DNA from: Peribacillus asahii
Lineage (GTDB): Bacteria > Bacillota > Bacilli > Bacillales > DSM-1321
Length of the DNA: 64,000 bases
Reading direction: 5' to 3'
NCBI RefSeq assembly: GCF_004006295.1
Contig: NZ_CP026095.1
Coordinates: 2,218,001-2,282,000 of the forward strand
How positions within the stretch are numbered: position 1 is the stretch's first letter; each line of letters starts with the position of its first letter. The position numbers and the translations under genes are program-made. The notes beneath the pieces are model-generated. The model ran no database searches. It saw only the letters and a program-made list of their open reading frames with translations, and had not been told where the DNA came from. Below, in pieces: positions 1 through 64,000 of this stretch.

Positions 1-564
1 TTTTAGTACAGGGATAACTCCTTCTCCTAATACTGGACGCAGATTATTGATCTCAAATATTTTAATGCTCATAAAGGAAACAACCAAAAAAAGGATAAGT
101 GTCAAAGGTAATATAATTTCAAAAAGACGGGCGATTGGGTTAATGCCGCCGATAATCAGATAGAGACTCACCCACATGAAAGTCATAGTAATAGCCCATG
201 TAGGGGTACCTTGCAGAAGTAAATACCTCATGACTTCCGCCATTGAACGGAGTTGAAACCCGGAAGTCATAAGAAAATAACAGATTATAGCTAAATTGAG
301 TAACCCACCCACCCATTTTCCTACAATTTCATTGATGTATTGATAAAAGGTCTTTTTTGGAAACTGCTGGCCTAATTTAACCATGATCACCCCTGCGATT
401 ATGGCGATAACCCCGCCTAAAATAACGCTTATCCATACATCTGGTGTATGCGCTTTCTCCGCAGATGATCTGGGTAGGGTGAGTAATCCTGTACCAAGTA
501 TAAAGTTGATGACAATGACAGCTGCTTGAGGAGTGGTAATTTGGTCTTTCGGACTGAGAATCAT
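1..564 (-). CDS. GerAB-type spore germination permease (partial, N-terminal part)
   Basis: Reading minus from the ATG at 564, the frame is open to the window edge and gives about 188 residues beginning MILSPKDQITTPQAAVIVIN. The protein is strongly hydrophobic, with successive membrane segments, for example around ILGGVIAIIAGVIMV and ITMTFMWVSLYLIIGG. This is the pattern of the GerAB/GerKB family of amino-acid-permease-like proteins, the B subunits of germinant receptors in the spore inner membrane that sense small nutrients. Known full-length members are about 360 residues, so roughly half lies outside the window. It follows the A-subunit gene on the same strand with a gap of about 26 bases, as in a ger operon. 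Any C-subunit lipoprotein gene would lie beyond the edge. The nutrient recognised cannot be predicted from sequence. Confidence 0.85.
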   Translation of the reverse strand, partial: MILSPKDQITTPQAAVIVINFILGTGLLTLPRSSAEKAHTPDVWISVILGGVIAIIAGVIMVKLGQQFPKKTFYQYINEIVGKWVGGLLNLAIICYFLMTSGFQLRSMAEVMRYLLLQGTPTWAITMTFMWVSLYLIIGGINPIARLFEIILPLTLILFLVVSFMSIKIFEINNLRPVLGEGVIPVLK

Positions 565-590
565 TTTTTAATCACTCTTTCATCGATAGA

Positions 591-2165
591 TTATCCTTTA
601 CGTATAGGATTTTTCGTATGCATCATCTTTGGCCGGCGTTTCATCATCATGAGTGGCATGCGAATCATCAGGTCTTTCCATTCACTTAAACGATAAGGAA
701 CGGCTGGACTCAAATAAGGTACACCAAAGCTTTTTAATTTCACTAAATGGCTGGCCATAAAAAGAAAAAAGAGAATGACCCCGTATAATCCAAATGTGGC
801 AGCACATAGCATTGTGGGAAAACGAAGAATCCGTAATGTAAACCCCGTACTATATTGCGGAATGGAAAATGATGAAATAGCGGTTAACGCTACTACAATG
901 ACCAAAACAGGGCTAATGATCCCGGCCTGTACAGCAGCTTCCCCAATGATTAAACCGCCGACAATTCCCATTGCCGGACCGATTGGCTTAGGTAAGCGCA
1001 GTCCTGCTTCCCTCAAAATTTCGATGGATATTTCCATGAATAATGCTTCGATAAGTGCCGGAAACGGAACGCCGGACCTGGTTCCTATAATGGAGATGGC
1101 CAGTTTGGTCGGAATCATCCCTGAATGAAATGAGATAAAAGCTATATACAAAGACGGCGTAAAAAGAGCCAGAATAGCTGCGAGGTAACGAAGCATTCGT
1201 ATGAATGTGCCAGGAATCCACCTTTCATAATAATCTTCCGGTGATTGCAACACCATGCTTAAGGTAACCGGAGCGATCAAAGCAAAGGGCGTCCCATCTA
1301 ATAAGATGGCCACTCGACCTTCCATCAAAGCAGCGATCACACGATCCGGACGCTCTGTATTCTGTACCTGCGGAAAAGGACTTAGGTAATTATCTTCAAT
1401 GAGTTGTTCTACATAACCTGATTCAGGCACATTATCAATATCAATTTTCTTAATTCGATTTTCTACCTCTTGAACTAGTTCGGGATCAACAATATCTTTT
1501 ATGTAAGCGACAACTAAATCTTTTTTTGAACGCTTTCCTACTTGGAATTTTACTAACGATAAATTCTCAATTTCACCACTGCCCCTTAAAAAAGCTGTAT
1601 TATCACTCAAAGATTCAGTGAAACCGACTCGTGGACCTCTGACTAGTGCCTCTGATACCGGCTCTTCAATCGTTCTTGTTTTAAGTTTTGTAGTTCCAAG
1701 GATTTGCGCATCCAATAATCCATCAATTATAAGAGCGGTAGAGCCTGTTAGTACTTTTGATGCTAACTCTTTAACGGAACGAACTTCTTCCACATCACTA
1801 ATGGATAACACTTCATTTTTTATAAATTCTTTTGAAATGCCTTCTTTGAAGGAAGGAAGGTTCTGCTTATATTCTGCTGAAAAATCAACCATCAATGATG
1901 GCATAATATGCTTATCAATGAGGTCTTTATCCGATAGTCCGTCCACAAAAATGATAATAGACCTTATACCTGTACGCCCTAAATTAAATTCCCGAAAATG
2001 CACATCCCAATTATGTCCAATTTCTTGCTTGACCATTTCAAGGTTTAAAATGAAATTATCTGTAAACTGACCGGTTGTACCTTGGGAGGTAGATGATTCT
2101 TGTTTGTCATTGTTAGTGACTTTGCCTTTTTTATTAATCTTTGATATCCAGTCTTTCATTATCAT
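591..2165 (-). CDS. GerAA/GerKA-type spore germination receptor subunit A
   Basis: A protein of about 524 residues, the usual length for GerA-family A subunits. The first ~270 residues are soluble and include a predicted nucleic-acid-like receptor domain with [13 protein letters not shown] and [11 protein letters not shown]. Then come the family hallmark stretch [15 protein letters not shown] and five or so membrane segments between residues ~320 and ~480. The C-terminus is basic ([19 protein letters not shown]). A subunits form the oligomeric membrane channel of germinant receptors in the spore inner membrane. An ATG at 2165 overlaps the stop codon of the small upstream gene (TGATG), which points to translational coupling; a GTG at 2168 is an alternative start. 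The B-subunit gene follows directly. The family call is secure, the germinant is unknown. Confidence 0.93.
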
Positions 2166-2290
2166 CACTCATCCTTTGAGGTGCGAAGCCATTTAAACAA
2201 TTGGCTGATTAGATACGGAATAAAAAACACAATAAAAGCTTGTATAAAAACCTGCCATTCTGGAAGGTAGGAAACAATCGCTTTCCACAT
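2165..2290 (-). CDS. 41-residue single-pass membrane protein at the head of the ger operon
   Basis: Minus-strand frame from ATG 2290 to TGA 2165 encodes 41 residues: [12 protein letters not shown], a hydrophobic stretch [19 protein letters not shown], and a charged tail [10 protein letters not shown] good ribosome binding site (AGGGTGAT) sits 5 bases before the ATG, and the stop overlaps the start of the germination A-subunit gene, so co-translation is likely. Small membrane 'D' proteins are known to modulate some germinant receptors in Bacillus, but those usually lie elsewhere in the operon, so equivalence is only an inference. It could also be a leader cistron for the A subunit. No homology claim is made. 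Confidence 0.6.
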
Positions 2291-2354
2291 TTTTATCACC
2301 CTATACTTATCTCAGATCAACAGCTAAATCTGTAAAATTCCTTTATTTTTTAAA

Positions 2355-2385
2355 TAGTATTAATAATTTCTACGTTCCTTATGCA
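2355..2385 (-). promoter_or_regulatory. Possible sigma-G (forespore) promoter of the ger operon
   Basis: On the minus strand TGCATA (2385-2380) and AATACTA (2361-2355) are separated by 18 bases and lie about 65 bases before the first ger ATG. They resemble the sigma-G type -35 (TGAATA) and -10 (CATACTA) boxes. Ger operons are known to be sigma-G transcribed. The match is good but unproven. Confidence 0.45.
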
Positions 2386-2543
2386 AAGTAGTTAAAAGTA
2401 AAGCCGTATTTCTATCACTTTATATTTAGTATTAGCTTTACCGGACAATAAATGGCCTCATACAATATGGATAGGCTGTACTTAGTTGGACAGATATTTT
2501 AAGGTCAAGTAGACTACAGTTAATATAATCGAGGAGAACCTAC

Positions 2544-2829
2544 CATGACCAAAAGAGAGCGAAGAACATTTACACAAGAATTTAAGCAACAAATGGTGCA
2601 GCTATATATGAATGGGAAACCTAGGAAAGATTTCATTCAGGAGTACAGCCTGACGCCATCGGCTTTAGATAAGTAGATATCTCAATATAAAACCTCCGGT
2701 TCTTTCACAGAATCTGATAATCGAACATCAGAAGAATCAGAACTAATGGAACTACGTAAGCAACTAAAACAATTGCAAATGGAGAACGACATTTTAAAGC
2801 AAGCTGCGCTGATACTAGGACGGAAGTAA
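2544..2829 (+). pseudogene. IS3-family orfA (helix-turn-helix protein) with internal stop
   Basis: ATG 2544 follows the ribosome binding site GAGGAG. It opens a frame reading MTKRERRTFTQEFKQQMVQL, the typical N-terminus of IS3 orfA DNA-binding proteins. The frame hits TAG at 2674-2676, where the family normally has a tryptophan (TGG), so a single base change explains it. Beyond the stop the same frame runs to 2829 with the leucine-zipper-like stretch [20 protein letters not shown]. The intact protein would have been about 94 residues. The neighbouring orfB is also broken. Confidence 0.75.
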
Positions 2830-2831
2830 AT

Positions 2832-3105
2832 GTGATCAAAAACAATCAACACAAATACTCGATATCAGCCATGTGTAAAGTCCTGCAACTTCCCAGAAGC
2901 ACCTATTACTATGAAGCAAAAGAAAGAGCATCTGAGGATGTTCTTTCTTCTAAAGTAATCGAGATCTTCTGTTCGAGCCGTCAGAATTATGGTACTCGCA
3001 AAATCAAAGTATAGTTGAAGAAACAAGGGGGTGTCGTATCAAGACGCCATATCGGGAGAATTATGAATGAACAGAGATTAGTATCTTCTTATTCAACAAA
3101 CGGAG
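2832..3105 (+). pseudogene. IS3-family orfB fragment (N-terminal HTH part only)
   Basis: The frame starts at GTG 2832, right after orfA, and reads MIKNNQHKYSISAMCKVLQL followed by the PRSTYYY motif typical of orfB N-termini in IS3/IS150 relatives. A TAG at 3012-3014 interrupts it after YGTRKIKV. The same frame can be followed for about 30 more residues (RRHIGRIMNEQRLVSSY) before homology-like sequence ends. The rve integrase core with its DDE residues is absent, so no transposase activity is expected. Confidence 0.7.
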
Positions 3106-3150
3106 GTTAGTGTAAGAAGAAAATCGAATTTTATAAAGCGAAATAAAGAA

Positions 3151-3346
3151 ATGGATGGAGGAATAAAATTGCTTGGATTGCCAAGAGGAAAGGTGTTTTT
3201 AGTTCCTTGGACAACTGAATGGGAAAAGGGATTTTTATTAAAGAAAGAGAGAATTCAAAATATTATTCGTGAGTATATAGTAAATGTCCATCATATTGGA
3301 AGTACAGCAGTAAAGAATTTAAGTGCAAAGCCAATTATAGATATCA
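3151..3346 (+). pseudogene. GrpB-family protein, N-terminal fragment cut by an IS110 remnant
   Basis: From ATG 3151 (preceded by AAAGAAATGGATGGAGG) the first ~65 residues read MDGGIKLLGLPRGKVFLVPW... and include VHHIGSTAVKNLSAKPIIDI. This is the hallmark of the GrpB/UPF0157 family, nucleotidyltransferase-fold proteins of about 170 residues that are sometimes fused to dephospho-CoA kinase. After PIIDIT the reading turns into transposase sequence at about 3347. The remaining ~100 residues were not found after the element, so the gene is truncated and not simply interrupted. The ancestral function is only broadly predicted. Confidence 0.7.
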
Positions 3347-4391
3347 CTGACAGGTCAGATGCCTGTAGTTATATTGGAATCAACGGGGCATTATCATACC
3401 CCCATTATTCAATGCTTAGAAGAGAACGAACGGAATGCTTTATATTTTGTTGAATCCAATTATTTCTCATCAAGCAAAGAAATCAAGTTTAAGAAAAGTA
3501 AAAACAGATGCTTTCGATGTCTATCAATTATGTATTCTTTACTACAAAGAGGAATTTGAGCCTCATAAAATGAGAGGAATTCATCTTCTAAACCTTCGAA
3601 ATTTATCCAGACAACAAGAGATTATCACGAATATGTATGTGGAAGCAAAACTACAATTCCATACGATTTTAGATTAGATTTTCCCCGAATATAGAAAAGT
3701 CTTTGGGGATCTTTTTTCGAAAGTATCTTTATCGATATTAAGAGAATATCCAACTTCGGAGAAGGTTCTAGAGACTGACGAAGAGGAACTAGCAGAGCGA
3801 ATACGAGGGTATTGCCCAACTCGTTCTATTCAATGGGCAAGAGAGAGGGCGAGAAAATTGATACACTCAGCTTTTCAAAACCCTTTTCAGAAGGTGATCT
3901 ATCAAAGTCATCTTACCAATCTTAGTATGTATATAAATATCCTATTTCATTACCAAGGACACCTTTCGGAATTGGAGAGCCAAATGGTATCCCTAGCAAA
4001 TGAAATAGAAGAATATAAGATTATCCAATCAATCCCTGGGATTGGTGAAAAAATCGCTGCCACGATTATTTTAGAAATTGATCGGTTTAATCACCCTAAG
4101 AAATTAGTTGCCTACGCTGGAAGTAATCTGAGTGTCTATTCATCTGGGAAGTTTACAGCGACCATGAATCGGATAACAAAGCGAGGTTCTAGTAGGCTAA
4201 GGCATAGTTTATATCTAGCTATTTTATGTGGAATAAGAAGTTCCCAAAATAAAAAGCTCAAAGAGTTCTACGACAAGAAACGATTAGAAGGAAAGCCTTC
4301 AAAAGTGGCGATCGTTGCTTGTATCAATAAACTTCTTCACTGGATTTATGCTTTGTTAAAAAGGAAAGAACATTTCCTTGATATAGCTTAG
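3347..4391 (+). pseudogene. IS110-family transposase remnant, N-terminally truncated with frameshift and stop
   Basis: Three pieces of one protein can be joined. 3359-3450 gives PVVILESTGHYHTPIIQCL. After a frameshift near 3450, LLNPIISHQAKKSSLRKVKTD continues to a TAG at 3675-3677. The last piece, 3678-4391, contains QSIPGIGEKIAATIILEI and YAGSNLSVYSSGKF. Together these match the RuvC-like DEDD domain and the C-terminal transposase_20 domain of IS110 transposases. The N-terminal ~60 residues with the first catalytic aspartate are missing. The remnant sits inside the truncated GrpB gene. A small inverted repeat (CTCCCATAATATATCTGGAG, about 4422-4441) lies just downstream and may mark the old element end. 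Confidence 0.85.
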
Positions 4392-4551
4392 TATGTGATA
4401 GTAACCATGAAAAGAAAAATCTCCCATAATATATCTGGAGGGTTATTTGGTATGCCTGAAAACAGTATAGCATATAAAAAATTATATTTTATAGAAAGAT
4501 ATTGACAAGCTATTAGCTGGTTTAGTGAAACAAGAAAAAGTAGTTAAGATA

Positions 4552-4618
4552 TTCAACAATCGGGCGCAATTCAGGAATTGCGCTATTTCTGCATTTAAGG
4601 GCCAAATTATTGAATAAA
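4552..4618 (+). repeat. Dispersed hairpin repeat, family A (best-preserved copy)
   Basis: It begins TTCAACAATCGGGCGC and contains a perfect 8-bp stem GCGCAATT-CAGG-AATTGCGC (4564-4583). It ends AAGGGCCAAATTATTGAATAAA, so the outer arms ATTCAACAA and TTGAAT are inverted repeats of each other. Related copies are at about 15284, 18900, 19788/21108 (split by an IS), 26640, 27398, 40558 and 47175. It has the look of a miniature inverted-repeat element of Bacillus intergenic DNA. Confidence 0.7.
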
Positions 4619-4619
4619 A

Positions 4620-4791
4620 GGCAAGTGAAAATGTCGTGCAGGGGCAGTGGCTTGAGGGGCTAAATGCGTCAAATGAGGAGCGACTAAGTATGGGCAGAAG
4701 CGGTGCTGAAACGGATGTTGCGATGGAGCCCTACTATACAACGTTAGAACGTTGTCGCAAGCTAATTGGTCAGTATTTTGGGCATGTGTAG
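4620..4791 (+). pseudogene. C-terminal fragment of an unidentified gene at the left edge of the sulfur island
   Basis: One frame is open from the repeat boundary to TAG 4789-4791. It reads ASENVVQGQWLEGLNASNEE and later TDVAMEPYYTTLERCRKLIG before ending FGHV. Its codon choice (GCG, ACG, CGT) matches the sulfur island to the right and not the AT-rich DNA to the left. No start codon with a ribosome binding site is seen. I do not recognise the family. It is probably the 3' end of a gene of the original cluster that was cut when the island arrived here. Confidence 0.4.
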
Positions 4792-4811
4792 TATTAATAA
4801 ACAACGAAAAA

Positions 4812-4837
4812 AGTAGCTTGGGGGAAGCTACTCTTTT
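4812..4837 (-). terminator. Intrinsic terminator of the MetQ-type gene
   Basis: AGTAGCTT (4812-4819), loop GGGGG, and AAGCTACT (4825-4832) form a perfect 8-bp stem. On the minus strand it is followed by a run of six T. It lies 9 bases after the stop codon of the lipoprotein gene. Confidence 0.85.
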
Positions 4838-4840
4838 TCG

Positions 4841-5677
4841 TTATTTAAAGTATGGTGGTTGCCAGAAGCCTTCAAACTGTGGGTCTGTTTCAATCAGTTG
4901 CTGGAAATCCTCTGTTTGGTATGCGTCTGTTAAGTCTTTAACAAATGTTTTATCTTTGTCTTCTGTACGAACAGCGATTAAGTTTTGGTACTCAAATGGT
5001 GGGTTTTCAAGCAGTAAGCTGTCAGAAAGCTTACGGTCTGATGCTAAAACATAGTTACCGTTTACGACAGCATAATCAACGTCGCTAATTAGGCGTGCTA
5101 GCTGTGCTTGCTCTACTTCTACAAACTCAATTTCTACCTTGTATGACTCAATGTCATGTAAGCTCACTGTTAGCGGATCATAGTCAGATTTTAATGTTAA
5201 AAATCCACCTTCCTCTAAAATGCGTAGTGCACGAGCAATGTTTGGTGGGTCATTTGGAATTAACACTTTGTATTTTGTACTAGTATCTAGCTTAATTTCT
5301 GTAAGTTTATCAGAATAAATACCCATCGGCGCTGTCGGTACTTTAATTGTTTCGACTAAATCTAATTTATTCTCTTTAATAAAGCTTTCAAAATACGCTG
5401 TATGCTGAAAAATGTTAGCGTCTAGTGAGCCTTCTGCAAGGGCGAAATTGATTTCATTACCGCTCGTAAATTCGACGAACTCAATCGTGTAGCCTTTTTC
5501 TTTTAAGATAGGCTGGATCCCTTTACGTACTTGATCACTGTAAGGACCAGGCGAGAAACCGATTCGAATATGTTTCGTATCATCGGTACTAGCTGATTTA
5601 CTGACATCAGATGATCCGCAAGCTGCTAACAATACGACGGTCAAAATAGATACGACAAATAATGCAAATTTTTTCAT
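4841..5677 (-). CDS. metQ: MetQ/NlpA-family substrate-binding lipoprotein
   Basis: A protein of 278 residues when started at ATG 5677, which has a GAGGAGG site 8 bases upstream. The N-terminus MKKFALFVVSILTVVLLAAC is a lipoprotein signal peptide with lipobox LAAC. The rest is NlpA-like, with IRIGFSPGPYSDQVRKGIQ, NIFQHTAYFESF, and VLIPNDPPNIARALRILEE. Family members bind methionine or other small sulfur compounds outside the membrane and deliver them to a MetN/MetI importer. Here those two partners are encoded in the divergent oxygenase operon at 11103-12552. The ligand is therefore more likely an organosulfur compound such as a sulfonate or sulfone than methionine, which is inference. The gene has its own terminator-containing leader upstream. 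Confidence 0.88.
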   Translation of the reverse strand: MKKFALFVVSILTVVLLAACGSSDVSKSASTDDTKHIRIGFSPGPYSDQVRKGIQPILKEKGYTIEFVEFTSGNEINFALAEGSLDANIFQHTAYFESFIKENKLDLVETIKVPTAPMGIYSDKLTEIKLDTSTKYKVLIPNDPPNIARALRILEEGGFLTLKSDYDPLTVSLHDIESYKVEIEFVEVEQAQLARLISDVDYAVVNGNYVLASDRKLSDSLLLENPPFEYQNLIAVRTEDKDKTFVKDLTDAYQTEDFQQLIETDPQFEGFWQPPYFK

Positions 5678-5710
5678 ACAAAATTCCTCCTCAAATATGT
5701 TGTTGGACAT

Positions 5711-5850
5711 AAGTCGACCCCATGTTCATCCATTACGTCTGCGTGTAGTCTCTCATTTTGCTAGAAACAAAAAAAAGAGACACATATATTTGTTGAACAA
5801 ATATATACGCCTCCGGTGATCCGGTCGGAAAAGTCTAGTAGACTAATTGG
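5711..5850 (-). promoter_or_regulatory. Attenuator-like leader of metQ with CCGG-AUCA-CCGG hairpin and terminator
   Basis: Read on the minus strand, a perfect palindrome AGTCTACTAGACT (5844-5832) is followed by CCGGATCACCGGAG (5824-5811). A long hairpin comes next (arms 5813-5796 and 5794-5777) and then a run of eight T. Since this terminator lies about 100 bases before the metQ ribosome binding site, transcripts must read through it for expression. The 14-nt box recurs with paired base changes in the divergent operon leader at 6048. No known riboswitch class (SAM-I, T-box) fits what I see. The trigger is unknown; sulfur limitation is the obvious guess. Confidence 0.6.
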
Positions 5851-5994
5851 AATTAAGGATGATTTTACCAAGCAGTTTTTCATTTGGCAATACTATTTTT
5901 GAAATAAATAATAACAAAAATCGTAGAGAGATAGTTTTTTCATCTAATGGAGCACAGTAAAATTATTTTTGTTCAAAAAACATATAAAACTCAC

Positions 5995-6023
5995 TTGACT
6001 AATCTGAATTATTTGTTTATTGT
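5995..6023 (+). promoter_or_regulatory. Sigma-A promoter of the organosulfur oxygenase operon
   Basis: TTGACT (5995-6000), a 17-base spacer and TATTGT (6018-6023) fit a sigma-A promoter. Transcription would start near 6030, leaving a leader of about 90 bases that contains the hairpin box and terminator described next. Confidence 0.6.
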
Positions 6024-6029
6024 GTTTAC

Positions 6030-6108
6030 ATAACTTAACAAAAGCCACTGGACCACCAGAGCTCCTTTCATATCACATCGATATGCTTGGAGCTTTTTTT
6101 GTTTAAAA
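6030..6108 (+). promoter_or_regulatory. Attenuator-like leader of the oxygenase operon with CUGG-ACCA-CCAG hairpin and terminator
   Basis: CTGGACCACCAGAG (6048-6061) forms a 4-bp hairpin with loop ACCA and runs directly into an intrinsic terminator: AGCTCC (6060-6065) pairs with GGAGCT (6089-6094), CATATC pairs with GATATG inside it, and seven T follow. The ribosome binding site AAAGGAGG comes immediately after. The box is the same as in the metQ leader apart from a T-A to C-G pair swap and one loop pyrimidine change. This argues for a conserved RNA structure controlling both divergent transcripts. Confidence 0.6.
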
Positions 6109-6120
6109 GGAGGATGTCGC

Positions 6121-7551
6121 ATGGTGCAAATTAAAGGAGCTAGAAATATTTGGCTCGATGGAAATAAAGTAGAAAAGCCAGCAGAGCACGCTGCGTTTCG
6201 CGGGACGTTTGAAACAATCAAGCAGCTCATCAAGCTAATTGATGATGGGAAGGTTGGCTTTTATGATGAATCAGTACAACAAAATGTGCATAAAGCATTT
6301 TTAATTCCACAAACGTATGAGCAACTATTAGAAAAGAGAGAGGCGTATGAGACATGGGCCAGCAAGTCCTACGGAATGATGAGTCGCTTATCGGATTATG
6401 CGTATACGCTTATTACCGGCTACTACATCGACCGCGAGCAGCTAAGTGTATATGATGCAACATTCGTTGAAAAAATAACGAATTATTTTGAGTTAGTAAA
6501 GCGTGAACGTCGTTTAGTGACAACAGCGATTGCCGATCCGCAAATGGACCGTTCGAAGCCGATTACAGAGCGTGCAGATCATGCGTTACTTCGAGTTGTA
6601 GAACAGAGAGAGGACGGGGTTGTTGTTAGTGGAGCGAAAATGATTGCAACCGGTGCACCGTACGTCGACGACATTATTATTAATACGCCGTATAGCAAAG
6701 AAGACGGTCAGGAGCAATATGCGAATTTATTTATCGTCGCAACGGATTCGCCAGCGCTTGAAATTATTTGTCGTAAGAGCCATGCGGAGACGGATCGTGA
6801 ACTATATCCGCTGGCGAGCCAGTTTGATGAGATGGATGCGGTTATCATTTTTGATAACGTCTTTATTCCAAATGAACGTATTTTTATTCGTGGTCATGCA
6901 CAAGGGGCAACAGCAGCGCATCGTCATCAGCAGTTAAATACGTTAGCGCATTACCAAACGGTTGTGCGCCTGGCGACAAAGCTGAAGTTTGTTGCTGGAC
7001 TTGCGACGGCCATTGCGAAAAGTATTGCGGTGGATACGTTTTTACATGTGCAGCAAAAGCTTGGTGAGCTGTATATGCAGGTCGATACAATTAACGGTTT
7101 GCTACAGGCGGCGGAAACGGAAGGGAGTGTAGAAGGTAGTGCGTATAAGCCGAGTGCGGTGCCGTTACAAGTAGCACGTCACTTAGGGACGCAGTATTAT
7201 GCTCGGGCGATGAGCATTTTAAAGGAAATCGGCGCGGGTGGTTATACGCAGCTGCCATCAACAGTCATTCATCGTTTTGAGGATGAGCGAATAGAGGCGT
7301 TGTTGCATCGTTATTACGAGGGCGCGGCGACTTCTGCTCAGGATAAGACTGCACTATTTAGGGTTGGCTGGGAGCTAGTCGGCAGTGAAATCGGCAGCAG
7401 GCATGATTTATATGAGCGTTTTTATACAGGAGACCCGTTGCGCATCCAAGCTTTATTTTTTGAAAATTATGATAAAGGGTGGCTGGATGAACGGTTGGAT
7501 ACGTTTTTAAATAGCTTGACGACGACAGTAAGACAGGATGTGTTTGTATGA
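6121..7551 (+). CDS. HpaB-like flavin-dependent monooxygenase, copy 1
   Basis: A 476-residue protein of the 4-hydroxyphenylacetate 3-hydroxylase (HpaB) family, whose members use FADH2 from a separate reductase to hydroxylate aromatic rings. The usual N-terminal (WLDGNKVEKPAEHAAFRGT), middle (GVVVSGAKMIATGAPYVDD, FDEMDAVIIFDNVFIPNERI) and C-terminal helical (HLGTQYYARAMSILKEIGAGG, WELVGSEIGSRHDLYERFY) regions are present. Length is normal. It is the first gene of a tight operon, and its stop overlaps the start of a paralogue (ATGA at 7548-7551). With SsuD, SfnG and SfnB downstream, a role in attacking aromatic organosulfur compounds is plausible. A flavin reductase partner is not encoded nearby. 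Substrate not predictable from sequence. Confidence 0.85.
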   Translation: MVQIKGARNIWLDGNKVEKPAEHAAFRGTFETIKQLIKLIDDGKVGFYDESVQQNVHKAFLIPQTYEQLLEKREAYETWASKSYGMMSRLSDYAYTLITGYYIDREQLSVYDATFVEKITNYFELVKRERRLVTTAIADPQMDRSKPITERADHALLRVVEQREDGVVVSGAKMIATGAPYVDDIIINTPYSKEDGQEQYANLFIVATDSPALEIICRKSHAETDRELYPLASQFDEMDAVIIFDNVFIPNERIFIRGHAQGATAAHRHQQLNTLAHYQTVVRLATKLKFVAGLATAIAKSIAVDTFLHVQQKLGELYMQVDTINGLLQAAETEGSVEGSAYKPSAVPLQVARHLGTQYYARAMSILKEIGAGGYTQLPSTVIHRFEDERIEALLHRYYEGAATSAQDKTALFRVGWELVGSEIGSRHDLYERFYTGDPLRIQALFFENYDKGWLDERLDTFLNSLTTTVRQDVFV

Positions 7552-8933
7552 CGAATTTGAAGGAACGAATGCAGGATGGACGTAGTGTTTGGTACGGTGG
7601 CAAGCTCGTGACAAATATTGCGGAGCATCATGCGTTTCGCGGGACAGTGCAGACAATTGAGCAGCTATTAGGGTTGCAGGCAGGTGCGTTGGAGCAGGAG
7701 CTAACATGCGAGGGTGCGCATCTTTCGTTTTTAGTGCCTACAGCGCGTGAGGATTTACAGCGTAAGGAGAAGGCGTACAAAATTTGGGCGGATGCGACTT
7801 TTGGGATTATGAGTCGCTTGTCGGAGTATTCGCGTGAAATCGAGACGGGCTGGTATGCAAATCGTAAGCATTTAGCAACGATTATTCCACATTTTGATAC
7901 GAAGATTGAGCGTATTTATCAAAATTCACGTAATCGCGATTTGCTATCGACCGCAGCGGCGCAAGATTTACAGCGTAATCGTAGTCGCGCAACGGTCGAG
8001 GCGGACAATGGTCAGCTACGCGTTGTCAAAAAGACGGAAGAAGGGGTTATTGTACGCGGAGCTAAAACCATTGCGACGGCTGCTCCTTATGTAGATGAAT
8101 ATATTATTTCGTCGTTCCATAAGCGGAGCGATACACAGCGTGCGTTAGCGAATACGTTTATTATTCCGGCTAATTTACAGGGCTTGCAAATTGTTTGTCG
8201 TGAATCGTTTGCGAGTAGTGATGCGGTTAATGCACCACTGAGTGCACGTTATGATGAAATGGACGCGGTGCTAATTTTTGAGGATGTACTCATTCCTTGG
8301 GAGTATGTGCTTGTGCTAGAGGATCCGGATGCAGCGTGGAAGTTGCAGGTAGACCCAGTGGCAGCTGCACTAAGCCAGCATCAAACGGTAGTCCGTTTAA
8401 AAAGTAAGCTGCAAAGCGTGGCGGGGATTGCGTACGGGCTTGCGAAAAGTGCAGATGTAACAGGCTTTTTAAACGTTCAAAATGATTTAGCAAATTTAAT
8501 CATGCAGGTGGAGACGATTGAGGCGTTGCTGCGTACGGCACAGCATACAGGAGAGTTGCATAACGGGATTTTTATTCCGAATCGTCAATATTTAGACACG
8601 GCGCGTAATTTAGGGACGCGTTATTATGCAACAGGTGTAGAGGCGATTCAGCAAATCGGGGCGTCGGGGCTGCTACAGACACCAGCGACGACAGAGGAGC
8701 TTGCGAGTCATCCAGAATGGCGCGAATATTTTTCCGCATCTGATGAGTTCGATAGTACGAAGCGTACGATGCTTAGCAAGCTGGCGTGGGATTTTATCGG
8801 TAGTCCGCTTGGTTCGCGTCATGCGTTGTATGAGCGCTTTTATTCAGGAGATCCGGTTCGCACGTATGCGAATTATTATAATAATCATCCACAGCAGCAG
8901 GCATTCACACAGTTTGCGACATCGATTTTATAG
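7548..8933 (+). CDS. HpaB-like flavin-dependent monooxygenase, copy 2
   Basis: A 461-residue paralogue of the preceding gene. It shares WYGGKLVTNIAEHHAFRGT with copy 1's WLDGNKVEKPAEHAAFRGT, GVIVRGAKTIATAAPYVDEY, YDEMDAVLIFEDVLIPWEYV and DFIGSPLGSRHALYERFYSG. The copies are clearly diverged, roughly 40% alike by eye, so the duplication is old and they may form a hetero-oligomer or act on different substrates. Translation is probably coupled through the ATGA overlap. The stop is followed after 12 bases by the SsuD-like gene with its own AGGAGG site. Like copy 1 it would need reduced FAD from elsewhere in the genome. Confidence 0.85.
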   Translation: MTNLKERMQDGRSVWYGGKLVTNIAEHHAFRGTVQTIEQLLGLQAGALEQELTCEGAHLSFLVPTAREDLQRKEKAYKIWADATFGIMSRLSEYSREIETGWYANRKHLATIIPHFDTKIERIYQNSRNRDLLSTAAAQDLQRNRSRATVEADNGQLRVVKKTEEGVIVRGAKTIATAAPYVDEYIISSFHKRSDTQRALANTFIIPANLQGLQIVCRESFASSDAVNAPLSARYDEMDAVLIFEDVLIPWEYVLVLEDPDAAWKLQVDPVAAALSQHQTVVRLKSKLQSVAGIAYGLAKSADVTGFLNVQNDLANLIMQVETIEALLRTAQHTGELHNGIFIPNRQYLDTARNLGTRYYATGVEAIQQIGASGLLQTPATTEELASHPEWREYFSASDEFDSTKRTMLSKLAWDFIGSPLGSRHALYERFYSGDPVRTYANYYNNHPQQQAFTQFATSIL

Positions 8934-8945
8934 GAGGAAAACAAT

Positions 8946-10004
8946 ATGACAAAAGCACATTTTTATTGGTTTGTGCCGACAAATGGTGATGGCGAATTTT
9001 TAGGGCTGGCGAAGCCTCAGCGTGAGCCTTCGTTAGATTATTTAATTGAGGTGGCACAAGCAACAGAAGAAGCAGGCTTTGAAGGGATTTTAGTACCGAC
9101 GGGCATTCCGTATTTAGATTCATGGATTGTCGGATCTGCTATCGTGCAAAATACGAAGCGGATTAAACCGCTAGTAGCGTTCCGTCCGGGCTTTATCGCA
9201 CCGACTGTGGCGGCAAAGCTTTCTGCGACGCTCGATCAGTTTGCGAAAGGCCGCTTGCTTGTAAACGTTGTGACAGGTGGCTCGCAAAAGGAGCTTGGTC
9301 AGGACGGTGATTTTACGGGGCACGAGGAGCGTTATGAGCGTACAGGCGAGTTTTTAGATGTTATTACGAAGTCTTGGACGGGCGAGACGTTTAGTCATAA
9401 AGGTCAGTTTTTCGAAACGAAGGATGCGCAGTTAGTGCCTGGGCTGTATCAACAAGGACGTATTCCGGTATATTTCGGTGGCTCATCGGATAGCGCAAAG
9501 GAAATTGCGGCGCAGTATGCGGATGTGTTCTTGCAGTGGGGTGAGCCGGTTGCTCAGGTGAAGGAGCAGCTAGAGGACGTGAAGGCGCGTGCTGCAAAAT
9601 ACAAGCGCACGTTAGAGTTTGGAGTTCGTTTACACGTTGTTGTACGTGATACGGAGCAGGAAGCTTGGAAGGCAGCGTACCATATTATTAGTCAAATTGA
9701 TGAGGACGTTCGAGAGAAGATGAACAATGTATTTGAAGAGACGGATTCAGTGGCGCAAAAACGTATGACGGAAATTGCGCAGCAAGGCGAGCGTTTTGAT
9801 AAATATAGCTGGACGGGTATCGGGAAAATTCGTAAAGGTGCAGGCACAGCGCTTGTCGGCACACCGGAGCAAATTGAAGAGGCGTTGCAGGAATATATCG
9901 ATGCGGGTGTGACGCATTTTGTGCTATCGGGCTTCCCGCATGTAGAGGAAGCGTTACGTTTCGGAAAAGACGTGCTTCCAAGATTTGAAAAAATAACTGT
10001 ATAA
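8946..10004 (+). CDS. ssuD: SsuD-like alkanesulfonate monooxygenase (LLM family)
   Basis: A 352-residue luciferase-like flavin monooxygenase, close to SsuD in length and pattern. It has KAHFYWFVPTNGDGEFLG at the start, then FRPGFIAPTVAAKLSATLDQ, GRLLVNVVTGGSQKELGQDG and YFGGSSDSAKEIAAQYADVF. SsuD uses FMNH2 and O2 to cleave the C-S bond of alkanesulfonates, giving an aldehyde and sulfite. It acts in the cytoplasm and depends on an NADPH:FMN reductase (SsuE), which is not in this cluster. Ribosome binding site AGGAGG precedes ATG 8946. Position between the HpaB pair and SfnG fits a sulfur-starvation operon. The exact sulfonate is unknown. Confidence 0.88.
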   Translation: MTKAHFYWFVPTNGDGEFLGLAKPQREPSLDYLIEVAQATEEAGFEGILVPTGIPYLDSWIVGSAIVQNTKRIKPLVAFRPGFIAPTVAAKLSATLDQFAKGRLLVNVVTGGSQKELGQDGDFTGHEERYERTGEFLDVITKSWTGETFSHKGQFFETKDAQLVPGLYQQGRIPVYFGGSSDSAKEIAAQYADVFLQWGEPVAQVKEQLEDVKARAAKYKRTLEFGVRLHVVVRDTEQEAWKAAYHIISQIDEDVREKMNNVFEETDSVAQKRMTEIAQQGERFDKYSWTGIGKIRKGAGTALVGTPEQIEEALQEYIDAGVTHFVLSGFPHVEEALRFGKDVLPRFEKITV

Positions 10005-10015
10005 GTGGTGAGACG

Positions 10016-11068
10016 ATGAAATTTTTAACATGGGGTGCCAATATCGGCGGCGGCTTTTTACGCGCCAACATTGAACAAGAATTGCGCGGTGATATTGCGT
10101 ATAACATAGAGCTGGCACAGCTGGCAGATAAAATAGGCGTGCACGGTATCCTATTTCCGATTCGTTACGTAGGGCGTATCGGTGGCAATAATGGGACGGA
10201 TGGGCAGCTGGATCCGTTAACAGTTGTCAGTGCAGTAGCAACGCAAACGTCACGTGTGAGTTTATTGGCGGCGGTATTGCCAAGCTTTATTCATCCGGTA
10301 ACGTTAGCGAAAATTGGCTCGACGTTAGATGTCATTTCGGGCGGTCGCTTCCATATTAATTTAGTGAGTGGCTGGTTCAAGGCGGAGCAGGAGAAGTTTG
10401 GTATTGATTGGATTGATCACCGTGATCGTTATCGTCGTTCGGATGAATATTTACAAGTTGTGAAAGGCTTGTGGACGCAGGATGATTTCACATTTAACGG
10501 CGATTTTTACAACATTCAAGGCGGGACGTTAAATCCAAAGCCTGTGCAAAAGCCGTATCCAGCCATTTATCAAGGCGGAAACTCTGCACAGTCACAGCAA
10601 GTCGCAGCAAAAAATTCAGATGTGTATTTCATGAATGGTGCGCCAATAGAAGAGCTTCAGCCACAAATTGAGGCGGTGAAGACTTTAGCACAGCAGGAAA
10701 ATCGCACGCTGCAATACGCGGTCGCAGCATACGTTATTGCACGTGAAACAGAAGAGGAAGCATTGGCTGAATATGAGGCAATTTTAGCAAGAGCAGATGA
10801 GGAAGCAATCGCACAATTTAAGGCGAGCAAAGAAACGAAAGGGATGTGGAAAAACGCTAAAACAGTGAGTGACTTTGTCGCAAACAATGAAGGCTTCCGT
10901 ACAGGATTAGTCGGCAGCTATGAGCAAGTAGCGAGCAAGCTGCGCGAACTGGAGGCAATCGGCATTGATCAGGTGTTACTAGCATTCCGCAATCCATTAA
11001 CAGAACTACCGTTATTTTTCGAGCACGTAGAGTCGAAAGTGAATCCTTTCACACTAAATACCAAGTAA
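10016..11068 (+). CDS. sfnG: SfnG-like dimethylsulfone monooxygenase (LLM family)
   Basis: A 350-residue luciferase-like monooxygenase of the SfnG branch. It has TWGANIGGGFLRANIEQELR and YNIELAQLADKIGVHGILFP at the N-terminus, FIHPVTLAKIGSTLDVISGG, then INLVSGWFKAEQEKFG and YPAIYQGGNSAQSQQVAAKN. SfnG converts dimethylsulfone to methanesulfinate with FMNH2 and O2, an upper step of dimethylsulfide use as sulfur source; SsuD/MsuD-type enzymes finish the release of sulfite. The neighbouring SsuD-like and SfnB-like genes make this reading coherent. Start ATG 10016 follows GTGGTGAG by a few bases. The family call is strong, the substrate is inferred. Confidence 0.87.
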   Translation: MKFLTWGANIGGGFLRANIEQELRGDIAYNIELAQLADKIGVHGILFPIRYVGRIGGNNGTDGQLDPLTVVSAVATQTSRVSLLAAVLPSFIHPVTLAKIGSTLDVISGGRFHINLVSGWFKAEQEKFGIDWIDHRDRYRRSDEYLQVVKGLWTQDDFTFNGDFYNIQGGTLNPKPVQKPYPAIYQGGNSAQSQQVAAKNSDVYFMNGAPIEELQPQIEAVKTLAQQENRTLQYAVAAYVIARETEEEALAEYEAILARADEEAIAQFKASKETKGMWKNAKTVSDFVANNEGFRTGLVGSYEQVASKLRELEAIGIDQVLLAFRNPLTELPLFFEHVESKVNPFTLNTK

Positions 11069-11102
11069 ACAACTTTATTAAATCAGGAAAGGGTGAATCT
11101 AG

Positions 11103-11891
11103 ATGATTACGTTAAAAAATATTAGTAAGGTTTACAAAACGAAGTCTACGCAGTTTGAGGCGGTGCAGCCGACATCGATTACGATTCAGCAAGGTGAAAT
11201 TTTTGGCATTATCGGCTTTAGTGGTGCAGGGAAATCGACATTGCTGCGCATGATTAACTTAATCGAGCCGCCAACATCAGGTGAGGTATGGTTTGACGGA
11301 GTCGAGCTGACAGACCTAAAGCTGAAGCAATTACAGCAGAAGCGCCATGAGATTGGGATGATTTTTCAGCATTTTAACTTGCTATTAAATAAAACCGTAT
11401 ATGGCAATATCGAATTTGCGTTGAAGGCTGCGGGTGTGCCAAAGTCTGAGCGGGCAGAGCGCATTCATCATATTTTAAAGGTAGTAGAGCTGAGTGATAA
11501 GGTGCATCATTATCCGGCGCAGCTAAGTGGTGGGCAAAAGCAGCGTGTGGCGATTGCACGTGCGCTCGTGTTAAACCCGAAAGTGCTGTTATGTGATGAG
11601 CCAACGTCAGCACTTGATCCGCAAACGACGGAAAATATTTTGGAGTTTTTAAAATCGATTAATGAAAAGCTTGGTGTAACGCTTGTTATCGTGACGCATG
11701 AGATGGAGGTTGTCAACACGTTGTGCCACCGTGTTGCTGTCATGGAAAAAGGTGCGATTCAAGAAGAGCTGACGCTGGCACAATCACCGACAGCGACGAC
11801 GAGCATAGGCAAATTACTCATTGAGCATCGTGAGAAGGAAAACAGGCATAAGCAGTATGATATTCGCTTAGGAGGCGTTATCCATGTTTGA
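11103..11891 (+). CDS. metN: MetN-type ABC transporter ATPase lacking the C-terminal regulatory domain
   Basis: A 262-residue ABC ATPase with Walker A GFSGAGKS, Q-loop MIFQHFNLL, signature LSGGQKQR, Walker B VLLCDEPTSALDP and H-loop VTHEME. Sequence style matches MetN (methionine/NlpA importer), but typical MetN is ~340 residues with a C-terminal NIL/ACT-like domain that senses substrate. That domain is absent here, so trans-inhibition by methionine is not expected. It pairs with the MetI-type permease that overlaps its 3' end by 8 bases and with the MetQ-type lipoprotein encoded divergently. The energy-coupling subunit acts at the inner face of the membrane. Confidence 0.88.
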   Translation: MITLKNISKVYKTKSTQFEAVQPTSITIQQGEIFGIIGFSGAGKSTLLRMINLIEPPTSGEVWFDGVELTDLKLKQLQQKRHEIGMIFQHFNLLLNKTVYGNIEFALKAAGVPKSERAERIHHILKVVELSDKVHHYPAQLSGGQKQRVAIARALVLNPKVLLCDEPTSALDPQTTENILEFLKSINEKLGVTLVIVTHEMEVVNTLCHRVAVMEKGAIQEELTLAQSPTATTSIGKLLIEHREKENRHKQYDIRLGGVIHV

Positions 11892-12552
11892 TAATATTAT
11901 TATGCTTTTACCGGAAATTAAAGAAAGTATCGCTCAAACGTTTATGATGGTTGCGATTTCGCTATCGGCAGCTGTACTGTTTGGGACGTCACTAGGCGTG
12001 TACGTGTTCTTAACGGAAAAGGGCTCTATTCGGCCGAATGCGGTTGTCAATCGCTTCTTAAATTATACGATCAACTTAGTTCGTTCGTTTCCATTTATTA
12101 TTTTACTCGTTGTGTTAATTCCGTTTACGCGTTTAGTTGCTGGAACAACGGTTGGACCACTAGCAGCATCGGTACCGCTATCTATCGCAGCGATTCCGTA
12201 TTTTGCGCGTTTAGTAGAGCAGGCGTTAAAGGAAGTGCCACATGGAACAATCGAGGCAGCAATTGCACTTGGTACGCCGAAGCGTTACATCATTAAAGAG
12301 GTACTATTAAATGAAGCACGTTCAGGTATTATTTTAGCTTTAACCGTGACGACAATTAGCTTTATTTCATATTCAGCGATGGCTGGAATGGTTGGTGGTG
12401 GCGGTATTGGCGATTTAGCGATTCGCTACGGCTACTACCGTTTCCAAACAGATGTCATGATTTTCATGGTGCTGTTGTTAGTTATCATCGTACAAGTTGT
12501 GCAGTTTATCGGTAATTTATTAGCGAAGAAGCTAGATCGCCGTCATATTTAG
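11884..12552 (+). CDS. metI: MetI-type ABC transporter permease
   Basis: A 222-residue membrane protein with about five membrane segments. The conserved coupling region EVPHGTIEAAIALGTPKRYI (EAA loop) is typical of MetI-family permeases, as are NLVRSFPFIILLVVLIPFTR and SYSAMAGMVGGGGIGDLAIR. Its ATG at 11884 has a TAGGAGG site inside the end of the ATPase gene, so the two are translated together. It is predicted to form a homodimeric channel with MetN and receive substrate from the MetQ-type lipoprotein at 4841-5677. Length is normal for the family. Confidence 0.88.
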   Translation: MFDNIIMLLPEIKESIAQTFMMVAISLSAAVLFGTSLGVYVFLTEKGSIRPNAVVNRFLNYTINLVRSFPFIILLVVLIPFTRLVAGTTVGPLAASVPLSIAAIPYFARLVEQALKEVPHGTIEAAIALGTPKRYIIKEVLLNEARSGIILALTVTTISFISYSAMAGMVGGGGIGDLAIRYGYYRFQTDVMIFMVLLLVIIVQVVQFIGNLLAKKLDRRHI

Positions 12553-12564
12553 GGGGAGATTTGA

Positions 12565-13755
12565 ATGGTAAAAGCAATAAAAGAAACAGCGCCGATTGAT
12601 ATTCATTCGGGCGCTTTTGAAGAGTTAGTAAAAGCAATCGAGGAAGATGCAGAGGCGCGCCGTAGTAAAGATGATCGTCTGCTGCCGTATAAGGCATTTC
12701 AGCTTATTAAAGAGGCAAGGCTTGGAGCCATTCGTTTGCCGAAGAATCTTGGTGGTGCTGGTGTGACGAATGTTGAACTATTTGAGGTTGTAAGAAAATT
12801 AGCGAAGGCCGATCCGGATGTAGCTCATGCATTGCGCGCGCATTTTGTGTTTGTCGAGGATAATTTAGCAGCACCGTCAAGCGCAGAGCGTACGCGTCGT
12901 TTGCAAATTGTAGCCAAGGGCGATTTAGTCGGCAATGCGACGACGGAAATTTCATCTAATCCACAAGGAGCAAAGCAGTATGAAACTGTGCTGAGCAAGG
13001 TGGGAGATGATTATGTGTTAAACGGTACGAAGTTTTTTACAACAGGTACTTTATATGCGGATTGGGTATCGGTCGTATCGGCTGGTGAAGGAGATACGGT
13101 ATTTGTGAGCTTTATCCCGACGAACCGTGAAGGCGTGGCTATTTATGACGACTGGGACGGTTTTGGACAGCAGCTAACAGCGAGTGGCACGACAACGTTT
13201 ACAAATACGCCAGTGAAAAGTTATGAGGCGGTCGAGCTGAAGCGTGAAAAGCAAAGTTATGTGGCGATTCGTCAGTTATTTTTACAGGCGGTCGTAGCAG
13301 GAATTGTCGAGGCGATTGTAGAGGATGGTGTAAAGCTATTAAAGGGGCGTAAGCGAACATTTACGCACGGTTCGTCAGCTACAGCAAATGAAGATCCACT
13401 GCTTTTACTAACAATTGGTGAAATTCAAGCAACGGCGTTTACATTGAAGACGTTAATTCGCGAGGCTGCGCAGGCATTAGATGAGGCGTTGCTACAAAGT
13501 ACGCAGCAGTCTAAGCATGAGGCGGCATTGAAAACAGTGTATGTAAAAGTCATTGGTGAGCAGCTGGCGTTGCAGGTGGCCACGAAGCTATTTGATGTCG
13601 GTGGTGCATCTGCGACGAGACGCGACCAGCATTTAGATCGTCATTGGCGTAACATTCGCACGATCGCCTCGCACAACCCGAGCTCGTATAAGCTGAAGGA
13701 TGTCGGCAATTATGTAGTGAACGGGCATGAATTACCGATTAACGGCTATTATTAA
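12565..13755 (+). CDS. sfnB: SfnB/DszC-like flavin monooxygenase (acyl-CoA dehydrogenase fold)
   Basis: A 396-residue protein of the SfnB 'sulfur acquisition oxidoreductase' group. It has the acyl-CoA dehydrogenase fold, with N-terminal helices (LLPYKAFQLIKEARLGAIRL), a beta domain (DYVLNGTKFFTTGTLYADWV) and C-terminal helices ending VGGASATRRDQHLDRHWRNI and RTIASHNPSSYKLKDVGNY. Relatives include the dibenzothiophene monooxygenase DszC, which oxidises sulfur using FMNH2 and oxygen instead of dehydrogenating thioesters. It lies 12 bases after metI with a GGGGGAG site. In this operon it probably acts on a sulfide or sulfone; the substrate is unproven. Confidence 0.85.
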   Translation: MVKAIKETAPIDIHSGAFEELVKAIEEDAEARRSKDDRLLPYKAFQLIKEARLGAIRLPKNLGGAGVTNVELFEVVRKLAKADPDVAHALRAHFVFVEDNLAAPSSAERTRRLQIVAKGDLVGNATTEISSNPQGAKQYETVLSKVGDDYVLNGTKFFTTGTLYADWVSVVSAGEGDTVFVSFIPTNREGVAIYDDWDGFGQQLTASGTTTFTNTPVKSYEAVELKREKQSYVAIRQLFLQAVVAGIVEAIVEDGVKLLKGRKRTFTHGSSATANEDPLLLLTIGEIQATAFTLKTLIREAAQALDEALLQSTQQSKHEAALKTVYVKVIGEQLALQVATKLFDVGGASATRRDQHLDRHWRNIRTIASHNPSSYKLKDVGNYVVNGHELPINGYY

Positions 13756-13766
13756 AGGAGAATTTT

Positions 13767-14237
13767 ATGTCTGCATTTTTTTATTATCAAACGGTGCCAA
13801 TTGAGTTCGGTGTGAGGAAATTACAAAGCTTGCCGGACATTATTCGGGAGCGCGGCTATCACAAGGGGTTATTAATTACCACGAAGTCTATTGTTGCGAA
13901 CGGCATAGCGGATCGTGTTGTAGCGGAAAGTGGCGGGTTGATTACTGATTTCACATACGGTATTCAGCCAAATCCAACGGTGCAAAATACCGATGATTGT
14001 ATCGAGGTGTTGCGTAGTGGTAAGTATGATTTTGCAGTCGCGTTAGGTGGCGGCAGTGTGCTTGATTGTGCAAAGGTGACGACCGCTTTAGCACCTACTA
14101 CTGCGACGACACAGCGCTTTTTTGATGGGGAGTTTGTGCTAACGGAGCCAGGGCTGCCGCTTATTGCGGTACCGACGACGGCTGGTACGGCGAGTGAAAT
14201 AACACAGGTAGAAAGTGATTGTAATCAACGATTGTAA
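13767..14237 (+). pseudogene. Iron-containing alcohol dehydrogenase, truncated after ~147 residues
   Basis: Starts at ATG 13767 with AAAGGAG just upstream. It reads as the N-terminal NAD-binding half of a group III Fe-type alcohol dehydrogenase: VPIEFGVRKLQSLPDIIRER, the phosphate-binding GGGSVLDCAKV, and PLIAVPTTAGTASEITQ. The normal protein is ~380 residues, and the metal-binding histidine half is missing. After ASEITQ the sequence changes abruptly to VESDCNQRL and a stop, and codon use becomes AT-rich, so the break is at about 14208. This marks the right edge of the sulfur island. The enzyme may originally have handled aldehydes released from sulfonates. Confidence 0.85.
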
Positions 14238-14238
14238 T

Positions 14239-14327
14239 ATGATCAAACTTTTTTATAAAAACGAAACTTAAATCTGCTGAAAAAGAATCCATTTTGATCA
14301 ATCTTTTTTTCAAAATGGATTCTTTTT
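14239..14327 (+). repeat. 89-nt hairpin element, copy 1
   Basis: It starts ATGATCAAACTTTTT. A perfect 17-bp stem (14280-14296 with 14311-14327) carries the loop ATCAATCTTTTTTT. A copy of exactly the same length at 47214-47302 has the same head and loop but a different stem. A TGAACAAAC follows about 120 bases after the head (14361), and the other copy has TGATCAAAC at a similar distance. It sits right after the broken edge of the sulfur island. The hairpin could also act as a bidirectional terminator. Confidence 0.6.
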
Positions 14328-15283
14328 ATTTATTGTAAAATGTAGTTTATGAGGCATTTTTGAACAAACTTTATTTTAAAGTTACAAATGGCTACCCTAG
14401 GGCTCATTTTTTTATTGAAAGAAAGAAGATAATACTAGGTTGTTCACGGGAATTTTTCATTTTTTTAAAGTAGACTATTTTTTATCACAGTGTAGAACCT
14501 AAATAAGGGAAGTTATGGATTAGACAAGATGCCCATATAAATTTCCAAAATTATTGGCTGTAGGCCTAGTTCAAAAAATACAATGATAAAGTAGCAATAA
14601 CATACCATCATCGATTATACGGACGACTCGAGTACGAACTCACAGTGAACTCGAGCAAAAGGACAACTCATTTTTCAGAATCTATTTTGAAGGAAAGACT
14701 GTGGACACGTTTCGTAATAAGCTCGTCGCAAAGGACACCATCTTCTCATTCCTTGCTAAACTAGCTGAATATGCCATTATACATTCTTTTTCTTATATAA
14801 GAGAATCTTCCTTATTCATCTCTTTAATAGTACTTAGTAGTTGTTTCTTGGTACTCACAAAGAGACTCGAATAAGCAACTCATAAATGACTTAAGGATTT
14901 GTTTTTATACCAACTTATTCTGACGACAACTTTCCAATGTATCTTGCAATAATCCCCAAAAATATTAGTAGTAATGATGAAATTAGTTTCCTTTTCCTAA
15001 ATAATCGTATTGATTACATGAAAAAGATTATTAAAGATATTAATAATCTAACAATCTGTCCTACTAATAAGTCAACTCAGTATTCACCATATAAATCTCC
15101 AATCCAAACAGCAGTAGATAATATAGATAGTAGGAGATATTGATCTTATTGGAATCTAGTGGGACAGAGTATAAACGATTAAAAAATGGTGAGATAGGGA
15201 CTGTATATTTACACTACATGAGTGATTTGTAGTAAAGTCGTTTAAAACATAATAAAGTTGTTAAAAAATGTGAGTCATTCTAT
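14328..15283. other. Non-coding or decayed stretch
   Basis: About 950 bases with no convincing gene. A 68-codon frame at 14937-15143 (MYLAIIPKNISSNDEISF...) has no good ribosome binding site and no recognisable motif. A partial palindrome (ACTCGAG ... CTCGAG, near 14627-14655) is present. The rest looks like eroded sequence. Confidence 0.5.
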
Positions 15284-15315
15284 TCAACAATCGGGCCAGA
15301 TTGTTGAATAACTTA
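15284..15315 (+). repeat. Family A repeat reduced to its two arms
   Basis: ATTCAACAATC-GGGCCAG-ATTGTTGAAT: the two outer arms of the family A repeat are joined almost directly, forming a short palindrome. It looks like a copy that lost its central hairpin. Confidence 0.55.
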
Positions 15316-15359
15316 TAGTAAGAAAAATTAAAATATAAATCTTTAGATAAAAATAAACC

Positions 15360-15396
15360 TCCCAATCATAGGGAAGATTAGGAGGTAAGGCTGTTA
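15360..15396 (-). terminator. Terminator downstream of the methyltransferase pseudogene
   Basis: ACCTCC and ATC pair with GAT and GGAGGT across a short loop. On the minus strand TTATTTTTATC follows. It is placed just after the stop codon at 15409. Confidence 0.6.
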
Positions 15397-15408
15397 TCAA
15401 CCAGAATG

Positions 15409-16268
15409 TTATTTTTTCACAGCATGGATGTAATGAATCGTTTCAAATGCAGACAAATAGTCTGTACGATCTCGAAAGAATTGATCATTAATAGTAACAG
15501 GTGATAAATGTTCATAAATGAGTAAACCTGAGTTTTCTAACATTTTCTCCATTTCATCATAAGTAAAACATGATTTCATTGGCTCACCACTAGCTGAAGC
15601 CAATTGAACCATATTTTGAACTCGATTAGACATTCCTTTTTCTTTAAAAAGTTTGTCGTCTGCATAATCAAAAATAATAGAGCTTCCTGATGGAACTTTG
15701 GTAAATAATTTATTAATCAAGTAGGCATTTTCCTCTTTTGTTAAATAATAGGAAACACCTAAAAGACTAAAGAAAGTTTTTTTGTTATCAAATCCTTCAT
15801 CTATTAGATTTTGATAGGAAAACTTTTTGGTCAAATCCATAGGAACGAAATGAAGATTACTAGGGATTTTGAAATTAGCTTGATCCAGCTTTTTCTTTTT
15901 AAATTCCTGTGTAGCTGGATAATCAATTTCAAATATTTCTAAGCTGTTTTTCAATTCTGGATGGCGGAAACAAAAGTATCTAACCCGGCACCAAGTATGA
16001 CATATTGTTTTAATCCTAACCTGACTTCATTAAGTAATACTTTTTCGCAATACGCAGCTCGTGCCAAAGGCGTTGGAGAAAGTTGAATCTGAGTAATCCA
16101 TTTTAATATTTCGTCTGTATTATCCTTAAATTTTTGCGCTATTTCTTTGTTGAAGAACTGTATGCTATGTTGTTCAGCAATCAAGCCATTTAATAGAGGA
16201 AGGCTCATTGAACGAAAGTTACAGGTTAATGTAAAAGGCCCAAAATAGGTGTTGCTATTTATGGACAA
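15409..16268 (-). pseudogene. LCMT-family SAM-dependent methyltransferase, frameshifted
   Basis: Two overlapping minus-strand frames (15951-16268 and 15409-15954) belong to one protein of about 285 residues. The first ends VILGAGLDTF, the SAM-binding glycine motif. The second resumes within a few residues as HPELKNSLEIFEIDYPATQ, followed by FSLLGVSYYLTKEEN and SIIFDYADDKLF. This is the leucine carboxyl methyltransferase-like (PF04072, YktD-like) family that O-methylates small metabolites. The frameshift lies at about 15955-15960. The 5' end is weak: the best start is TTG 16268 without a clear ribosome binding site. Either inactive or a sequencing error; substrate unknown. Confidence 0.75.
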
Positions 16269-16318
16269 TTCTTGTAGTATATGAAAATAATAACAATTAA
16301 ATGTTTAAATTTACAAAG

Positions 16319-16560
16319 CACTGATAAGGACATGAGTTACTTTTACGGTTTCCAGAGAGGGAAGGAAAGCTGAAATCTTCCTAACGCAGGAAAGTATCTT
16401 ACCACCTTTGAGCTGTATTGGGGAATTAAGTATCCAATACCGTCTATGCTACGTTACAGCACCAGAGCTGTAAGTGATTTTTTTGACTTATGGAAAATTG
16501 GGTGGAACCACGGGTATAACGCACTCGTCCCTTGCCAGAGGGATGAGTGCGTTTTTTTAT
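16319..16560 (+). promoter_or_regulatory. T-box leader 1 (threonine specifier)
   Basis: All T-box landmarks are present: the AGAGAG stretch with GGAAGG...CTTCC distal stem, the specifier region CTTACCACCTTTGAGC with ACC (threonine) after the helix AAAGTA, a second stem GTATTGG/CCAATAC with GGAA and AGTA loop sequences, the T-box GGGTGGAACCACG, and a strong terminator GCACTCGTCCC...GGGATGAGTGC followed by T7. Uncharged tRNA-Thr would stabilise the antiterminator and allow read-through. It lies upstream of a second T-box. Confidence 0.9.
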
Positions 16561-16588
16561 TTTACAATCATAAAATATAAAATTATTG

Positions 16589-16830
16589 CGATGAAAAGGA
16601 CATGAATTATTTTTACGGTTTCCAGAGAGGGAAGGAAAGCTGAGAACTTCCTAACTTAGGAAAATAATTTACCACCTTTGAGCTATATCGGTGAACTTAA
16701 GTATCTGATATCGTCTATGCTGCGTTACAGCACCAAAGCCATAAGTGATCTTTTAGCTTATGGGAAATTGGGTGGAACCACGAGTAAAACGCACTCGTCC
16801 CTTGTCATAGGGATGAGTGCGTTTTTTATT
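16589..16830 (+). promoter_or_regulatory. T-box leader 2 (threonine specifier)
   Basis: A near copy of leader 1 with the same order of elements. The specifier context TTTACCACCTTTGAGC again gives ACC. The helix beside it (ATTATTTT/AAAATAAT) and the second stem (ATATCGG/CTGATAT) differ from leader 1 in both strands, so pairing is kept by compensating changes. T-box GGGTGGAACCACG and a GCACTCGTCCC terminator end it 28 bases before the thrS ATG. Two terminators in series make induction steeper than with one. Confidence 0.9.
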
Positions 16831-16857
16831 TATTACTTTAAAGGAGTGTTTATTGTT

Positions 16858-18777
16858 ATGAATGAAAAGTTAATTAAAGTTCAATTTTTAGACGGAAAAA
16901 TAAAGGAACTTCCGAAGGGCATTACAGTGGAGAATGTAGCAGAATCCATTAGCTCGAGCCTAAGAAAAAATGCAATTGTAGGGAAAGTAGATGAACAATT
17001 GGTAGATTTAGGCTACAAGATAGAACGGGATGTGGAACTCTCTGTTTTAACGCTAGATTCGGAAGAAGGATTGCATATTTTAAGGCACTCATCAGCGCAT
17101 GTATTGGCACAAGCCGTTAAAAGACTCTATGGTAATGTAAAATTGGGGATAGGACCAGTCATTGAAGATGGATTTTACTATGATTTGAAACTAGAACACA
17201 GTTTGACTTCCGATGACTTACTTGCCATTGAAAAAGAGATGGAAAATATCATAAATGAGAATTTAGAAATCAAACGAATAGAAGTTTCTTATGAAGAAGC
17301 TGAAAAGTTGTTTGAAGAAAAAGGTGAGCCATTCAAGTTAGAAATATTAAAAGACATTCCAAAAAGTGAAAAAATAACTCTTTATCAACAAGGAGAATTT
17401 ATTGACCTTTGTCGTGGTCCTCATCTTCCATCTACTGGTTTCATAAAAGCATTTAAATTAACTCGTGTATCAGGCGCTTATTGGCGAGGAGATAGTCAAA
17501 ACGAAGTTCTTCAACGTGTTTATGGAGTGGCATTTAAAAAGAAAAAGGATTTAAATGAATATCTAAATTTCTTAGAAGAAGCATCAAAACGCGATCACCG
17601 CAAATTAGGGAAGCAATTGGAGTTATTTATGTTTTCTGAGGAAGCTCCAGGAATGCCATTTTATTTACCGAAAGGACAAATTGTTAGAAATGAATTAGAG
17701 AATTTCTCTCGTGAACTTCAAAATAGTGCTTCTTACGATGAGGTTCGTACTCCATTTATGATGAATCAACAATTATGGGAGAAATCGGGTCATTGGGACC
17801 ATTATCACGAAAATATGTACTTCACTGAAGTTGAACATAAAAAATTCGCACTGAAACCAATGAATTGTCCGGGTCATATGCTGATTTATAAAAACAACCT
17901 TTACTCTTATCGAGATTTACCAATTCGAATGTCGGAATTTGGTCAAGTTCATCGTCATGAATACAGTGGTGCTTTAAATGGAATGCTTAGGGTTCGTGCA
18001 TTTTGTCAGGATGATGCCCACATCTTTGTTCGAGAGGATCAAATTGAAAATGAAATTAAACAGGTATTTTATCTAATTGACCAAGTATATCGAACTTTTG
18101 GTTTTGACTATTCGGTGGAGCTTTCAACTCGTCCAGAGGATTCATTAGGTGATGACAACCTTTGGGAAATTTCTGAAGGAGCATTAAAGAATGTACTCGA
18201 AAGTTTAGAAATTAAATACCAGCTAAACGAAGGTGATGGAGCATTTTATGGACCAAAAATTGATTTCCATATTAAAGATGCATTAAAGCGAAGTCATCAA
18301 TGCGCTACAATCCAACTTGATTTTCAGATGCCAGAAAAATTTGATTTGACTTATATCAATGAAAATAATGAAAAGGTTCGTCCTGTTGTCATTCATCGTG
18401 CTATTTTTGGATCTATTGATCGTTTTTTTGGTATTTTAATCGAACATTTTGCTGGTGCTTTTCCTGTTTGGCTTGCACCGATACAAGTACAAATTATTCC
18501 TGTTTCGCAAGTTCATTCGGACTATTGTTTAAAGATTCAATCGGAATTGAAGCAAATAGGAGTAAGAGTGAAAATTGACAATAGTAATGAAAAGCTGGGG
18601 TACAAAATAAGAGAAGCACAAATGCAAAAGATCCCATATATGCTGGTGCTAGGGGATAATGAAGTTAAAGAAAATACAGTAAATGTTAGAAAATACGGGG
18701 ATCAACAATCAGAAAGTGTTTCATTTGAAGGTTTTAAAAAGAATATTGTACAACAAATAAGAGAACGTAGTATTTAA
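16858..18777 (+). CDS. thrS: Threonyl-tRNA synthetase (possibly the inducible ThrZ-type paralogue)
   Basis: A 639-residue class II synthetase of normal length. An N-terminal TGS domain (residues 1-63) is followed by the editing domain with HSSAHVLAQAVKRL. The catalytic core has motif 2 (FGQVHRHEYSGALNGMLRVR), zinc-site residues in MNCPGHML, and motif 3 (VIHRAIFGSIDRFFGILIEH). A C-terminal anticodon-binding domain ends the protein. ATG 16858 with AAAGGAG upstream is preferred over the longer open frame that runs back into the T-box. B. subtilis has a constitutive thrS with one T-box and a reserve thrZ with several. The tandem leader here suggests the reserve type, which cannot be settled without the rest of the genome. 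Confidence 0.95.
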   Translation: MNEKLIKVQFLDGKIKELPKGITVENVAESISSSLRKNAIVGKVDEQLVDLGYKIERDVELSVLTLDSEEGLHILRHSSAHVLAQAVKRLYGNVKLGIGPVIEDGFYYDLKLEHSLTSDDLLAIEKEMENIINENLEIKRIEVSYEEAEKLFEEKGEPFKLEILKDIPKSEKITLYQQGEFIDLCRGPHLPSTGFIKAFKLTRVSGAYWRGDSQNEVLQRVYGVAFKKKKDLNEYLNFLEEASKRDHRKLGKQLELFMFSEEAPGMPFYLPKGQIVRNELENFSRELQNSASYDEVRTPFMMNQQLWEKSGHWDHYHENMYFTEVEHKKFALKPMNCPGHMLIYKNNLYSYRDLPIRMSEFGQVHRHEYSGALNGMLRVRAFCQDDAHIFVREDQIENEIKQVFYLIDQVYRTFGFDYSVELSTRPEDSLGDDNLWEISEGALKNVLESLEIKYQLNEGDGAFYGPKIDFHIKDALKRSHQCATIQLDFQMPEKFDLTYINENNEKVRPVVIHRAIFGSIDRFFGILIEHFAGAFPVWLAPIQVQIIPVSQVHSDYCLKIQSELKQIGVRVKIDNSNEKLGYKIREAQMQKIPYMLVLGDNEVKENTVNVRKYGDQQSESVSFEGFKKNIVQQIRERSI

Positions 18778-18819
18778 TCAGAGAGATATTTAAGTAAAAT
18801 GACCAGGTTTGTAACAGGG

Positions 18820-18955
18820 GATTGTCAATGGTTGTACTTAAAGTAACAGGTTGAATTTAAGAAGAATTAAGTGATTTTAAGACTAAGATTATATTTTAGT
18901 TATTCCATTAAAGGGCGCAATTGTTCGATAAGAACAGTCGCTTATTGTGCTAACA
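18820..18955 (+). repeat. Dispersed repeat, family B plus family A arm
   Basis: Contains GGTTGTACTTAAAGTAACAG, then TTAAGAAGAATTAAGTGA and TTAAAGGGCGCAATTGTTCGATA. The same order of blocks occurs at 47095-47200, so the two are copies of one ~110-bp unit. Confidence 0.55.
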
Positions 18956-18970
18956 AAGCAGTTTAGTTAA

Positions 18971-19003
18971 AGAAAGAGATGTTAGTTAAAACATCTCTTT
19001 TTA
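18971..19003 (-). terminator. Terminator of the 123-residue protein gene
   Basis: AAAGAGATGTT and AACATCTCTTT pair across a short loop. On the minus strand a T-rich stretch follows. It lies directly after the stop at 19005. Confidence 0.7.
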
Positions 19004-19004
19004 C

Positions 19005-19376
19005 TTAAAATTCTCGTTCGTCTTCAATTTTTAGCATTTCCTCATCTATGATGTCAACTAATTCTTGAATGCTAAACATATATAGAACAACCTCTTTGTC
19101 AACATCCTCAATATGAATTTCAGCTTGAATCCGTATTTTTGTCGGTTGTCCTTTATAAATAACATCAAAGGTTCCAATTTCTTTTATTTCGTTGTCTTCT
19201 TTCATTGTGTTAATTTCAGATTGAATAGTATTGATTTCATTTTGATTAAAACCTGAATCCAATATTGAGGAGGATAAATGTTTTAAAAAAGGTTCTACCT
19301 CTTCAAGACCAAAATTCATTCCTGCTGCATATGGTGCTTCTTCGTAGTGATTTGTATTATTTTTTTTGTTAACCAT
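19005..19376 (-). CDS. Acidic 123-residue protein of unknown function
   Basis: ATG 19376 has a TTGGAGGTACT site. The protein begins MVNKKNNTNHYEEAPYAAGM and contains predicted helices (LEEVEPFLKHLSSSIL) and a beta-rich middle (FDVIYKGQPTKIRIQAEIHI). Its C-terminal part is highly acidic (IQELVDIIDEEMLKIEDERE). No signal peptide or membrane segment is seen. I do not recognise the family. It stands alone with its own terminator, between thrS and an IS3 element. Confidence 0.65.
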   Translation of the reverse strand: MVNKKNNTNHYEEAPYAAGMNFGLEEVEPFLKHLSSSILDSGFNQNEINTIQSEINTMKEDNEIKEIGTFDVIYKGQPTKIRIQAEIHIEDVDKEVVLYMFSIQELVDIIDEEMLKIEDEREF

Positions 19377-19819
19377 ATAAATAGTACCTCCAACAAAAAG
19401 TATAATAAGACTAATGATTAAAAACTTCAGATATTTTCACGCCTTTCCATTTATCATTATAAAGTAACATTTAATCTTCTTCGATATTGCTAATCGGTGT
19501 AAATAATTCCAAGATTTTTTGATATAAATGAAAGGATTCTTCTTAAACTAACGGAATGCTTTAGTTGAATAAGTAGTTTTTTGTTTTCTTTAAAATAAAC
19601 GGTATCAAAAGTTAAGAGTTACGGGATAGGTTCTTCTTAAATGGTGCAGGTCACTTGAGGAATAATTTAAAAAGGAGGTAAATAGTTGAAATTTAGTGTT
19701 AAAATGTATTTATATATATTGGAACAATAATTGAGTTTCAGAGTGTTTATCTTGAATATCCTTTCAGTGTTAGTGTTCTGGGTCACTTTCAACAATCGGG
19801 CGCTATCCTTGAACTGGTA
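19377..19819. other. Intergenic region with repeat fragments
   Basis: No gene seen. A family B fragment (TTCTTAAACTAACGGAATGCTTTAGTTGAA) lies near 19540-19570. The left half of a family A repeat (TTCAACAATCGGGCGC, from ~19788) abuts the IS element. Confidence 0.5.
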
Positions 19820-19887
19820 TGCTCCCCTTATAGTAGACACGTTTTAAAAAGCGCATTAATCTGTCTATTATTAAGGGGGTATTTTTT

Positions 19888-20178
19888 ATGGAGAAAAAAG
19901 CAGAGACTTATGATATATCATTCAAGAAAAAAGCAGTGGATTTATTTCATCAAAAGAAGAATTATGCAGCCGTTTCCAGAGAATTAAACACTCATCGAAA
20001 AAACATACAACGATGGGTTAAACAGTTTAGTGAAGATGGGATGGTTGGTCTTAGAGAAAAACGTGGCAGAAAAAGTGGGTCTAGTAGAGTCTCTTCATCT
20101 ACCTTTGAAAATACCCAACAGAAAATAAAGCGATTAGAAGCTGAGAATGAACTATTAAAAAAGCTTTTAAAGATGTGA
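19888..20178 (+). CDS. IS3-family transposase OrfA
   Basis: A 96-residue protein starting at ATG 19888 after AAGGGGG. It has an N-terminal helix-turn-helix (SFKKKAVDLFHQKKNYAAVS, then HRKNIQRWVKQF) and a C-terminal leucine-zipper-like helix (IKRLEAENELLKKLLKM). OrfA binds the IS ends and, by programmed -1 frameshifting or separately, works with OrfB. The stop at 20176-20178 overlaps the start of orfB. Length and composition are normal for the IS150 subgroup. Confidence 0.9.
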   Translation: MEKKAETYDISFKKKAVDLFHQKKNYAAVSRELNTHRKNIQRWVKQFSEDGMVGLREKRGRKSGSSRVSSSTFENTQQKIKRLEAENELLKKLLKM

Positions 20179-21065
20179 AAGGAGGAATGAATCTAAAACC
20201 TAGTATTCTATTTCCAATCATTAATGATTTATCTAAACAAGCTCACTCTATACAGCTACTTTGTCATCTAGCTAAAGTATCAAGAAGTGGATACTACAAG
20301 TGGATAAAGCGTAAAGCATTACCTTCGGAAAAGCAGATAGAGGATGAGAAGCTAAAGCAGAAAATAATAGAATGTCATCAGAAATATAAGGGCATCTATG
20401 GCTATAGAAGAATACAAATTTGGTTAAAGAGGACCTATGATATTCATATTAATCACAAAAAAGTTCAACGGTTACTAAGTGAGCTAGGTATTAAAGCAAT
20501 TATCAGGAAGAAACGAATTTATTACGGTAAGAAAGAACCTTATCTTATCTCGAATAATTATTTAAATAGATCCTTTTACGCTTCTCGCCCTAATGAAAAG
20601 TGGGTAACGGATATTACGTACCTCATTTTCAATGGACAGAAACTATACTTGTCTGCCATCAAAGACCTATATAATAACGAAGTTGTTGCGTACCAAATTA
20701 GTAGACGTAATGATTATAAACTAGTCTTGGATACTCTTAAAAAAGCCATAAAAGGAAGGAATGTAAAGGGACTCCTTCTCCATAGTGATCAAGGATACCA
20801 ATACACTTCCCATAACTATAATCAGCTACTCACAAGAAATAAAATGAAAGCTAGTATGTCTAGAAAGGGCAACTGTTGGGATAACGCTAGTATGGAAAAT
20901 TTCTTTAGTCATTTAAAAACAGAATGTTTTAACCTGCATACTTTTAAAACTTCACAAGAGGTTAGAAGGGCTATTAAAGACTACATTCACTTTTATAACC
21001 ACGAAAGGTTTCAAACCAAGCTAAACAACCTGACTCCTATCGAATATAGAAGTCAGGCTTCTTAA
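20175..21065 (+). CDS. IS3-family transposase OrfB (DDE integrase)
   Basis: A 296-residue protein with an HTH_21 region (YGYRRIQIWLKRTYDIHINH) and an rve integrase core. Catalytic residues can be placed: the first Asp in RPNEKWVTDITYLIFNGQK, the second in LLLHSDQGYQYTS, and the Glu in SMENFFSHLKTECF. The end has the family motif FYNHERFQTKLNNLTPIEY. GTG 20175 is the first start in frame; ATG 20187 is an alternative. No stops or frameshifts, so the element may still be active. Confidence 0.92.
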   Translation: MKGGMNLKPSILFPIINDLSKQAHSIQLLCHLAKVSRSGYYKWIKRKALPSEKQIEDEKLKQKIIECHQKYKGIYGYRRIQIWLKRTYDIHINHKKVQRLLSELGIKAIIRKKRIYYGKKEPYLISNNYLNRSFYASRPNEKWVTDITYLIFNGQKLYLSAIKDLYNNEVVAYQISRRNDYKLVLDTLKKAIKGRNVKGLLLHSDQGYQYTSHNYNQLLTRNKMKASMSRKGNCWDNASMENFFSHLKTECFNLHTFKTSQEVRRAIKDYIHFYNHERFQTKLNNLTPIEYRSQAS

Positions 21066-21107
21066 CTGCGCTTATTTTTTTATGTCTACTTGACAGGGGT
21101 CAGATCA

Positions 21108-21157
21108 AACAAGGATAAGCGCTCATTTTTCATTTAAGGGCCATTTTGTTGAATAAA
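21108..21157 (+). repeat. Right half of a family A repeat split by the IS3 element
   Basis: CAAGGATAAGCGC followed by ATTTAAGGGCCATTTTGTTGAATAAA completes the repeat whose left half ends at 19819. Confidence 0.6.
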
Positions 21158-21158
21158 T

Positions 21159-21204
21159 AAATCCCAATTTCTCATTTATGTTATTGAGAGATTGGGATTT
21201 TTAA
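21159..21204. terminator. Hairpin terminator between convergent units
   Basis: AAATCCCAAT and ATTGGGATTT form a 10-bp stem with inner pairing of TCTC and GAGA, followed by T5 on plus. It can serve the PH-domain gene on minus and anything reading from the left. Confidence 0.65.
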
Positions 21205-21277
21205 TATGATAATGTAATATGTTTAAAGTTATAAGTCCGTATTTTTTTGACTTTCTCTTTTGATTTCGTCCTTACTT

Positions 21278-22078
21278 TTACTGGAAAATATTTTGTTGTG
21301 GTGTTTCCATTTGAGAAGTTGATAAGATTTTTTCTGGTTGGTGTACATCTTTTGAAGCATCTGCGTCTGTATCAATAATTTCCTTAAGAACATTTTTATC
21401 TTGCCATTTAGCAACAGCTTGATGACCTAAATTTTGAACATCACGTACAAGGGCACCAAGTTCCCTCATTAATTTCTGTGTATCTGTCGATGTGTCTGCT
21501 GCATCAACGGCCATCCATGCTTTCTCTCGGTCAGCTTTAAAGATTGCATACAAAATTCTCGCAAAAAGACCTAAGTTTATGTCAGCAGAAACTCCTACAG
21601 CACTATTTCCGTCATTACTTGCCATTATTCTTAAATCTATTTGTGTATATTTCTTCACCATACCAGAGTAAATTAAATAAACTGGCCAACCAATGAATAG
21701 GATAGTTGCAAGGATCGATATAAAAGAATCGCTCACAGTCGTTAAAAGATAGGAGATAATTAATCCGATTGGCAAAAGAAATAATCCTCCTAAAACCTTG
21801 AAGATATTTACTTTTTTACCTATGTAAGAAATAACGCCGGTCACTTTATCAATACTTACATCCCTAATTGTAAAAAATTCATTCACCTTTGTTTCACCAA
21901 CAAATATAATTCGATGTGTCGTAACGATTAAATATCCTATTGTGGATGATTTTGGTTTCCCCAATTGTGTATTTGGAGCCAACATGGATAAAAAATGCTG
22001 TGGACCTACAATTGAGGCTTTGTATTTCTTAATCACTTGTTCATCTTCAGATAAGCAAACTCCTTGAATGACTCTCAT
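21278..22078 (-). CDS. PH-domain membrane protein
   Basis: A 266-residue protein. Residues ~40-100 form a bacterial PH-like domain (IGYLIVTTHRIIFVGETKVN...IRDVSIDKVTGVISYIG). Two adjacent membrane segments follow (LGGLFLLPIGLIISYLL and FISILATILFIGWPVYLIY). The C-terminal half is soluble and mixed helical, ending in a Gln/Thr-rich tail. ATG 22078 has an AAGGAGG site. It is divergent from the VirD4-like ATPase gene with 220 bases between them, so the two may share control. bPH proteins often act as membrane-bound scaffolds. The specific role is unknown. Confidence 0.75.
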   Translation of the reverse strand: MRVIQGVCLSEDEQVIKKYKASIVGPQHFLSMLAPNTQLGKPKSSTIGYLIVTTHRIIFVGETKVNEFFTIRDVSIDKVTGVISYIGKKVNIFKVLGGLFLLPIGLIISYLLTTVSDSFISILATILFIGWPVYLIYSGMVKKYTQIDLRIMASNDGNSAVGVSADINLGLFARILYAIFKADREKAWMAVDAADTSTDTQKLMRELGALVRDVQNLGHQAVAKWQDKNVLKEIIDTDADASKDVHQPEKILSTSQMETPQQNIFQ

Positions 22079-22299
22079 ACGAACCCTCCTTAAATTAATA
22101 AATACAATACAGAAGGTTATAGACGCTTACTACTACTTAAAATTCCTGTTTGTCTCTTATTAAAGTTATTTAATAAGAAACATAAAACTCACATATAAAA
22201 TTATATAATAGGTTTATGTAATTATTTACCATAAAATGCAACTTAAGAGATAGTTCTTTGTGAAAATTTGCTATTTCGGAAAGTGAGGTTTTATCAAGA

Positions 22300-23616
22300 A
22301 TGAGTTATTTAGATGCAAAAATTCTTGAGGGACAAAATCTTCGCAAGCTTTCTCCAGGAACAGTTATTGATAAAGGAGAGTCAGATGTAGGCATAGAAGG
22401 GAAAGAAAGAACTGGTATTACGTTACACCCTGCCCTTTTTTCCAAGCATATCTTGACCGTCGGGGCAATTGGGAGTGGGAAATCTAACACAATGTACCAC
22501 ATTGTAAAGGCTGTACGACAAAAGATGGATGAGAATGATGTGATGGTTTTTTTCGACGCGAAAGGAGACTATCTAGAACATTTTTATAAAAATGGGGATT
22601 ATGTGATTTCGAATCATCTCACCCCTCCACCGGGAGTGACACATTGGAACATTTATAAAGATATTCTTTATACCCCAAAAGAAAAAAGGGAGGAAACGAT
22701 TAGGGAAATCGCTTCTTCTTTATTAAAAGAGGATATAGAGAATTCTCAAGCTCCTGTTTTTGGTATGGGAGCAAGAGACTTATTAGCAGCCTTACTGACG
22801 ATTCAGGTCAGGGAAATGGAGGAGGGCAAAGAGCAGTGGAATCATCAAAAATTAGTTGCCTATATGCAGAAGGCACACGATGCCGTTCTTCGTAATCTTT
22901 TTTTAGACAATCCAGAATTTATGTGGTTAAGGAATTACATACAAAAAGATGGTGGATCAACCACTCAAAGTTTTCTCGTGCATCTGTACCAAACCGTTTT
23001 TAAAATTTTTAGCGGTTCCTTCGGTAAAGATGGTGACTTTTCCATTCGAGAAGCCGTAACACAAAAAGGGGGAAAAGCGATATTCCTGGAATATGATTTA
23101 TCTAGTGGAAATATCCTGGATCCCGTTTATACTATTCTATTGGATTTAGTCATGAAAGAGGTATTAGGTCGCTCTAAAACGGATGGAAATGTTTATTTTA
23201 TCTTAGATGAATTTCCTCTCATTCCAAAATTAAATTATATGGACAACGCGCTTAACTTTGGCCGATCCCTGGGTGTAAAAGTGATAGCAGGAATCCAAAA
23301 CATTGGTCAAGTCAAGCATCGATATGGTGATTCACTTGCTTACAGTATGTTAAGTGGTTTTGGTACGATCTTTGCTTTTCGATTATTCGATGAAGAGAGC
23401 CGCTCCTTCGTATCACAAAGGCATGGTGCAGTAAAAAGACTAATCACATTAGCATCTACCATCGTTAACAAAGGTGCCCAAGATCAATTGATTGATGGGA
23501 AAGTGATAGAAGATTGGGATATTACGAATTTAAATGTTGGTGAGTGTATTGTATCTTTGCCACAGGGGGAACCATTCCTGTTTTATCCGATATTTTATGA
23601 AGGTAAAATTGTTTAA
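22300..23616 (+). CDS. VirD4/TraG- or HerA-like P-loop ATPase
   Basis: A 438-residue ATPase with Walker A GAIGSGKSNT (residues ~54-63), an FFDAKGDYLEHF stretch, and Walker B NVYFILDEFPLIPKL near residue 306. A sensor-like region IAGIQNIGQV and an arginine-rich stretch (FDEESRSFVSQRHG) follow. These features match the coupling-protein/TraG-TrwB group of hexameric DNA or protein pumps. No membrane anchor and no other conjugation genes are near, so it is not an ordinary conjugation system. The next gene on the strand encodes a zincin-like protein 105 bases downstream. It might instead belong with the PH-domain protein in a membrane-associated complex. Confidence 0.8.
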   Translation: MSYLDAKILEGQNLRKLSPGTVIDKGESDVGIEGKERTGITLHPALFSKHILTVGAIGSGKSNTMYHIVKAVRQKMDENDVMVFFDAKGDYLEHFYKNGDYVISNHLTPPPGVTHWNIYKDILYTPKEKREETIREIASSLLKEDIENSQAPVFGMGARDLLAALLTIQVREMEEGKEQWNHQKLVAYMQKAHDAVLRNLFLDNPEFMWLRNYIQKDGGSTTQSFLVHLYQTVFKIFSGSFGKDGDFSIREAVTQKGGKAIFLEYDLSSGNILDPVYTILLDLVMKEVLGRSKTDGNVYFILDEFPLIPKLNYMDNALNFGRSLGVKVIAGIQNIGQVKHRYGDSLAYSMLSGFGTIFAFRLFDEESRSFVSQRHGAVKRLITLASTIVNKGAQDQLIDGKVIEDWDITNLNVGECIVSLPQGEPFLFYPIFYEGKIV

Positions 23617-23721
23617 GTTGATCGAATAGAAGGAGAGAAAAATATTAAACGAACTCAAAAATATAGTATATGGAAGAGGGACAGAATAACGAAATACTTT
23701 TTTAAAAGAGAGGAGGTTTAA

Positions 23722-24843
23722 ATGTTTAACTTATTTGAATCCATAACACAAAAGTTTTCACAAATGTTCAAGGGTGGAATTAGTGGCGATAAGCCTTTAG
23801 ATATCTCAATTTTTCATGAATCGAACTGGCGTCCTGCAAGTATTTCTCAAAGAAAGGCAGCATTAGTTAAGCTAGAGGCTATACTTGCGAGTGATTCAGA
23901 TCTTGGTCGTGGTCGTCCACCAGTTAAACTAAAATTTCAAAAATTAAAAGGTGCATATGGGGGATATGAACGAAAAGGAGACCAAAAAGTTATTAAACTT
24001 GATAAGGACTTACTGAAAAATGAAAAAAATAGCTATCAAATTGTTCATACGTTAATACATGAAGGACGGCATGCCTATCAAGATCATGCAATTCAAAACC
24101 CAGGGTTTCACTCAAATCCCGAAGAAGTATTTTATTGGTCTTTGAATTTGGTTAATAAAGGAGAGAATTATTACTATTTTCCGGATGAAGGAACTAAAGA
24201 TTCTGATGCCAAATACTATAATCAATCGATTGAAAGGGACGCTTATTCTTTTGAACTTCGGATAGCTAATTTATTCTTTGATAAAGTAGAAAAAGTAACA
24301 GGCAAACCCAATATAGGTTATAAAAAGTTTAGAGAAGATTTGAATAGTGACTTGAAAGAAGCTGAAGATAAGTTAATAGAGATTTATAACCGAAATCAAT
24401 CTAGTGTAAAAAATTTAGAAGAGGCTCTAAAAAAACACGATAGTGTCCTACATTCTACATATTATCAGTTATATAGGAAAGATTACAGGGTCCCGCCGGA
24501 ATTTGTTCCAATTTATTTGAGAAAAGAACAGCAAGAAGAGTATGGAGAGGAACAACAAGATTTAAATTCAAATCAATATAAAAATGAAGAAGATGGTACT
24601 TTAAACAATCTAGTGGATGACAACGAAGACAATGTCGTATCGAAGAATCGAGTGAATGACAACAAAGAGGAAGGCACCCAAGTCAAATCAAATGGTACTA
24701 ATGAAGATAGTGCCTCCCAAGGCGAACCAAAGAATGCTAACCAAGGAAATTACAAAAGACTTAATGAAAAATTGAATTCACCTCGAGAGAACGAATCAGT
24801 ATCCTCAGAAGGCAATAAACCTCCAAATAACCTATCACTCTAA
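23722..24843 (+). CDS. Zincin-like putative metallopeptidase with disordered tail
   Basis: A 373-residue protein starting at ATG 23722 after GAGGAGG. It carries HEGRH at residues 113-117 inside IVHTLIHEGRHAYQDHA, the HExxH zinc motif. ERDAYSFE at 171-178 could supply the third (glutamate) ligand, as in gluzincins. Residues 185-265 are helical. From ~270 to the end it is a low-complexity, Asn/Glu/Ser-rich tail (DDNEDNVVSKNRVNDNKEEG) likely to be disordered. No signal peptide is seen; an amphipathic N-terminus MFNLFESITQKFSQMFKGG precedes the domain. It could be a secreted-effector-like protein or a processing protease for the neighbouring ATPase system. The function is open. Confidence 0.7.
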   Translation: MFNLFESITQKFSQMFKGGISGDKPLDISIFHESNWRPASISQRKAALVKLEAILASDSDLGRGRPPVKLKFQKLKGAYGGYERKGDQKVIKLDKDLLKNEKNSYQIVHTLIHEGRHAYQDHAIQNPGFHSNPEEVFYWSLNLVNKGENYYYFPDEGTKDSDAKYYNQSIERDAYSFELRIANLFFDKVEKVTGKPNIGYKKFREDLNSDLKEAEDKLIEIYNRNQSSVKNLEEALKKHDSVLHSTYYQLYRKDYRVPPEFVPIYLRKEQQEEYGEEQQDLNSNQYKNEEDGTLNNLVDDNEDNVVSKNRVNDNKEEGTQVKSNGTNEDSASQGEPKNANQGNYKRLNEKLNSPRENESVSSEGNKPPNNLSL

Positions 24844-24859
24844 TATGATTAAAGAAAAG

Positions 24860-24890
24860 CAAGCAAAGAGGAAAACTCTTTGCTTGTTTT
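24860..24890 (+). terminator. Terminator of the zincin-like gene
   Basis: CAAGCAAAGAG (24860-24870) pairs with CTCTTTGCTTG (24876-24886), followed by TTTT. It begins 17 bases after the stop codon. Confidence 0.85.
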
Positions 24891-24932
24891 AATGAAAATA
24901 CATTAATGTTAAGAATTTAAAATCTAAAGTAA

Positions 24933-26372
24933 TTATAAATCTTTACTTTCTATTTCTTCTGTTTTTAGAAGGGAGTGTACTTTTAGTTTACCATCTACCT
25001 TAGTTAGGTAATATAAAGTTTGGAATTTTTTATATTTTTTAGCGCCATTTCCATAAAAGATTTTATAATCCTCCTGAGTTGTAACCTTATAGCCTCCTTC
25101 TGCTTCCTGTAAATCAATTAAAGACATACTAATAAATTCTTCGGTAATCCCTCTCTTTTCAATTGATTTAAGGTACTCTTTCGCTTCACCTAAAGATGTA
25201 CCACTTGGGTCATGGTATGCCTCAGCTACGGAAATGTTACGACTATTAATCGCTTGAACTCCAGCGATATAGAAATCATTCATAAACTGAGAAACTTCAT
25301 CAACAAACTTTGTATCTGTTGAAGCTGCTACGTACTCGTATTCCTCTTCCTCTTCCTCTTCAAAGGCAAGGTCAATCCCTGATTCATCCGTTACTGGAAT
25401 CACATCAGTTTTGATAGTCTTGCCATTAACCTTCCTTTCTGCATGAAGTTTAATCGACCCATCCATATTTACTGGGCCAATACTTTCTAATTCATTTACT
25501 GTTTGCCCCGTACTTTTACCATTCACATATAAAATAGCATCATCATGATTAGAAGAAATAGAGACGTATTGACCGTCAAGTTGCAAATAAACCGAGAATG
25601 AGTTTCCATTACCCTCAGTTAAATTTATATTTTCTTCTTTAGTAATATCCCCATATTCACCTTTGAATGTACCCTTAAACTGATATTCTCCAGGAAAAAC
25701 AAATCCTATGGATACAGGTTCTTCAGCTGCTTGTATCTTTGTCACTTTCTTATCATTGACAAAGACCTCCGTATTAGGAAGATTAGAAGTTACCGTAAGA
25801 CTGAATGGGTAGAACTCTAGATAATATTGATCATAAAAGAGCCATTTTTTCTTATAATCTTTATTTAATATGACAAGATGGTTTCCGTGTTTATCTGTAA
25901 TAGGGATAGGAACAAATTCATGAGAATCGTCTAATTCATTTGCTTGCATTTTTAACTGATTATCGATTGTTGTAAAATTATTTTGTTTCGTAAGATATGA
26001 AATGTAGGAGGCCGCTTCTTTTTCAGAGATCGAATAGTTTTTTTGCCCCTTATTTATAATGGATGCTAGCTGCTTGGCATCTTTTTCTAAGACGGCTTTT
26101 TCAAATTCCTCTACTACTGACATTGGGTTAATAAGTGACGATATAGTCAAGTGAATCCCGATTAAAATGGCTAAGAAGATTAAACTTGTAAATACAAGGG
26201 TTTTACCTTTTTTTGATAGTGGTTTCCATTTCAAATTATTGAGTATTTTCTCAAAAGGAATTGATACTGAGATTTTTTTTACTTTATCCTGTTGCTCCTG
26301 ATTTTCCCTGCAGTGTCCACAGACTTGTTCATCCTTCCTTAAAGGCATTCCACAATTTTCACAGGATTTCAT
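24933..26372 (-). CDS. TcaA/YvbJ-like zinc-ribbon membrane protein
   Basis: A 479-residue protein when started at ATG 26372 (GGGAGAG site; an in-frame ATG 15 bases upstream is less likely). It has a zinc ribbon (CENCGMPLRKDEQVCGHC, residues 3-20) and one membrane segment (GKTLVFTSLIFLAILIGIHL, about 58-82). The long extracytoplasmic part has repeated PEGA-like beta modules (TVTSNLPNTEVFVNDKKVTK and YVSISSNHDDAILYVNGKST), an acidic run (EEEEEEEYEY) and a C-terminal NTF2-like domain. This is the layout of YvbJ and TcaA, envelope proteins linked to glycopeptide response. It converges with the zincin gene. Confidence 0.85.
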   Translation of the reverse strand: MKSCENCGMPLRKDEQVCGHCRENQEQQDKVKKISVSIPFEKILNNLKWKPLSKKGKTLVFTSLIFLAILIGIHLTISSLINPMSVVEEFEKAVLEKDAKQLASIINKGQKNYSISEKEAASYISYLTKQNNFTTIDNQLKMQANELDDSHEFVPIPITDKHGNHLVILNKDYKKKWLFYDQYYLEFYPFSLTVTSNLPNTEVFVNDKKVTKIQAAEEPVSIGFVFPGEYQFKGTFKGEYGDITKEENINLTEGNGNSFSVYLQLDGQYVSISSNHDDAILYVNGKSTGQTVNELESIGPVNMDGSIKLHAERKVNGKTIKTDVIPVTDESGIDLAFEEEEEEEYEYVAASTDTKFVDEVSQFMNDFYIAGVQAINSRNISVAEAYHDPSGTSLGEAKEYLKSIEKRGITEEFISMSLIDLQEAEGGYKVTTQEDYKIFYGNGAKKYKKFQTLYYLTKVDGKLKVHSLLKTEEIESKDL

Positions 26373-26387
26373 AGTCACTCTCCCCAT

Positions 26388-26850
26388 AAAAAATTTTTTT
26401 AAGTATCCAAAGTTTTCATTTGAAATAAATAGTGTTTAACTAATTGTAAATATATGTATTAATATAGACAATGTAATGAATCTAGAACTCTTTAACGATA
26501 GTGAAATGGTATTATTTTACTATCGTTAAAGGGTGCTTCGAAAAGTGTGGCTCTTATTTCTTGTTCAAGTAACAGAAGGCTTGATTTTCTTTTATTACGC
26601 TACCCCTTATTCAAGAAAAGGGCGCGTTTATCGAGCAACGCGTCTTTTTGTATAGGGACAGATTGTTGAGTAACGCATTCTCAAAGCGTTGGAAATTAAT
26701 ATTAAATTTTTTAGAAGAGATTGTGAAGGAATGTACTTAAAGTAACCGGCAGGTTAATTCAACACTCTTAAAATACGGTAATTGAATTATAATGATATTC
26801 ATATAGAGTGACGTAGTGATTTTACTCTAAACTATATTCAGGAGGTGAGT
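26388..26850. other. Intergenic region with inverted repeats and family A/B fragments
   Basis: No gene seen. A perfect 13-bp inverted repeat CTTTAACGATAGT (26490-26502 with 26519-26531, 16-base loop) is followed by a GCGCG/ACGCG hairpin with TCTTTTT near 26622-26650. Family B sequence (TGTACTTAAAGTAACCGGCA) occurs at about 26732-26760. Confidence 0.5.
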
Positions 26851-26854
26851 ATCT

Positions 26855-27376
26855 GTGGATTTTCTCAATGACTTTTTTACTTGGGCGTTTGAAAGGCATC
26901 ACAATATCCTAAGTTGGTATATTCGCCCACTATTTTTATTACCGTTTTGCTATTTTGCCTATAAAAGAAGTATCAAAGGAATAATAATTACTTTAGTTGC
27001 ATTAGCTACAAGTATGTTTTGGTTCCCAAAACCTACAACGGTGAATCCAAAAGTGGAAGCTTTTTTGGAAATGGAAATGGATTATTTGTTTGGTGAATGG
27101 GATTTTGTTAAGATTGCGTTGTCCTCATTGGTTCCAGTGACAATGTTTGCTTTAGCATATGCGTTTTGGAAACATTCTTGGAAGTATGGGATACTCGTCA
27201 TTAACTTAATTGCTATACTTAAAGTTCTATGGAGTTTATATGCAGGTGATGGTTCAGGTGTATCAGTCATTTTACCAGCTTTTATTGGATTAATAATTTG
27301 TAATTTAGTTATTTGGATTGCTTACAGAGTTGTGAAAAAAGGAAATAATGATAAATCAACAGATACTAATTTTTAA
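26855..27376 (+). CDS. Multi-pass membrane protein of unknown function
   Basis: GTG 26855 sits a few bases after a near-perfect AGGAGG. The 173-residue protein begins MDFLNDFFTWAFERHHNIL and has about five membrane segments (for example GIIITLVALATSMFWFP, LVPVTMFALAYAFW, VILPAFIGLIICNLVIWIAY). It ends in a polar tail KKGNNDKSTDTNF. The conserved-looking aromatic and His residues at the start are notable. No family is recognised with confidence. It is followed by a family A repeat whose hairpin may end transcription. Confidence 0.75.
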   Translation: MDFLNDFFTWAFERHHNILSWYIRPLFLLPFCYFAYKRSIKGIIITLVALATSMFWFPKPTTVNPKVEAFLEMEMDYLFGEWDFVKIALSSLVPVTMFALAYAFWKHSWKYGILVINLIAILKVLWSLYAGDGSGVSVILPAFIGLIICNLVIWIAYRVVKKGNNDKSTDTNF

Positions 27377-27397
27377 ATTAATTACTTGTACTTCTTC

Positions 27398-27467
27398 TGC
27401 AATCGGGCGCAATTCTGTAGCATGAATTGCGCTCTTTATTTTTGTGTCGGGCCATTTAATTGAATAA
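27398..27467 (+). repeat. Family A hairpin repeat (well preserved)
   Basis: GCAATCGGGCGCAATTC...GAATTGCGCTCTTT forms a stem followed by T-rich sequence, then CGGGCCATTTAATTGAATAA. It is placed just after a stop codon and could double as a terminator. Confidence 0.65.
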
Positions 27468-27569
27468 GAACAGAGTTGCTTTTATGCTGTTTACTTTAGA
27501 TTTCTATGTTTTTCTTGAATCTATCTACTCGATTGTTATAATGAGTGCAATAATTCTGAAAGAAGAGTG

Positions 27570-29024
27570 ATGATTATGAATACTGATTTTCTCCCTAATG
27601 ACTCTTTTATTGAACCTAGTGGTCAAAATGTTGCCGAAGTTAAAAGCCTAATTACAAAAGTTATGGATTTGGTTATAGAGAATTGTGCTAATTCTGAGCA
27701 ACGTCAATCTTTATTTCAATTAGAAAATTATAATTTTGGTGAGTTTCCTATACAAGGGACTACTAATGAAGATATTCTTATACAATTACAAGATATTTTA
27801 AGAAATTCAATGAATCCTCTAACTCCTAACTATATTGGTCACATGGACTCAATACCTACTTTAATTTCCTGTTTGGGTGAATTTGTAACAACGGCTATTA
27901 ATAACAATATGTTGAGTCTTGAAATGTCACCAGTATTTTCTCAAATGGAAGTTCAAGTGCTTCAAAAAATTGCACAAATGTTTGGTTTTAACGAACAGGG
28001 TGGGGGAGTAATGACTAGTGGAGGTAGTCTTGCTAACCTTCAAGCTCTTTCAGTCGCTCGAAATCATAAATTAAAAGTTAAAGAGGCAGGATTAACTGGA
28101 TTAATAGAACAGCCAGTTATTTTAGTATCAGAAGCGAGTCATACTTCTCTTCATAAAGCAGCAATGTTATTAGGATTAGGTACATCTAGTGTAATCGCTG
28201 TTAAAAGTAATCAGAATTCTCAGATGGATACCTCAGATTTGGAGAAAAAGATTATTAATTTGTTTGAAGAAGGGAAAAAACCTTTTGCAGTGGTGGCAAC
28301 GGCTGGAACCACTGTAACGGGTAGTATTGATCCCATCTTATTCATTGCAGAAATAGCAGAGAAGTATGGGCTATGGTTACATGTAGACGCTGCTTATGGA
28401 GGGGCATTAGTGTTTTCAGAGAAGTATCGTCAACTTCTTTCTGGTATAGAAAGGGCAGATTCTATAACTTTTAACCCTCAAAAATGGATGTATGTTGCAA
28501 AAACATGTGCTATGGTTTTATTTAAGAATCGTGAATTGTTGGAAACTGATTTCCGAATTTCTGCTCCATATATGAATGATACAAATTTTACAAATTTAGG
28601 TGAAATTAGTGTTCAAGGCACTCGTCATGCTGACATTTTAAAGTTATATTTGTCTCTTCAACACATTGGATTAAAAGGTTACGACCAACTATTGAATGAA
28701 AGTTATTTATTAGTCAAGGAATTTGTAGAACAAGTAAAAAAACGCTCCTACATAGAACTAGCCAGTGAACCTGATACAAATTTATGCTGTTTTAGAGGAA
28801 AACCAAAATACCTCGATTCAAAACAATGGGACCAATGGAACTTAGAGTTGCAACAGTTTCTGCTTAATGAAGAAGGCGTATTTTTCTCCTTTCCAACTTA
28901 TAGAGGAGCACGGTGGTTAAGAGCAGTTCTATTAAATCCTTATACTTCAATCGAAACTATACAAAAAATATTTGAGAAGATAGATGAATTTTATAAAAAT
29001 CACCATAGTTATAATGTGCTCTAA
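27570..29024 (+). CDS. PLP-dependent group II decarboxylase
   Basis: A protein of about 484 residues of the aromatic-L-amino-acid/glutamate/diaminobutyrate decarboxylase family. Visible landmarks are NPLTPNYIGHMDSIPT, VMTSGGSLANLQALSVARN (cofactor phosphate site), VSEASHTSLHKAA, WLHVDAAYGGALVFS (Asp binding the pyridine nitrogen) and SITFNPQKWMYVAKTCAM, whose lysine carries PLP. The C-terminal domain includes FFSFPTYRGARWLRAVLLNP. The start could be GTG 27567, ATG 27570 or ATG 27576; AGAAGAG spacing favours 27570. The product would be an amine and CO2. The amino acid is not predictable, and the gene stands alone. Confidence 0.88.
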   Translation: MIMNTDFLPNDSFIEPSGQNVAEVKSLITKVMDLVIENCANSEQRQSLFQLENYNFGEFPIQGTTNEDILIQLQDILRNSMNPLTPNYIGHMDSIPTLISCLGEFVTTAINNNMLSLEMSPVFSQMEVQVLQKIAQMFGFNEQGGGVMTSGGSLANLQALSVARNHKLKVKEAGLTGLIEQPVILVSEASHTSLHKAAMLLGLGTSSVIAVKSNQNSQMDTSDLEKKIINLFEEGKKPFAVVATAGTTVTGSIDPILFIAEIAEKYGLWLHVDAAYGGALVFSEKYRQLLSGIERADSITFNPQKWMYVAKTCAMVLFKNRELLETDFRISAPYMNDTNFTNLGEISVQGTRHADILKLYLSLQHIGLKGYDQLLNESYLLVKEFVEQVKKRSYIELASEPDTNLCCFRGKPKYLDSKQWDQWNLELQQFLLNEEGVFFSFPTYRGARWLRAVLLNPYTSIETIQKIFEKIDEFYKNHHSYNVL

Positions 29025-29029
29025 ATTTC

Positions 29030-29235
29030 GAGCAAGGACCCTGTCGGGCAGCATAAACTGACATCCACCTCATGGAAAGGTTGGACGAAGGAATTTTGGA
29101 GCGAAGACTCTGTGAGACATGGGAGGGTTGACCTCCATGAGAGACGTGGAGACCACTAGTGCAACTATAATTTAACTGGATACCCACTTATTGGATAAAG
29201 GTGGTTAAGTGGCTAAAGGTTTTTTTACTCCTTGG
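29030..29235 (+). ncRNA. Structured segment, possible ncRNA or IS200/IS605 right-end remnant
   Basis: This GC-richer stretch after the decarboxylase has several local helices: ACCTCCATG with CGTGGAG around 29132-29155, and a terminator-like CCACTTA...TAAGTGG near 29187-29215 followed by T7. It also contains GGAGCGAAGACTCTGTGAGAC and GGAGACCACTAG. The style resembles the non-coding 3' ends of TnpB-type elements, but no TnpB gene is present. A 43-codon frame also runs through it. The class is unassigned; the RNA reading is a guess. Confidence 0.3.
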
Positions 29236-29402
29236 CTCCAAAAATATCCTTCACTTCCCTCTAATCCCAATAAGAGAATGACTAACACCTGTAAGCGACT
29301 TTAAAATTCTAAGAAAACAGGAGAAAACAAGAGATATTCCTTATTTTATAGAGGGAGTTTAATTGAATAAGGACATTATCAATCAGGGAGAATAGTCCAG
29401 AG

Positions 29403-29779
29403 GTGGTAATAGTTCGCGGGAAAATAGTCATAGTGTTTGTTGGATTACTCTTGGTAGGATGGAATGGAGTTCCCAAAAATGAATTGCTTGAAGAAACATT
29501 ATATACAAGATACCATTCTTATCTCGACCAAACCTATTCAGATTTTATCCTGTGTCTCAAAATAGATAAAATCGAAAGAATAGAGGGTGATACTCGCAGA
29601 CATATCGTTAATGCAAGTGCGTTAAATTACGACGGGCATCATGGAGATGTTCCCTATGATAGAGAATTCATATCACATTGACTGACACTCCAGAAAAGGG
29701 CGTTGAAATCAATAAAGTTACAATACAAAAAGGTATTTCTGAAAAGGAAAGTCTTAAACAATGTAGAAAGGGAAACTAA
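29403..29779 (+). pseudogene. Small exported protein gene with frameshift (DUF3888-like)
   Basis: GTG 29403 opens a frame with a hydrophobic N-terminus (GKIVIVFVGLLLVGW) and then YHSYLDQTYSDFILCLKIDK. It ends at 29681 after DREFISH. A shift of frame near 29662 continues sensibly as RIHITLTDTPEKGVEINKVT and stops at 29777-29779. The combined ~125-residue pattern of a signal sequence followed by a domain ending ITLTD... recalls DUF3888-type secreted Bacillus proteins, a tentative match. Next to it lies an insertion sequence sitting in a terminator. Confidence 0.45.
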
Positions 29780-29821
29780 AAATCTTGTTCACCTAACGGG
29801 TAGATTTAATGGAGCAACGAA

Positions 29822-29841
29822 AAAAGCCTAATTTCTCAATT
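29822..29841 (+). terminator. Left arm of a terminator split by an IS3 element
   Basis: AAAAGCCTAATTTCTCAA here is the inverse of TTGAGAAATTGGGCTTTTT at about 31295-31313. Without the IS between them they would form a strong terminator for the upstream gene. Confidence 0.7.
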
Positions 29842-29877
29842 TGAAGTGACCCCAAAAAGTTAGACACGGTTATTTCA

Positions 29878-30688
29878 TCAGGCAGCTTGCTCAAAATGAG
29901 TTCGATATTGTATCGGACTCATTTTTAATTTTACCTTTATCCGTTTCGTATTATAGTATTCTATATATTTTTCCAATTCTTGTTTAAAATGTTCTACACT
30001 TTCAAATTCTTTGAAGTAGAGAAACTCTGATTTCATAATGCCAAAGAAATTCTCCATCACGGAATTGTCATAACAATTCCTTTTACGAGACATGCTTTGT
30101 AGGACACCTCTTTCTTGAAGCGCATGACGATACTGCTTCATTTGATAGTGCCAGCCTCGATCAGAAATGCAGGAGTAGTTGATGATTCTCTGGCAGACGC
30201 TCTAATGCCTTCACTAACATCTCTGAAACAAGTGAATAAGTCGGTCGTGAACCGATGGTATATGTAATAATCTCACCATTAAATAAATCTAATATAGGCG
30301 ATAAATAGAGCTTTTCTCCAAATAATTTAAATTCCGTAATATCTGTTACCCATTTTTCGTTCGGGACGTCCGTTGTAAATTGACGGTTTAAATGATTCGG
30401 CGCTATTTTACCTACAGTACCTTTATAAGATTTATATTTTTTCATACGTACAAGGCATTTCAACCCTAGCCCCTTCATGATACGTTGAACCTTCTTATGA
30501 TTTACTTTCTTTCCACGAATCGCTAGCTCATCACAAATACGACGGTAACCGTAATGACCTTCATGTTCTTCATAAATGGACTTAATTTCAGCTTTTAAAT
30601 CGGCATCTGAATCCGGACGATTCATACGCTTTGCTAAATCATAATACGTACTGCGTGGAATGCCAGCGAGCTTTACAAGTGCTTTCAC
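29878..30688 (-). pseudogene. IS3-family transposase OrfB, frameshifted
   Basis: Two minus-strand pieces make one DDE transposase. 30161-30688 (KALVKLAGIPRSTYYDLAKR, YGYRRICDELAIRGKKVNHK, NEKWVTDITEFKLFGEKLYL) ends HQLLLHF. 29878-30141 resumes with MKQYRHALQERGVLQSMSRK and NSVMENFFGIMKSEFLYFKE. At the junction the expected LLLHSDRGWHYQMKQ is recovered by removing one T near 30160, so a single-base insertion inactivates it. The catalytic Asp of HSDRG lies at the break. The start at 30688 follows OrfA. Confidence 0.88.
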
Positions 30689-30714
30689 CGAGTGCTTATG
30701 CCTTAACTCGTAGA

Positions 30715-31248
30715 CTACTTGCGCTTTGTCTTGTTTGATGATTTTTCCTTGTTTTGAACTAAGGCATTCAACTTTTTTAAGTACTCGTTTTCCATTTCTA
30801 GTTGCTTAATTCGAGCTTCAAGTGCTTCGACAGATCCCTCAGTTGATAGTGTTTTTAGTTGTTTTTTCCCTTCTTTTTTCATAGTTGGACGCCCCTTTTT
30901 CTTTGACTGAAGGGCATCTATACCTTGTGCTTCAAGTTTTCTCTTCCAAGTTCTTATATTAGAAGGGCTTGGAATAGTAAAAATCGCAGCTGTTTCATAA
31001 CTAGACGTACCATTTTCAGTCATATATTTTAGTACATTTAGTTTAAACTCTAATGTATAGCTTGTATAGGGTTTAGCATATACGCTCAAACCGTTGTGTT
31101 CATAATGTCTGATCCATTCAGTAAATGTAGACTGATTAATACCAAGAGATTTAGCCATATCCTTGGCACTTTCTTTACCATTAAAATAATGTTCAACAGC
31201 TTCATTTATTTCTTCTAAAGTAAATTTAGACATAAAAATACACCCCAA
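30715..31248 (-). CDS. IS3-family transposase OrfA (long form)
   Basis: A 177-residue protein with two successive helix-turn-helix units (FTLEEINEAVEHYFNGKESA and EFKLNVLKYMTENGTSSYET) and a C-terminal coiled coil (EALEARIKQLEMENEYLKKL). This longer OrfA is typical of the IS150/IS2-like branch. ATG at 31248 or 31233 is possible; the second (MSKFTLEEINEAV) fits family starts well. It binds the element ends. Its partner OrfB is frameshifted, so the element cannot move on its own. Confidence 0.85.
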   Translation of the reverse strand: MGCIFMSKFTLEEINEAVEHYFNGKESAKDMAKSLGINQSTFTEWIRHYEHNGLSVYAKPYTSYTLEFKLNVLKYMTENGTSSYETAAIFTIPSPSNIRTWKRKLEAQGIDALQSKKKGRPTMKKEGKKQLKTLSTEGSVEALEARIKQLEMENEYLKKLNALVQNKEKSSNKTKRK

Positions 31249-31294
31249 TTATTAGATGTTGTGTCTAATAATTGGGGTGCAGTTCAATTTTAAT

Positions 31295-31313
31295 GTTGAG
31301 AAATTGGGCTTTT
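31295..31313 (+). terminator. Right arm of the split terminator
   Basis: TTGAGAAATTGGGCTTTTT pairs with the arm at 29822-29841. Confidence 0.65.
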
Positions 31314-31569
31314 TATATTTACTTATAGTGCAAAATAGCGTTTAAAAAGTGTGTAATTTATCTCTTAAAGTCACAGATAGACAGAATATTTGTTTATACA
31401 TCATGTAACGGAAACGACCGTTTTTGTGACGGTAAGAGTAAGAAAAACCATTTTACATTTATATCCATCTATATGGCCGTTTACGGACTTATCTCGGACA
31501 TACCCCAAGAACATTTGAAGTTAAAAAGGAATAAAGAAGATCGAAGTACAGAAATTTGTTCTAGTAATA

Positions 31570-31598
31570 TTGACAAATTTCAAAAAAATGGATATAGT
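31570..31598 (+). promoter_or_regulatory. Consensus sigma-A promoter of the tetR-ABC operon
   Basis: TTGACA (31570-31575), an exact 17-base spacer, and TATAGT (31593-31598). It lies 50 bases before the TetR start codon. Confidence 0.85.
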
Positions 31599-31607
31599 AA
31601 AATAAAA

Positions 31608-31621
31608 ACCGGACGTTCGGT
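31608..31621 (+). promoter_or_regulatory. Probable TetR operator
   Basis: ACCGGACGTTCGGT: arms ACCG and CGGT around GACGTT, flanked by AAAA and TGTTTT. It overlaps the likely transcription start just downstream of the -10 box, the right place for autorepression by the adjacent TetR-family gene. Confidence 0.65.
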
Positions 31622-31647
31622 ATGTTTTTGTTTGGAGGCTAATAAGT

Positions 31648-32313
31648 ATGGCGAAAAAATATAATTCACAAGCAACGATTGAAACCATTTTGTCTGTTTC
31701 CGCAAAACTTTTTCTGGAAAAAGGATTTGATAAAACCAGTATAAAGGATATCGCGGAAACTGCAGGAATATCCAAAGGGGCTATTTACCATCATTTTCAA
31801 TCCAAGGATGAAATCATCAATGCCGTTACGGAAATGCAGGCACAAAGCGTAGAAAATATGATAAAGGGTTGGTTATCTGAAATGGGGTCTTGTACTGGAA
31901 AAGAAAAGCTAATTACTCTTTTGCATAAGAGCTTTTCCAGCCAAGAGGTACACTATTTGGACGATGTGATGGGTTCACGCATAAAAAGTCCAGAATTTGT
32001 AGTGTCATATATGCAGGACTGCGTAAACAAAGACTCTGCACTCATTACTGAAATCATAAAAGAAGGAATAGCAGATGGCTCACTTATTACTGATTATCCC
32101 GAAGAATGTGCAGAGGTTTTTTTACTATTGATGAATATTTGGTGCGACCCTGTTGTTTTTAAGTGTAACCATGCCAAATTAGCCATGCGTTTGAAATTTT
32201 TGCAACATATGATGAAATCAATCGGAATGGATATATTGAATGATGATTTGCTTGAAAAGATAAAAGAATTATTGCAAAGGTTATATCCAGAGGAGAACAA
32301 AACAAATGAATAA
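31648..32313 (+). CDS. TetR-family transcriptional regulator
   Basis: A 221-residue regulator with a standard N-terminal TetR DNA-binding domain: IETILSVSAKLFLEKGFDKT, SIKDIAETAGISKGAIYHHF, then QSKDEIINAV. The all-helical C-terminal ligand domain is divergent. ATG 31648 follows GGAGG with good spacing. The next gene starts before this one ends (32306), so the regulator is first in an exporter operon and very likely represses it through the ACCG/CGGT site. The inducer is probably a compound the exporter expels; its identity is unknown. Confidence 0.9.
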   Translation: MAKKYNSQATIETILSVSAKLFLEKGFDKTSIKDIAETAGISKGAIYHHFQSKDEIINAVTEMQAQSVENMIKGWLSEMGSCTGKEKLITLLHKSFSSQEVHYLDDVMGSRIKSPEFVVSYMQDCVNKDSALITEIIKEGIADGSLITDYPEECAEVFLLLMNIWCDPVVFKCNHAKLAMRLKFLQHMMKSIGMDILNDDLLEKIKELLQRLYPEENKTNE

Positions 32314-33049
32314 TATTTCTGCTGTAAAAGTCGAAAACCTTACAAAAACCTTTGATGGAAATGAAGTAATAAAAAATTGCAATATGAATGTGCAAAAAGG
32401 TACTATTTATGGTTTTTTAGGTGCAAATGGAGCTGGAAAAACAACGGTATTTAAAATGCTGTCTGGCTTGCTTACACCGACAATGGGGAATGCACAAGTT
32501 TTAGAAATGGATGTTAGGTCTCAACGAAGTGAAATTTTAAGAAATATTGGAACGATCATTGAAACTCCTGTATTTTATGAGCATTTATCAGCAACTGAAA
32601 ATTTAGAAATACACCTTGCCTATATGGAAGATAATGACACGGATATAGCCTCTGTTTTAACTAAAGTCGGATTAAATGACACAGGCAAACAGCCTGTTTC
32701 AAAATTCTCTCTTGGTATGCGTCAACGATTAGCCATTGCAAGAGCTATCATTCATAAACCTAAATTGTTGATTTTAGATGAACCCATTAACGGACTAGAT
32801 CCAATTGGAATTAGAGAAATGAGAGAATTGTTCCTTGATCTTGTTAAAAATCAAGATATGACTTTATTGATTTCCAGTCATATTTTATCGGAAATTGAGC
32901 ATATTGCTGATACCATTGGGGTGATTGTAAACGGCACTGTTATACGAGAGATTTCTTTGGCCGAAGTAAAGGCAGAATCCCCGAATGGTCTCGAAGAGTA
33001 TTTTATGGATATCATGACCGGGAGGATAAGCAATGATAAAACTTATTAA
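32306..33049 (+). CDS. ABC exporter ATP-binding protein (BcrA-like)
   Basis: A 247-residue ABC ATPase: Walker A GANGAGKTTV, signature SLGMRQRLAIARA, Walker B LLILDEPINGLDPIG and H-loop ISSHILSE. The pattern resembles the bacitracin/lantibiotic-export subgroup (BcrA). It overlaps tetR by 8 bases and the permease by 17, so the genes are translated as a block. It would power the ABC-2 permease that follows, removing a toxic compound or peptide from the membrane. Length is slightly short for BcrA, whose C-terminal extension is missing. Confidence 0.88.
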   Translation: MNNISAVKVENLTKTFDGNEVIKNCNMNVQKGTIYGFLGANGAGKTTVFKMLSGLLTPTMGNAQVLEMDVRSQRSEILRNIGTIIETPVFYEHLSATENLEIHLAYMEDNDTDIASVLTKVGLNDTGKQPVSKFSLGMRQRLAIARAIIHKPKLLILDEPINGLDPIGIREMRELFLDLVKNQDMTLLISSHILSEIEHIADTIGVIVNGTVIREISLAEVKAESPNGLEEYFMDIMTGRISNDKTY

Positions 33050-33743
33050 ATTGGAATTGAGAAGAAACAACATTCGTACTTATGTAATTGCCAGCATTAT
33101 GATTGCTATAGTCATGTTAGGTTTCCTCTATCTTTTTGCCTATGCGCCAAAGCTAGAGCCAAACGATAAAGATTTAGAGATTTTTTTAGGATATAACAAT
33201 CTGATCCCTTTGTTTGGTGTATTAAATATGGCGGCTTTTTGCGTCCTATCAGCTGTTATGTATTCTAAATTTATAGTCGAGGATTATTCTGGAAATAGAC
33301 CTGTTTTACTTTTTTCATACCCGATAAGCAGAAAAAAGATCTTATTTTCAAAATTAAGTGTTGTTAGCATATTTACGATTATTTCAATGATTATTAGCAA
33401 TCTCATTATTTTTTTGATATTTGGTATAACCGAAAAAACTATGCATCTTGTCAGTGGAGGCTTTACGGCTGCTATTATGCTACAAGCTATAAAAATTACA
33501 GTTGTCATGGCCATTATAGCCGCATGTATAGGAATTATAGCAACGGGCATTGGATTTATTAAGAAATCAGTTCCTACTACCATTGTTTCGGCTGTTCTCT
33601 TGGCTTCGCTGATGTGCAATATTGTGGTAAACACCACTTCAAGTATAACGTTCATGTATATATTCAGTTTGATTATGATATTTGTCGGAATAATCTTTTC
33701 TGTAAATCTGATTCACAAAGTAAATCATATGGAGGTAGAGTAA
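33033..33743 (+). CDS. ABC-2 type permease subunit
   Basis: A 236-residue membrane protein with six predicted segments, for example YVIASIMIAIVMLGFLYLFA, LFGVLNMAAFCVLSAVMY and MYIFSLIMIFVGIIFSVNLI. The cytoplasmic loop YPISRKKILFSKLSVV is typical of ABC-2 permeases. ATG 33033 is preceded by GGGAGGA within the ATPase gene. It pairs with that ATPase. A tiny membrane protein gene starts at the very next base after its stop codon. Confidence 0.87.
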   Translation: MIKLIKLELRRNNIRTYVIASIMIAIVMLGFLYLFAYAPKLEPNDKDLEIFLGYNNLIPLFGVLNMAAFCVLSAVMYSKFIVEDYSGNRPVLLFSYPISRKKILFSKLSVVSIFTIISMIISNLIIFLIFGITEKTMHLVSGGFTAAIMLQAIKITVVMAIIAACIGIIATGIGFIKKSVPTTIVSAVLLASLMCNIVVNTTSSITFMYIFSLIMIFVGIIFSVNLIHKVNHMEVE

Positions 33744-33965
33744 ATGGAACAAAGAATTGAAAAGTCCATTAATCATGTACTTGAAAGTGCTTCATCCCAA
33801 CTTTATATTTTTAGTATTGGTCTTGGAATTGTGCTTGTTATATTAGGAATTTCCCTCTTCCTCTCTGGAAAGCGTACAAAAGGAAAAACGGGTAAAATAA
33901 ATACTGGTTTAATTTGTGCGGTAATTGGTATCGTCGCTATTGTGAGTGGGACTATTCAAATCTAG
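33744..33965 (+). CDS. 73-residue two-pass membrane protein
   Basis: ATG 33744 follows directly on the permease stop codon, with GGAGG 9 bases upstream. The protein has two membrane segments (LYIFSIGLGIVLVILGISLF and TGLICAVIGIVAIVSGTIQI) joined by a basic loop SGKRTKGKTGKIN. Its place at the end of the exporter operon suggests an accessory or immunity subunit. The family is not recognised. It is likely real because of the tight packing and the ribosome binding site. Confidence 0.75.
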   Translation: MEQRIEKSINHVLESASSQLYIFSIGLGIVLVILGISLFLSGKRTKGKTGKINTGLICAVIGIVAIVSGTIQI

Positions 33966-33987
33966 ATAAAGAAAAAGGGATAGTCAA

Positions 33988-34152
33988 ATGAAACCTATTT
34001 TAATAGAAAAAACCCCTAAAAAGGTAACTGTTACATCGGATTCAAATCCTTTTACTCCTTCAGAAGATATTCGAGAGAAACATAACCTATTTTGGGAGCA
34101 ACAAAAGTTACAAAATCCTTCTCTGCAGAACGGAGAAAGTAGTGAAGGATAG
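33988..34152 (+). CDS. Possible 54-residue protein
   Basis: ATG 33988 with AAAGGGAT upstream encodes MKPILIEKTPKKVTVTSDSN... ending NGESSEG. The composition is polar, with a charged Gln/Glu-rich region (EKHNLFWEQQKLQN). No membrane segment or known motif is seen. It may be a tail gene of the exporter operon, or part of the decayed transposon that follows. The evidence is the start site and coding-like composition only. Confidence 0.4.
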   Translation: MKPILIEKTPKKVTVTSDSNPFTPSEDIREKHNLFWEQQKLQNPSLQNGESSEG

Positions 34153-34427
34153 AGGGAAATTGTGCGTTCTTGTTCAACTCTGGGTAATGTTAATACAAAA
34201 TGTTTACTGATCATGCTTTTTCAGACAATTGAACTCCTACAAATCCAGCTAATAGAAGTTCTTGCTTATTCCATAAAGGCCTAGTCACAGGGTTCCTGCT
34301 CTAGTCCGTCAGATTACTTCCAATTAAAAGGGATTTCTTAATTGGAAGTGTTTTTCCCAGTTATCTTGATGGTTCTCCATTTTTGAATTTATACTATTAA
34401 AAAACATGTAAATTAGAGGGAGAACCG
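34153..34427. other. Intergenic stretch before the Tn3-type remnant
   Basis: About 275 bases with no gene. An inverted repeat CTTCCAATTAA/TTAATTGGAAG lies near 34317-34348. No transposon terminal repeat was recognised here. Confidence 0.4.
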
Positions 34428-37379
34428 GTGAAGAAAAATTGGAATGAGGAAGAGCTTTTAGCAGACTTTGTATTAATGCCAAACGAATTACATTTATCTA
34501 TGGTGAATAAAACAGATGCAAACCGTTTGGGCTTTGCATTGTTATTAAAATATTTCCAACAAGAAGCTAAATTCCCAAGTAAAAAACAGGAGATTCCAAA
34601 AGTAATTGTTAAATACATAGCTAAGCAATTAGATATTTCACCTGATAGCTTTGACGATTATAGCTGGGGTGGAAAAGAAAAAACATACACACGACACCGC
34701 AAAAGCATACGGGATTTTTTCGGTTTTCGGGAACTCACATATACAGATAATGAACGTTTTGGGCAATGGTTAGAAGAGCAAGTTCCGCTTACACATGATA
34801 CAGACTATTTAACAAACCAAGCATATAGTCTTTTTCGTAAGTGGAAGGTTGAAACGAATGATTGATTCTGCCATTGATACGTTTGAAAAGCGTTTCTATC
34901 AGGAAACCTATCAGCAATTATCTCCTGAGACATGCGCTCGTTTAGATGCTTTATTAGAATCCCATGATAAAGGGGAATCTAACGAAGGAGAAAGCGATAT
35001 TTTAGCTTTTCGGCACCTACTTTCTTCTCCTCGTAAACCAAGTGTCAATACAATGGATACGGAAGTTAAGAAATTATTGGCTATTCGACATCTTCAAATT
35101 CCGGAAGGTTTATTTCATCAATTGACTCCAAATTTAATAAAGAAATTTCGACTCCGTGCAGCTACTGAGACAGTAACAAAATTGCGTGCACACCCAACGC
35201 ACATCCGTTACACCTTACTTACTATCTTATTTTGGCATCGTCAAGCTGAAATCATCGATTATTTAGTTGATCTGTTAGATGAAATTATTCTTAAGGTCGG
35301 AAATAAAGCGAAGAATTCAACCCGTAATGAGGCCGTGGCAGAGTTAGAAAAAGTACAAGGAAAAAGCAAACATATTCTCAACTTATTAAAAGCAACGGTT
35401 GATCATCCAGATGGCATCATACAAGATACTTTATATCCTATTGTAAATCCTTCCACCATTAGGGATATCATTAAAGACATGACGAGAAGTAACCGGGAGT
35501 ACAAAGAAAAAATTTATATAAAGATGCACTCTTCCTATCGAGGGCACTATAGGAGATCTCTCTGCAACATCTTAAAGAACCTTACGTTTAGGTCCAATAA
35601 TCTATTTCATCAACCGACCATTGAAGCTCTTCAACTTATTCAGGAATACAGCGATAGTGGCCAACGTTTTTTTGCGGTTGGGGACGAAGTTCCCATTGAA
35701 GGAGTCATTCAGCCCAAATGGAAGGATATTATTATTGAAACAGATAGTAAGGGGATAGAGAGGGTTAACCGAATCAATTATGAGATTGCTGTTTTACAAT
35801 CTCTTCGCACGGGGCTTCGATGTAAAGAAATTTGGATTGAGGGCGCTGACCGATATCGAAACCCCGATGAAGATCTACCTCAAGATTTCGAAGAGCACAA
35901 AGATGAATATTTTCAAGCACTAAAAGCTCCACTCGATGTAGAGCCTTTTATCTCAGACATCAAACAATTAATGAAAGATAAGCTCCATTTACTGAATCAA
36001 GGGTTTGAGGATAAAAGCAATGACAAGGTTGCCATTACCAGTAGGAATAACAAGGGGTGGATTCGTGTTACTCCACTAGAAAAGCAACCTGAACCTCCAC
36101 ATTTATCTATGATTAAACAGGAGATTAGGGACCGTTGGTCCAATATCAATCTCTTAGATTTATTAAAAGAAACAGATTTTCTTACTGGATTTACTAATCA
36201 CTTTAAAACTACAGCCGATCGGTCTATTTTAGATCAAGAAACCATTCAACGTCGACTTCTCCTATGTTTATTCGGATTGGGAACTAATACAGGGTTAAAG
36301 GCTGTTTCTGCTGGAAACAACCTAGATAGTTATCGTGAACTCCAATATATTCGTAATAAATTTATTCATAAAGATCATTTGCGAAAAGCTAATGCAGAGG
36401 TTACCAATCATATCATTTACCATCGAATGAAAGAGGTATAGGGAGAAGCTACTACTGCCTGTGCTTCCGATTCGAAGCATTTTGGATCCTGGGATCAAAA
36501 CCTTCTTACCGAATGGCATCCTCGTTATAAAAGACATGGGGTCATGATTTACTGGCATACAGATCGAAAGTCAGCGTGTATCTACTCTCAGCTCAAAACT
36601 TGTCTCTCCTCTGAGGTTGCAGCTATGATGGAGGGGGTTCTTCGTCACTGTACAGACATGGAAATAGACCGAAATTATGTAGACACACATGGACAAAGTG
36701 TCGTAGCTTTTGCCTTTTGTCATCTGCTTGGTTTTAAACTGATGCCACGCTTCAAAAATATCGGTTCTCAAAAGTTGTATCGTCCTGAAGCCGGAATGAA
36801 TGAGAGGAGTATCCTCACTTACAGCCTGTTTTAAGTCGGCCCATTAATTGGGATCTCATCCGTCAACAATATGAACAAATCATTAAGTTTGCGACTGCTT
36901 TACGATTAGGAACCGCATCAGCAGAAGCCATTTTAAAGCGATTTACAAGAGATACGAAGCATCCAACTTATCTAGCTTTATGTGAATTGGGAAAAGCAAT
37001 CAAAACCATTTTCTTATGTGATTATTTACATTTCGAGGAAGTACGTAGGGAAATTCATGAAGGATTAAATACTGTTGAACAATGGAACTCTGTTAACAGC
37101 TATATTTTTTATGGAAAAAACAGTGAAATTCGTTTCAATTCTTTAGATGATCAAGAAGTTTCTACATTATCGCTCCAATTGCTTCAAAACTGCTTAGTTT
37201 ACATCAATACCTTAATGGTTCAAGAGATTCTCTATAATAACAACCAATATTGGCTGAAGAAAATGGCTCCTGAAGATTTTAGAGGATTAACGCCCTTGTT
37301 CTATAACCATGTGAATCCCTATGGAACCTTTCAACTCAATATGGATCAGCGAATCCCTATTAAGTTGAAAGTGTCATAG
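34428..37379 (+). pseudogene. Tn3-family transposase TnpA, broken by frameshifts and stops
   Basis: Pieces in different frames reconstruct a ~980-residue Tn3 transposase. 34428-34865 is the N-terminal DUF4158 domain (NWNEEELLADFVLMPNELHL); 34849-36441 is the middle domain, ending in NKFIHKDHLRKANAEVTNHI. A stop at 36439-36441 is followed in the same frame by [20 protein letters not shown], the catalytic region. 36544-36834 has [20 protein letters not shown], and after another shift 36987-37379 ends with [19 protein letters not shown]. At least three lesions make it inactive. It resembles the Tn4430/Tn5401 type found in Bacillus. A terminator follows. Confidence 0.9.
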
Positions 37380-37400
37380 CTTTCATCATTTTTGTTCGGA

Positions 37401-37440
37401 AAACCAGCTAATATTTTGTCATGATATTAGCTGGTTTTTG
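37401..37440 (+). terminator. Terminator after the tnpA remnant
   Basis: AAACCAGCTAATA (37401-37413) pairs perfectly with TATTAGCTGGTTT (37425-37437), followed by TT. Confidence 0.85.
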
Positions 37441-37481
37441 CATTGAATACTTAGATGCGAAAAGACCGCAATCCTTACTAG

Positions 37482-37519
37482 GGGTACAGCCAACATTTCG
37501 GAAATTTTGTACGCTAAGC
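37482..37519 (+). repeat. 38-bp terminal inverted repeat resembling Tn4430
   Basis: It begins GGGGTAC, contains ACATTTCGGAAA and ends ACGCTAAG, matching from memory the 38-bp Tn4430 end at most positions. On this strand the GGGG outer edge faces the tnpA remnant, so the element belonging to this end would extend rightward. No partner end was found in the window. Confidence 0.65.
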
Positions 37520-37531
37520 AAATTTCAATCT

Positions 37532-37567
37532 AAAAAAGCCGATATCCTTAAAGGAATCGACTTTTTT
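37532..37567 (+). terminator. Small hairpin terminator
   Basis: AAAAAAGCCGAT...CCTT/AAGG...ATCG followed by TTTTTT. Confidence 0.6.
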
Positions 37568-37641
37568 ATTACCCACTTCCTTGTTCAAAATGATTAAAAA
37601 GAACAACAGCTAAGACCCATTCAAAATTAAACTATGGATTT

Positions 37642-37713
37642 CTATTTACCCCTAATTTTTTTAATTACAAATACTAAAAATGCAAACAGTATTACAAATA
37701 TTATTATTTTCAT
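37642..37713 (-). CDS. 23-residue hydrophobic microprotein
   Basis: Minus strand, ATG 37713 preceded by GAGGTGA at good spacing. It encodes MKIIIFVILFAFLVFVIKK plus IRGK: a single membrane segment with a basic end. It follows the ABC permease gene of the GntR-ABC operon by 24 bases. Tiny membrane peptides of this type are often overlooked partners of transporters. Support is the ribosome binding site and composition only. Confidence 0.4.
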   Translation of the reverse strand: MKIIIFVILFAFLVFVIKKIRGK

Positions 37714-37737
37714 TTATATTCACCTCAAAATAAGAAG

Positions 37738-38388
37738 CTATAAGTTTTTCTTTGAAAAGATTTTGATTGATATAATCATTGAAATTAAGATAATAAAAAT
37801 AGATATTACAAAAGGCATCCAAACCATTACTGTTTGAGGTAGTGGTAAGTGAAAACTGATATTAAAATTCATCGATTGGTACCATTCAATAATAGTAGGT
37901 AGTATAAATGGAGTTAAAAATATCAAAATAAAAAAGATATACTTTGTTTTTTCATAGCCAAATTTAGTTTGAATAGGTATTAATATTCCGAAAAAAACAG
38001 AAATGATCAAAAGAGCTATTCCTATACTATAAATATTTAATCTTGCTAACCCTGTAGAAGAACCAATTGCTGCAGCAAGGTTAAATAAAAGGAAACACCC
38101 AATAAAAATCACAAGGACAAATAGATATTTTGCTTTAATGACACCATTACGAGTATGTGGGGTTGTACAAAGAAGTGCTGATCCCCTATATTTATCCTCT
38201 TGCATCGAAACCATATTAAATAAAATATATTCCACAAATAAGGAAGTAATAAGAAAGCTTGTAAAGCTTCCATTACTAAATCCTAACCTAGAATAAATAA
38301 ATATTGGCCCTACAACTGCAAAAATAAGCATAAACAATAGATATTTTTTGGCTAGAATGAAATCCTTTTTGACAAGATGAAATAACAT
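37738..38388 (-). CDS. ABC-2 type permease of a GntR-controlled exporter
   Basis: A 216-residue membrane protein with six segments, beginning MLFHLVKKDFILAKKYLLFM. The middle contains FVEYILFNMVSMQEDKYRGS and a loop LLCTTPHTRNGVIKAKY, typical of ABC-2 permeases in YtrB/ABC systems controlled by YtrA. It follows the ATPase gene by two bases and works with it. Substrate unknown; relatives respond to cell-wall-active peptides. Confidence 0.85.
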   Translation of the reverse strand: MLFHLVKKDFILAKKYLLFMLIFAVVGPIFIYSRLGFSNGSFTSFLITSLFVEYILFNMVSMQEDKYRGSALLCTTPHTRNGVIKAKYLFVLVIFIGCFLLFNLAAAIGSSTGLARLNIYSIGIALLIISVFFGILIPIQTKFGYEKTKYIFFILIFLTPFILPTIIEWYQSMNFNISFHLPLPQTVMVWMPFVISIFIILISMIISIKIFSKKNL

Positions 38389-38390
38389 TT

Positions 38391-39245
38391 TTATCCCTCC
38401 TTTACATAGGCTAACATTACATTTTCAATGGAAGGCCTTTCTATTAGACAATCGTTCATTTGTTCACGTACTACGTCTAATTTATCGGTAATTCCTTCGA
38501 AGCCAACTGCTGTTTGGCGCAAACTTAAAAATAATTTTCTTGTATGTTCATTAATTAAACTATTATCTCCTTTTACCAAAGCGTGCCTATCCAGTAGTTC
38601 ATCTTTACTTTCGTTGAATATGATTCTGCCTTTATCGATCAATATAAGCATGTCAGCTACTTTATCTAAATCAGAAGTTATATGAGTAGAAAAGAATACA
38701 CTTTTTCCGTCCTCTTCCATGAAGTCCAAAAGTATCTCCATTAACTCATTACGAATTAATGGGTCAAGGCCACTTGTTGGCTCATCCATTATCAATAAAT
38801 CAGCATGATGAGAAAGAGCTAAAGTAATGGCAAATTTCATTCGCATACCTTTCGATAAGGTTGCAATTTTTTGGTTTAATTTCAAATTAAATCGATTGAT
38901 ATACTTTAAAAAAACAGATTCATCCCAGTTCGTATATGCAGGAGCAATAACACTTTTCATTTCTTTCAATGTCATATCTTCATAAAAATAGCCTTCATCT
39001 AAAACTACCCCAATACGATTCTTTATTATGTACTCATTTTTTTCTATTTCTTTGCCAAAAAACTTAATGCTACCTTCGTCCCTTGGATAGAGTCCAAGTA
39101 TAGTTTTTATAGTTGTTGTTTTTCCGGAGCCATTAATTCCGATAAATCCAGTTATACAACCTTCTTTTAGTAAAAAGTCCACTTTATCTAAGCTGAAAGT
39201 ATCTAACTCTTTCTTTAAGTTTTTCACCTCTAAAACAGCTGTCAT
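38391..39245 (-). CDS. ABC exporter ATPase (YtrB-like)
   Basis: A 284-residue ABC ATPase with Walker A GINGSGKTTTIK, signature TLSKGMRMKFAITLALSHHA (SKGM form), Walker B LLIMDEPTSGLDPL and the H-loop in FFSTHITSDLDKVADM. The SKGM signature and the C-terminal ~70-residue extension are typical of YtrB-type ATPases. ATG 39245 overlaps the TGA of the GntR gene (TGATG). It energises the permease that follows. Sequence style is AT-rich like the surroundings. Confidence 0.87.
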   Translation of the reverse strand: MTAVLEVKNLKKELDTFSLDKVDFLLKEGCITGFIGINGSGKTTTIKTILGLYPRDEGSIKFFGKEIEKNEYIIKNRIGVVLDEGYFYEDMTLKEMKSVIAPAYTNWDESVFLKYINRFNLKLNQKIATLSKGMRMKFAITLALSHHADLLIMDEPTSGLDPLIRNELMEILLDFMEEDGKSVFFSTHITSDLDKVADMLILIDKGRIIFNESKDELLDRHALVKGDNSLINEHTRKLFLSLRQTAVGFEGITDKLDVVREQMNDCLIERPSIENVMLAYVKEG

Positions 39246-39625
39246 CACTCATCATCCTCTTCAAAAATGATATCCATCATTAAATAAAGTTCTTCTTTAT
39301 TTATTCCTAGAGTTTTAGCCATTTGCCACGCCTCTGAGAGCTTTTTTTCGATCATGTGCCTTTTAGATTCCGACAACATCTCTAAGTTGTCGGATGCTAC
39401 AAATGAACCCTTTCCAACGGTTGTTACAATAAATCCTTCCTTTTCTAATTCGTCATATACTCTTTTTGTTGTAAGAACACTAACATGTAAATCATTTGCT
39501 AATGAACGAATAGACGGAAGTTTTTCACCTTCTTTTAGTTCCTGACGGAGAATTCCACCCTTAATTTGATCCTTTATTTGTTGATATAACGGTTGTTCGG
39601 AACCATTTTTAATAATTATTTTCAT
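39245..39625 (-). CDS. GntR-family regulator (YtrA subfamily)
   Basis: A 126-residue regulator: winged helix with PLYQQIKDQIKGGILRQELK and LPSIRSLANDLHVSVLTTKR, then YDELEKEGFIVTTVGKGSFV. The C-terminal part is only ~50 residues, the short form typical of the YtrA subfamily. ATG 39625 has AGAGGG upstream. It is the first gene of the operon and probably represses it. A TGTATA...TATACA-rich region overlapping the promoter (39645-39690) is the likely operator. Confidence 0.9.
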   Translation of the reverse strand: MKIIIKNGSEQPLYQQIKDQIKGGILRQELKEGEKLPSIRSLANDLHVSVLTTKRVYDELEKEGFIVTTVGKGSFVASDNLEMLSESKRHMIEKKLSEAWQMAKTLGINKEELYLMMDIIFEEDDE

Positions 39626-39644
39626 AGAAACCCTCTTTTTTTAA

Positions 39645-39693
39645 CTGTATATGTCCTTGATATACACCATATACATAATATACAATTATTATA
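39645..39693 (-). promoter_or_regulatory. Promoter and probable GntR operator of the ABC operon
   Basis: On minus, TATAAT (39693-39688) is preceded 17 bases upstream by a weak TTTCTT. Downstream lie repeated TGTATA/TATACA half sites (ATTGTATATTATGTATATGG, then GTGTATAT and ACATATACAG), as expected for a YtrA-type operator. Confidence 0.6.
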
Positions 39694-39942
39694 ACTTAAT
39701 TTCAATTATCAAGAAAAAGATAATTTCTTAGGATTAATCCAATTATTGTAAAGGGCATGTTTAGGAGTTAATGAACCATAAACGTCCGTTTATGGGGCCC
39801 GTGATTACTTTAGCTGAAAACTACATTTTTTCATAGATTCGCAGTTCCAAAACTCATTACCAAAAACAAAGTTACATTTTTAATCACTAACACCCTTTTT
39901 GGTGCTAATATGGGGTTATAGACAACTTTTAGTAGGTGATGA

Positions 39943-40497
39943 ATGATGATTTTTGGTTACGCTCGTGTGAGTACGGAGGAATAAAATTTGGATATGCAAA
40001 TTGATGCACTTACACAATTTGGAGTCGAAAAGATTTATAAAGAAAAATTGACCGGAACCAGAAAAGATAGACCTCAACTCGAAGAGCTTCTTAAAGTTCT
40101 ACGTAGTGGTGATAAAATTGTTGTATATAAACTCGATCGTATTTCACGTTCTACAAAACATCTAATTGAACTCAGTGAATTATTCAATGATTTAGGAGTA
40201 GATTTTGTTTCCATTACGGACAGTATTGATACTTCAACTGCTATGGGGAAGTTTTTCTTTCGTACAATGGCAAGTATTGCGGAATTAGAACGAGATATAA
40301 TTAGTGAAAGAACAAAATCTGGTCTTCAAGCAGCAAGATCCAGAGGAAGAAAAGGTGGCAGACCCACAAAGAAAAAGGACAAAGTTGAAATGGCGATTAA
40401 AATGTATAGGAGTAAGGAGTATACAATCAATCAAATTACAGAAGCAACGGGAATCAGTAAAACCTCTCTGTATAGATACATAGACAAAGCAAATTAA
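39943..40497 (+). pseudogene. Serine resolvase with one nonsense codon
   Basis: ATG 39943 (or 39946) opens MIFGYARVSTEE, the resolvase N-terminus with the catalytic serine. The next codon is TAA where the family has CAA (Gln); a single C-to-T change explains it. The frame continues NLDMQIDALTQFGVEKIYKE, DKIVVYKLDRISRSTKHLIE, and IAELERDIISERTKSGLQAA. It ends in an HTH (AIKMYRSKEYTINQITEATG, SKTSLYRYID). Total ~184 residues, normal for Tn3-type resolvases. Translation could restart at 39991, but that product would lack the active-site serine. It probably belonged with the broken tnpA nearby. Confidence 0.88.
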
Positions 40498-40885
40498 ATA
40501 AAACTCCATTTTATGTAAATTATCTGATGGATTAGAGCAGCAACCCTGTGACTAAGCCATAAATGGGCGCGATTGTGGTAAACGACTTTATTGCTAAAGC
40601 ATCCTTTATGAAAAAATTTATGAACAGTTCCATATCAATAATAAATTTATTGTTTCACTGATTAAGACACCTATTGATTTGATAATAATTTATTTCACCT
40701 TTAAGTTATATTTCTTAATAAAAATTAAGTTGAGATATAAGATTTTAATTCACATAAGTGCTTTTATTGTTGGGTTTGTAATTTTAGGGTTAATACTTAA
40801 TCAAATAGTTATGTGAAATCTAAGGTTCAACGAATGATTTCTTCTTAAACTAAAGGGTGCAAGAGTTGAAGATGGAGGTTGTTTT
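40498..40885. other. Intergenic region with repeat fragments
   Basis: No gene seen in ~390 bases. A family A fragment (AAATGGGCGCGATTGTGG, 40560) and a family B block (TTCTTAAACTAAAGGGTGCA, 40842) are present; the latter runs up to the ribosome binding site of the next gene. Confidence 0.5.
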
Positions 40886-41227
40886 ATGAATTGGAATTGG
40901 AATGAGACCGCAATTAACCTTCCATATACTTTTGATAATTTGAAAGAATTGTTAAATAACATTTGCAACAAGAAAAACAATTTCTCACAATACGAGTTTG
41001 CAAAGTGGTGTGATAACCTAACAGTGGCTTTCGATGACGATGAGGCTGATGATTTGAGTGAAAGAGATGAATTAGCATTTTGTGTTGCACGAGATATAGA
41101 ATGTCAATGGGATTTATATTTAATCAACACTTATTCAGATAAAAAATTACGAACGTTGGACTTATCTCAAGTTTCTTTACCACAAGAATGGTTTCTTAGA
41201 TGGTTTGAGGAATTGAATAATTTCTAA
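40886..41227 (+). CDS. Acidic 113-residue protein, unknown
   Basis: ATG 40886 has ATGGAGG 9 bases upstream. The protein is acidic and aromatic: MNWNWNETAINLPYTFDNLK, FAKWCDNLTVAFDDDEADDL, and VARDIECQWDLYLINTYSDK. It ends QEWFLRWFEELNNF. No membrane segment or signal. It has the size and charge of an immunity or antitoxin-type protein, but no partner toxin is adjacent and I do not recognise the family. It precedes the group II intron remnant. Confidence 0.6.
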   Translation: MNWNWNETAINLPYTFDNLKELLNNICNKKNNFSQYEFAKWCDNLTVAFDDDEADDLSERDELAFCVARDIECQWDLYLINTYSDKKLRTLDLSQVSLPQEWFLRWFEELNNF

Positions 41228-41421
41228 TCTTTGTTAAATTAATCATTCTTTTTGAACTACCATGAAAATAAGTTTCTTTAATAATGAAAAATGACAATAC
41301 TTAAGAAGACCCTGCTCAATCGTTTAAAAAAAGAGGAGAGCGTTAATTAATTAGTCTATGTATTAGGGTTGACTGGATTAAGGTCAGTATCAGTATTGAC
41401 ACTTCCCAACTATTTTCATTC

Positions 41422-41500
41422 TTTGTGGTGAATCGCCGATTTTTGCGATTCATGGATGGCTAACGGGGGCGATGTTCCAATAAGGGGGATCGCTTTTTCT
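41422..41500 (+). terminator. Hairpins just upstream of the group II intron
   Basis: GAATCGC...GCGATTC (about 41430-41454) is followed by GGGCGAT...GGATCGC with TTTTTC (about 41466-41499), a terminator-like structure. The intron begins ~21 bases further on. Confidence 0.55.
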
Positions 41501-41520
41501 TATTGAAGTAACGGGCAGGT

Positions 41521-42479
41521 GTGCGGCCGAGCTTAGGTCGTGTCATATAGCGGGTGGGATTCCCGTCGAGTAAGAACTAGCCATTCGCTCGTAGCGTGTC
41601 TTGGAGGGCTAAAGGTAACTTTAGTCTTTAAGCGTAGACAGTTAGGTAGCGGGCCGAAAGCCAAATGGTTGAAGGGATTGAGCTCCATAATGTTAGTAAT
41701 TGGAGAGGGCTGATGCTTTACCTGTAGCAGAAAGCTACATTACATTCTTCGCAAAAGGCAAGAAGAATGACACCTCTCTGGAGTCAGAGACCTTGGCACA
41801 TTATACATTGATATGATACGGCAACTCGGGAGACCCTACCGGTCTTTTCCTTTTTTTAGAAGAGTATGGTGTACAAGCGATAACAAGTAAGGAAACCAAA
41901 TGCCGTGTAGGAAGTCGGATAGCAGCGTAGTACCAATGAAGTTGGGTAATGCCGATGGAGGAAAGGTTAGCTACCAGTTATCACCCTTACTGGGGACACA
42001 TTTACTACACACAGAGGTAGGGATAATAAATGGAAACAAAACTACTAAGGATAGCAGAATTAGCAAAATCTAATCCTAAAATGAAATTTACATCCCTTTT
42101 ACATTTATTAAATGAGCAATCACTAATTCAATGTCATCATGAGTTACCAAATAAAAAGGCAACTGGGGTCAATGGTACAACTAAAGAACAATACAATGAA
42201 AATCTAAAAGAAAACGTAGAGGATTTAGTAAATAGGTTTAAAAGCAAAAGTTATCGTCCTGTTCCAGTAAGGAGAATGTATATTCCAAAGCTAAATTCAG
42301 ATAAGAAAAGACCGTTGGGAATACCAGAATATGAGGATAAAATTGTCCAAAAAGGCATTACAAGGATACTAAATACCATCTATGAGAATGACTTTCTAGA
42401 CTGTTCCTTTGGATTCCGTCCAAACCGTAATTGCCATGATGCTTTGAAAATACTGAACTATTACATTGAAAAGAGGTCA
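41521..42479 (+). ncRNA. Group II intron, 3'-truncated
   Basis: The 5' end GTGCGGCCGAGC is the conserved start of bacterial group II introns. The following ~500 bases are GC-richer and structured, with features such as GCGGGTGGGATTCCCGTC, CGAGTAAGAACTAGCC and GGGAGACCCTACCGG, as in domains I-III. An intron-encoded reverse transcriptase begins at 42030 (domain IV). The intron stops at ~42479, where IS66 sequence takes over, so domains V and VI and self-splicing are lost. The insertion point is in family B repeat sequence (GAAGTAACGGGCAG). Confidence 0.85.
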
Positions 42480-42485
42480 GTAAAC
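42030..42485 (+). pseudogene. Group II intron reverse transcriptase/maturase, N-terminal fragment
   Basis: From ATG 42030 about 150 residues are readable: METKLLRIAELAKSNPKMKF, VRRMYIPKLNSDKKRPLGIP (RT motif 1-2 region), QKGITRILNTIYENDFLDCS and FGFRPNRNCHDALKIL. These are the RT-0 to RT-2 motifs. The catalytic YADD (RT-5), maturase X and endonuclease domains are missing because IS66 sequence replaces them after EKRSVN. The protein cannot be active. Confidence 0.9.
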
Positions 42486-42486
42486 G

Positions 42487-43425
42487 ATGGGAAATTGGTT
42501 ATTATACGGGGCGGATCATTGGTTAGCGATTTTATATAGTAGGATGCATGAGTATCTACTTACTCGAACCATTCTTCATGCGGATGAAACAACCTTCCAG
42601 GTGTTACGTGAACCTGGTCGAGCCGCAACTACCAAGTCTTATCTGTGGTTATACCGTACTGGACGTGATGATATCCCGATTGTTCTCTATGATTACCAAC
42701 CAACAAGAGCAGGTGAACATCCGAAACGCTTTTTAACAGGATATCAAGGATATCTACAAGTGGATGGATATAGTGGGTACAATAAAGTACCGAATGTCAT
42801 TCTTGTCGGATGTTGGGCGCATGCCAGACGTAAATTTGATGAATCCTTAAAGGCTTTACCCCATTCACAAAAGGGGAAAAAGATGAAGGCGACCGAAGGT
42901 CTGCACTTCTGTAACCAACTCTATTCGATTGAAAGAAAGCTCAAGCATGTCGATTCTATGGCACGGTATCAACAGCGACTTGAAAAAAGCAGGCCCATTC
43001 TGGACCTTTTTTCAGCATGGCTTCATAAACCAAAAGACCGAGCCCTACCCAAAAGCGCTCTAGGAAAAGCCATCACTTATTGTTTGAATCAATGGAATCA
43101 CCTTGAAGCTTTTTTATTGGATGGCCATTTAGAAATCGATAATAATAGAAGTGAACGTTCCATTAAACCGTTTGTGATTGGGAGAAAAAATTGGATGTTC
43201 TCGAATACACCGCGAGGTGCTAGAGGGAGCGCCATCATGTATAGTGTCGTTGAAACGGCAAAAGAGAACGGTTTAAGTCCTTATCATTATCTTCGCTATT
43301 TATTTGAAACGCTACCAAATATGGATGTAACGAATAAAGAAGAAATAGATCAAGTCTTACCTTGGTCAACGGATTTACCTTCCATATGCAAGGTGCCGAT
43401 AAAAAGGGAAGTAAACAAAAAGTAG
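42487..43425 (+). pseudogene. IS66-family transposase TnpC, N-terminally truncated
   Basis: A 312-residue frame containing the IS66 DDE region: LTRTILHADETTFQVLREPG (first Asp), RFLTGYQGYLQVDGYSGYNK (second Asp) and HLEIDNNRSERSIKPFVIGR (Glu), then NTPRGARGSAIMYSVVETAK. Full IS66 TnpC is ~500 residues with an N-terminal coiled coil and zinc-binding HTH, which are missing. No TnpA/TnpB partners are present. The fragment cuts the group II intron on its left and a MocR-type gene on its right, so it is the youngest layer of a nested insertion. Confidence 0.9.
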
Positions 43426-43444
43426 TCCTGAAAACACAATTTCC

Positions 43445-43972
43445 ATCGTGTATTTGGGGCTACTTGACGTTTACATATATGTTGGAACATTTAGCAAAAA
43501 TCTTTCTCCAGCCTTACGAATGGGCTATCTGGTGCTTCCTCAAGCTCTCATTGAGCGTTGTAGAAGCCTTAAATGGTTTCATGACCTTCACACACCCTCA
43601 TTGAATCAAATGCTCCTTGCACGTTTTATTGAAGAAGGACTAATGGAACGCCATATTCGTAAAATGAGAAAAGTTTATATGAAGAGGCGGGAAGTATTAA
43701 GGAGAGCTTTGAATCATAAGTTTGGACAATCAGTGAAAATTTTGGGTGATTCTACTGGACTACACCTCATAGCGGAATTTAAAGGGGGTGAGTTTACAAA
43801 GGAGTTAATAGAAAGACTCTATCAAAGTAACGTCAAGGTGTATCCCGTAGAACACCATACTATTCAAAAAGGTAGACACGTAAATAAAGTAATATTGGGT
43901 TATGGCAATTTAAGAGAAGAAGAAATAGAAGAAGGGGTTTGTAGATTAAGGACAATAGTCCAAAAGCATTAG
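43445..43972 (+). pseudogene. MocR/GabR-type regulator, C-terminal aminotransferase fragment
   Basis: About 175 residues of the aminotransferase-like domain of MocR regulators: YIYVGTFSKNLSPALRMGYL holds the PLP-binding lysine, followed by LPQALIERCRSLKWFHDLHT and RKVYMKRREVLRRALNHKFG. It ends with NLREEEIEEGVCRLRTIVQK at a normal stop. The GntR DNA-binding half and most of the PLP domain are gone, replaced by IS66. MocR proteins control genes for PLP, GABA or amino-acid metabolism. This copy is dead. Confidence 0.85.
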
Positions 43973-43991
43973 GCGTTTACTGAATGAAAAG

Positions 43992-44041
43992 GAAATATGG
44001 TGACAAAAACCTTAATAATTTTTTGTTTAACATATTTCCTT
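43992..44041. terminator. Bidirectional hairpin between convergent genes
   Basis: AAAAGGAAATAT pairs with ATATTTCCTTTTT across a ~27-base loop. It lies between the MocR fragment and the DUF3885 gene, which converge. Confidence 0.6.
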
Positions 44042-44050
44042 TTTAAATTA

Positions 44051-44704
44051 TTATTTGAATAACTGGTCAATCTGCTCTTGGTCATAATCTAAAATCCAAT
44101 CATTTAGGTCTTCATAAAGCGAACGTAAATCCTCTTTATTTGATGCAATAACATCACAGCCTCGGTCATCATAGAGGTGATAAATCATTTTTCTTGTAAC
44201 ATTAACAAAGTAAATATCTATTCCATTTCTGGGAAATCCCTTTAAAATTTGAGATGGGTGTGGAAAGTCTTCGTAACTAATAGCAGTTAAAAGTGGTTTA
44301 TAACGAATGTCGCTCTTTTTACAGGGCAGAACAAATCGGTGTGTGACGATCTCTTCATAATCTTCAAAAACACTTGGTAACATCCTGTATTGTAGTTTTA
44401 GCCTTAACTCCTTATCCTTTATATATTTTTGGTAGACCTTTGTTGGTCTCTTTTGTAAGAAGCTATCATTCCTCTCACAATGAATGTCGGTGATTAGCAA
44501 CATTTCATCCCCATCACTAAAAACTTTATTGAATATACTATTGATTCTTTCTTCGATTTGCTGAAGATTGCTCTTATCTTCATGCTCTACCCAAGGTATA
44601 GAGATTTCAAAACGGATTCCGTATTCCCATGAATAAAATAGGGGCGGTTTTAGGGTTAGATTATCAAAATGCTCTTTCATGAATTGGGATAGAAAGTTTA
44701 TCAT
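44051..44704 (-). CDS. DUF3885-family protein
   Basis: A 217-residue soluble protein with GGAGGAA before ATG 44704. The landmark stretch YHLYDDRGCDVIASNKEDLR, followed by LNDWILDYDQEQIDQLF, is typical of DUF3885 proteins of Bacillus. It also has SWEYGIRFEISIPWVEHEDK near the N-terminus. The function of DUF3885 is not established. Relatives often occur among small orphan genes near contact-toxin immunity proteins, which fits the neighbours here but proves nothing. No membrane segment. Confidence 0.8.
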   Translation of the reverse strand: MINFLSQFMKEHFDNLTLKPPLFYSWEYGIRFEISIPWVEHEDKSNLQQIEERINSIFNKVFSDGDEMLLITDIHCERNDSFLQKRPTKVYQKYIKDKELRLKLQYRMLPSVFEDYEEIVTHRFVLPCKKSDIRYKPLLTAISYEDFPHPSQILKGFPRNGIDIYFVNVTRKMIYHLYDDRGCDVIASNKEDLRSLYEDLNDWILDYDQEQIDQLFK

Positions 44705-44792
44705 ATTGTTCCTCCAAATAATATATGGTTTATAATTGCGTACTTTGTAAAAATAGTGTTAGAGATACTATTGGTTTAGGAGATGTGTATAA

Positions 44793-45488
44793 ATGTCAGA
44801 GACAAAATTGTTCACAGCGATATATATTCCAGAAACACCATTTGTAAATGGAGTATTAAAACCCAAAAAAACGAAGAAAAATAACTTTGAATTGCTGGAA
44901 AGCGAAAAAATAGCGGATACTCTTTATCATTTTATTTATAAAAAGGATGAAAAACAAATAAACAGCTATTATTATATTGGGGATTTAGAGGATGTCTTAG
45001 AAAGATATTTGTTAGTGGAAAACACTGATTTATATGATGACTTTGTTTCGCAGTTTTGGGGCGGTGGACAAAGGTATTGGGAGGTTAATATGGACACCTA
45101 TTTAGATGTTAATTGCCCCGAAGGAATACTTGAACAACTAAACAAAGCATATAACAATCATTTTTATGAGGAAGATGAACCTATGCCTCTATGCCATTTT
45201 TTTGGACAGCAAATGTGGCATGATAACGCATATCTTATTGCCAATCGTATAGCTTTAATCGAATTAAGAGAGGCCATTGACATTGCCTTGAAACATGGAG
45301 AAACGAGATTAGGATTATCTCCTTCTGATGGTGAAGGTTATGATTTATTTATTAAATGTGTAGAAGATGATTTTGAGTGGGAAGAATTAGAAATGCCATA
45401 TCATGATAAAGAAATTTATGAACCAGATAAATCGGTTGAGATTCCCCCATATAAAGTGTTTAAAAAATATAAGCGATTTTTTAGTTGA
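44793..45488 (+). CDS. Acidic 231-residue protein, unknown
   Basis: ATG 44793 has TTAGGAGATG upstream. The protein begins MSETKLFTAIYIPETPFVNG and contains NSYYYIGDLEDVLERYLLVE, WGGGQRYWEVNMDTYLDVNC, and the acidic stretch EGYDLFIKCVEDDFEWEELE. No signal or membrane segment. It is divergent from the DUF3885 gene and is followed, two bases after its stop, by the next gene with a GAGGTGA site lying over its end, so the two are likely cotranslated. Family not recognised. Confidence 0.72.
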   Translation: MSETKLFTAIYIPETPFVNGVLKPKKTKKNNFELLESEKIADTLYHFIYKKDEKQINSYYYIGDLEDVLERYLLVENTDLYDDFVSQFWGGGQRYWEVNMDTYLDVNCPEGILEQLNKAYNNHFYEEDEPMPLCHFFGQQMWHDNAYLIANRIALIELREAIDIALKHGETRLGLSPSDGEGYDLFIKCVEDDFEWEELEMPYHDKEIYEPDKSVEIPPYKVFKKYKRFFS

Positions 45489-45498
45489 GGTGAATGTT

Positions 45499-45870
45499 TT
45501 GGAGTCTTTTCCTAATGAACTCGATTTTATCTCGTTATTTTGTGTTGAACCAACAAAGTTAGACCAAGACTCGCCTTTTTTTTATAATGAATCAACTTTT
45601 GTATTTGAGAACCAGTCAGAGTTGTTTACTGTAAAGGTTTCGCCAAGTTACAATGAGTTTGTTTTAGAAGTCAAAAGTAAAATGAATGGGGAACTAATTG
45701 CTTACCATTCATATAAAACTGTAGGGACAATAGAAATATTGAACGACAAAAAAGATCCAGCTAAAATACTCCTTATTCTCGATTATGATAGAGACCGATA
45801 CATTACTACAGTAGAAATTACGTTTCGACCGAAGTTTACTTTTATTATAAAAGAGCAAAATGTTGAATAA
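45499..45870 (+). CDS. 123-residue protein, unknown, coupled to the upstream gene
   Basis: TTG 45499 is the best start because GAGGTGA (45487-45493) lies 5-6 bases before it. A longer frame extends upstream into the previous gene but without a ribosome binding site. The protein reads MESFPNELDFISLFCVEPTK, then a beta-rich body (FENQSELFTVKVSPSYNEFV, ELIAYHSYKTVGTIEILNDK, and YITTVEITFRPKFTFIIKEQ). It is soluble and acidic. Its size and pairing suggest an immunity-type or accessory protein, an inference only. Confidence 0.6.
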   Translation: MESFPNELDFISLFCVEPTKLDQDSPFFYNESTFVFENQSELFTVKVSPSYNEFVLEVKSKMNGELIAYHSYKTVGTIEILNDKKDPAKILLILDYDRDRYITTVEITFRPKFTFIIKEQNVE

Positions 45871-45897
45871 GTCTGGAAACAGTTATTCAAGGTGGAA

Positions 45898-45929
45898 GTG
45901 ATACTTCAATAACTGGAGTGTCGCTTTTT
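45898..45929 (+). terminator. Terminator of the two-gene unit
   Basis: GTGATACT and AGTGTCGC pair (with two G-U pairs) across an 11-base loop, followed by TTTTT. Confidence 0.6.
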
Positions 45930-46004
45930 ATTGCATTAAAGAGAATAGTTTAACAGGAGATGGTATTAAAATTAACCAGGAGAATGGAATGGTGGATTTA
46001 ATAT

Positions 46005-46556
46005 ATGAAATTTGAATATAAGTTTGTTTCTCGTTGGGTTGTAGATGGGTTTATTGAAATAAATTCTCAAAGGTCTTCATTTAATGGTGTTACTTATGTA
46101 ACTGACTGTTTAGGTGATTTACTTTCTGCACTTTTGCATCTAAATGTGGATTGCATTTCAAAAGATGATGGGTTAAAAACAAATACCAGTTGCGAGTGGA
46201 ACAGTGAACCTTATATTACCACTTGGAATTTCACCTTAAGAACAAATGGAATGTTACATGTAATTGTTACGAATGACGGTAAGGAAGAAGATGAAGATAT
46301 AGTAGACATCGATACAGAATGCCCCTATGATTCCTTATTAGAAATAATCGTTTTGGAAGTTGATTCTTTAATTAAAAAACATGGAATTGTAGGATATAAA
46401 GAAAATTGGGATTATGAGTTTCCTCTGAGTACGTTTCTAAAATTAAAAAACTATTTGATTAACAAAAAGCCCTATTTATTAAATGAAATAGGAGATGAAT
46501 ATGGTGAAATAAAGATAAGTAATTTGCATAAAGACATTGAGTTATTTTTAAAATAA
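46005..46556 (+). CDS. Acidic 183-residue protein, unknown
   Basis: ATG 46005 lies after a GGAGAATGG region, spacing not ideal. The protein begins MKFEYKFVSRWVVDGFIEIN and continues with YVTDCLGDLLSALLHLNVDC, HVIVTNDGKEEDEDIVDIDT and YPLSTF-like helical parts near the end (YEFPLSTFLKLKNYLINKKP). It is soluble and acidic with no signal. Family not recognised. It follows the 44793/45499 pair on the same strand and continues a run of small acidic orphan proteins. Confidence 0.68.
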   Translation: MKFEYKFVSRWVVDGFIEINSQRSSFNGVTYVTDCLGDLLSALLHLNVDCISKDDGLKTNTSCEWNSEPYITTWNFTLRTNGMLHVIVTNDGKEEDEDIVDIDTECPYDSLLEIIVLEVDSLIKKHGIVGYKENWDYEFPLSTFLKLKNYLINKKPYLLNEIGDEYGEIKISNLHKDIELFLK

Positions 46557-46733
46557 ATGGTTGCTTTTCAGAAATAGGTATTCCTTCTGTAATGTAAATA
46601 AGCCAACGCTTGTTCAACTATCTGGTGCAAGAATTGGAGAAGGTTGAGCTGTTGACTCAGTTCTTTTTCTAAAATACCTTGACTATTTTTGTTGACTAAA
46701 TAAAATGCTGTAGAGGCTTTTTGACAAAAGGAA

Positions 46734-47024
46734 ATGGATGTGAGGAAAGTGAGAATATATCATATTTCTTGGTATCCAATATTGGTTTTTATGTTTTCTG
46801 GATTGATTATTTTATTAATAAGTTTTCTGGATGTAAAAGCTATCCCTGAACATCTATTTGTTTTTATTATGGGACTCATTTTTTCATTTGTACTTTTAGG
46901 ATATTCTTTTTATCTATGGAGAAAAAAGAAGCAAGGTAAGGGATTTTCCTGGGATGATAAGGGAATTGTCACTGACATTCTAAAAGATTACCTTAAACAA
47001 ACTGGGGCATTGATCCAAGAATAA
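46734..47024 (+). CDS. 96-residue two-pass membrane protein
   Basis: ATG 46734 follows AAAAGGAA. The protein has two membrane segments (PILVFMFSGLIILLISFLDV and LFVFIMGLIFSFVLLGYSFY), then a basic stretch WRKKKQGKGFSWDDKG and an acidic/amphipathic tail. The family is not recognised. A weak hairpin (GGGGCATTGATCC...) lies over its end. Likely real given length and composition, though isolated. Confidence 0.6.
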   Translation: MDVRKVRIYHISWYPILVFMFSGLIILLISFLDVKAIPEHLFVFIMGLIFSFVLLGYSFYLWRKKKQGKGFSWDDKGIVTDILKDYLKQTGALIQE

Positions 47025-47213
47025 TCAATGCTCTTTTTTGTTAGCTAAAGGTCTACATTACTGTAATAAAAGGAATAGAAAAGATAAGTTTGTGAAATAA
47101 TGTACTTAAACTAAAGGAGTGCGTTAGTTGAAGAAGAATTAAGTGAAATTATGAGTAAGGTCAGACTTTAGTTATTCAATTAAAGGGCCGATTGTGGAGC
47201 ACACAAGTAGAGA
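47025..47213. repeat. Family B/A repeat unit
   Basis: TGTACTTAAACTAAAGGAGT (47102), then GTTGAAGAAGAATTAAGTGA and TTCAATTAAAGGGCCGATTG repeat the block order seen at 18820-18955. Confidence 0.55.
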
Positions 47214-47302
47214 ATGATCAAACTTTTTATGAAAAATGATCCTATTGAATATATTAAGAGTGTGTTTTAATCAATCTTTTTAAAACACGCTCTTAATATA
47301 TT
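47214..47302 (+). repeat. 89-nt hairpin element, copy 2
   Basis: Head ATGATCAAACTTTTT, then a 21-bp stem (47248-47268 with 47282-47302, one G-U type pair) around the loop AATCAATCTTTTT. It has the same length, head and loop as the element at 14239, but an unrelated stem. TGATCAAAC recurs at 47331. Confidence 0.6.
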
Positions 47303-47384
47303 CGTATATCAATATTATTAGTTTTTTATTTGATCAAACATTGTTCTAAAGCAACACAAAATAAGGGTTAAAAACTTTTTTATT

Positions 47385-47480
47385 CATTTTTGTATCAACT
47401 TTTTTGTCTCGTATACAGTCGAAAGAGGAATGTACCAACTTTCCTGTCCATTTTATATCAACTTTTTTGTCCTTTTACAG
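47385..47480 (+). repeat. Three spaced direct repeats (TATCAACTTTTTTGTC type)
   Basis: GTATCAACTTTTTTGTC (about 47393), GTACCAACTTTCCTGTCC (about 47431) and ATATCAACTTTTTTGTCC (about 47457) are spaced 26-38 bases apart. Their core ATCAACTTTTT resembles the head and loop of the 89-nt element just upstream. Multiple spaced sites of this size are typical of transposase binding sites at Tn7/Tn552-like ends. Confidence 0.5.
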
Positions 47481-47581
47481 AAACACCTCACAAGTATAAA
47501 TAAAGAACAATTGTTCAATTGTTCGTATAATACATTTTTTACGCATAGTTAATCTTTTGGGTATTTTAATAAACTTTACTT

Positions 47582-48190
47582 AGGTCTTGCAACTCCTACT
47601 TCAATCATAGCTGGGTCAGGTCGTGCTGCAGAATTCGGTATTTTGTTTAAAGGTGGAGAATACCTTTGAAACTACCCATCATATTGATACGGTTATTTTA
47701 GATAAAACAGGAACCGTTACAAATGGTAAACCCAAATTGACTGATATTTTTGTAGAAAATGGGGTTGATGAACAGGAATTTCTATCTTTAATTAGGAGCA
47801 GCTGGAAAACAATCTGAACATCCACTTGCCGAAGCCATTGCTCAAGGAATTCAAGCAAGAGGGATACCACTTAGTTTAGTTCAGGAATTTGAAGCCATCC
47901 CTGGTTATGGGATAAAAACTATAGTCAATCAAAAAAGAAAGTCTGGTAGGAACTCGGAAACTTATGAAGCAAAATAATGTGGATATTTCCAAAGCTCTTT
48001 CAGCCATGGAGGACCTAGAAGGGGAAGGAAAAACTGCGATGCTAGCTAGTGTTGATGATTAATATGCTGGTCTTATCGGCTGTGGCTGATACCATTTAAA
48101 GGACACTTCTCAAAAAGCCATTACAGGGTTGCAAGAGATGGGTATATAAATTATCATGATAACCAAAGAACAGCTAACCCTTAAGGGGAG
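47582..48190 (+). pseudogene. copA: Copper-type P1B ATPase remnant, multiply frameshifted
   Basis: Pieces in shifting frames spell a CopA/CadA-like pump: [20 protein letters not shown] (TPxx region after the metal site), then HIDTVILDKTGTVTNGKPKL with the phosphorylated Asp in DKTGT. KQSEHPLAEAIAQGI is the HP motif of the nucleotide-binding domain, followed by VQEFEAIPGYGI and ISKALSAMEDLEGEGKTAML. Both ends and several internal parts are missing, and at least three frameshifts and stops occur. The metal-binding N-terminus is absent. It is a decayed gene without function. Confidence 0.8.
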
Positions 48191-48303
48191 ATCATAGGAC
48201 CATTAATTTAATACCGTACCTAAAGATCCTGTTGATTTTAACCATATTTGATAAAAACGACTTCTCCTTTAGTTAATTATCATTTGTTCATAGATGTTAT
48301 TTA

Positions 48304-48582
48304 TTAACTAGTTAATTTTGCTGAAATGCCTTTAAAAAAACCAATACCTGATGTTTTAAGGGAAATCTTATCCTGTACCTTAATATTCTTTTGAATATAT
48401 AGAGATAGATTATCTATTTTAAACTCATTATAGCGATTCAGACCCTTTGGTTTTTTGGGAATAGCCAGTAAATCCTGTACCCCTACTGCACAACATCCTT
48501 TTACTTCAACGCTATTAACTGTCAGATGTTTTCCTTTTGATTCAATCCAATTTTTTGCTTTATCATCAAGTTCAAAAATCAT
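48304..48582 (-). CDS. CC/Se-motif family small protein
   Basis: A 92-residue protein with GGGAGTGAGG before ATG 48582. It contains LTVNSVEVKGCCAVGVQDLL, where the adjacent cysteines fit the CC/Se-motif family, some members of which have selenocysteine at the second position. It starts IFELDDKAKNWIESKGKHLT and ends GFFKGISAKLTS. The overall fold is likely similar to HesB/IscA-like domains. The function is not established, though a redox or metal role is suspected from the cysteines. It stands alone. Confidence 0.55.
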   Translation of the reverse strand: MIFELDDKAKNWIESKGKHLTVNSVEVKGCCAVGVQDLLAIPKKPKGLNRYNEFKIDNLSLYIQKNIKVQDKISLKTSGIGFFKGISAKLTS

Positions 48583-48856
48583 ATCCTCACTCCCGACTTT
48601 TACAAACTGCTAACATAAATAATTACTCTCAATATAGAAAGAAAATATTGAAATGTCAAACAAATAACGGTAGATGAGTAATTTACAATTTAGGTCTTTT
48701 TGTTGTATGTTCTTTATTATAGGAATGAAAGGCAATCGTGTTTGTTGCCTTCTCTATATCTGATTTTAATATGCGAAAGCGGATTGAACTTAGCATATTA
48801 AGTTTTCAGGAGTAAGAGGTAGGTTTTAATCATATATAAAAGGATGGGAAATCGGT

Positions 48857-49666
48857 ATGGGAAAAGGACTAGCAGGGAAGCGAATTGCAATTGGCGGCTC
48901 GCGAAAAGTAGAAGAAATTAGTACATTAATCGAAAAACAAGGAGGTATTTCTGTCGTACGTCCCCTTCAAGGAACTGTTTTTTTAGCAGAAAAGGAGGTA
49001 GAACCTGACTTACAGAAGTTTGTCATGGAAGGGACAGATTGGGTTATTTTTACAACGGGTATTGGAACAGAAACTCTATTAAATTTGGCGGAAACATTGG
49101 GTATCAAAGATCAGTTCTTAAATAGAATCCAGCAAGCCAGTGTAGCCTCAAGAGGGTATAAAACACTTGCAACGTTAAAGAAAATTGGGATTAAACCGGT
49201 TGCAACGGATGAGGATGGGACTACTCGTGGATTAATCCGTTCTCTTGAAAGCTTTGATTTTTCGGGGAAAAGAGTAATGGTTCAGCTCCATGGGGAAACC
49301 GCTCCAACGTTAATAAAGTTTCTTGAAGATAGAGGAGCATCTGTGTTAACGATTCTTCCTTACCAGCATATTGCTCCTGAGTCAGAGACAGTTGCAAAAT
49401 TATGTGAAGAACTGCTAAACAATGAATTAGACGCGGTATGTTTTACGACTGCTATCCAAGTTCGGTCTCTTTTTGACTTTGCGAGGGAGAACGGCTGCTT
49501 AACGGATATTTTACAATCCTTTCAAGGGAGAGCGCTTGCCGCTGCTGTCGGAAAAGTTACTGCGGAGGCTTTAGTAGAAGAGGGAGTGGAACGCTTGCTT
49601 GCTCCCGAACTTGAGAGAATGGGGGCCATGATTATTGAGTTGTCTCGTTATTATGAGAAACTTTAA
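48857..49666 (+). CDS. hemD: Uroporphyrinogen-III synthase-family protein
   Basis: A 269-residue HemD-fold protein: GLAGKRIAIGGSRKVEEIST, DWVIFTTGIGTETLLNLAET, SGKRVMVQLHGETAPTLIKF and LDAVCFTTAIQVRSLFDFAR, then a C-terminal AAVGKVTAEALVEEGVERLL. HemD closes hydroxymethylbilane to uroporphyrinogen III. It stands outside a hem operon, so it is probably the second, stand-alone HemD-like paralogue found in many Bacillus, whose activity is uncertain. ATG 48857 has AAGGATGGG upstream. A good terminator follows. Confidence 0.82.
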   Translation: MGKGLAGKRIAIGGSRKVEEISTLIEKQGGISVVRPLQGTVFLAEKEVEPDLQKFVMEGTDWVIFTTGIGTETLLNLAETLGIKDQFLNRIQQASVASRGYKTLATLKKIGIKPVATDEDGTTRGLIRSLESFDFSGKRVMVQLHGETAPTLIKFLEDRGASVLTILPYQHIAPESETVAKLCEELLNNELDAVCFTTAIQVRSLFDFARENGCLTDILQSFQGRALAAAVGKVTAEALVEEGVERLLAPELERMGAMIIELSRYYEKL

Positions 49667-49715
49667 AGAATATATAGGAGTAGCGATGGCTAAATAAAAA
49701 AAAGTTATAGTTTTT

Positions 49716-49752
49716 AGAGTGCGAAAATCACCATTATCATCGCACTCTTTTG
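49716..49752 (+). terminator. Terminator of the hemD-like gene
   Basis: AGAGTGCGA (49716-49724) pairs with TCGCACTCT (49740-49748), followed by TTTTG. Confidence 0.85.
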
Positions 49753-49834
49753 TTTATTTAGATAGTTAATTAACAAATAGGATGTTTCCTGTATTATGGA
49801 TTATAAATACCAATTAATAACTAATCTAAAACAA

Positions 49835-50563
49835 CTATTTAGTACATGAAAATATTCTATAGCCCAAAACACCGTCATACTTTGCCATTATATTAAAATG
49901 TTCATACATTACCGAGTAAAGTTCAGGTTCAATATATTCTGAGTATTGGAATTCAGGATTTGGATTGTATTGGAGCATAGATTGTTCTTGCATACGAATA
50001 TTTATATGTTTAAAACCAGCCTGTTCAAATAAAGTAATCCAATTCTTTTCCGTAAGGACGGAGCCTAATCCATAAAATTGTTTAACTTCTTCCTCTATAG
50101 TTGGGGAAAGCCGTTTATTAGTGGTAAGCTCATTTGCAATAAAACGCCCACCATTTTTTAATAATCGAAATATTTCTTTAAGAGCTTTTGGCTGATTTAC
50201 AAAAGAAAGGACAGATTCGGAAATAATAAAATCAAATTCCCCATCTTTTACCGGAAATTCCTCTATGGAGCCTTGAATAATTTCCACTGGTCATTGGTAT
50301 TTCCTCATTCTGCTTTTTGCTTTTTCCACCATTATAGAGTTAATATCCATCCCTGTTACTTTTGCTTCGTATTGCTCAGCTAGATAGGCAAATGTTTGAC
50401 CAGTACCACACCCTACATCTAAAATGCGAGAAGTTTTGTTAATTTCTTCAGTCTTAAGTATTTCCTTGGTTAGACCAATGCCACCAGGATGTGCTCCCCC
50501 AACACCAAATTTGGACAAAAAATCTAAATATATCGACCTACCAATTAGAATCACCTTCTTCAA
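49835..50563 (-). pseudogene. Class I SAM-dependent methyltransferase split by one TGA codon
   Basis: Reading minus from ATG 50563: MKKVILIGRSIYLDFLSKFG, then the SAM motif ILDVGCGTGQTFAYLAEQYE, and VTGMDINSIMVEKAKSRMRK. TGA at 50293-50291 interrupts after KYQ. The same frame resumes immediately as PVEIIQGSIEEFPVKDGEFD, FIISESVLSFVNQPKALKEI, and continues to 49835. Joined, the protein is ~242 residues, a normal UbiE/Methyltransf_11 type enzyme. One base change (for example TTA to TGA) explains it. A sequencing error is possible. Substrate unknown. Confidence 0.82.
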
Positions 50564-50751
50564 TTCTTATTTTATAAAATATGAAAATGTAAATAAGATG
50601 TTCATCCCAGAATGACAGATGTTACTTTCAATGTGAAATAGGCTCTTGAATCCGTAACAACTACCCAAATGAATCATAATTTGTTAAAGAAAGCACACGT
50701 AGTATTTGATGATTTCATATATACAACACACACATTACCTTCTTTCAACTC

Positions 50752-50768
50752 TCAGGTATTTAACCTGA
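50752..50768 (+). promoter_or_regulatory. Inverted repeat upstream of the bacteriocin precursor
   Basis: TCAGGT-ATTTA-ACCTGA, a perfect 6-bp inverted repeat, 27 bases before the precursor ATG. It could be an operator or an mRNA hairpin near the ribosome binding site. Confidence 0.45.
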
Positions 50769-50795
50769 TTATCAAATATAAAGGGGAGCAAAAAA

Positions 50796-51029
50796 ATGCA
50801 CGATTTTCAAAATGAATTACAAATGTTGGGGATGGATAATTATCAAGTTGGTGAGTTAGTTCCTATGGATCTTCAGAGCCAAGATCCACGCCAGTTTGGC
50901 GGTATGCGTTGTGGCGGCTTTCATCGTTGTGGTGGCTTTCATCGTTGCGGTGGCTTTCGTTGTTTTGGTTGTTTTGGCTGTTTTGGCTGTTTTGTTGGCT
51001 TTTTTAACTGTTGGGGAGGTTGGTGGTAG
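50796..51029 (+). CDS. Heterocycloanthracin/sonorensin-type bacteriocin precursor
   Basis: A 77-residue peptide with AAGGGGAG before ATG 50796. The leader (residues 1-36) is MHDFQNELQMLGMDNYQVGE, LVPMDLQSQDPRQFGG; the FQNEL and YQVG..LVP parts match heterocycloanthracin leaders. The core holds eight cysteines (39, 45, 51, 56, 59, 62, 65, 72) in repeats RCGGFH, RCGGFH, RCGGFR and then CFG three times. It ends FVGFFNCWGGWW. The cysteines are expected to be cyclised and oxidised to thiazoles by the YcaO/SagB enzymes downstream, giving an antibacterial peptide. A different reading frame over the same DNA gives a hydrophobic shadow and is not real. Confidence 0.9.
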   Translation: MHDFQNELQMLGMDNYQVGELVPMDLQSQDPRQFGGMRCGGFHRCGGFHRCGGFRCFGCFGCFGCFVGFFNCWGGWW

Positions 51030-51063
51030 TTCTTCAAAAAAATTTGGTTATTTTATGAAAGGA

Positions 51064-51099
51064 AAGTGCCTCTGCATAATCTGTCGCAGGGGCACTTCT
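51064..51099 (+). terminator. Hairpin between precursor and maturation genes
   Basis: AAGTGCCTCTGC (51064-51075) pairs with GCAGGGGCACTT (51086-51097), then CTTTG. The weak T-run suggests partial termination, so the precursor would be made in excess over the enzymes, or processing of the mRNA 3' end. Confidence 0.75.
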
Positions 51100-51183
51100 T
51101 TGTTAGTTAATCATAATGGACAAATAAAAGCTCATAAAATGATAGTGCATAATTAGGAATGATTAGAATGAAGGAGGAGCTGA

Positions 51184-53130
51184 ATGACAAAACTGACCAC
51201 ATATTCACGTCTTAAAGTAAAAAGAGATACATTTTATCTACCTGATTCACAAGGTGGTGTGTATTTTAGAAATAACGTAAGCTCATTCCGTATGGAAGGC
51301 GGTACAATCTATCAGTGGATTGAAAGACTGATGCCAATGTTTAACGGGGAGCAATCATTAGGAGATTTGACAGAGGGATTAACAGTCCCGTATCGCAATA
51401 GGGTATATGAAATTGGAGAAACGTTGTACAAGAATGGCTTTGTTCGAGATGTAAGCCAAGATAGTCCACATCAATTAAAAGCAAAAGTTCTCGAAAAGTA
51501 TGCTTCACAAATTGAATTTATCGAGAATTTTGTAGATTCTGGTGCGTATCGTTTTCAAGAATATCGTCAGGCTAAAGTTCTGGCTATTGGATCTGGACCC
51601 TTTATGGTTTCATTGGCTTCTGCATTAATTGAATCGGGGCTCCCAAAATTCCATTTCATGGTGACGGATTCAGTACCTACAAATCGATTACGGATTAATG
51701 AGCTGGTGCACAATGCCAAAAAGGCTGACTCCGAGGTGGAGGTAGAGCAGGTAGCATTTCAAAAAGGGGAGGGGAGAAGTTTTTGGCAAGAAGCTGTGCA
51801 GCCGTACGATTGGATACTATATGTCTCTCAGGATGGAAATGTAAAAGAACTTAGGGATCTAAATATGGTTTGTAAAGAGCAGAGGAAGGTATTTATACCC
51901 GCTATATGTTTGGATCAAGTGGGGCTTGCTGGTCCATTGGTTCATCCGAAATCAGAGGGATGCTGGGAGTCCGCATGGCGCCGAATCCATCAATCTTTAT
52001 TGCAATTAGATCGGCAGCTACAATCTTTCTCTTCAACAGCTGGATCGATTCTGGCGAATGTTGCGGTATTTGAATTTTTCAAGAAAGCTACAGGAGTAGT
52101 AGGTTCAAATCAGAGTACCCAAATTTACAAACTTAATCTTGAAACGCTGGAAGGAGACTGGATTTCATTCATAACACATCCATTGGTTACGAATAAAAGT
52201 GTTTCACCTAGACTTGTGGAAGATCTTGATGCAAGGCTAAAGCAAGAACGGAGTGAAAAGGAACTGTCGAGTAACCTTTTGGAATATTTCAGTCTATTAA
52301 CTTCAGAAGAAACAGGGATTTTCCATACATGGGAGGAACGAAACTTGAAACAGCTTCCTCTTTCGCAGTGCTATGTTCGAGCAGTAAATCCAGTGTCAGA
52401 GGGACCGGCAGACTTTCTCCCAGAGGTTATCTGTTCTGGTTTTACACATGAGGAGGCAAAAAGGGAAGCCGGACTGACTGGTATTGAAATGTATGTGTCA
52501 CAAATGATTAAGGGATTCAGGGATCAGAAAGATCAAGAAGAAGTGAACATAGAGGAAGGATTTATCGGCATTGGTGCAGGAGAAACAGTTGAAGAAGCTG
52601 TTTGTCGTGGCTTGCAAGCCTATTTAGAGGAGGAATTGAAAAATAGAAAAATCAATCAGCGGAGCACGATGTTTCGTGTACAGCTGGAAAAAATAGAAGA
52701 TCCCTACTGTAGGTTTTATTTAAATTCCCTTACTACCCTAAATGGTGCACCAACAATTGGTTTGGAAAATGAAATGTTAGGCTTCCCCGTAATATGGGTA
52801 CAGTCGCAGAGTCGTCGGTACATGAGCACAGGTTTAAATACAACATTGGCTTTACGAAGTGCATTGCAACAAGCGATTTTGGATACTCAAAACCAGGTGA
52901 ATTCAACAGATAGGAAAGCAGAGTCAGCTGTTTTTCTGAAAGAAAAGGAATTTAAACTCGACATCCCTTCTTGTGAAGAAATAACACAATTGGAGCTATT
53001 ACAATCCTCCGTTCAGATCTTGAACCGAAACAGCAAACGGCTCTTCGTCTATGATCTTACGTTCGAACCTTTTTTAAAACAGGAACTGGCAGGGGTGTTT
53101 GGTGTGCAGATACGAGGGGAGGAACCCTAA
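51184..53130 (+). CDS. Thiazole-containing bacteriocin maturation protein (RRE and ThiF-like)
   Basis: A 648-residue protein starting at ATG 51184 after AAGGAGGAG. Residues ~12-92 (DTFYLPDSQGGVYFRNNVSS ... YEIGETLYKNGFV) look like a PqqD-like RiPP recognition element that would bind the leader peptide. Residues 131-300 form a Rossmann-type ThiF-like region (KVLAIGSGPFMVSLASALIE). The rest includes a domain with RSTMFRVQLEKIEDPYCRFY. It corresponds to the ocin_ThiF_like protein found next to heterocycloanthracin precursors. It probably presents the precursor to the cyclodehydratase. The stop overlaps the next start (TAATG). Confidence 0.88.
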   Translation: MTKLTTYSRLKVKRDTFYLPDSQGGVYFRNNVSSFRMEGGTIYQWIERLMPMFNGEQSLGDLTEGLTVPYRNRVYEIGETLYKNGFVRDVSQDSPHQLKAKVLEKYASQIEFIENFVDSGAYRFQEYRQAKVLAIGSGPFMVSLASALIESGLPKFHFMVTDSVPTNRLRINELVHNAKKADSEVEVEQVAFQKGEGRSFWQEAVQPYDWILYVSQDGNVKELRDLNMVCKEQRKVFIPAICLDQVGLAGPLVHPKSEGCWESAWRRIHQSLLQLDRQLQSFSSTAGSILANVAVFEFFKKATGVVGSNQSTQIYKLNLETLEGDWISFITHPLVTNKSVSPRLVEDLDARLKQERSEKELSSNLLEYFSLLTSEETGIFHTWEERNLKQLPLSQCYVRAVNPVSEGPADFLPEVICSGFTHEEAKREAGLTGIEMYVSQMIKGFRDQKDQEEVNIEEGFIGIGAGETVEEAVCRGLQAYLEEELKNRKINQRSTMFRVQLEKIEDPYCRFYLNSLTTLNGAPTIGLENEMLGFPVIWVQSQSRRYMSTGLNTTLALRSALQQAILDTQNQVNSTDRKAESAVFLKEKEFKLDIPSCEEITQLELLQSSVQILNRNSKRLFVYDLTFEPFLKQELAGVFGVQIRGEEP

Positions 53131-55070
53131 TGGCTGCTCGTATTCTAATTGACGGAAATGGTTTGTTAGCGGATTTTGTCTATGATCAATTGTCCAGCAA
53201 CTATCCCGTAACGCGACAAAGCTTATTAGATGAGGTTCCTGAAGAAACAGAACTAGCTCTGGTACTTCATAATGCCTGGCATCCGTCGGTTCATCGAAAA
53301 GCGGAAGAAAGATTCAGAGCCACAGGTATCCCTTGGCTTCGAGGTTTCGTTTCGTTTGGAGAGGGAATCATTGGTCCATTAGTACGCCCCAATACACCGG
53401 GATGTTCCCGCTGTGCTGACATACGACGCATGATAGCTGGATCTGATCGCCAAGAAATGTGGACGTTTCAGATGAGAATGGCATCAGGAGAAGGGGTACT
53501 GGGAGATGCGTGGGCATCACGAACGGGACTATCGCAAATGGCAACTTTGATATGTGACGAAGTGCAGAGATTTCTTCAAGAAGAACCCAGCAACTTAGAA
53601 GAAAGGGTGTTCATTACGAATCTGAGAACGTTAACGAACTCTAGTCACCTTTTCTTGCCTGATCCATTGTGCCCGATGTGTAGTTCATTACCTGATGACA
53701 CATCGGAACTAGCTCAAATTAGGTTAGAATCTAGTCCTAAAATTAATGGTGGTGGCTATCGCTGCCGTTCGATGGATGAATTAAAAACAGTGCTAGTCAA
53801 AGATTATCTCGATTATCGTACTGGGATCATGAATGGGAAAATGCAGGATTTCACGCTGCCGTTTGCTGATGTTTTAATGAACATGCCGCTGTTTGAAGCA
53901 GATGAGGGAGTAGCAGGAAGGTCTAATTCTTATGAAATGAGTGAGCTAACTGCTATTTTAGAAGGTTTGGAGCGATATTGCGGGATCGAGCCTCGAGGCA
54001 AAAGAAAGGTAGTTCGTGATAGTTATCATAATTTAGAGAATCAAGCACTAAACCCTACAAGAGTAGGTTTACATGAAAAGGATCAATATGAAAAGCCTCA
54101 TTTTCCGTTTAAACCGTTTAATCCTGATGACCCAATGAATTGGGTGTGGGGCTATTCGTTCTTACAAGAACGCCCTATTCTGATTCCGGAGTTACTCGCC
54201 TATTACAGTTTGGGCTATGGGGAGAGCTTTGTTTATGAAACCTCCAATGGATGTGCATTAGGGGGGAGTTTAGAGGAAGCCATTTTCCATGCCATTATGG
54301 AGGTTGTCGAACGAGACTCATTCTTGTTAACCTGGTATGCCAGGCTTCCCCTTCCGCGTCTTGATCTTAGTTCTGCTAACGATAAAGAATTACAGCTCAT
54401 GGTCAACCGTATACATGAGGTGACGGGATATGACCTTCATTTTTACAATTCCACGATGGAACATGAGATTCCAAGCGTTTGGGCAGTGGCAAAAAACAGA
54501 AAATCCAAGGGGGTAAACCTCATTTGTGCAGCCGGAGCTAACCCTGATCCTATAAGGGCTGTAAAAAGCACGATTTACGAGCTGGCAGGAATGATGTTTA
54601 GGCATGATGAAAAATTGGAGGAAAACCGTCAGAAATATGAAAGGATGCTCCGTGACCCGTTTGCAGTACGTACCATGGAGGATCATGGGATGTTGTACGG
54701 TTTGCGAGAAGCAGAGGAACGGCTGAATTTTTTATTGGATGAGCAACGTCCTTTACGTACGTTTGCTGAGGAATTTAAACAGCCACCGGCAAATGCTGAT
54801 TTAAAGGATGATCTTGAGGATATTCTTAAGAGGTTCCGCCAATTAAATCTTGAAGTCATTGTGGTTGACCAAACGACACCTATAATCAAGCGGAATGGAT
54901 TATTCTGTGTCAAGGTATTGATTCCTGGAATGTTACCGATGACGTTTGGACACCACCTTACCCGTGTGAAAGGGCTGGAGCGGGTACTCAGGGTACCAAT
55001 GCAATTAGGATTTATGAAGATGCCGTTATCGTTTGAACAGCTTAATCCATATCCTCATCCGTTTCCATAA
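53130..55070 (+). CDS. YcaO-type azoline cyclodehydratase with N-terminal ThiF-like domain
   Basis: A 646-residue TOMM cyclodehydratase. Residues 1-190 are an E1-like partner domain with a likely zinc site CSRC (92-95) and CPMC (181-184). The YcaO domain (from ~205) has the ATP/Mg motifs SELTAILEGLERY (271-283), NGCALGGSLEEAIFHAIMEV and VERDSF (393-398). The C-terminus YPHPFP gives the PxPxP tail seen in azoline-forming YcaO enzymes. It uses ATP to turn Cys (and perhaps Ser/Thr) of the precursor into azolines. Start ATG 53130 overlaps the previous stop. The SagB-type gene follows. Confidence 0.92.
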   Translation: MAARILIDGNGLLADFVYDQLSSNYPVTRQSLLDEVPEETELALVLHNAWHPSVHRKAEERFRATGIPWLRGFVSFGEGIIGPLVRPNTPGCSRCADIRRMIAGSDRQEMWTFQMRMASGEGVLGDAWASRTGLSQMATLICDEVQRFLQEEPSNLEERVFITNLRTLTNSSHLFLPDPLCPMCSSLPDDTSELAQIRLESSPKINGGGYRCRSMDELKTVLVKDYLDYRTGIMNGKMQDFTLPFADVLMNMPLFEADEGVAGRSNSYEMSELTAILEGLERYCGIEPRGKRKVVRDSYHNLENQALNPTRVGLHEKDQYEKPHFPFKPFNPDDPMNWVWGYSFLQERPILIPELLAYYSLGYGESFVYETSNGCALGGSLEEAIFHAIMEVVERDSFLLTWYARLPLPRLDLSSANDKELQLMVNRIHEVTGYDLHFYNSTMEHEIPSVWAVAKNRKSKGVNLICAAGANPDPIRAVKSTIYELAGMMFRHDEKLEENRQKYERMLRDPFAVRTMEDHGMLYGLREAEERLNFLLDEQRPLRTFAEEFKQPPANADLKDDLEDILKRFRQLNLEVIVVDQTTPIIKRNGLFCVKVLIPGMLPMTFGHHLTRVKGLERVLRVPMQLGFMKMPLSFEQLNPYPHPFP

Positions 55071-55092
55071 TGGAAGATTAGGAGGCTTAATA

Positions 55093-56673
55093 TTGGAGCT
55101 GGAAACATTTCTACACAATCTACATTTTGACACGGATAAAATTTTTCCGCCGGATTGGCAGGTAGATTGGGAGGACGCACCACTTCCCTATAAATTGTAC
55201 CGCGGTTTACCAGAGATTCCACTTACCGCAGATGTACCGTTAACACTTGTGAGAAGAGAAGCTCATCTAAAACCCAGTCTGGTCGAGCTTGGTCATTTCT
55301 TATGGTATGTATACGGTCTTACTCAATACTCTCAATCCGCTTTAAACGAGGGAAGCAAAAAAGCTGTGAGCTTTGCCCAATCAGTACGGAGATTTGTTCC
55401 TTCTGGAGGGGCGTTGTATCCTAATGAATTATATGTATATTTAAAGCTAGAGGACGCACCCAAGGGAATTTACCATTACGATGTGGCACATCACCGCCTT
55501 ATGTTGGTGCGAGAAGGAAATTACGATTCCTACTTATCCAGAAGTCTTGAAAATGGCTATAATATTTCTGATTGTTTTTGTACCGTTTTTATCTCGACCG
55601 TTTTTTGGAAAAATTTTTATAAATATAATAATTTTTCTTACAGGCTCCAAGGGTTAGATGCAGGTGTGTTAATTGGGCAAGCGTTAGAAGTAGCCGATTG
55701 GATGGGATTCTACCCGCGGGTATGCTACCAATTTCTTGATCATTCTATCAATCATTTGCTTGGGCTATCCGAACAGGATGAAAGTGTATATGCGGTTATG
55801 CCGTTATTTATTAATCAATCTATCAATTGTGTTGACAACGATCATAGTAGAGAAGAAATTGTTTCAGCCACTGAATTGTGCCGGGAAGTGCCATTGTTGA
55901 AGCATGTTTCCTATAACCGTTCAAAGAAAGTCATTGATTATCCGATGCTGAGAAAACTTAATGAAGCATCCATGTTTGAAACAACGCAGTCATTTGTGCA
56001 GATAAAGAAAAATAATAGTGTGGAACGTTCCTTAGGTACAGAGATGATCTTGCTGCCATTTACGGAGTGCTTTTCGTACGATCTCGCATCCGTTTGCAGG
56101 AAACGGCATTCTCCTGATATGGATTTTATGATAGGAAAAGTGAGTCAAACACAACTATCCACTTTGTTAAAAGAGATATTTTCCTTCTCATATCAGAATG
56201 ATCTTGACGATACACATGGGAATGTTGAGAGTCGTGTTTCTTTATATGGTAGCTTTCATAATGTGGAGGGAGTTACAGATGGTGCCTACTCTTATGATCT
56301 TAGTGCTCATGCACTTCGGAAAATAAATGAGGGGGATCACCGGCAGTTTTTGCAATATGGATTAACAATGCCCAATGTGAATCTGTATCAAGTTCCGCTC
56401 TGTATGCATGTTGTTGGAGACAAGAATCACCTTAAAGAGAAATTGGGGTATAGAGGGTACCGCATTCAACAGATGGAAGCGGGGATGCTCGTACAACGAC
56501 TGCTCTTGGTGTCGTGCGCTTTAGGGATGGGGGGCCATCCACTGCTAGGATTCGATGTGAACCAATGTGATAAACTTTACGAAATCGATTCGAAAGGAAA
56601 AACCAGCCTAATTCAAATTCCAGTGGGTCCATACCGTCCCCGCGCCTGGTTAAAAGGAAGTTTGCTTAGCTAG
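55093..56673 (+). CDS. sagB: SagB-type azoline dehydrogenase (tandem nitroreductase fold)
   Basis: A 526-residue FMN enzyme. TTG 55093 is chosen because AGGAGG ends 7 bases before it; a longer frame back to 55033 lies inside the YcaO gene and lacks a site. The first half contains VRRFVPSGGALYPNELYVYL and LEVADWMGFYPRVCYQFLDH, the SagB/nitroreductase pattern. A second, degenerate copy follows (VESRVSLYGSFHNVEGVTDG, RLLLVSCALGMGGHPLLGFD). SagB enzymes oxidise thiazolines to thiazoles with FMN. It is the last enzyme of the cluster; no protease or exporter is visible after it. Confidence 0.9.
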   Translation: MELETFLHNLHFDTDKIFPPDWQVDWEDAPLPYKLYRGLPEIPLTADVPLTLVRREAHLKPSLVELGHFLWYVYGLTQYSQSALNEGSKKAVSFAQSVRRFVPSGGALYPNELYVYLKLEDAPKGIYHYDVAHHRLMLVREGNYDSYLSRSLENGYNISDCFCTVFISTVFWKNFYKYNNFSYRLQGLDAGVLIGQALEVADWMGFYPRVCYQFLDHSINHLLGLSEQDESVYAVMPLFINQSINCVDNDHSREEIVSATELCREVPLLKHVSYNRSKKVIDYPMLRKLNEASMFETTQSFVQIKKNNSVERSLGTEMILLPFTECFSYDLASVCRKRHSPDMDFMIGKVSQTQLSTLLKEIFSFSYQNDLDDTHGNVESRVSLYGSFHNVEGVTDGAYSYDLSAHALRKINEGDHRQFLQYGLTMPNVNLYQVPLCMHVVGDKNHLKEKLGYRGYRIQQMEAGMLVQRLLLVSCALGMGGHPLLGFDVNQCDKLYEIDSKGKTSLIQIPVGPYRPRAWLKGSLLS

Positions 56674-57193
56674 GAGAGAAAAGTACATTCTATTTTACTC
56701 TCAACCGTCGTTGAATCTTGACTGGGCACAATATGAAAAAATATTTAAATATAATATTTTACAAGTGATAACCCGTTATTTTTGACATTTTACCCAGATT
56801 TATATATATTGATATAATTAAAAATGAGAGGATACCCCATTTGAAGTCCATTTATATGGGCTTTTTTTCTTGGGAAAAGTTTATAAAACTTCATACACCT
56901 TTGTTAATGTTTTATTCAGCAAACCTTGATTAACAACAATAGGTATATTTTGGTAAAGATATCGATAGAATATATTTTAATACTATTATCCATAAATATG
57001 GTTCAAAAATTAATTTTATTTACTAAGGGGGCATTAATAAGTTTATCTAACATATATAGAAGACTGATTATAAAAAGTGTCATTTGAAACTAACCACTTT
57101 TTCTTTATTGATGTGAATACAAAGGAAAGTGGGGTGAATATAATAGGAATATACACTTGATTGTAGTTTAAATAAGAAAGTGAGCGGGAAATT
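56674..57193. other. Intergenic region after the bacteriocin cluster
   Basis: About 520 bases with no gene. A short terminator (CCCAT 56836-56840 with ATGGG 56856-56860, then C and seven T) is the likely end of the bacteriocin transcript. The rest is very AT-rich. Confidence 0.55.
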
Positions 57194-57364
57194 TTGAAGA
57201 TATCTGAGGTATATGAAAGGTATTTAAATGGGGAGAAATTTAAAAGTATACGTGAAATCAATCTTGGGTATTTACCTATAAAACAACCAGTTGATTTAGT
57301 AGGGCGTTCACCAATTATGCAAGAAATCGCTAAAAAACATTCCAGACATGTAAATAATAAATAA
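57194..57364 (+). CDS. 56-residue protein, unknown
   Basis: TTG 57194 opens a frame MKISEVYERYLNGEKFKSIR, then EINLGYLPIKQPVDLVGRSP and QEIAKKHSRHVNNK, ending at TAA 57364. It is basic and soluble with coding-like composition. The site GAGCGGG upstream is only fair. No family recognised. It faces a pair of minus-strand genes across a shared hairpin (CCCCG/CGGGG, about 57366-57390). Confidence 0.45.
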   Translation: MKISEVYERYLNGEKFKSIREINLGYLPIKQPVDLVGRSPIMQEIAKKHSRHVNNK

Positions 57365-57365
57365 A

Positions 57366-57392
57366 ACCCCGCTTTATTGTACAAACGGGGAA
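57366..57392 (-). terminator. Terminator for the minus-strand pair
   Basis: CCCCG and CGGGG pair across a ~14-base loop. On minus TTTTATTTATT follows. It lies just after the stop of the 62-residue gene. Confidence 0.6.
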
Positions 57393-57400
57393 TAATAATG

Positions 57401-57592
57401 CTAGTTGATTTTTTTGTATTGTATCATTCTTTTTACTAATGGATCCGTGTTACTAACGTGAATAGGTTTAACCATGCTTCCAGTTATTTTGTTAGTTTGT
57501 TTAGCACTTTGGCTAGTGCTTGTTTCACCCAATTTTCTTGCGGCACGATTTCTTATATCTTGTATTCTAATTGGAGTTTTAGCGCTGCTCAT
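57401..57592 (-). CDS. Basic 63-residue protein, unknown
   Basis: ATG 57592 has AAAGGAGTGA upstream and is preferred to a longer frame. The protein is basic and polar: MSSAKTPIRIQDIRNRAARK, LGETSTSQSAKQTNKITGSM, VKPIHVSNTDPLVKRMIQYK. No membrane segment. It follows the 313-residue membrane protein by about 58 bases on the same strand. Family not recognised. Confidence 0.55.
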   Translation of the reverse strand: MSSAKTPIRIQDIRNRAARKLGETSTSQSAKQTNKITGSMVKPIHVSNTDPLVKRMIQYKKIN

Positions 57593-57649
57593 ATATATCA
57601 CTCCTTTATTCAATGATATGTAACAATCCTTCATTCGTCAAGAATAGAT

Positions 57650-58591
57650 TCATGTTCCGTTTCCGTCATCACCAGTGCTTGTTAAGGCCACCATATACTC
57701 GATATTTTCAATATTTTTACTGATTGTATTATGTAATAGTTCAAAAAGGTATCTGTCTAAAATATCAAAGGGATAGGTATAGCTGCTAATAACAGTAACA
57801 TATTCATCTACACCGTAACAAAAATAGAAAACAAGATAATTCTTTTTTAATATGCTATCCTGATTATTTTTGTTAAAAATTGCAGATTCCCCTGTTTCTT
57901 TAGTTTCTTCGACTAATTCATGTAACTCTTCGGGTATAGCTCCGTTATATACATTATATGAAAACGTGGCATGGAGCGGGGGGTTTTTGTATCCCGCTTG
58001 AATCTCTGCTAAAAAATACTCTAATACCTCTTTATAATCGATGATTGAATCATTTAAAAATTCAAGTGTCCTTCCGGTCGCATGATCACTAGTCAAATAG
58101 GCCATAAGCTTAGCTTTAGTTCCGCTGATTTCAACAGTTTCAATAGCTGCTTGTTCAATATTGTCTACTTCAAATTCCATATTAAAAAACTTAAATCTTT
58201 TTAAACGTTTAAAGGCAACAGGAATTATTAAAAATAAAAGCATCCAAATTAAAAGTAAAAAGAGTCCTCGAAAGATAATTTTATTAAAATTGGATTCAAC
58301 AATAGGTTTAACTAAAATAGTTAACCATGTTTCTTTCTCTTGGGAACTACTGCTTGAAGGACTTTCTATTGTTTTTACATTCGATTTTGCCTCAGATGAT
58401 TCATTCTTTTCTGATTGTAAAAAGAGTTCTTTTGGATTCTCTTTGAGAGTATGTTGAAAAAGTAGAAGTGAAGCAAGTATCATCCAAATTAAAATCAGAA
58501 TTATCCCCGAAGTGTATAAATATGGAATTAAAAAATTAATCCATTGAAAAAATGATCTTCTTTCCTCATTCTCAGTATTAATGCGAGGCAC
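57650..58591 (-). CDS. Two-pass membrane protein with large cytoplasmic C-terminal domain
   Basis: A 313-residue protein. Its first membrane segment is IPYLYTSGIILILIWMILAS (about 23-46). A polar, Ser-rich external loop (KNESSEAKSNVKTIESPSSS) follows, and a second segment is FLLLIWMLLFLIIPVAF (about 110-128). The C-terminal domain starts with basic KRLKRFKFFNMEFEVDN and is mixed alpha/beta (YFCYGVDEYVTVISSYTYPF). It has AGGAGGG upstream. The layout suggests a membrane sensor or effector. Not recognised further. Confidence 0.65.
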   Translation of the reverse strand: MPRINTENEERRSFFQWINFLIPYLYTSGIILILIWMILASLLLFQHTLKENPKELFLQSEKNESSEAKSNVKTIESPSSSSSQEKETWLTILVKPIVESNFNKIIFRGLFLLLIWMLLFLIIPVAFKRLKRFKFFNMEFEVDNIEQAAIETVEISGTKAKLMAYLTSDHATGRTLEFLNDSIIDYKEVLEYFLAEIQAGYKNPPLHATFSYNVYNGAIPEELHELVEETKETGESAIFNKNNQDSILKKNYLVFYFCYGVDEYVTVISSYTYPFDILDRYLFELLHNTISKNIENIEYMVALTSTGDDGNGT

Positions 58592-59021
58592 TATTTTCCC
58601 TCCTTTTTTTCATTCTATCGAAATGTCTTCTATCTAACAATAGATTGTAAACCATCTAATCTTAAAAGTTTATTAACTATATTAGAAAATCTAAATCGCG
58701 TATTTATTTCTTTTCTGCATTTAAACTTACCGATAAGAAAAACCCTATTTTCTTTATTTACAGCACCTTTTAAGAAATTTGGATATCTATATTAAAGTTT
58801 ATAAGAGATTGTGAAGGTTTGTACGTAAACTACTATGTAAGAATGTATTTTCTGTGGTGAGACATAGCTTTATGGTAGGCTAATGGGACAGGTTAGTTAA
58901 ATGGCGAATGATTCGATTGAATAAAGAATACATGATAAAATGGGGACGAGTGAAGAAAAATAGTATAGACTTCTAAAATATAGATACCTTTCGACAAATA
59001 GAAAGGAAGGAGCGGGAGTAC
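58592..59021. other. Intergenic region upstream of the SNF2 helicase
   Basis: About 430 bases with no gene. A family B fragment (GGTTTGTACGTAAACTACTA, ~58814) is present. The SNF2 ribosome binding site AAGGAAGGAG precedes ATG 59022. Confidence 0.5.
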
Positions 59022-62000
59022 ATGGATATAAAAGTGAATTACAAGATAATAAAAGAAATGTGCGGTACCGTCTCCTTCAAAAGAGGAGACTCTTTTTATC
59101 GAGCGAGTAAAGTAACATTTAACCAGTATAGCTCTGATTTCTGTGAAGCCACCGTTAATGGAACGGAAGATTTTCATGTCACAATTGAAAAAGACGGGAC
59201 AGGGAACATTCAGACGAAATGCAGCTGTCCTACGCTGCCGAATTTTCAAAAGTGTTGCCAACACATTGCGGCAGTTTTATTAGCTATTTATGAACATCAA
59301 CGTCAAGGAACGTTTCCTATCGATGTACAAGGCATGCAATCCAATCATGGAGAGCTGACAGAAGAATTCATAACGCTCTTCAATGACAGACCAACTCGAA
59401 CAAGTGGACATCAGCTTCATTTTGAAAAAAGAGAAGTACTTGATGTCATGTTTACCTGTAAACCGTTCTCCATCGGGAACGGTCAGTACTTGTTTGGAAT
59501 AGAAGTAAAGATTGGTCATATGAAGCTACAAAATATTCGAGGCTTTCTACAGAACGTAAAACATGGGGAACCTAGTACACTATCCTCTACATTTAGGTAT
59601 AATCCAAGCCTTCATTGCTTTTCAAACGATTCAGATGCAGTTATTCATCAACTCATCCGGGTCGTCCAGGATGAAAAGTCCTTTTTGGAAGCATTACCGA
59701 ACCTTTCTGACTGTACAGTTCGTAATCAAACATTACTTATTCCACCATCCACTTGGATGGGGCTCGTTCCTTTACTTACAAAGACCCCATTGGTAACGAT
59801 TGAGCATAATGGTCATTCTTTTGAAAGCCTGCGAATTCTGGATGGACCACCTCCTCTACAGTTTACATTTGAAGAAATCGAAGGTGACGATTACCAATTG
59901 ACGATTAGAGGCTTTGACCGAATGGTCGTTTTGAATTTCTATAGTTCTGTGCTATGTGACGGAATAGTCTTTCAGTTAGAAGGACAGGACTGTGAACGAT
60001 TATCCAAACTAAAGCAAATGCTAGCATCTCCGGATACGAATCACATTCCGATTCCACATGAACAAATGGATTTTTTTCTAAAAAAGATTGTACCAGGTCT
60101 GAAAAAAATTGGTGATGTTCAACTGTCTAAAGCGTTATCTCAAGAGATTACGAAAACGCCGCTTGTTGCCAAGCTTTATTTGGATCGTCTGAAAAATCGA
60201 CTGCTGGCAGGACTAGAATTTCAATATGAAAATGTTGTTATTCAACCATTAGAAAGCCGAGACATCCCAACAGGACCAATGATTATAAGGAATCTGGAAA
60301 AGGAAGAGGAAATCCTTCAGCTCATGGAGGGGAGCGGGTTTTCCAAAACAGAGGGCGGTTATTATATGCAAAATGAAGCACTGGAATATGAATTTTTATA
60401 TCATGTTGTTCCAAAGCTTCATCCACTCGTCCAAATTTATGCGACAACAGCTGTTCGAAATCGCATCGTGAGAAAGAATGCTCATCCAAAAATTAGAGTG
60501 AAGGTTAAAAAAGAACGCACCAATTGGCTGGAATTCAAATTTGAGATGGACGGAATTGCTGACAAACAGATTCGGGAGATTTTAGCAGCACTAGAAGAAA
60601 AGCGAAAATATTACCGCCTTCCAAATGGATCACTTCTATCTCTTGAGACAAAGGAAATGAAAGAAATCCATCGTTTTCTGAATGAAGTTCCGGTTCAGGA
60701 TGAAAACTTTGAAGCTAGTCTAAATATGCCTATTATTCAAAGTCTTAAACACCTTGATTTTATTGATGATAGTCAAGTCTTCACAGTAGAGGAATCGTTC
60801 AGTCAGTTTCTTGATCATATACTTAACCCAGGTAACTTGAATTTTGAGGTGCCGCAAAGTTTAGATAACATATTAAGGGACTATCAAAAACACGGATATA
60901 AATGGATGAAAATAATCGCTAGCTATGGATTTGGCGGTGTTCTAGCCGATGATATGGGGCTTGGCAAAACGTTGCAAAGTATTACTTTTATTGTTTCTGA
61001 GCTTTCAAGCATTCGTGATAGGAGTCTTCCAGTTCTCATTGTTTGCCCGTCATCCTTAACGTATAACTGGCTACATGAAATGATGAAATTTGCTCCTAAT
61101 CTTCAAGCAATCGTCCTAGATGGGAATAAAGCGGATCGAAAAAAGCTACAAAAGGATATCAAAAATATAGATGTCATTATTACGTCCTATCCGTTACTAC
61201 GTCAGGATATAAAGTGGTATGAGGATCAAACGTTTCATACTGTTTTCTTTGATGAGGCACAGACATTTAAAAATCCATTGACCCAAACGGCTCGAGCTGT
61301 TAAAAGAATACAGGCAAATAATCGTTTCGGCCTTACAGGAACACCGGTGGAAAACTCACTTGAAGAGCTTTGGTCGATTTATCATATTGTCTTTCCACAG
61401 CTATTCCAAGGATTAAAGGAATATAGTCATCTTTCAAGGAAAACAATTGCTCGAAGGGTTCGTCCTTTTTTATTTCGTAGAATAAAAGAGGAGGTACTTG
61501 CCGAGTTACCTGAAAAAATTGAGTCGCTTGAAGTATCAGAGCTGCTGCCTGAACAAAAGAAGCTCTATGCAGCATATTTGGCGAAGCTGCGACATGATAC
61601 ATTGAAACACCTGGACAAGGATACTATTCGAAAAAACCGTATTAGAATTTTAGCGGGATTGACAAGATTGCGACAAATTTGTTGTCACCCTGCCTTGTTT
61701 GTAGATGGCTATACGGGAAGCTCAGCAAAATACGAGCAGTTGCTACAAATACTAGAGGAATCAAGACTTTCTGGAAGAAGGGTGTTAATATTTTCCCAAT
61801 TCACAAAAATGCTTGAGCTGATAGGTAGAGAGATAACAATGCGAGGTCAAACGTATTTTTATCTTGATGGACAAACCCCTTCAGAAGAAAGAGTGGAAAT
61901 CTGCAATCGATTTAATGATGGTGAGCGAGATTTGTTTCTTATTTCTCTAAAAGCAGGAGGTACAGGGTTAAACCTAACAGGTGCGGATACAGTCATCTTA

Positions 62001-62234
62001 TATGATCTTTGGTGGAATCCTGCGGTCGAGGAGCAAGCGGCAGACCGTGCTCATCGAATTGGTCAGAAAAATGTTGTACAGGTTATCAAGCTTGTTGCCC
62101 GTGGCACAATAGAAGAAAAAATGAATGAGCTCCAAGAAAAAAAGAGAGAGCTTATTGCAGACATTATCGATTCAGAAGAAAAAGCATCAGTCATTTTAAC
62201 CGAAGAGGATATTCGTGAAATTTTGATGATATAA
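59022..62234 (+). CDS. SWIM-type SNF2 helicase (YwqA-like)
   Basis: A 1070-residue Swi2/Snf2 ATPase. Near the N-terminus is a SWIM zinc finger (CSCPTLPNFQKCCQHIAA, residues 67-84). A bacterial SNF2-associated region follows. The motor starts about residue 635: DDMGLGKTLQS (Walker A), VFFDEAQTFKNP (DEAQ box), and FGLTGTPVENSLEELWSIYH. The helicase C half has IFSQFTKMLELIGREITMRG, YFYLDGQTPSEERVEICNRF and ADRAHRIGQKNVVQVIKLVA. Such proteins translocate on double-stranded DNA and remodel protein-DNA complexes; YwqA is the B. subtilis counterpart. Length is normal and the gene intact. Confidence 0.93.
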   Translation: MDIKVNYKIIKEMCGTVSFKRGDSFYRASKVTFNQYSSDFCEATVNGTEDFHVTIEKDGTGNIQTKCSCPTLPNFQKCCQHIAAVLLAIYEHQRQGTFPIDVQGMQSNHGELTEEFITLFNDRPTRTSGHQLHFEKREVLDVMFTCKPFSIGNGQYLFGIEVKIGHMKLQNIRGFLQNVKHGEPSTLSSTFRYNPSLHCFSNDSDAVIHQLIRVVQDEKSFLEALPNLSDCTVRNQTLLIPPSTWMGLVPLLTKTPLVTIEHNGHSFESLRILDGPPPLQFTFEEIEGDDYQLTIRGFDRMVVLNFYSSVLCDGIVFQLEGQDCERLSKLKQMLASPDTNHIPIPHEQMDFFLKKIVPGLKKIGDVQLSKALSQEITKTPLVAKLYLDRLKNRLLAGLEFQYENVVIQPLESRDIPTGPMIIRNLEKEEEILQLMEGSGFSKTEGGYYMQNEALEYEFLYHVVPKLHPLVQIYATTAVRNRIVRKNAHPKIRVKVKKERTNWLEFKFEMDGIADKQIREILAALEEKRKYYRLPNGSLLSLETKEMKEIHRFLNEVPVQDENFEASLNMPIIQSLKHLDFIDDSQVFTVEESFSQFLDHILNPGNLNFEVPQSLDNILRDYQKHGYKWMKIIASYGFGGVLADDMGLGKTLQSITFIVSELSSIRDRSLPVLIVCPSSLTYNWLHEMMKFAPNLQAIVLDGNKADRKKLQKDIKNIDVIITSYPLLRQDIKWYEDQTFHTVFFDEAQTFKNPLTQTARAVKRIQANNRFGLTGTPVENSLEELWSIYHIVFPQLFQGLKEYSHLSRKTIARRVRPFLFRRIKEEVLAELPEKIESLEVSELLPEQKKLYAAYLAKLRHDTLKHLDKDTIRKNRIRILAGLTRLRQICCHPALFVDGYTGSSAKYEQLLQILEESRLSGRRVLIFSQFTKMLELIGREITMRGQTYFYLDGQTPSEERVEICNRFNDGERDLFLISLKAGGTGLNLTGADTVILYDLWWNPAVEEQAADRAHRIGQKNVVQVIKLVARGTIEEKMNELQEKKRELIADIIDSEEKASVILTEEDIREILMI

Positions 62235-62248
62235 AAAATATAAGAGAG

Positions 62249-62279
62249 GCACTACTTTCGTACGGAGTAGTGCTTTTTT
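62249..62279 (+). terminator. Terminator of the SNF2 gene
   Basis: GCACTACT (62249-62256) pairs with AGTAGTGC (62266-62273), followed by TTTTTT. Confidence 0.9.
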
Positions 62280-62401
62280 AACGTTTTAGGGCGGGTTATT
62301 AGCTTACTTTTATTTTAAGGAACATTGGTTTATATAAATTAAGAAGAATATCTACATCTTTAAACAAAATAATACAGAGACGAATGGAGGACGATACTGA
62401 C

Positions 62402-62776
62402 ATGGAGAGCGTATCAAATGTAGATAAATTGGAATCAATAAAATCCTTCCAATCAACAATTAGAAAACTTGAAAAAACCTTGGCTACGATGACTCAGAAA
62501 GGCGCAAATACTGCCTTAGTAAAGAAACGACTCAAAGCTAGTTATATCGGCTTAGCCATGCTGGAAAACGTTTGGAATCAAAGACTCCATCATTACACCC
62601 TGGAAGATTTAGCGGAAGCCCGCAATGTTCTTACTGGTTTATTTCCATCAATTGAGAACAGTTATGCTAAGTTAAAGGCAGGTAGTCCCCAAAAAACGCT
62701 TTTAGAACGAAGAATTAAAGCGTTGGATCTAGCTGTTCAAGCGATTGACGACCTTTCCAATGGAATAGCTAAATAG
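62402..62776 (+). CDS. Small helical protein, unknown
   Basis: ATG 62402 gives 124 residues (an ATG at 62384 is also possible; GGAGGA at 62385-62390 favours the later start). Nearly all of the protein is predicted helix: LESIKSFQSTIRKLEKTLAT, LVKKRLKASYIGLAMLENVW, HYTLEDLAEARNVLTGLFPS and LERRIKALDLAVQAIDDLSN. It is rich in Lys/Leu and likely a helical bundle. It follows the SNF2 gene after a terminator, so it is probably transcribed separately. Family not recognised with certainty. Confidence 0.7.
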   Translation: MESVSNVDKLESIKSFQSTIRKLEKTLATMTQKGANTALVKKRLKASYIGLAMLENVWNQRLHHYTLEDLAEARNVLTGLFPSIENSYAKLKAGSPQKTLLERRIKALDLAVQAIDDLSNGIAK

Positions 62777-62897
62777 AGTAATCGAAAGGGATTTCCAATC
62801 CTAATTCAAGCCATAAAAATTACTTATTAAAAACTGGTTCCTACCGTTACAAAAAGCCATATATATAGAATAAAAGCCTAACAGGAGTAGATATTCA

Positions 62898-64000
62898 TTG
62901 GACAAACAAAATAGCCGATTTAGATGGGTTGTATTTGCTTCTGTATTGTTTACTTATTTATTAATGTCAAGCCAACGTACTGCTCCGGGATTGATTATCG
63001 ACCAAGTAATGTTGGATTTTAATGTAACAGCAACAACAATTGGGTTACTGACAAGTATCCAATTTTTTGTGTATACGGGTTTGCAAATTCCGATGGGGAT
63101 TTTGGCTGATCGTTTTGGACCCAATTTCTTTCTAATTATTGGTGCAATCCTTACAGGTTTAGGTACAATCCTTTATAGCTTTGGCACGAATGAATTTTTC
63201 TTATTTTTTTCCAGAATTTTAACCGGGACGGGGGATGCGACCATCTGGGTCAATATGGTGTTAATTTTGAGCCAATGGTTTAATGCAAAGGAATTTACAC
63301 GATTAATTGGTATAGCAGCAATGACGGGAAGCCTTGGTTTCCTTTTGGCGACAGTTCCTTTCTCCTTATTGATTGACTTCCTTGGTTGGAGGGCAGCATT
63401 TTTTTTAGCGGGACTACTGCTATGCTTATGTGGCATTCTCCTTTATTTTGTACTTTTAAAAAAACCAAAACAATCGGTATTTATAAAAAATGAAGTACAA
63501 CGTGAAAAAACATTGGTTTTACTACGAAGAATATTTTCGAATCGGCAAGCATGGGCTTTATTCTTTTGTCACTTTGGAATTGTTGGAACGTATGTTGGAT
63601 TTATCAGTTCGTGGGGAGTGCCCTATGGGATGAATGTGTATGGAATGACACGTTCAGATGCGAGTCAACTTATTATGATTGGTCTGATCGGGGCACTTAT
63701 TGGTGCTCCTCTAGCTAGTTGGATTTCTAGTCAGTTAGAAACAATTAAATGGCCGTATGTTGTTGTTCATATCATTCTTTTATCGACTTGGTCAATCTTT
63801 CTTTTATTTAATGGGAATCCTCCATTTTTCTTGTTAACTATACTTTTCTTTATTATTGGCCTTGCATATGGGGCAAATGCCTTAACTTTTGCTGCCGTTC
63901 GTCAATCTTTTCCTATCATAGAATCTGGTATTGTCTCTGGGTTTGCGAATACGGGTGGATTTCTAAGTGCCGTATTGCTGCCAAGTATTTTTGGAAAACT
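62898..64000 (+). CDS. MFS transporter (partial, N-terminal ~367 residues)
   Basis: TTG 62898 has AGGAG at 9 bases upstream. The frame is open to the window edge. Membrane segments alternate regularly, and the MFS motif A region reads PMGILADRFGPNFFLIIGAI between segments 2 and 3. Other parts are GTGDATIWVNMVLILSQWFN and NGNPPFFLLTILFFIIGLAY. The pattern is that of 12-helix major-facilitator carriers, the group that includes nitrate/cyanate and drug exporters; the substrate is not predictable. About 40 residues or more lie outside the window. Confidence 0.85.
   Translation, partial: MDKQNSRFRWVVFASVLFTYLLMSSQRTAPGLIIDQVMLDFNVTATTIGLLTSIQFFVYTGLQIPMGILADRFGPNFFLIIGAILTGLGTILYSFGTNEFFLFFSRILTGTGDATIWVNMVLILSQWFNAKEFTRLIGIAAMTGSLGFLLATVPFSLLIDFLGWRAAFFLAGLLLCLCGILLYFVLLKKPKQSVFIKNEVQREKTLVLLRRIFSNRQAWALFFCHFGIVGTYVGFISSWGVPYGMNVYGMTRSDASQLIMIGLIGALIGAPLASWISSQLETIKWPYVVVHIILLSTWSIFLLFNGNPPFFLLTILFFIIGLAYGANALTFAAVRQSFPIIESGIVSGFANTGGFLSAVLLPSIFGK

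Follow-up and report, generated by a model that had tools for sequence, protein, structure and literature searches.

Two divergent leaders in Peribacillus asahii, one before a metQ-like gene and the other before an hpaB-like gene, raise the question of whether they carry a common RNA element that controls sulfur genes, and what acts on it. Both lie in the 64,000-nucleotide stretch of DNA analyzed here (the window). An earlier note on this DNA had described one short box in each leader, CCGGATCACCGGAG on the minus strand (5824-5811) and CTGGACCACCAGAG on the plus strand (6048-6061), and we found both at these places. As that note claimed, the boxes are identical except for a compensatory C-G/T-A pair and a single loop pyrimidine, and intrinsic terminators (minus 5814-5776, 8 T; plus 6060-6094, 7 T) directly continue them. 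The element is larger than its 4-bp box, which forms just the upper half; a 2x1 internal loop and, outside it, a further stem (minus 5828-5827/5811-5810; plus 6043-6045/6061-6063) complete it. The features of both leaders are collected in Table 1.

Table 1. Features of the two divergent leaders and the adjoining genes (positions in the window)
Feature	Positions	Strand	Details
MetQ/NlpA-family substrate-binding lipoprotein gene	4841..5710	-	Listed ORF 289 aa; later start gives 278 aa
Intrinsic terminator, metQ leader	5769..5814	-	Stem 5814-5776 plus 8-T run
Antiterminator hairpin, metQ-like leader	5806..5832	-	P1 C5828C5827/G5811G5810, internal loop GA/A, P2 CCGG/CCGG, loop AUCA
Promoter-like site, metQ leader	5862..5890	-	TTGCCA-17-TAAAAT, TG before -10; consensus scan only
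Promoter-like site, hpaB leader	5995..6023	+	TTGACT-17-TATTGT; consensus scan only
Antiterminator hairpin, hpaB-like leader	6040..6066	+	P1 AGC 6043-6045/GCU 6061-6063, internal loop CA/A, P2 CUGG/CCAG, loop ACCA
Intrinsic terminator, hpaB leader	6060..6100	+	7-T run; overlaps 3' arm of P1
Gene run downstream of hpaB leader	6121..13755	+	Pfam and NCBIfam scans; best-fitting NCBIfam models under curated cut-offs

The metQ-like product matches Pfam Lipoprotein_9 (E 4.7e-64), and its top NCBIfam model is MetQ/NlpA, under that model's cut-off. On the other side, the gene run encodes two HpaB-family monooxygenases, two LLM flavin monooxygenases (SsuD-like and SfnG-like), a MetN/MetI-like ABC transporter and an SfnB-like acyl-CoA dehydrogenase; order and spacing suggest that these genes are co-transcribed. 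At the end of the run stands an iron-type alcohol dehydrogenase ORF (13767-14237, plus strand) of just 156 aa that looks truncated, aligning only to about the first 150 of some 380 NCBIfam model positions.

The window alone was weak evidence for a shared element, since its two box matches at up to two mismatches were equaled in 7 of 100 shuffles. We found the mismatch-free sequence CYGGAYCACCRGAG at only three places in the 4.89 Mb genome, and all three are terminator-fused leaders. The third copy precedes a flavin monooxygenase gene whose product is 41% identical to the SfnG-like ORF of the window, and copies with an altered loop lie upstream of that gene in two other genomes of the genus.

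From 84 aligned sites, the element emerged as a 27-nt hairpin in the order P1, 5' NA (mostly GA), P2, loop, P2', A, P1', so that the 14-nt boxes form its upper part. All 84 sites show one hairpin with a loop of 4-5 nt, usually ending in A, a shape for which they had been selected. P2 occurs as CCGG/CCGG, CTGG/CCAG, CTAG/CTAG, TCGG/CCGA, CCAG/CTGG and TTGG/CCAA, with GCAG/CTGC as a further variant downstream of DUF2292, a gene to which we return below, in one genome of the order of Kineothrix. By position, the P2 pairs are CG/UA, CG/UA/UG, GC/AU and an invariant GC; those of P1 include CG/UA and GC/AU/UA among others. P1 is weak at some sites and has 2 bp in the metQ leader.

Covariation was clear over the 84 sites, at 0.408 versus 0.245 after shuffling (none of 500 shuffles reached it) and no more than 0.184 when the pairing was slid, and 82.1% of cells were paired versus 72.7% shuffled. 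P2 counts for less here because its pairing was a selection criterion. P1 pairing had played no part in the selection of the 67 sites used for a P1-only test, in which only the first 3' G was fixed; covariation there was 0.397 versus 0.274 shuffled (0/500) and at most 0.223 slid. P1 reaches at least 3 bp at 48 of 88 distinct sites (shuffled mean 25.1, maximum 34 over 2000) and at 8 of 28 distinct sites that fail the terminator rule (shuffled mean 3.5). C-A in place of U-G in P2 was seen at none of 99 terminator-passing sites, which come mostly from a CCGG-only pattern, versus 5 of 30 failing ones. These data establish the RNA structure. Two other descriptions of the box were discarded, namely a DNA palindrome, as U-G but not C-A substitutes for the Y-R pair at terminator-passing sites and P1 covaries, and a direct repeat ACCGG-N3-ACCGG, as ACTGG pairs with CCAG and does not repeat.

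The hairpin and the terminator exclude each other. With a covariance model lacking the terminator (R1), a strong terminator was found at 36 of 39 recovered sites versus 43 of 780 random places, and at all 36 its 5' arm begins inside the hairpin; mutual exclusion is therefore built into the element. Seven of the 39 sites repeat a training row exactly and four almost exactly, and 28 lie at least four letters away from every training row, 26 of them with a terminator. In the metQ leader, the 5' arm of the terminator draws in the 3' strand of P1 as well as the two final nucleotides of P2. As long as the 3' arm of the terminator is still unmade, the MFE fold of the hpaB leader is the P1-P2 hairpin (-10.3 kcal/mol). 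For the full leaders, the terminator is the MFE fold, at -20.0 versus -13.6 kcal/mol with the antiterminator forced for hpaB, and -22.7 versus -18.3 kcal/mol for metQ. A bound factor contributing some 4 to 6 kcal/mol would thus suffice to convert termination to read-through.

R1 recovered the metQ-leader hairpin, which contains box 5824-5811, at 29.2 bits (E 1.1e-6) and the hpaB-leader hairpin at 24.2 bits (E 4.3e-5); both sites belong to its 84 training rows. The same search established a regulon in the own genome, giving nine matches at E up to 10, of which eight score below 0.005 and three are training sites. Seven precede sulfur operons, namely the SfnB/SsuD-like operon, sfnG, metQ, the ssu/monooxygenase operon, sbp-cysTWA, the hpaB operon and cysH, the last at E 1.27. 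The other two (G000:C1:2657763 and 291841 (minus); E 4.8e-4 and 0.0043) have terminators but are not followed by any gene recognisably linked to sulfur; they could be remnants or drive small genes.

Beyond this genome, R1 gave matches in 114 of 299 genomes of the order (E at most 0.003). The earlier note had allowed that the box might lack further copies near sulfur genes elsewhere; many genomes carry such copies. The simple pattern ACYGG-N3-ACCRGAG followed by a T-run occurred in 30 of 397 genomes of the order versus 8 of 397 for the reversed pattern, and 17 of the 30 satisfy the terminator rule. A class-level search (20 of 348 genomes) added a cysH gene and, in another family, ssu-like genes. 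When GTDB species genomes were scanned with the strict CCGG-only pattern, 82 stretches were returned from Bacilli, Lachnospiraceae and other Clostridia, and Geobacter and related groups, along with some that resemble chance matches. Copies lie upstream of organosulfur and nitrogenase-like genes in Paenibacillus, Clostridia and relatives of Geobacter. Gene names outside the window were mostly assigned by eye.

A census of first genes covered 82 distinct rule-passing sites (seven more had no ORF), with 40 proteins scanned and clusters assigned from representatives. It comprised 11 NMT1-type (SsuA-like) binding proteins, 9 luciferase-like monooxygenases, 7 ABC ATPases, 7 nitroreductases, 5 FbpA-like small proteins, 4 NifB-like radical SAM proteins, 4 aldo-keto reductases, 3 NifX-like proteins, 2 FMN reductases, and one each of MetQ, HpaB, CysH, cysteine-synthase-type, ThiF and nitrogenase-type proteins. 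Other first genes, such as those for pyruvate kinase and DUF445, have no clear sulfur link.

Some of these loci deserve mention in their own right. Small FbpA-family proteins (PF13076; two members scanned), often in tandem pairs, lie downstream of the box in Peribacillus-type genomes and one genome of another family (G352); the loci are L073, L080, L083, L091, L093, L095-L097 and L195. In B. subtilis, Fbp proteins are iron-sparing RNA chaperones, and those behind the box could possibly be a sulfur-sparing counterpart. In Clostridia (L172, L181, L199, L207), the box stands upstream of NifB-like radical SAM and nitrogenase-component-like genes, which suggests a role in sulfur scavenging rather than nitrogen fixation. 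At L290, the box is followed by a gene assigned by eye to an Rrf2-type regulator, through which the RNA switch may feed into a cysteine repressor network. L122 carries tandem boxes (1501 and 1628 in minus-strand numbering) upstream of a secreted-protein-like gene, the second of which fails the terminator rule.

We then compared the element with known systems. As the earlier note had supposed, the window leaders have no match to the SAM-I or T-box covariance models, and no Rfam 15 family reaches threshold on them, so the element is not one that Rfam already covers. Over the whole window, Rfam 15 found only a group II intron and two T-boxes, all elsewhere than the element: the intron domain match (RF02005, 149 bits) lies at 41557-41793 and the T-box leaders form a tandem pair at 16312-16535 and 16582-16805, all on the plus strand. 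Between 5700 and 6150, at E up to 10, there were only five chance-level matches (12 to 16.5 bits), all sub-threshold. Among 14 box loci, SAM-I appeared in two, neither on the box, and six own-genome loci gave rRNA only.

A close parallel in design is the RAT antiterminator of BglG/LicT, likewise a small hairpin with an asymmetric internal loop that overlaps the 5' arm of a terminator and excludes it. In the bgl layout, the regulator gene can directly precede its RAT antiterminator. The present element differs in having one 2x1 internal loop, a loop of 4-5 nt and, as candidate partner, the roughly 50-aa DUF2292 instead of a CAT/PRD protein, and RF03530 (bglG-cis-reg) scores 14.8 bits at the window element against a cut-off of 80. 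SAM-I (the S-box, RF00162) also exerts terminator-based control over overlapping sulfur genes, but its aptamer of about 108 nt has an unrelated structure. Elsewhere in the genus, leaders recognised by eye as S-box-like stand upstream of related monooxygenase genes. We also considered and set aside CsrA-, PyrR-, T-box- and ANTAR-like sites, none of which Rfam shows at the window's boxes; ANTAR target RNAs consist of two hairpins with hexaloops.

The element may have been glimpsed before. In bacilli, Naville and Gautheret (2010) noted an attenuator upstream of an unknown gene and of an operon for sulfonate transport (PMC2965389). It shares with the element the gene class, the premature terminator and the presence at several unlinked genes, and may be an early sighting of it; the two sentences on it in the accessible part of that paper give no structure, partner or wider distribution. 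In B. methanolicus, leaders upstream of sulfonate and methionine operons are listed as (SAM)-(PyrR) (PMC4342826), and the '(PyrR)' leaders may be the same box under that name. Apart from the papers cited here, we found no description of the element or of DUF2292 function in the openly licensed literature, supplements aside.

We are highly confident that this cis element exists, is absent from the libraries searched and governs sulfur acquisition through a choice between terminator and antiterminator. As for its partner, our main reading, at a probability of roughly 0.6, is that DUF2292 binds the hairpin and acts positively in a sulfur-starvation antitermination regulon. The 27-nt P1-P2 hairpin would form first in the nascent leader; by default, the terminator would then reclaim the end of P2 together with the P1 3' arm, halting transcription. 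Under sulfur limitation, a factor would bind the hairpin at the conserved internal loop, P2 and the usual loop-final A and hold it, letting RNA polymerase read through into the sulfur genes. This factor would most likely be the roughly 50-aa DUF2292/YezD, acting in trans on all copies. We infer the binding by DUF2292, its direction (binding leads to read-through) and the sulfur signal.

DUF2292 is carried by 190 of 397 genomes of the order, and its co-occurrence with the element is established. It is present in 110 of 114 R1-positive genomes, or 94 of 98 when the 16 training-site genomes are left out; the four R1-positive genomes without it comprise three marginal matches and G325, a good one (E 1.9e-5). 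All 25 genomes with at least three R1 matches have it. Among the 30 pattern-positive genomes, it occurs in 17 of 17 that pass the terminator rule versus 7 of 13 that fail, the latter being the background rate. Of 20 genomes drawn from the GTDB CCGG-only scan, 16 carry it, and in the other four no sulfur gene was seen adjoining the match. In the order of Kineothrix, DUF2292 is rare (3 of 116 genomes); the two best R1 matches fall in two of these genomes and a variant box in the third, and the eight further genomes with weaker matches lack DUF2292, seven of them also a terminator. Conversely, 29 of 139 DUF2292-positive genomes (up to G330) gave no R1 match, some possibly lying outside the 299-genome sample. 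A naive hypergeometric value of 6e-40 is far too optimistic because of relatedness and linked cysH-type loci, in whose operons DUF2292 and box are physically linked, inflating the co-occurrence. Linkage does not account for the multi-copy genomes or for the own genome, where one of two DUF2292 matches was fetched and stands alone with no box adjoining (L239; PF10055, 66.6 bits versus a cut-off of 22).

Gene position points the same way. Clustering of the genes around 99 rule-passing sites placed a DUF2292 gene at 23, upstream on the same strand at 22. Searching from DUF2292 exposed boxes that the first pattern had missed: their stems are CTAG/CTAG and TCGG/CCGA, and they lie between a DUF2292 gene and one that looked by eye like cysH or sbp. 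A box lies within 130 nt downstream of 23 of 48 parsed DUF2292 genes and upstream (within 330 nt) of one; the 48 come from 55 loci, seven unparsed, and because the descriptor postdates the variants and 24 of the 55 loci were from box-selected genomes, this count is support and not a blind test. A model without training sites from the DUF2292-first searches (R2) found four sites in 30 DUF2292 loci (92.6 kb), all directly after DUF2292. What speaks against the reading is that the AlphaFold model of the protein, a helix plus a beta-hairpin (pLDDT 84), gave no clear structural neighbour.

OscA, presumably a DUF2292 protein itself, offers a comparison. This small Pseudomonas corrugata protein, described as having no known function, is encoded within a cluster for a sulfate ABC transporter, in an oscA-sbp unit, and is tied to sulfur starvation (PMC2996968). 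Aeribacillus resembles this arrangement, with the order DUF2292, box-like hairpin and sbp-like gene (by eye). In B. subtilis, yezD is listed as unknown, and strains deleted for it showed no loss of viability in deep starvation (PMC6385201). Two papers were found to name DUF2292, and the accessible part of one (PMC7921472) gives no function for it.

The earlier note had offered two options, one being a new riboswitch of small size and the other a target of an antiterminator or RNA-binding regulator; this framing is supported, neither of its stated objections having been borne out. Between the two, we favour the antiterminator-protein site because the hairpin is very small, its loop is variable, its 3' side overlaps the terminator and DUF2292 accompanies it. 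That the 27-nt hairpin itself senses a sulfur metabolite, with DUF2292 as a regulon gene or accessory, is unlikely, though it is the strongest competitor. In Bacillales, metabolite-sensing leaders often govern sulfur genes, the element is found in more than one phylum, and at L105 (G337) the leader of an ssuB-like gene holds a SAM-I riboswitch (5452-5560), identified by Rfam, directly upstream of the box (5673), so that two terminator switches of different kinds stand in tandem. However, a pocket would find little room in a hairpin that has few conserved nucleotides and a variable loop and in which neither a junction nor a pseudoknot was seen, and the near-restriction to DUF2292-positive genomes, complete in those with at least three matches, is unexpected for a protein-free sensor.

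Less probable again is binding of the hairpin by another protein or a small RNA, with DUF2292 co-regulated and traveling with sulfur operons. DUF2292 may itself be only a regulon gene, and at L294, L310 and L260 it does lie downstream of a box, as a regulon member would. Against this, the fetched own-genome gene has no box beside it in a genome with nine R1 matches, and in Bacilli and Clostridia the gene often lies upstream of the box, hence outside that box's control. A reversed sign is improbable, whether a bound factor promotes the terminator or, in Clostridia, a ribosome finishing DUF2292 on the box blocks the hairpin. The DUF2292 stop codon TGA does overlap the box (GA of the internal loop) in several Lachnospiraceae loci, but in 23 linked cases the distance from the end of the ORF to the start of P2 ranges from -4 to 38 nt, and many boxes lack a neighbouring DUF2292 gene, which rules out translation coupling as a general mechanism; moreover, the conserved, covarying structure is the terminator-blocking one. 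The idea that the inverted repeat CYGG-N4-CCRG is a DNA operator bound by a repressor has next to no credit, given that the first P1 pair is U-G at 37 of 84 sites, that P2 accepts U-G and not C-A at terminator-passing sites, and that the terminator is fixed in position relative to the hairpin.

With the antitermination reading preferred, we give about even odds to a broader view, in which DUF2292/YezD would be among the smallest sequence-specific antiterminators and would serve a sulfur-starvation system with a 27-nt RNA target across Bacilli, Clostridia and Desulfuromonadales, beside or instead of the S-box, jointly controlling sulfate reduction, sulfonate and methionine uptake, flavin monooxygenases and nitrogenase-like clusters. 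If true, a global sulfur regulon would stand under an RNA element absent from current lists, and the widespread DUF2292 would gain a testable function. Nitrogenase-like and monooxygenase clusters of unclear role would become tied to sulfur acquisition, and it would become testable how organosulfur use is switched on under cysteine and methionine shortage where no S-box is present.
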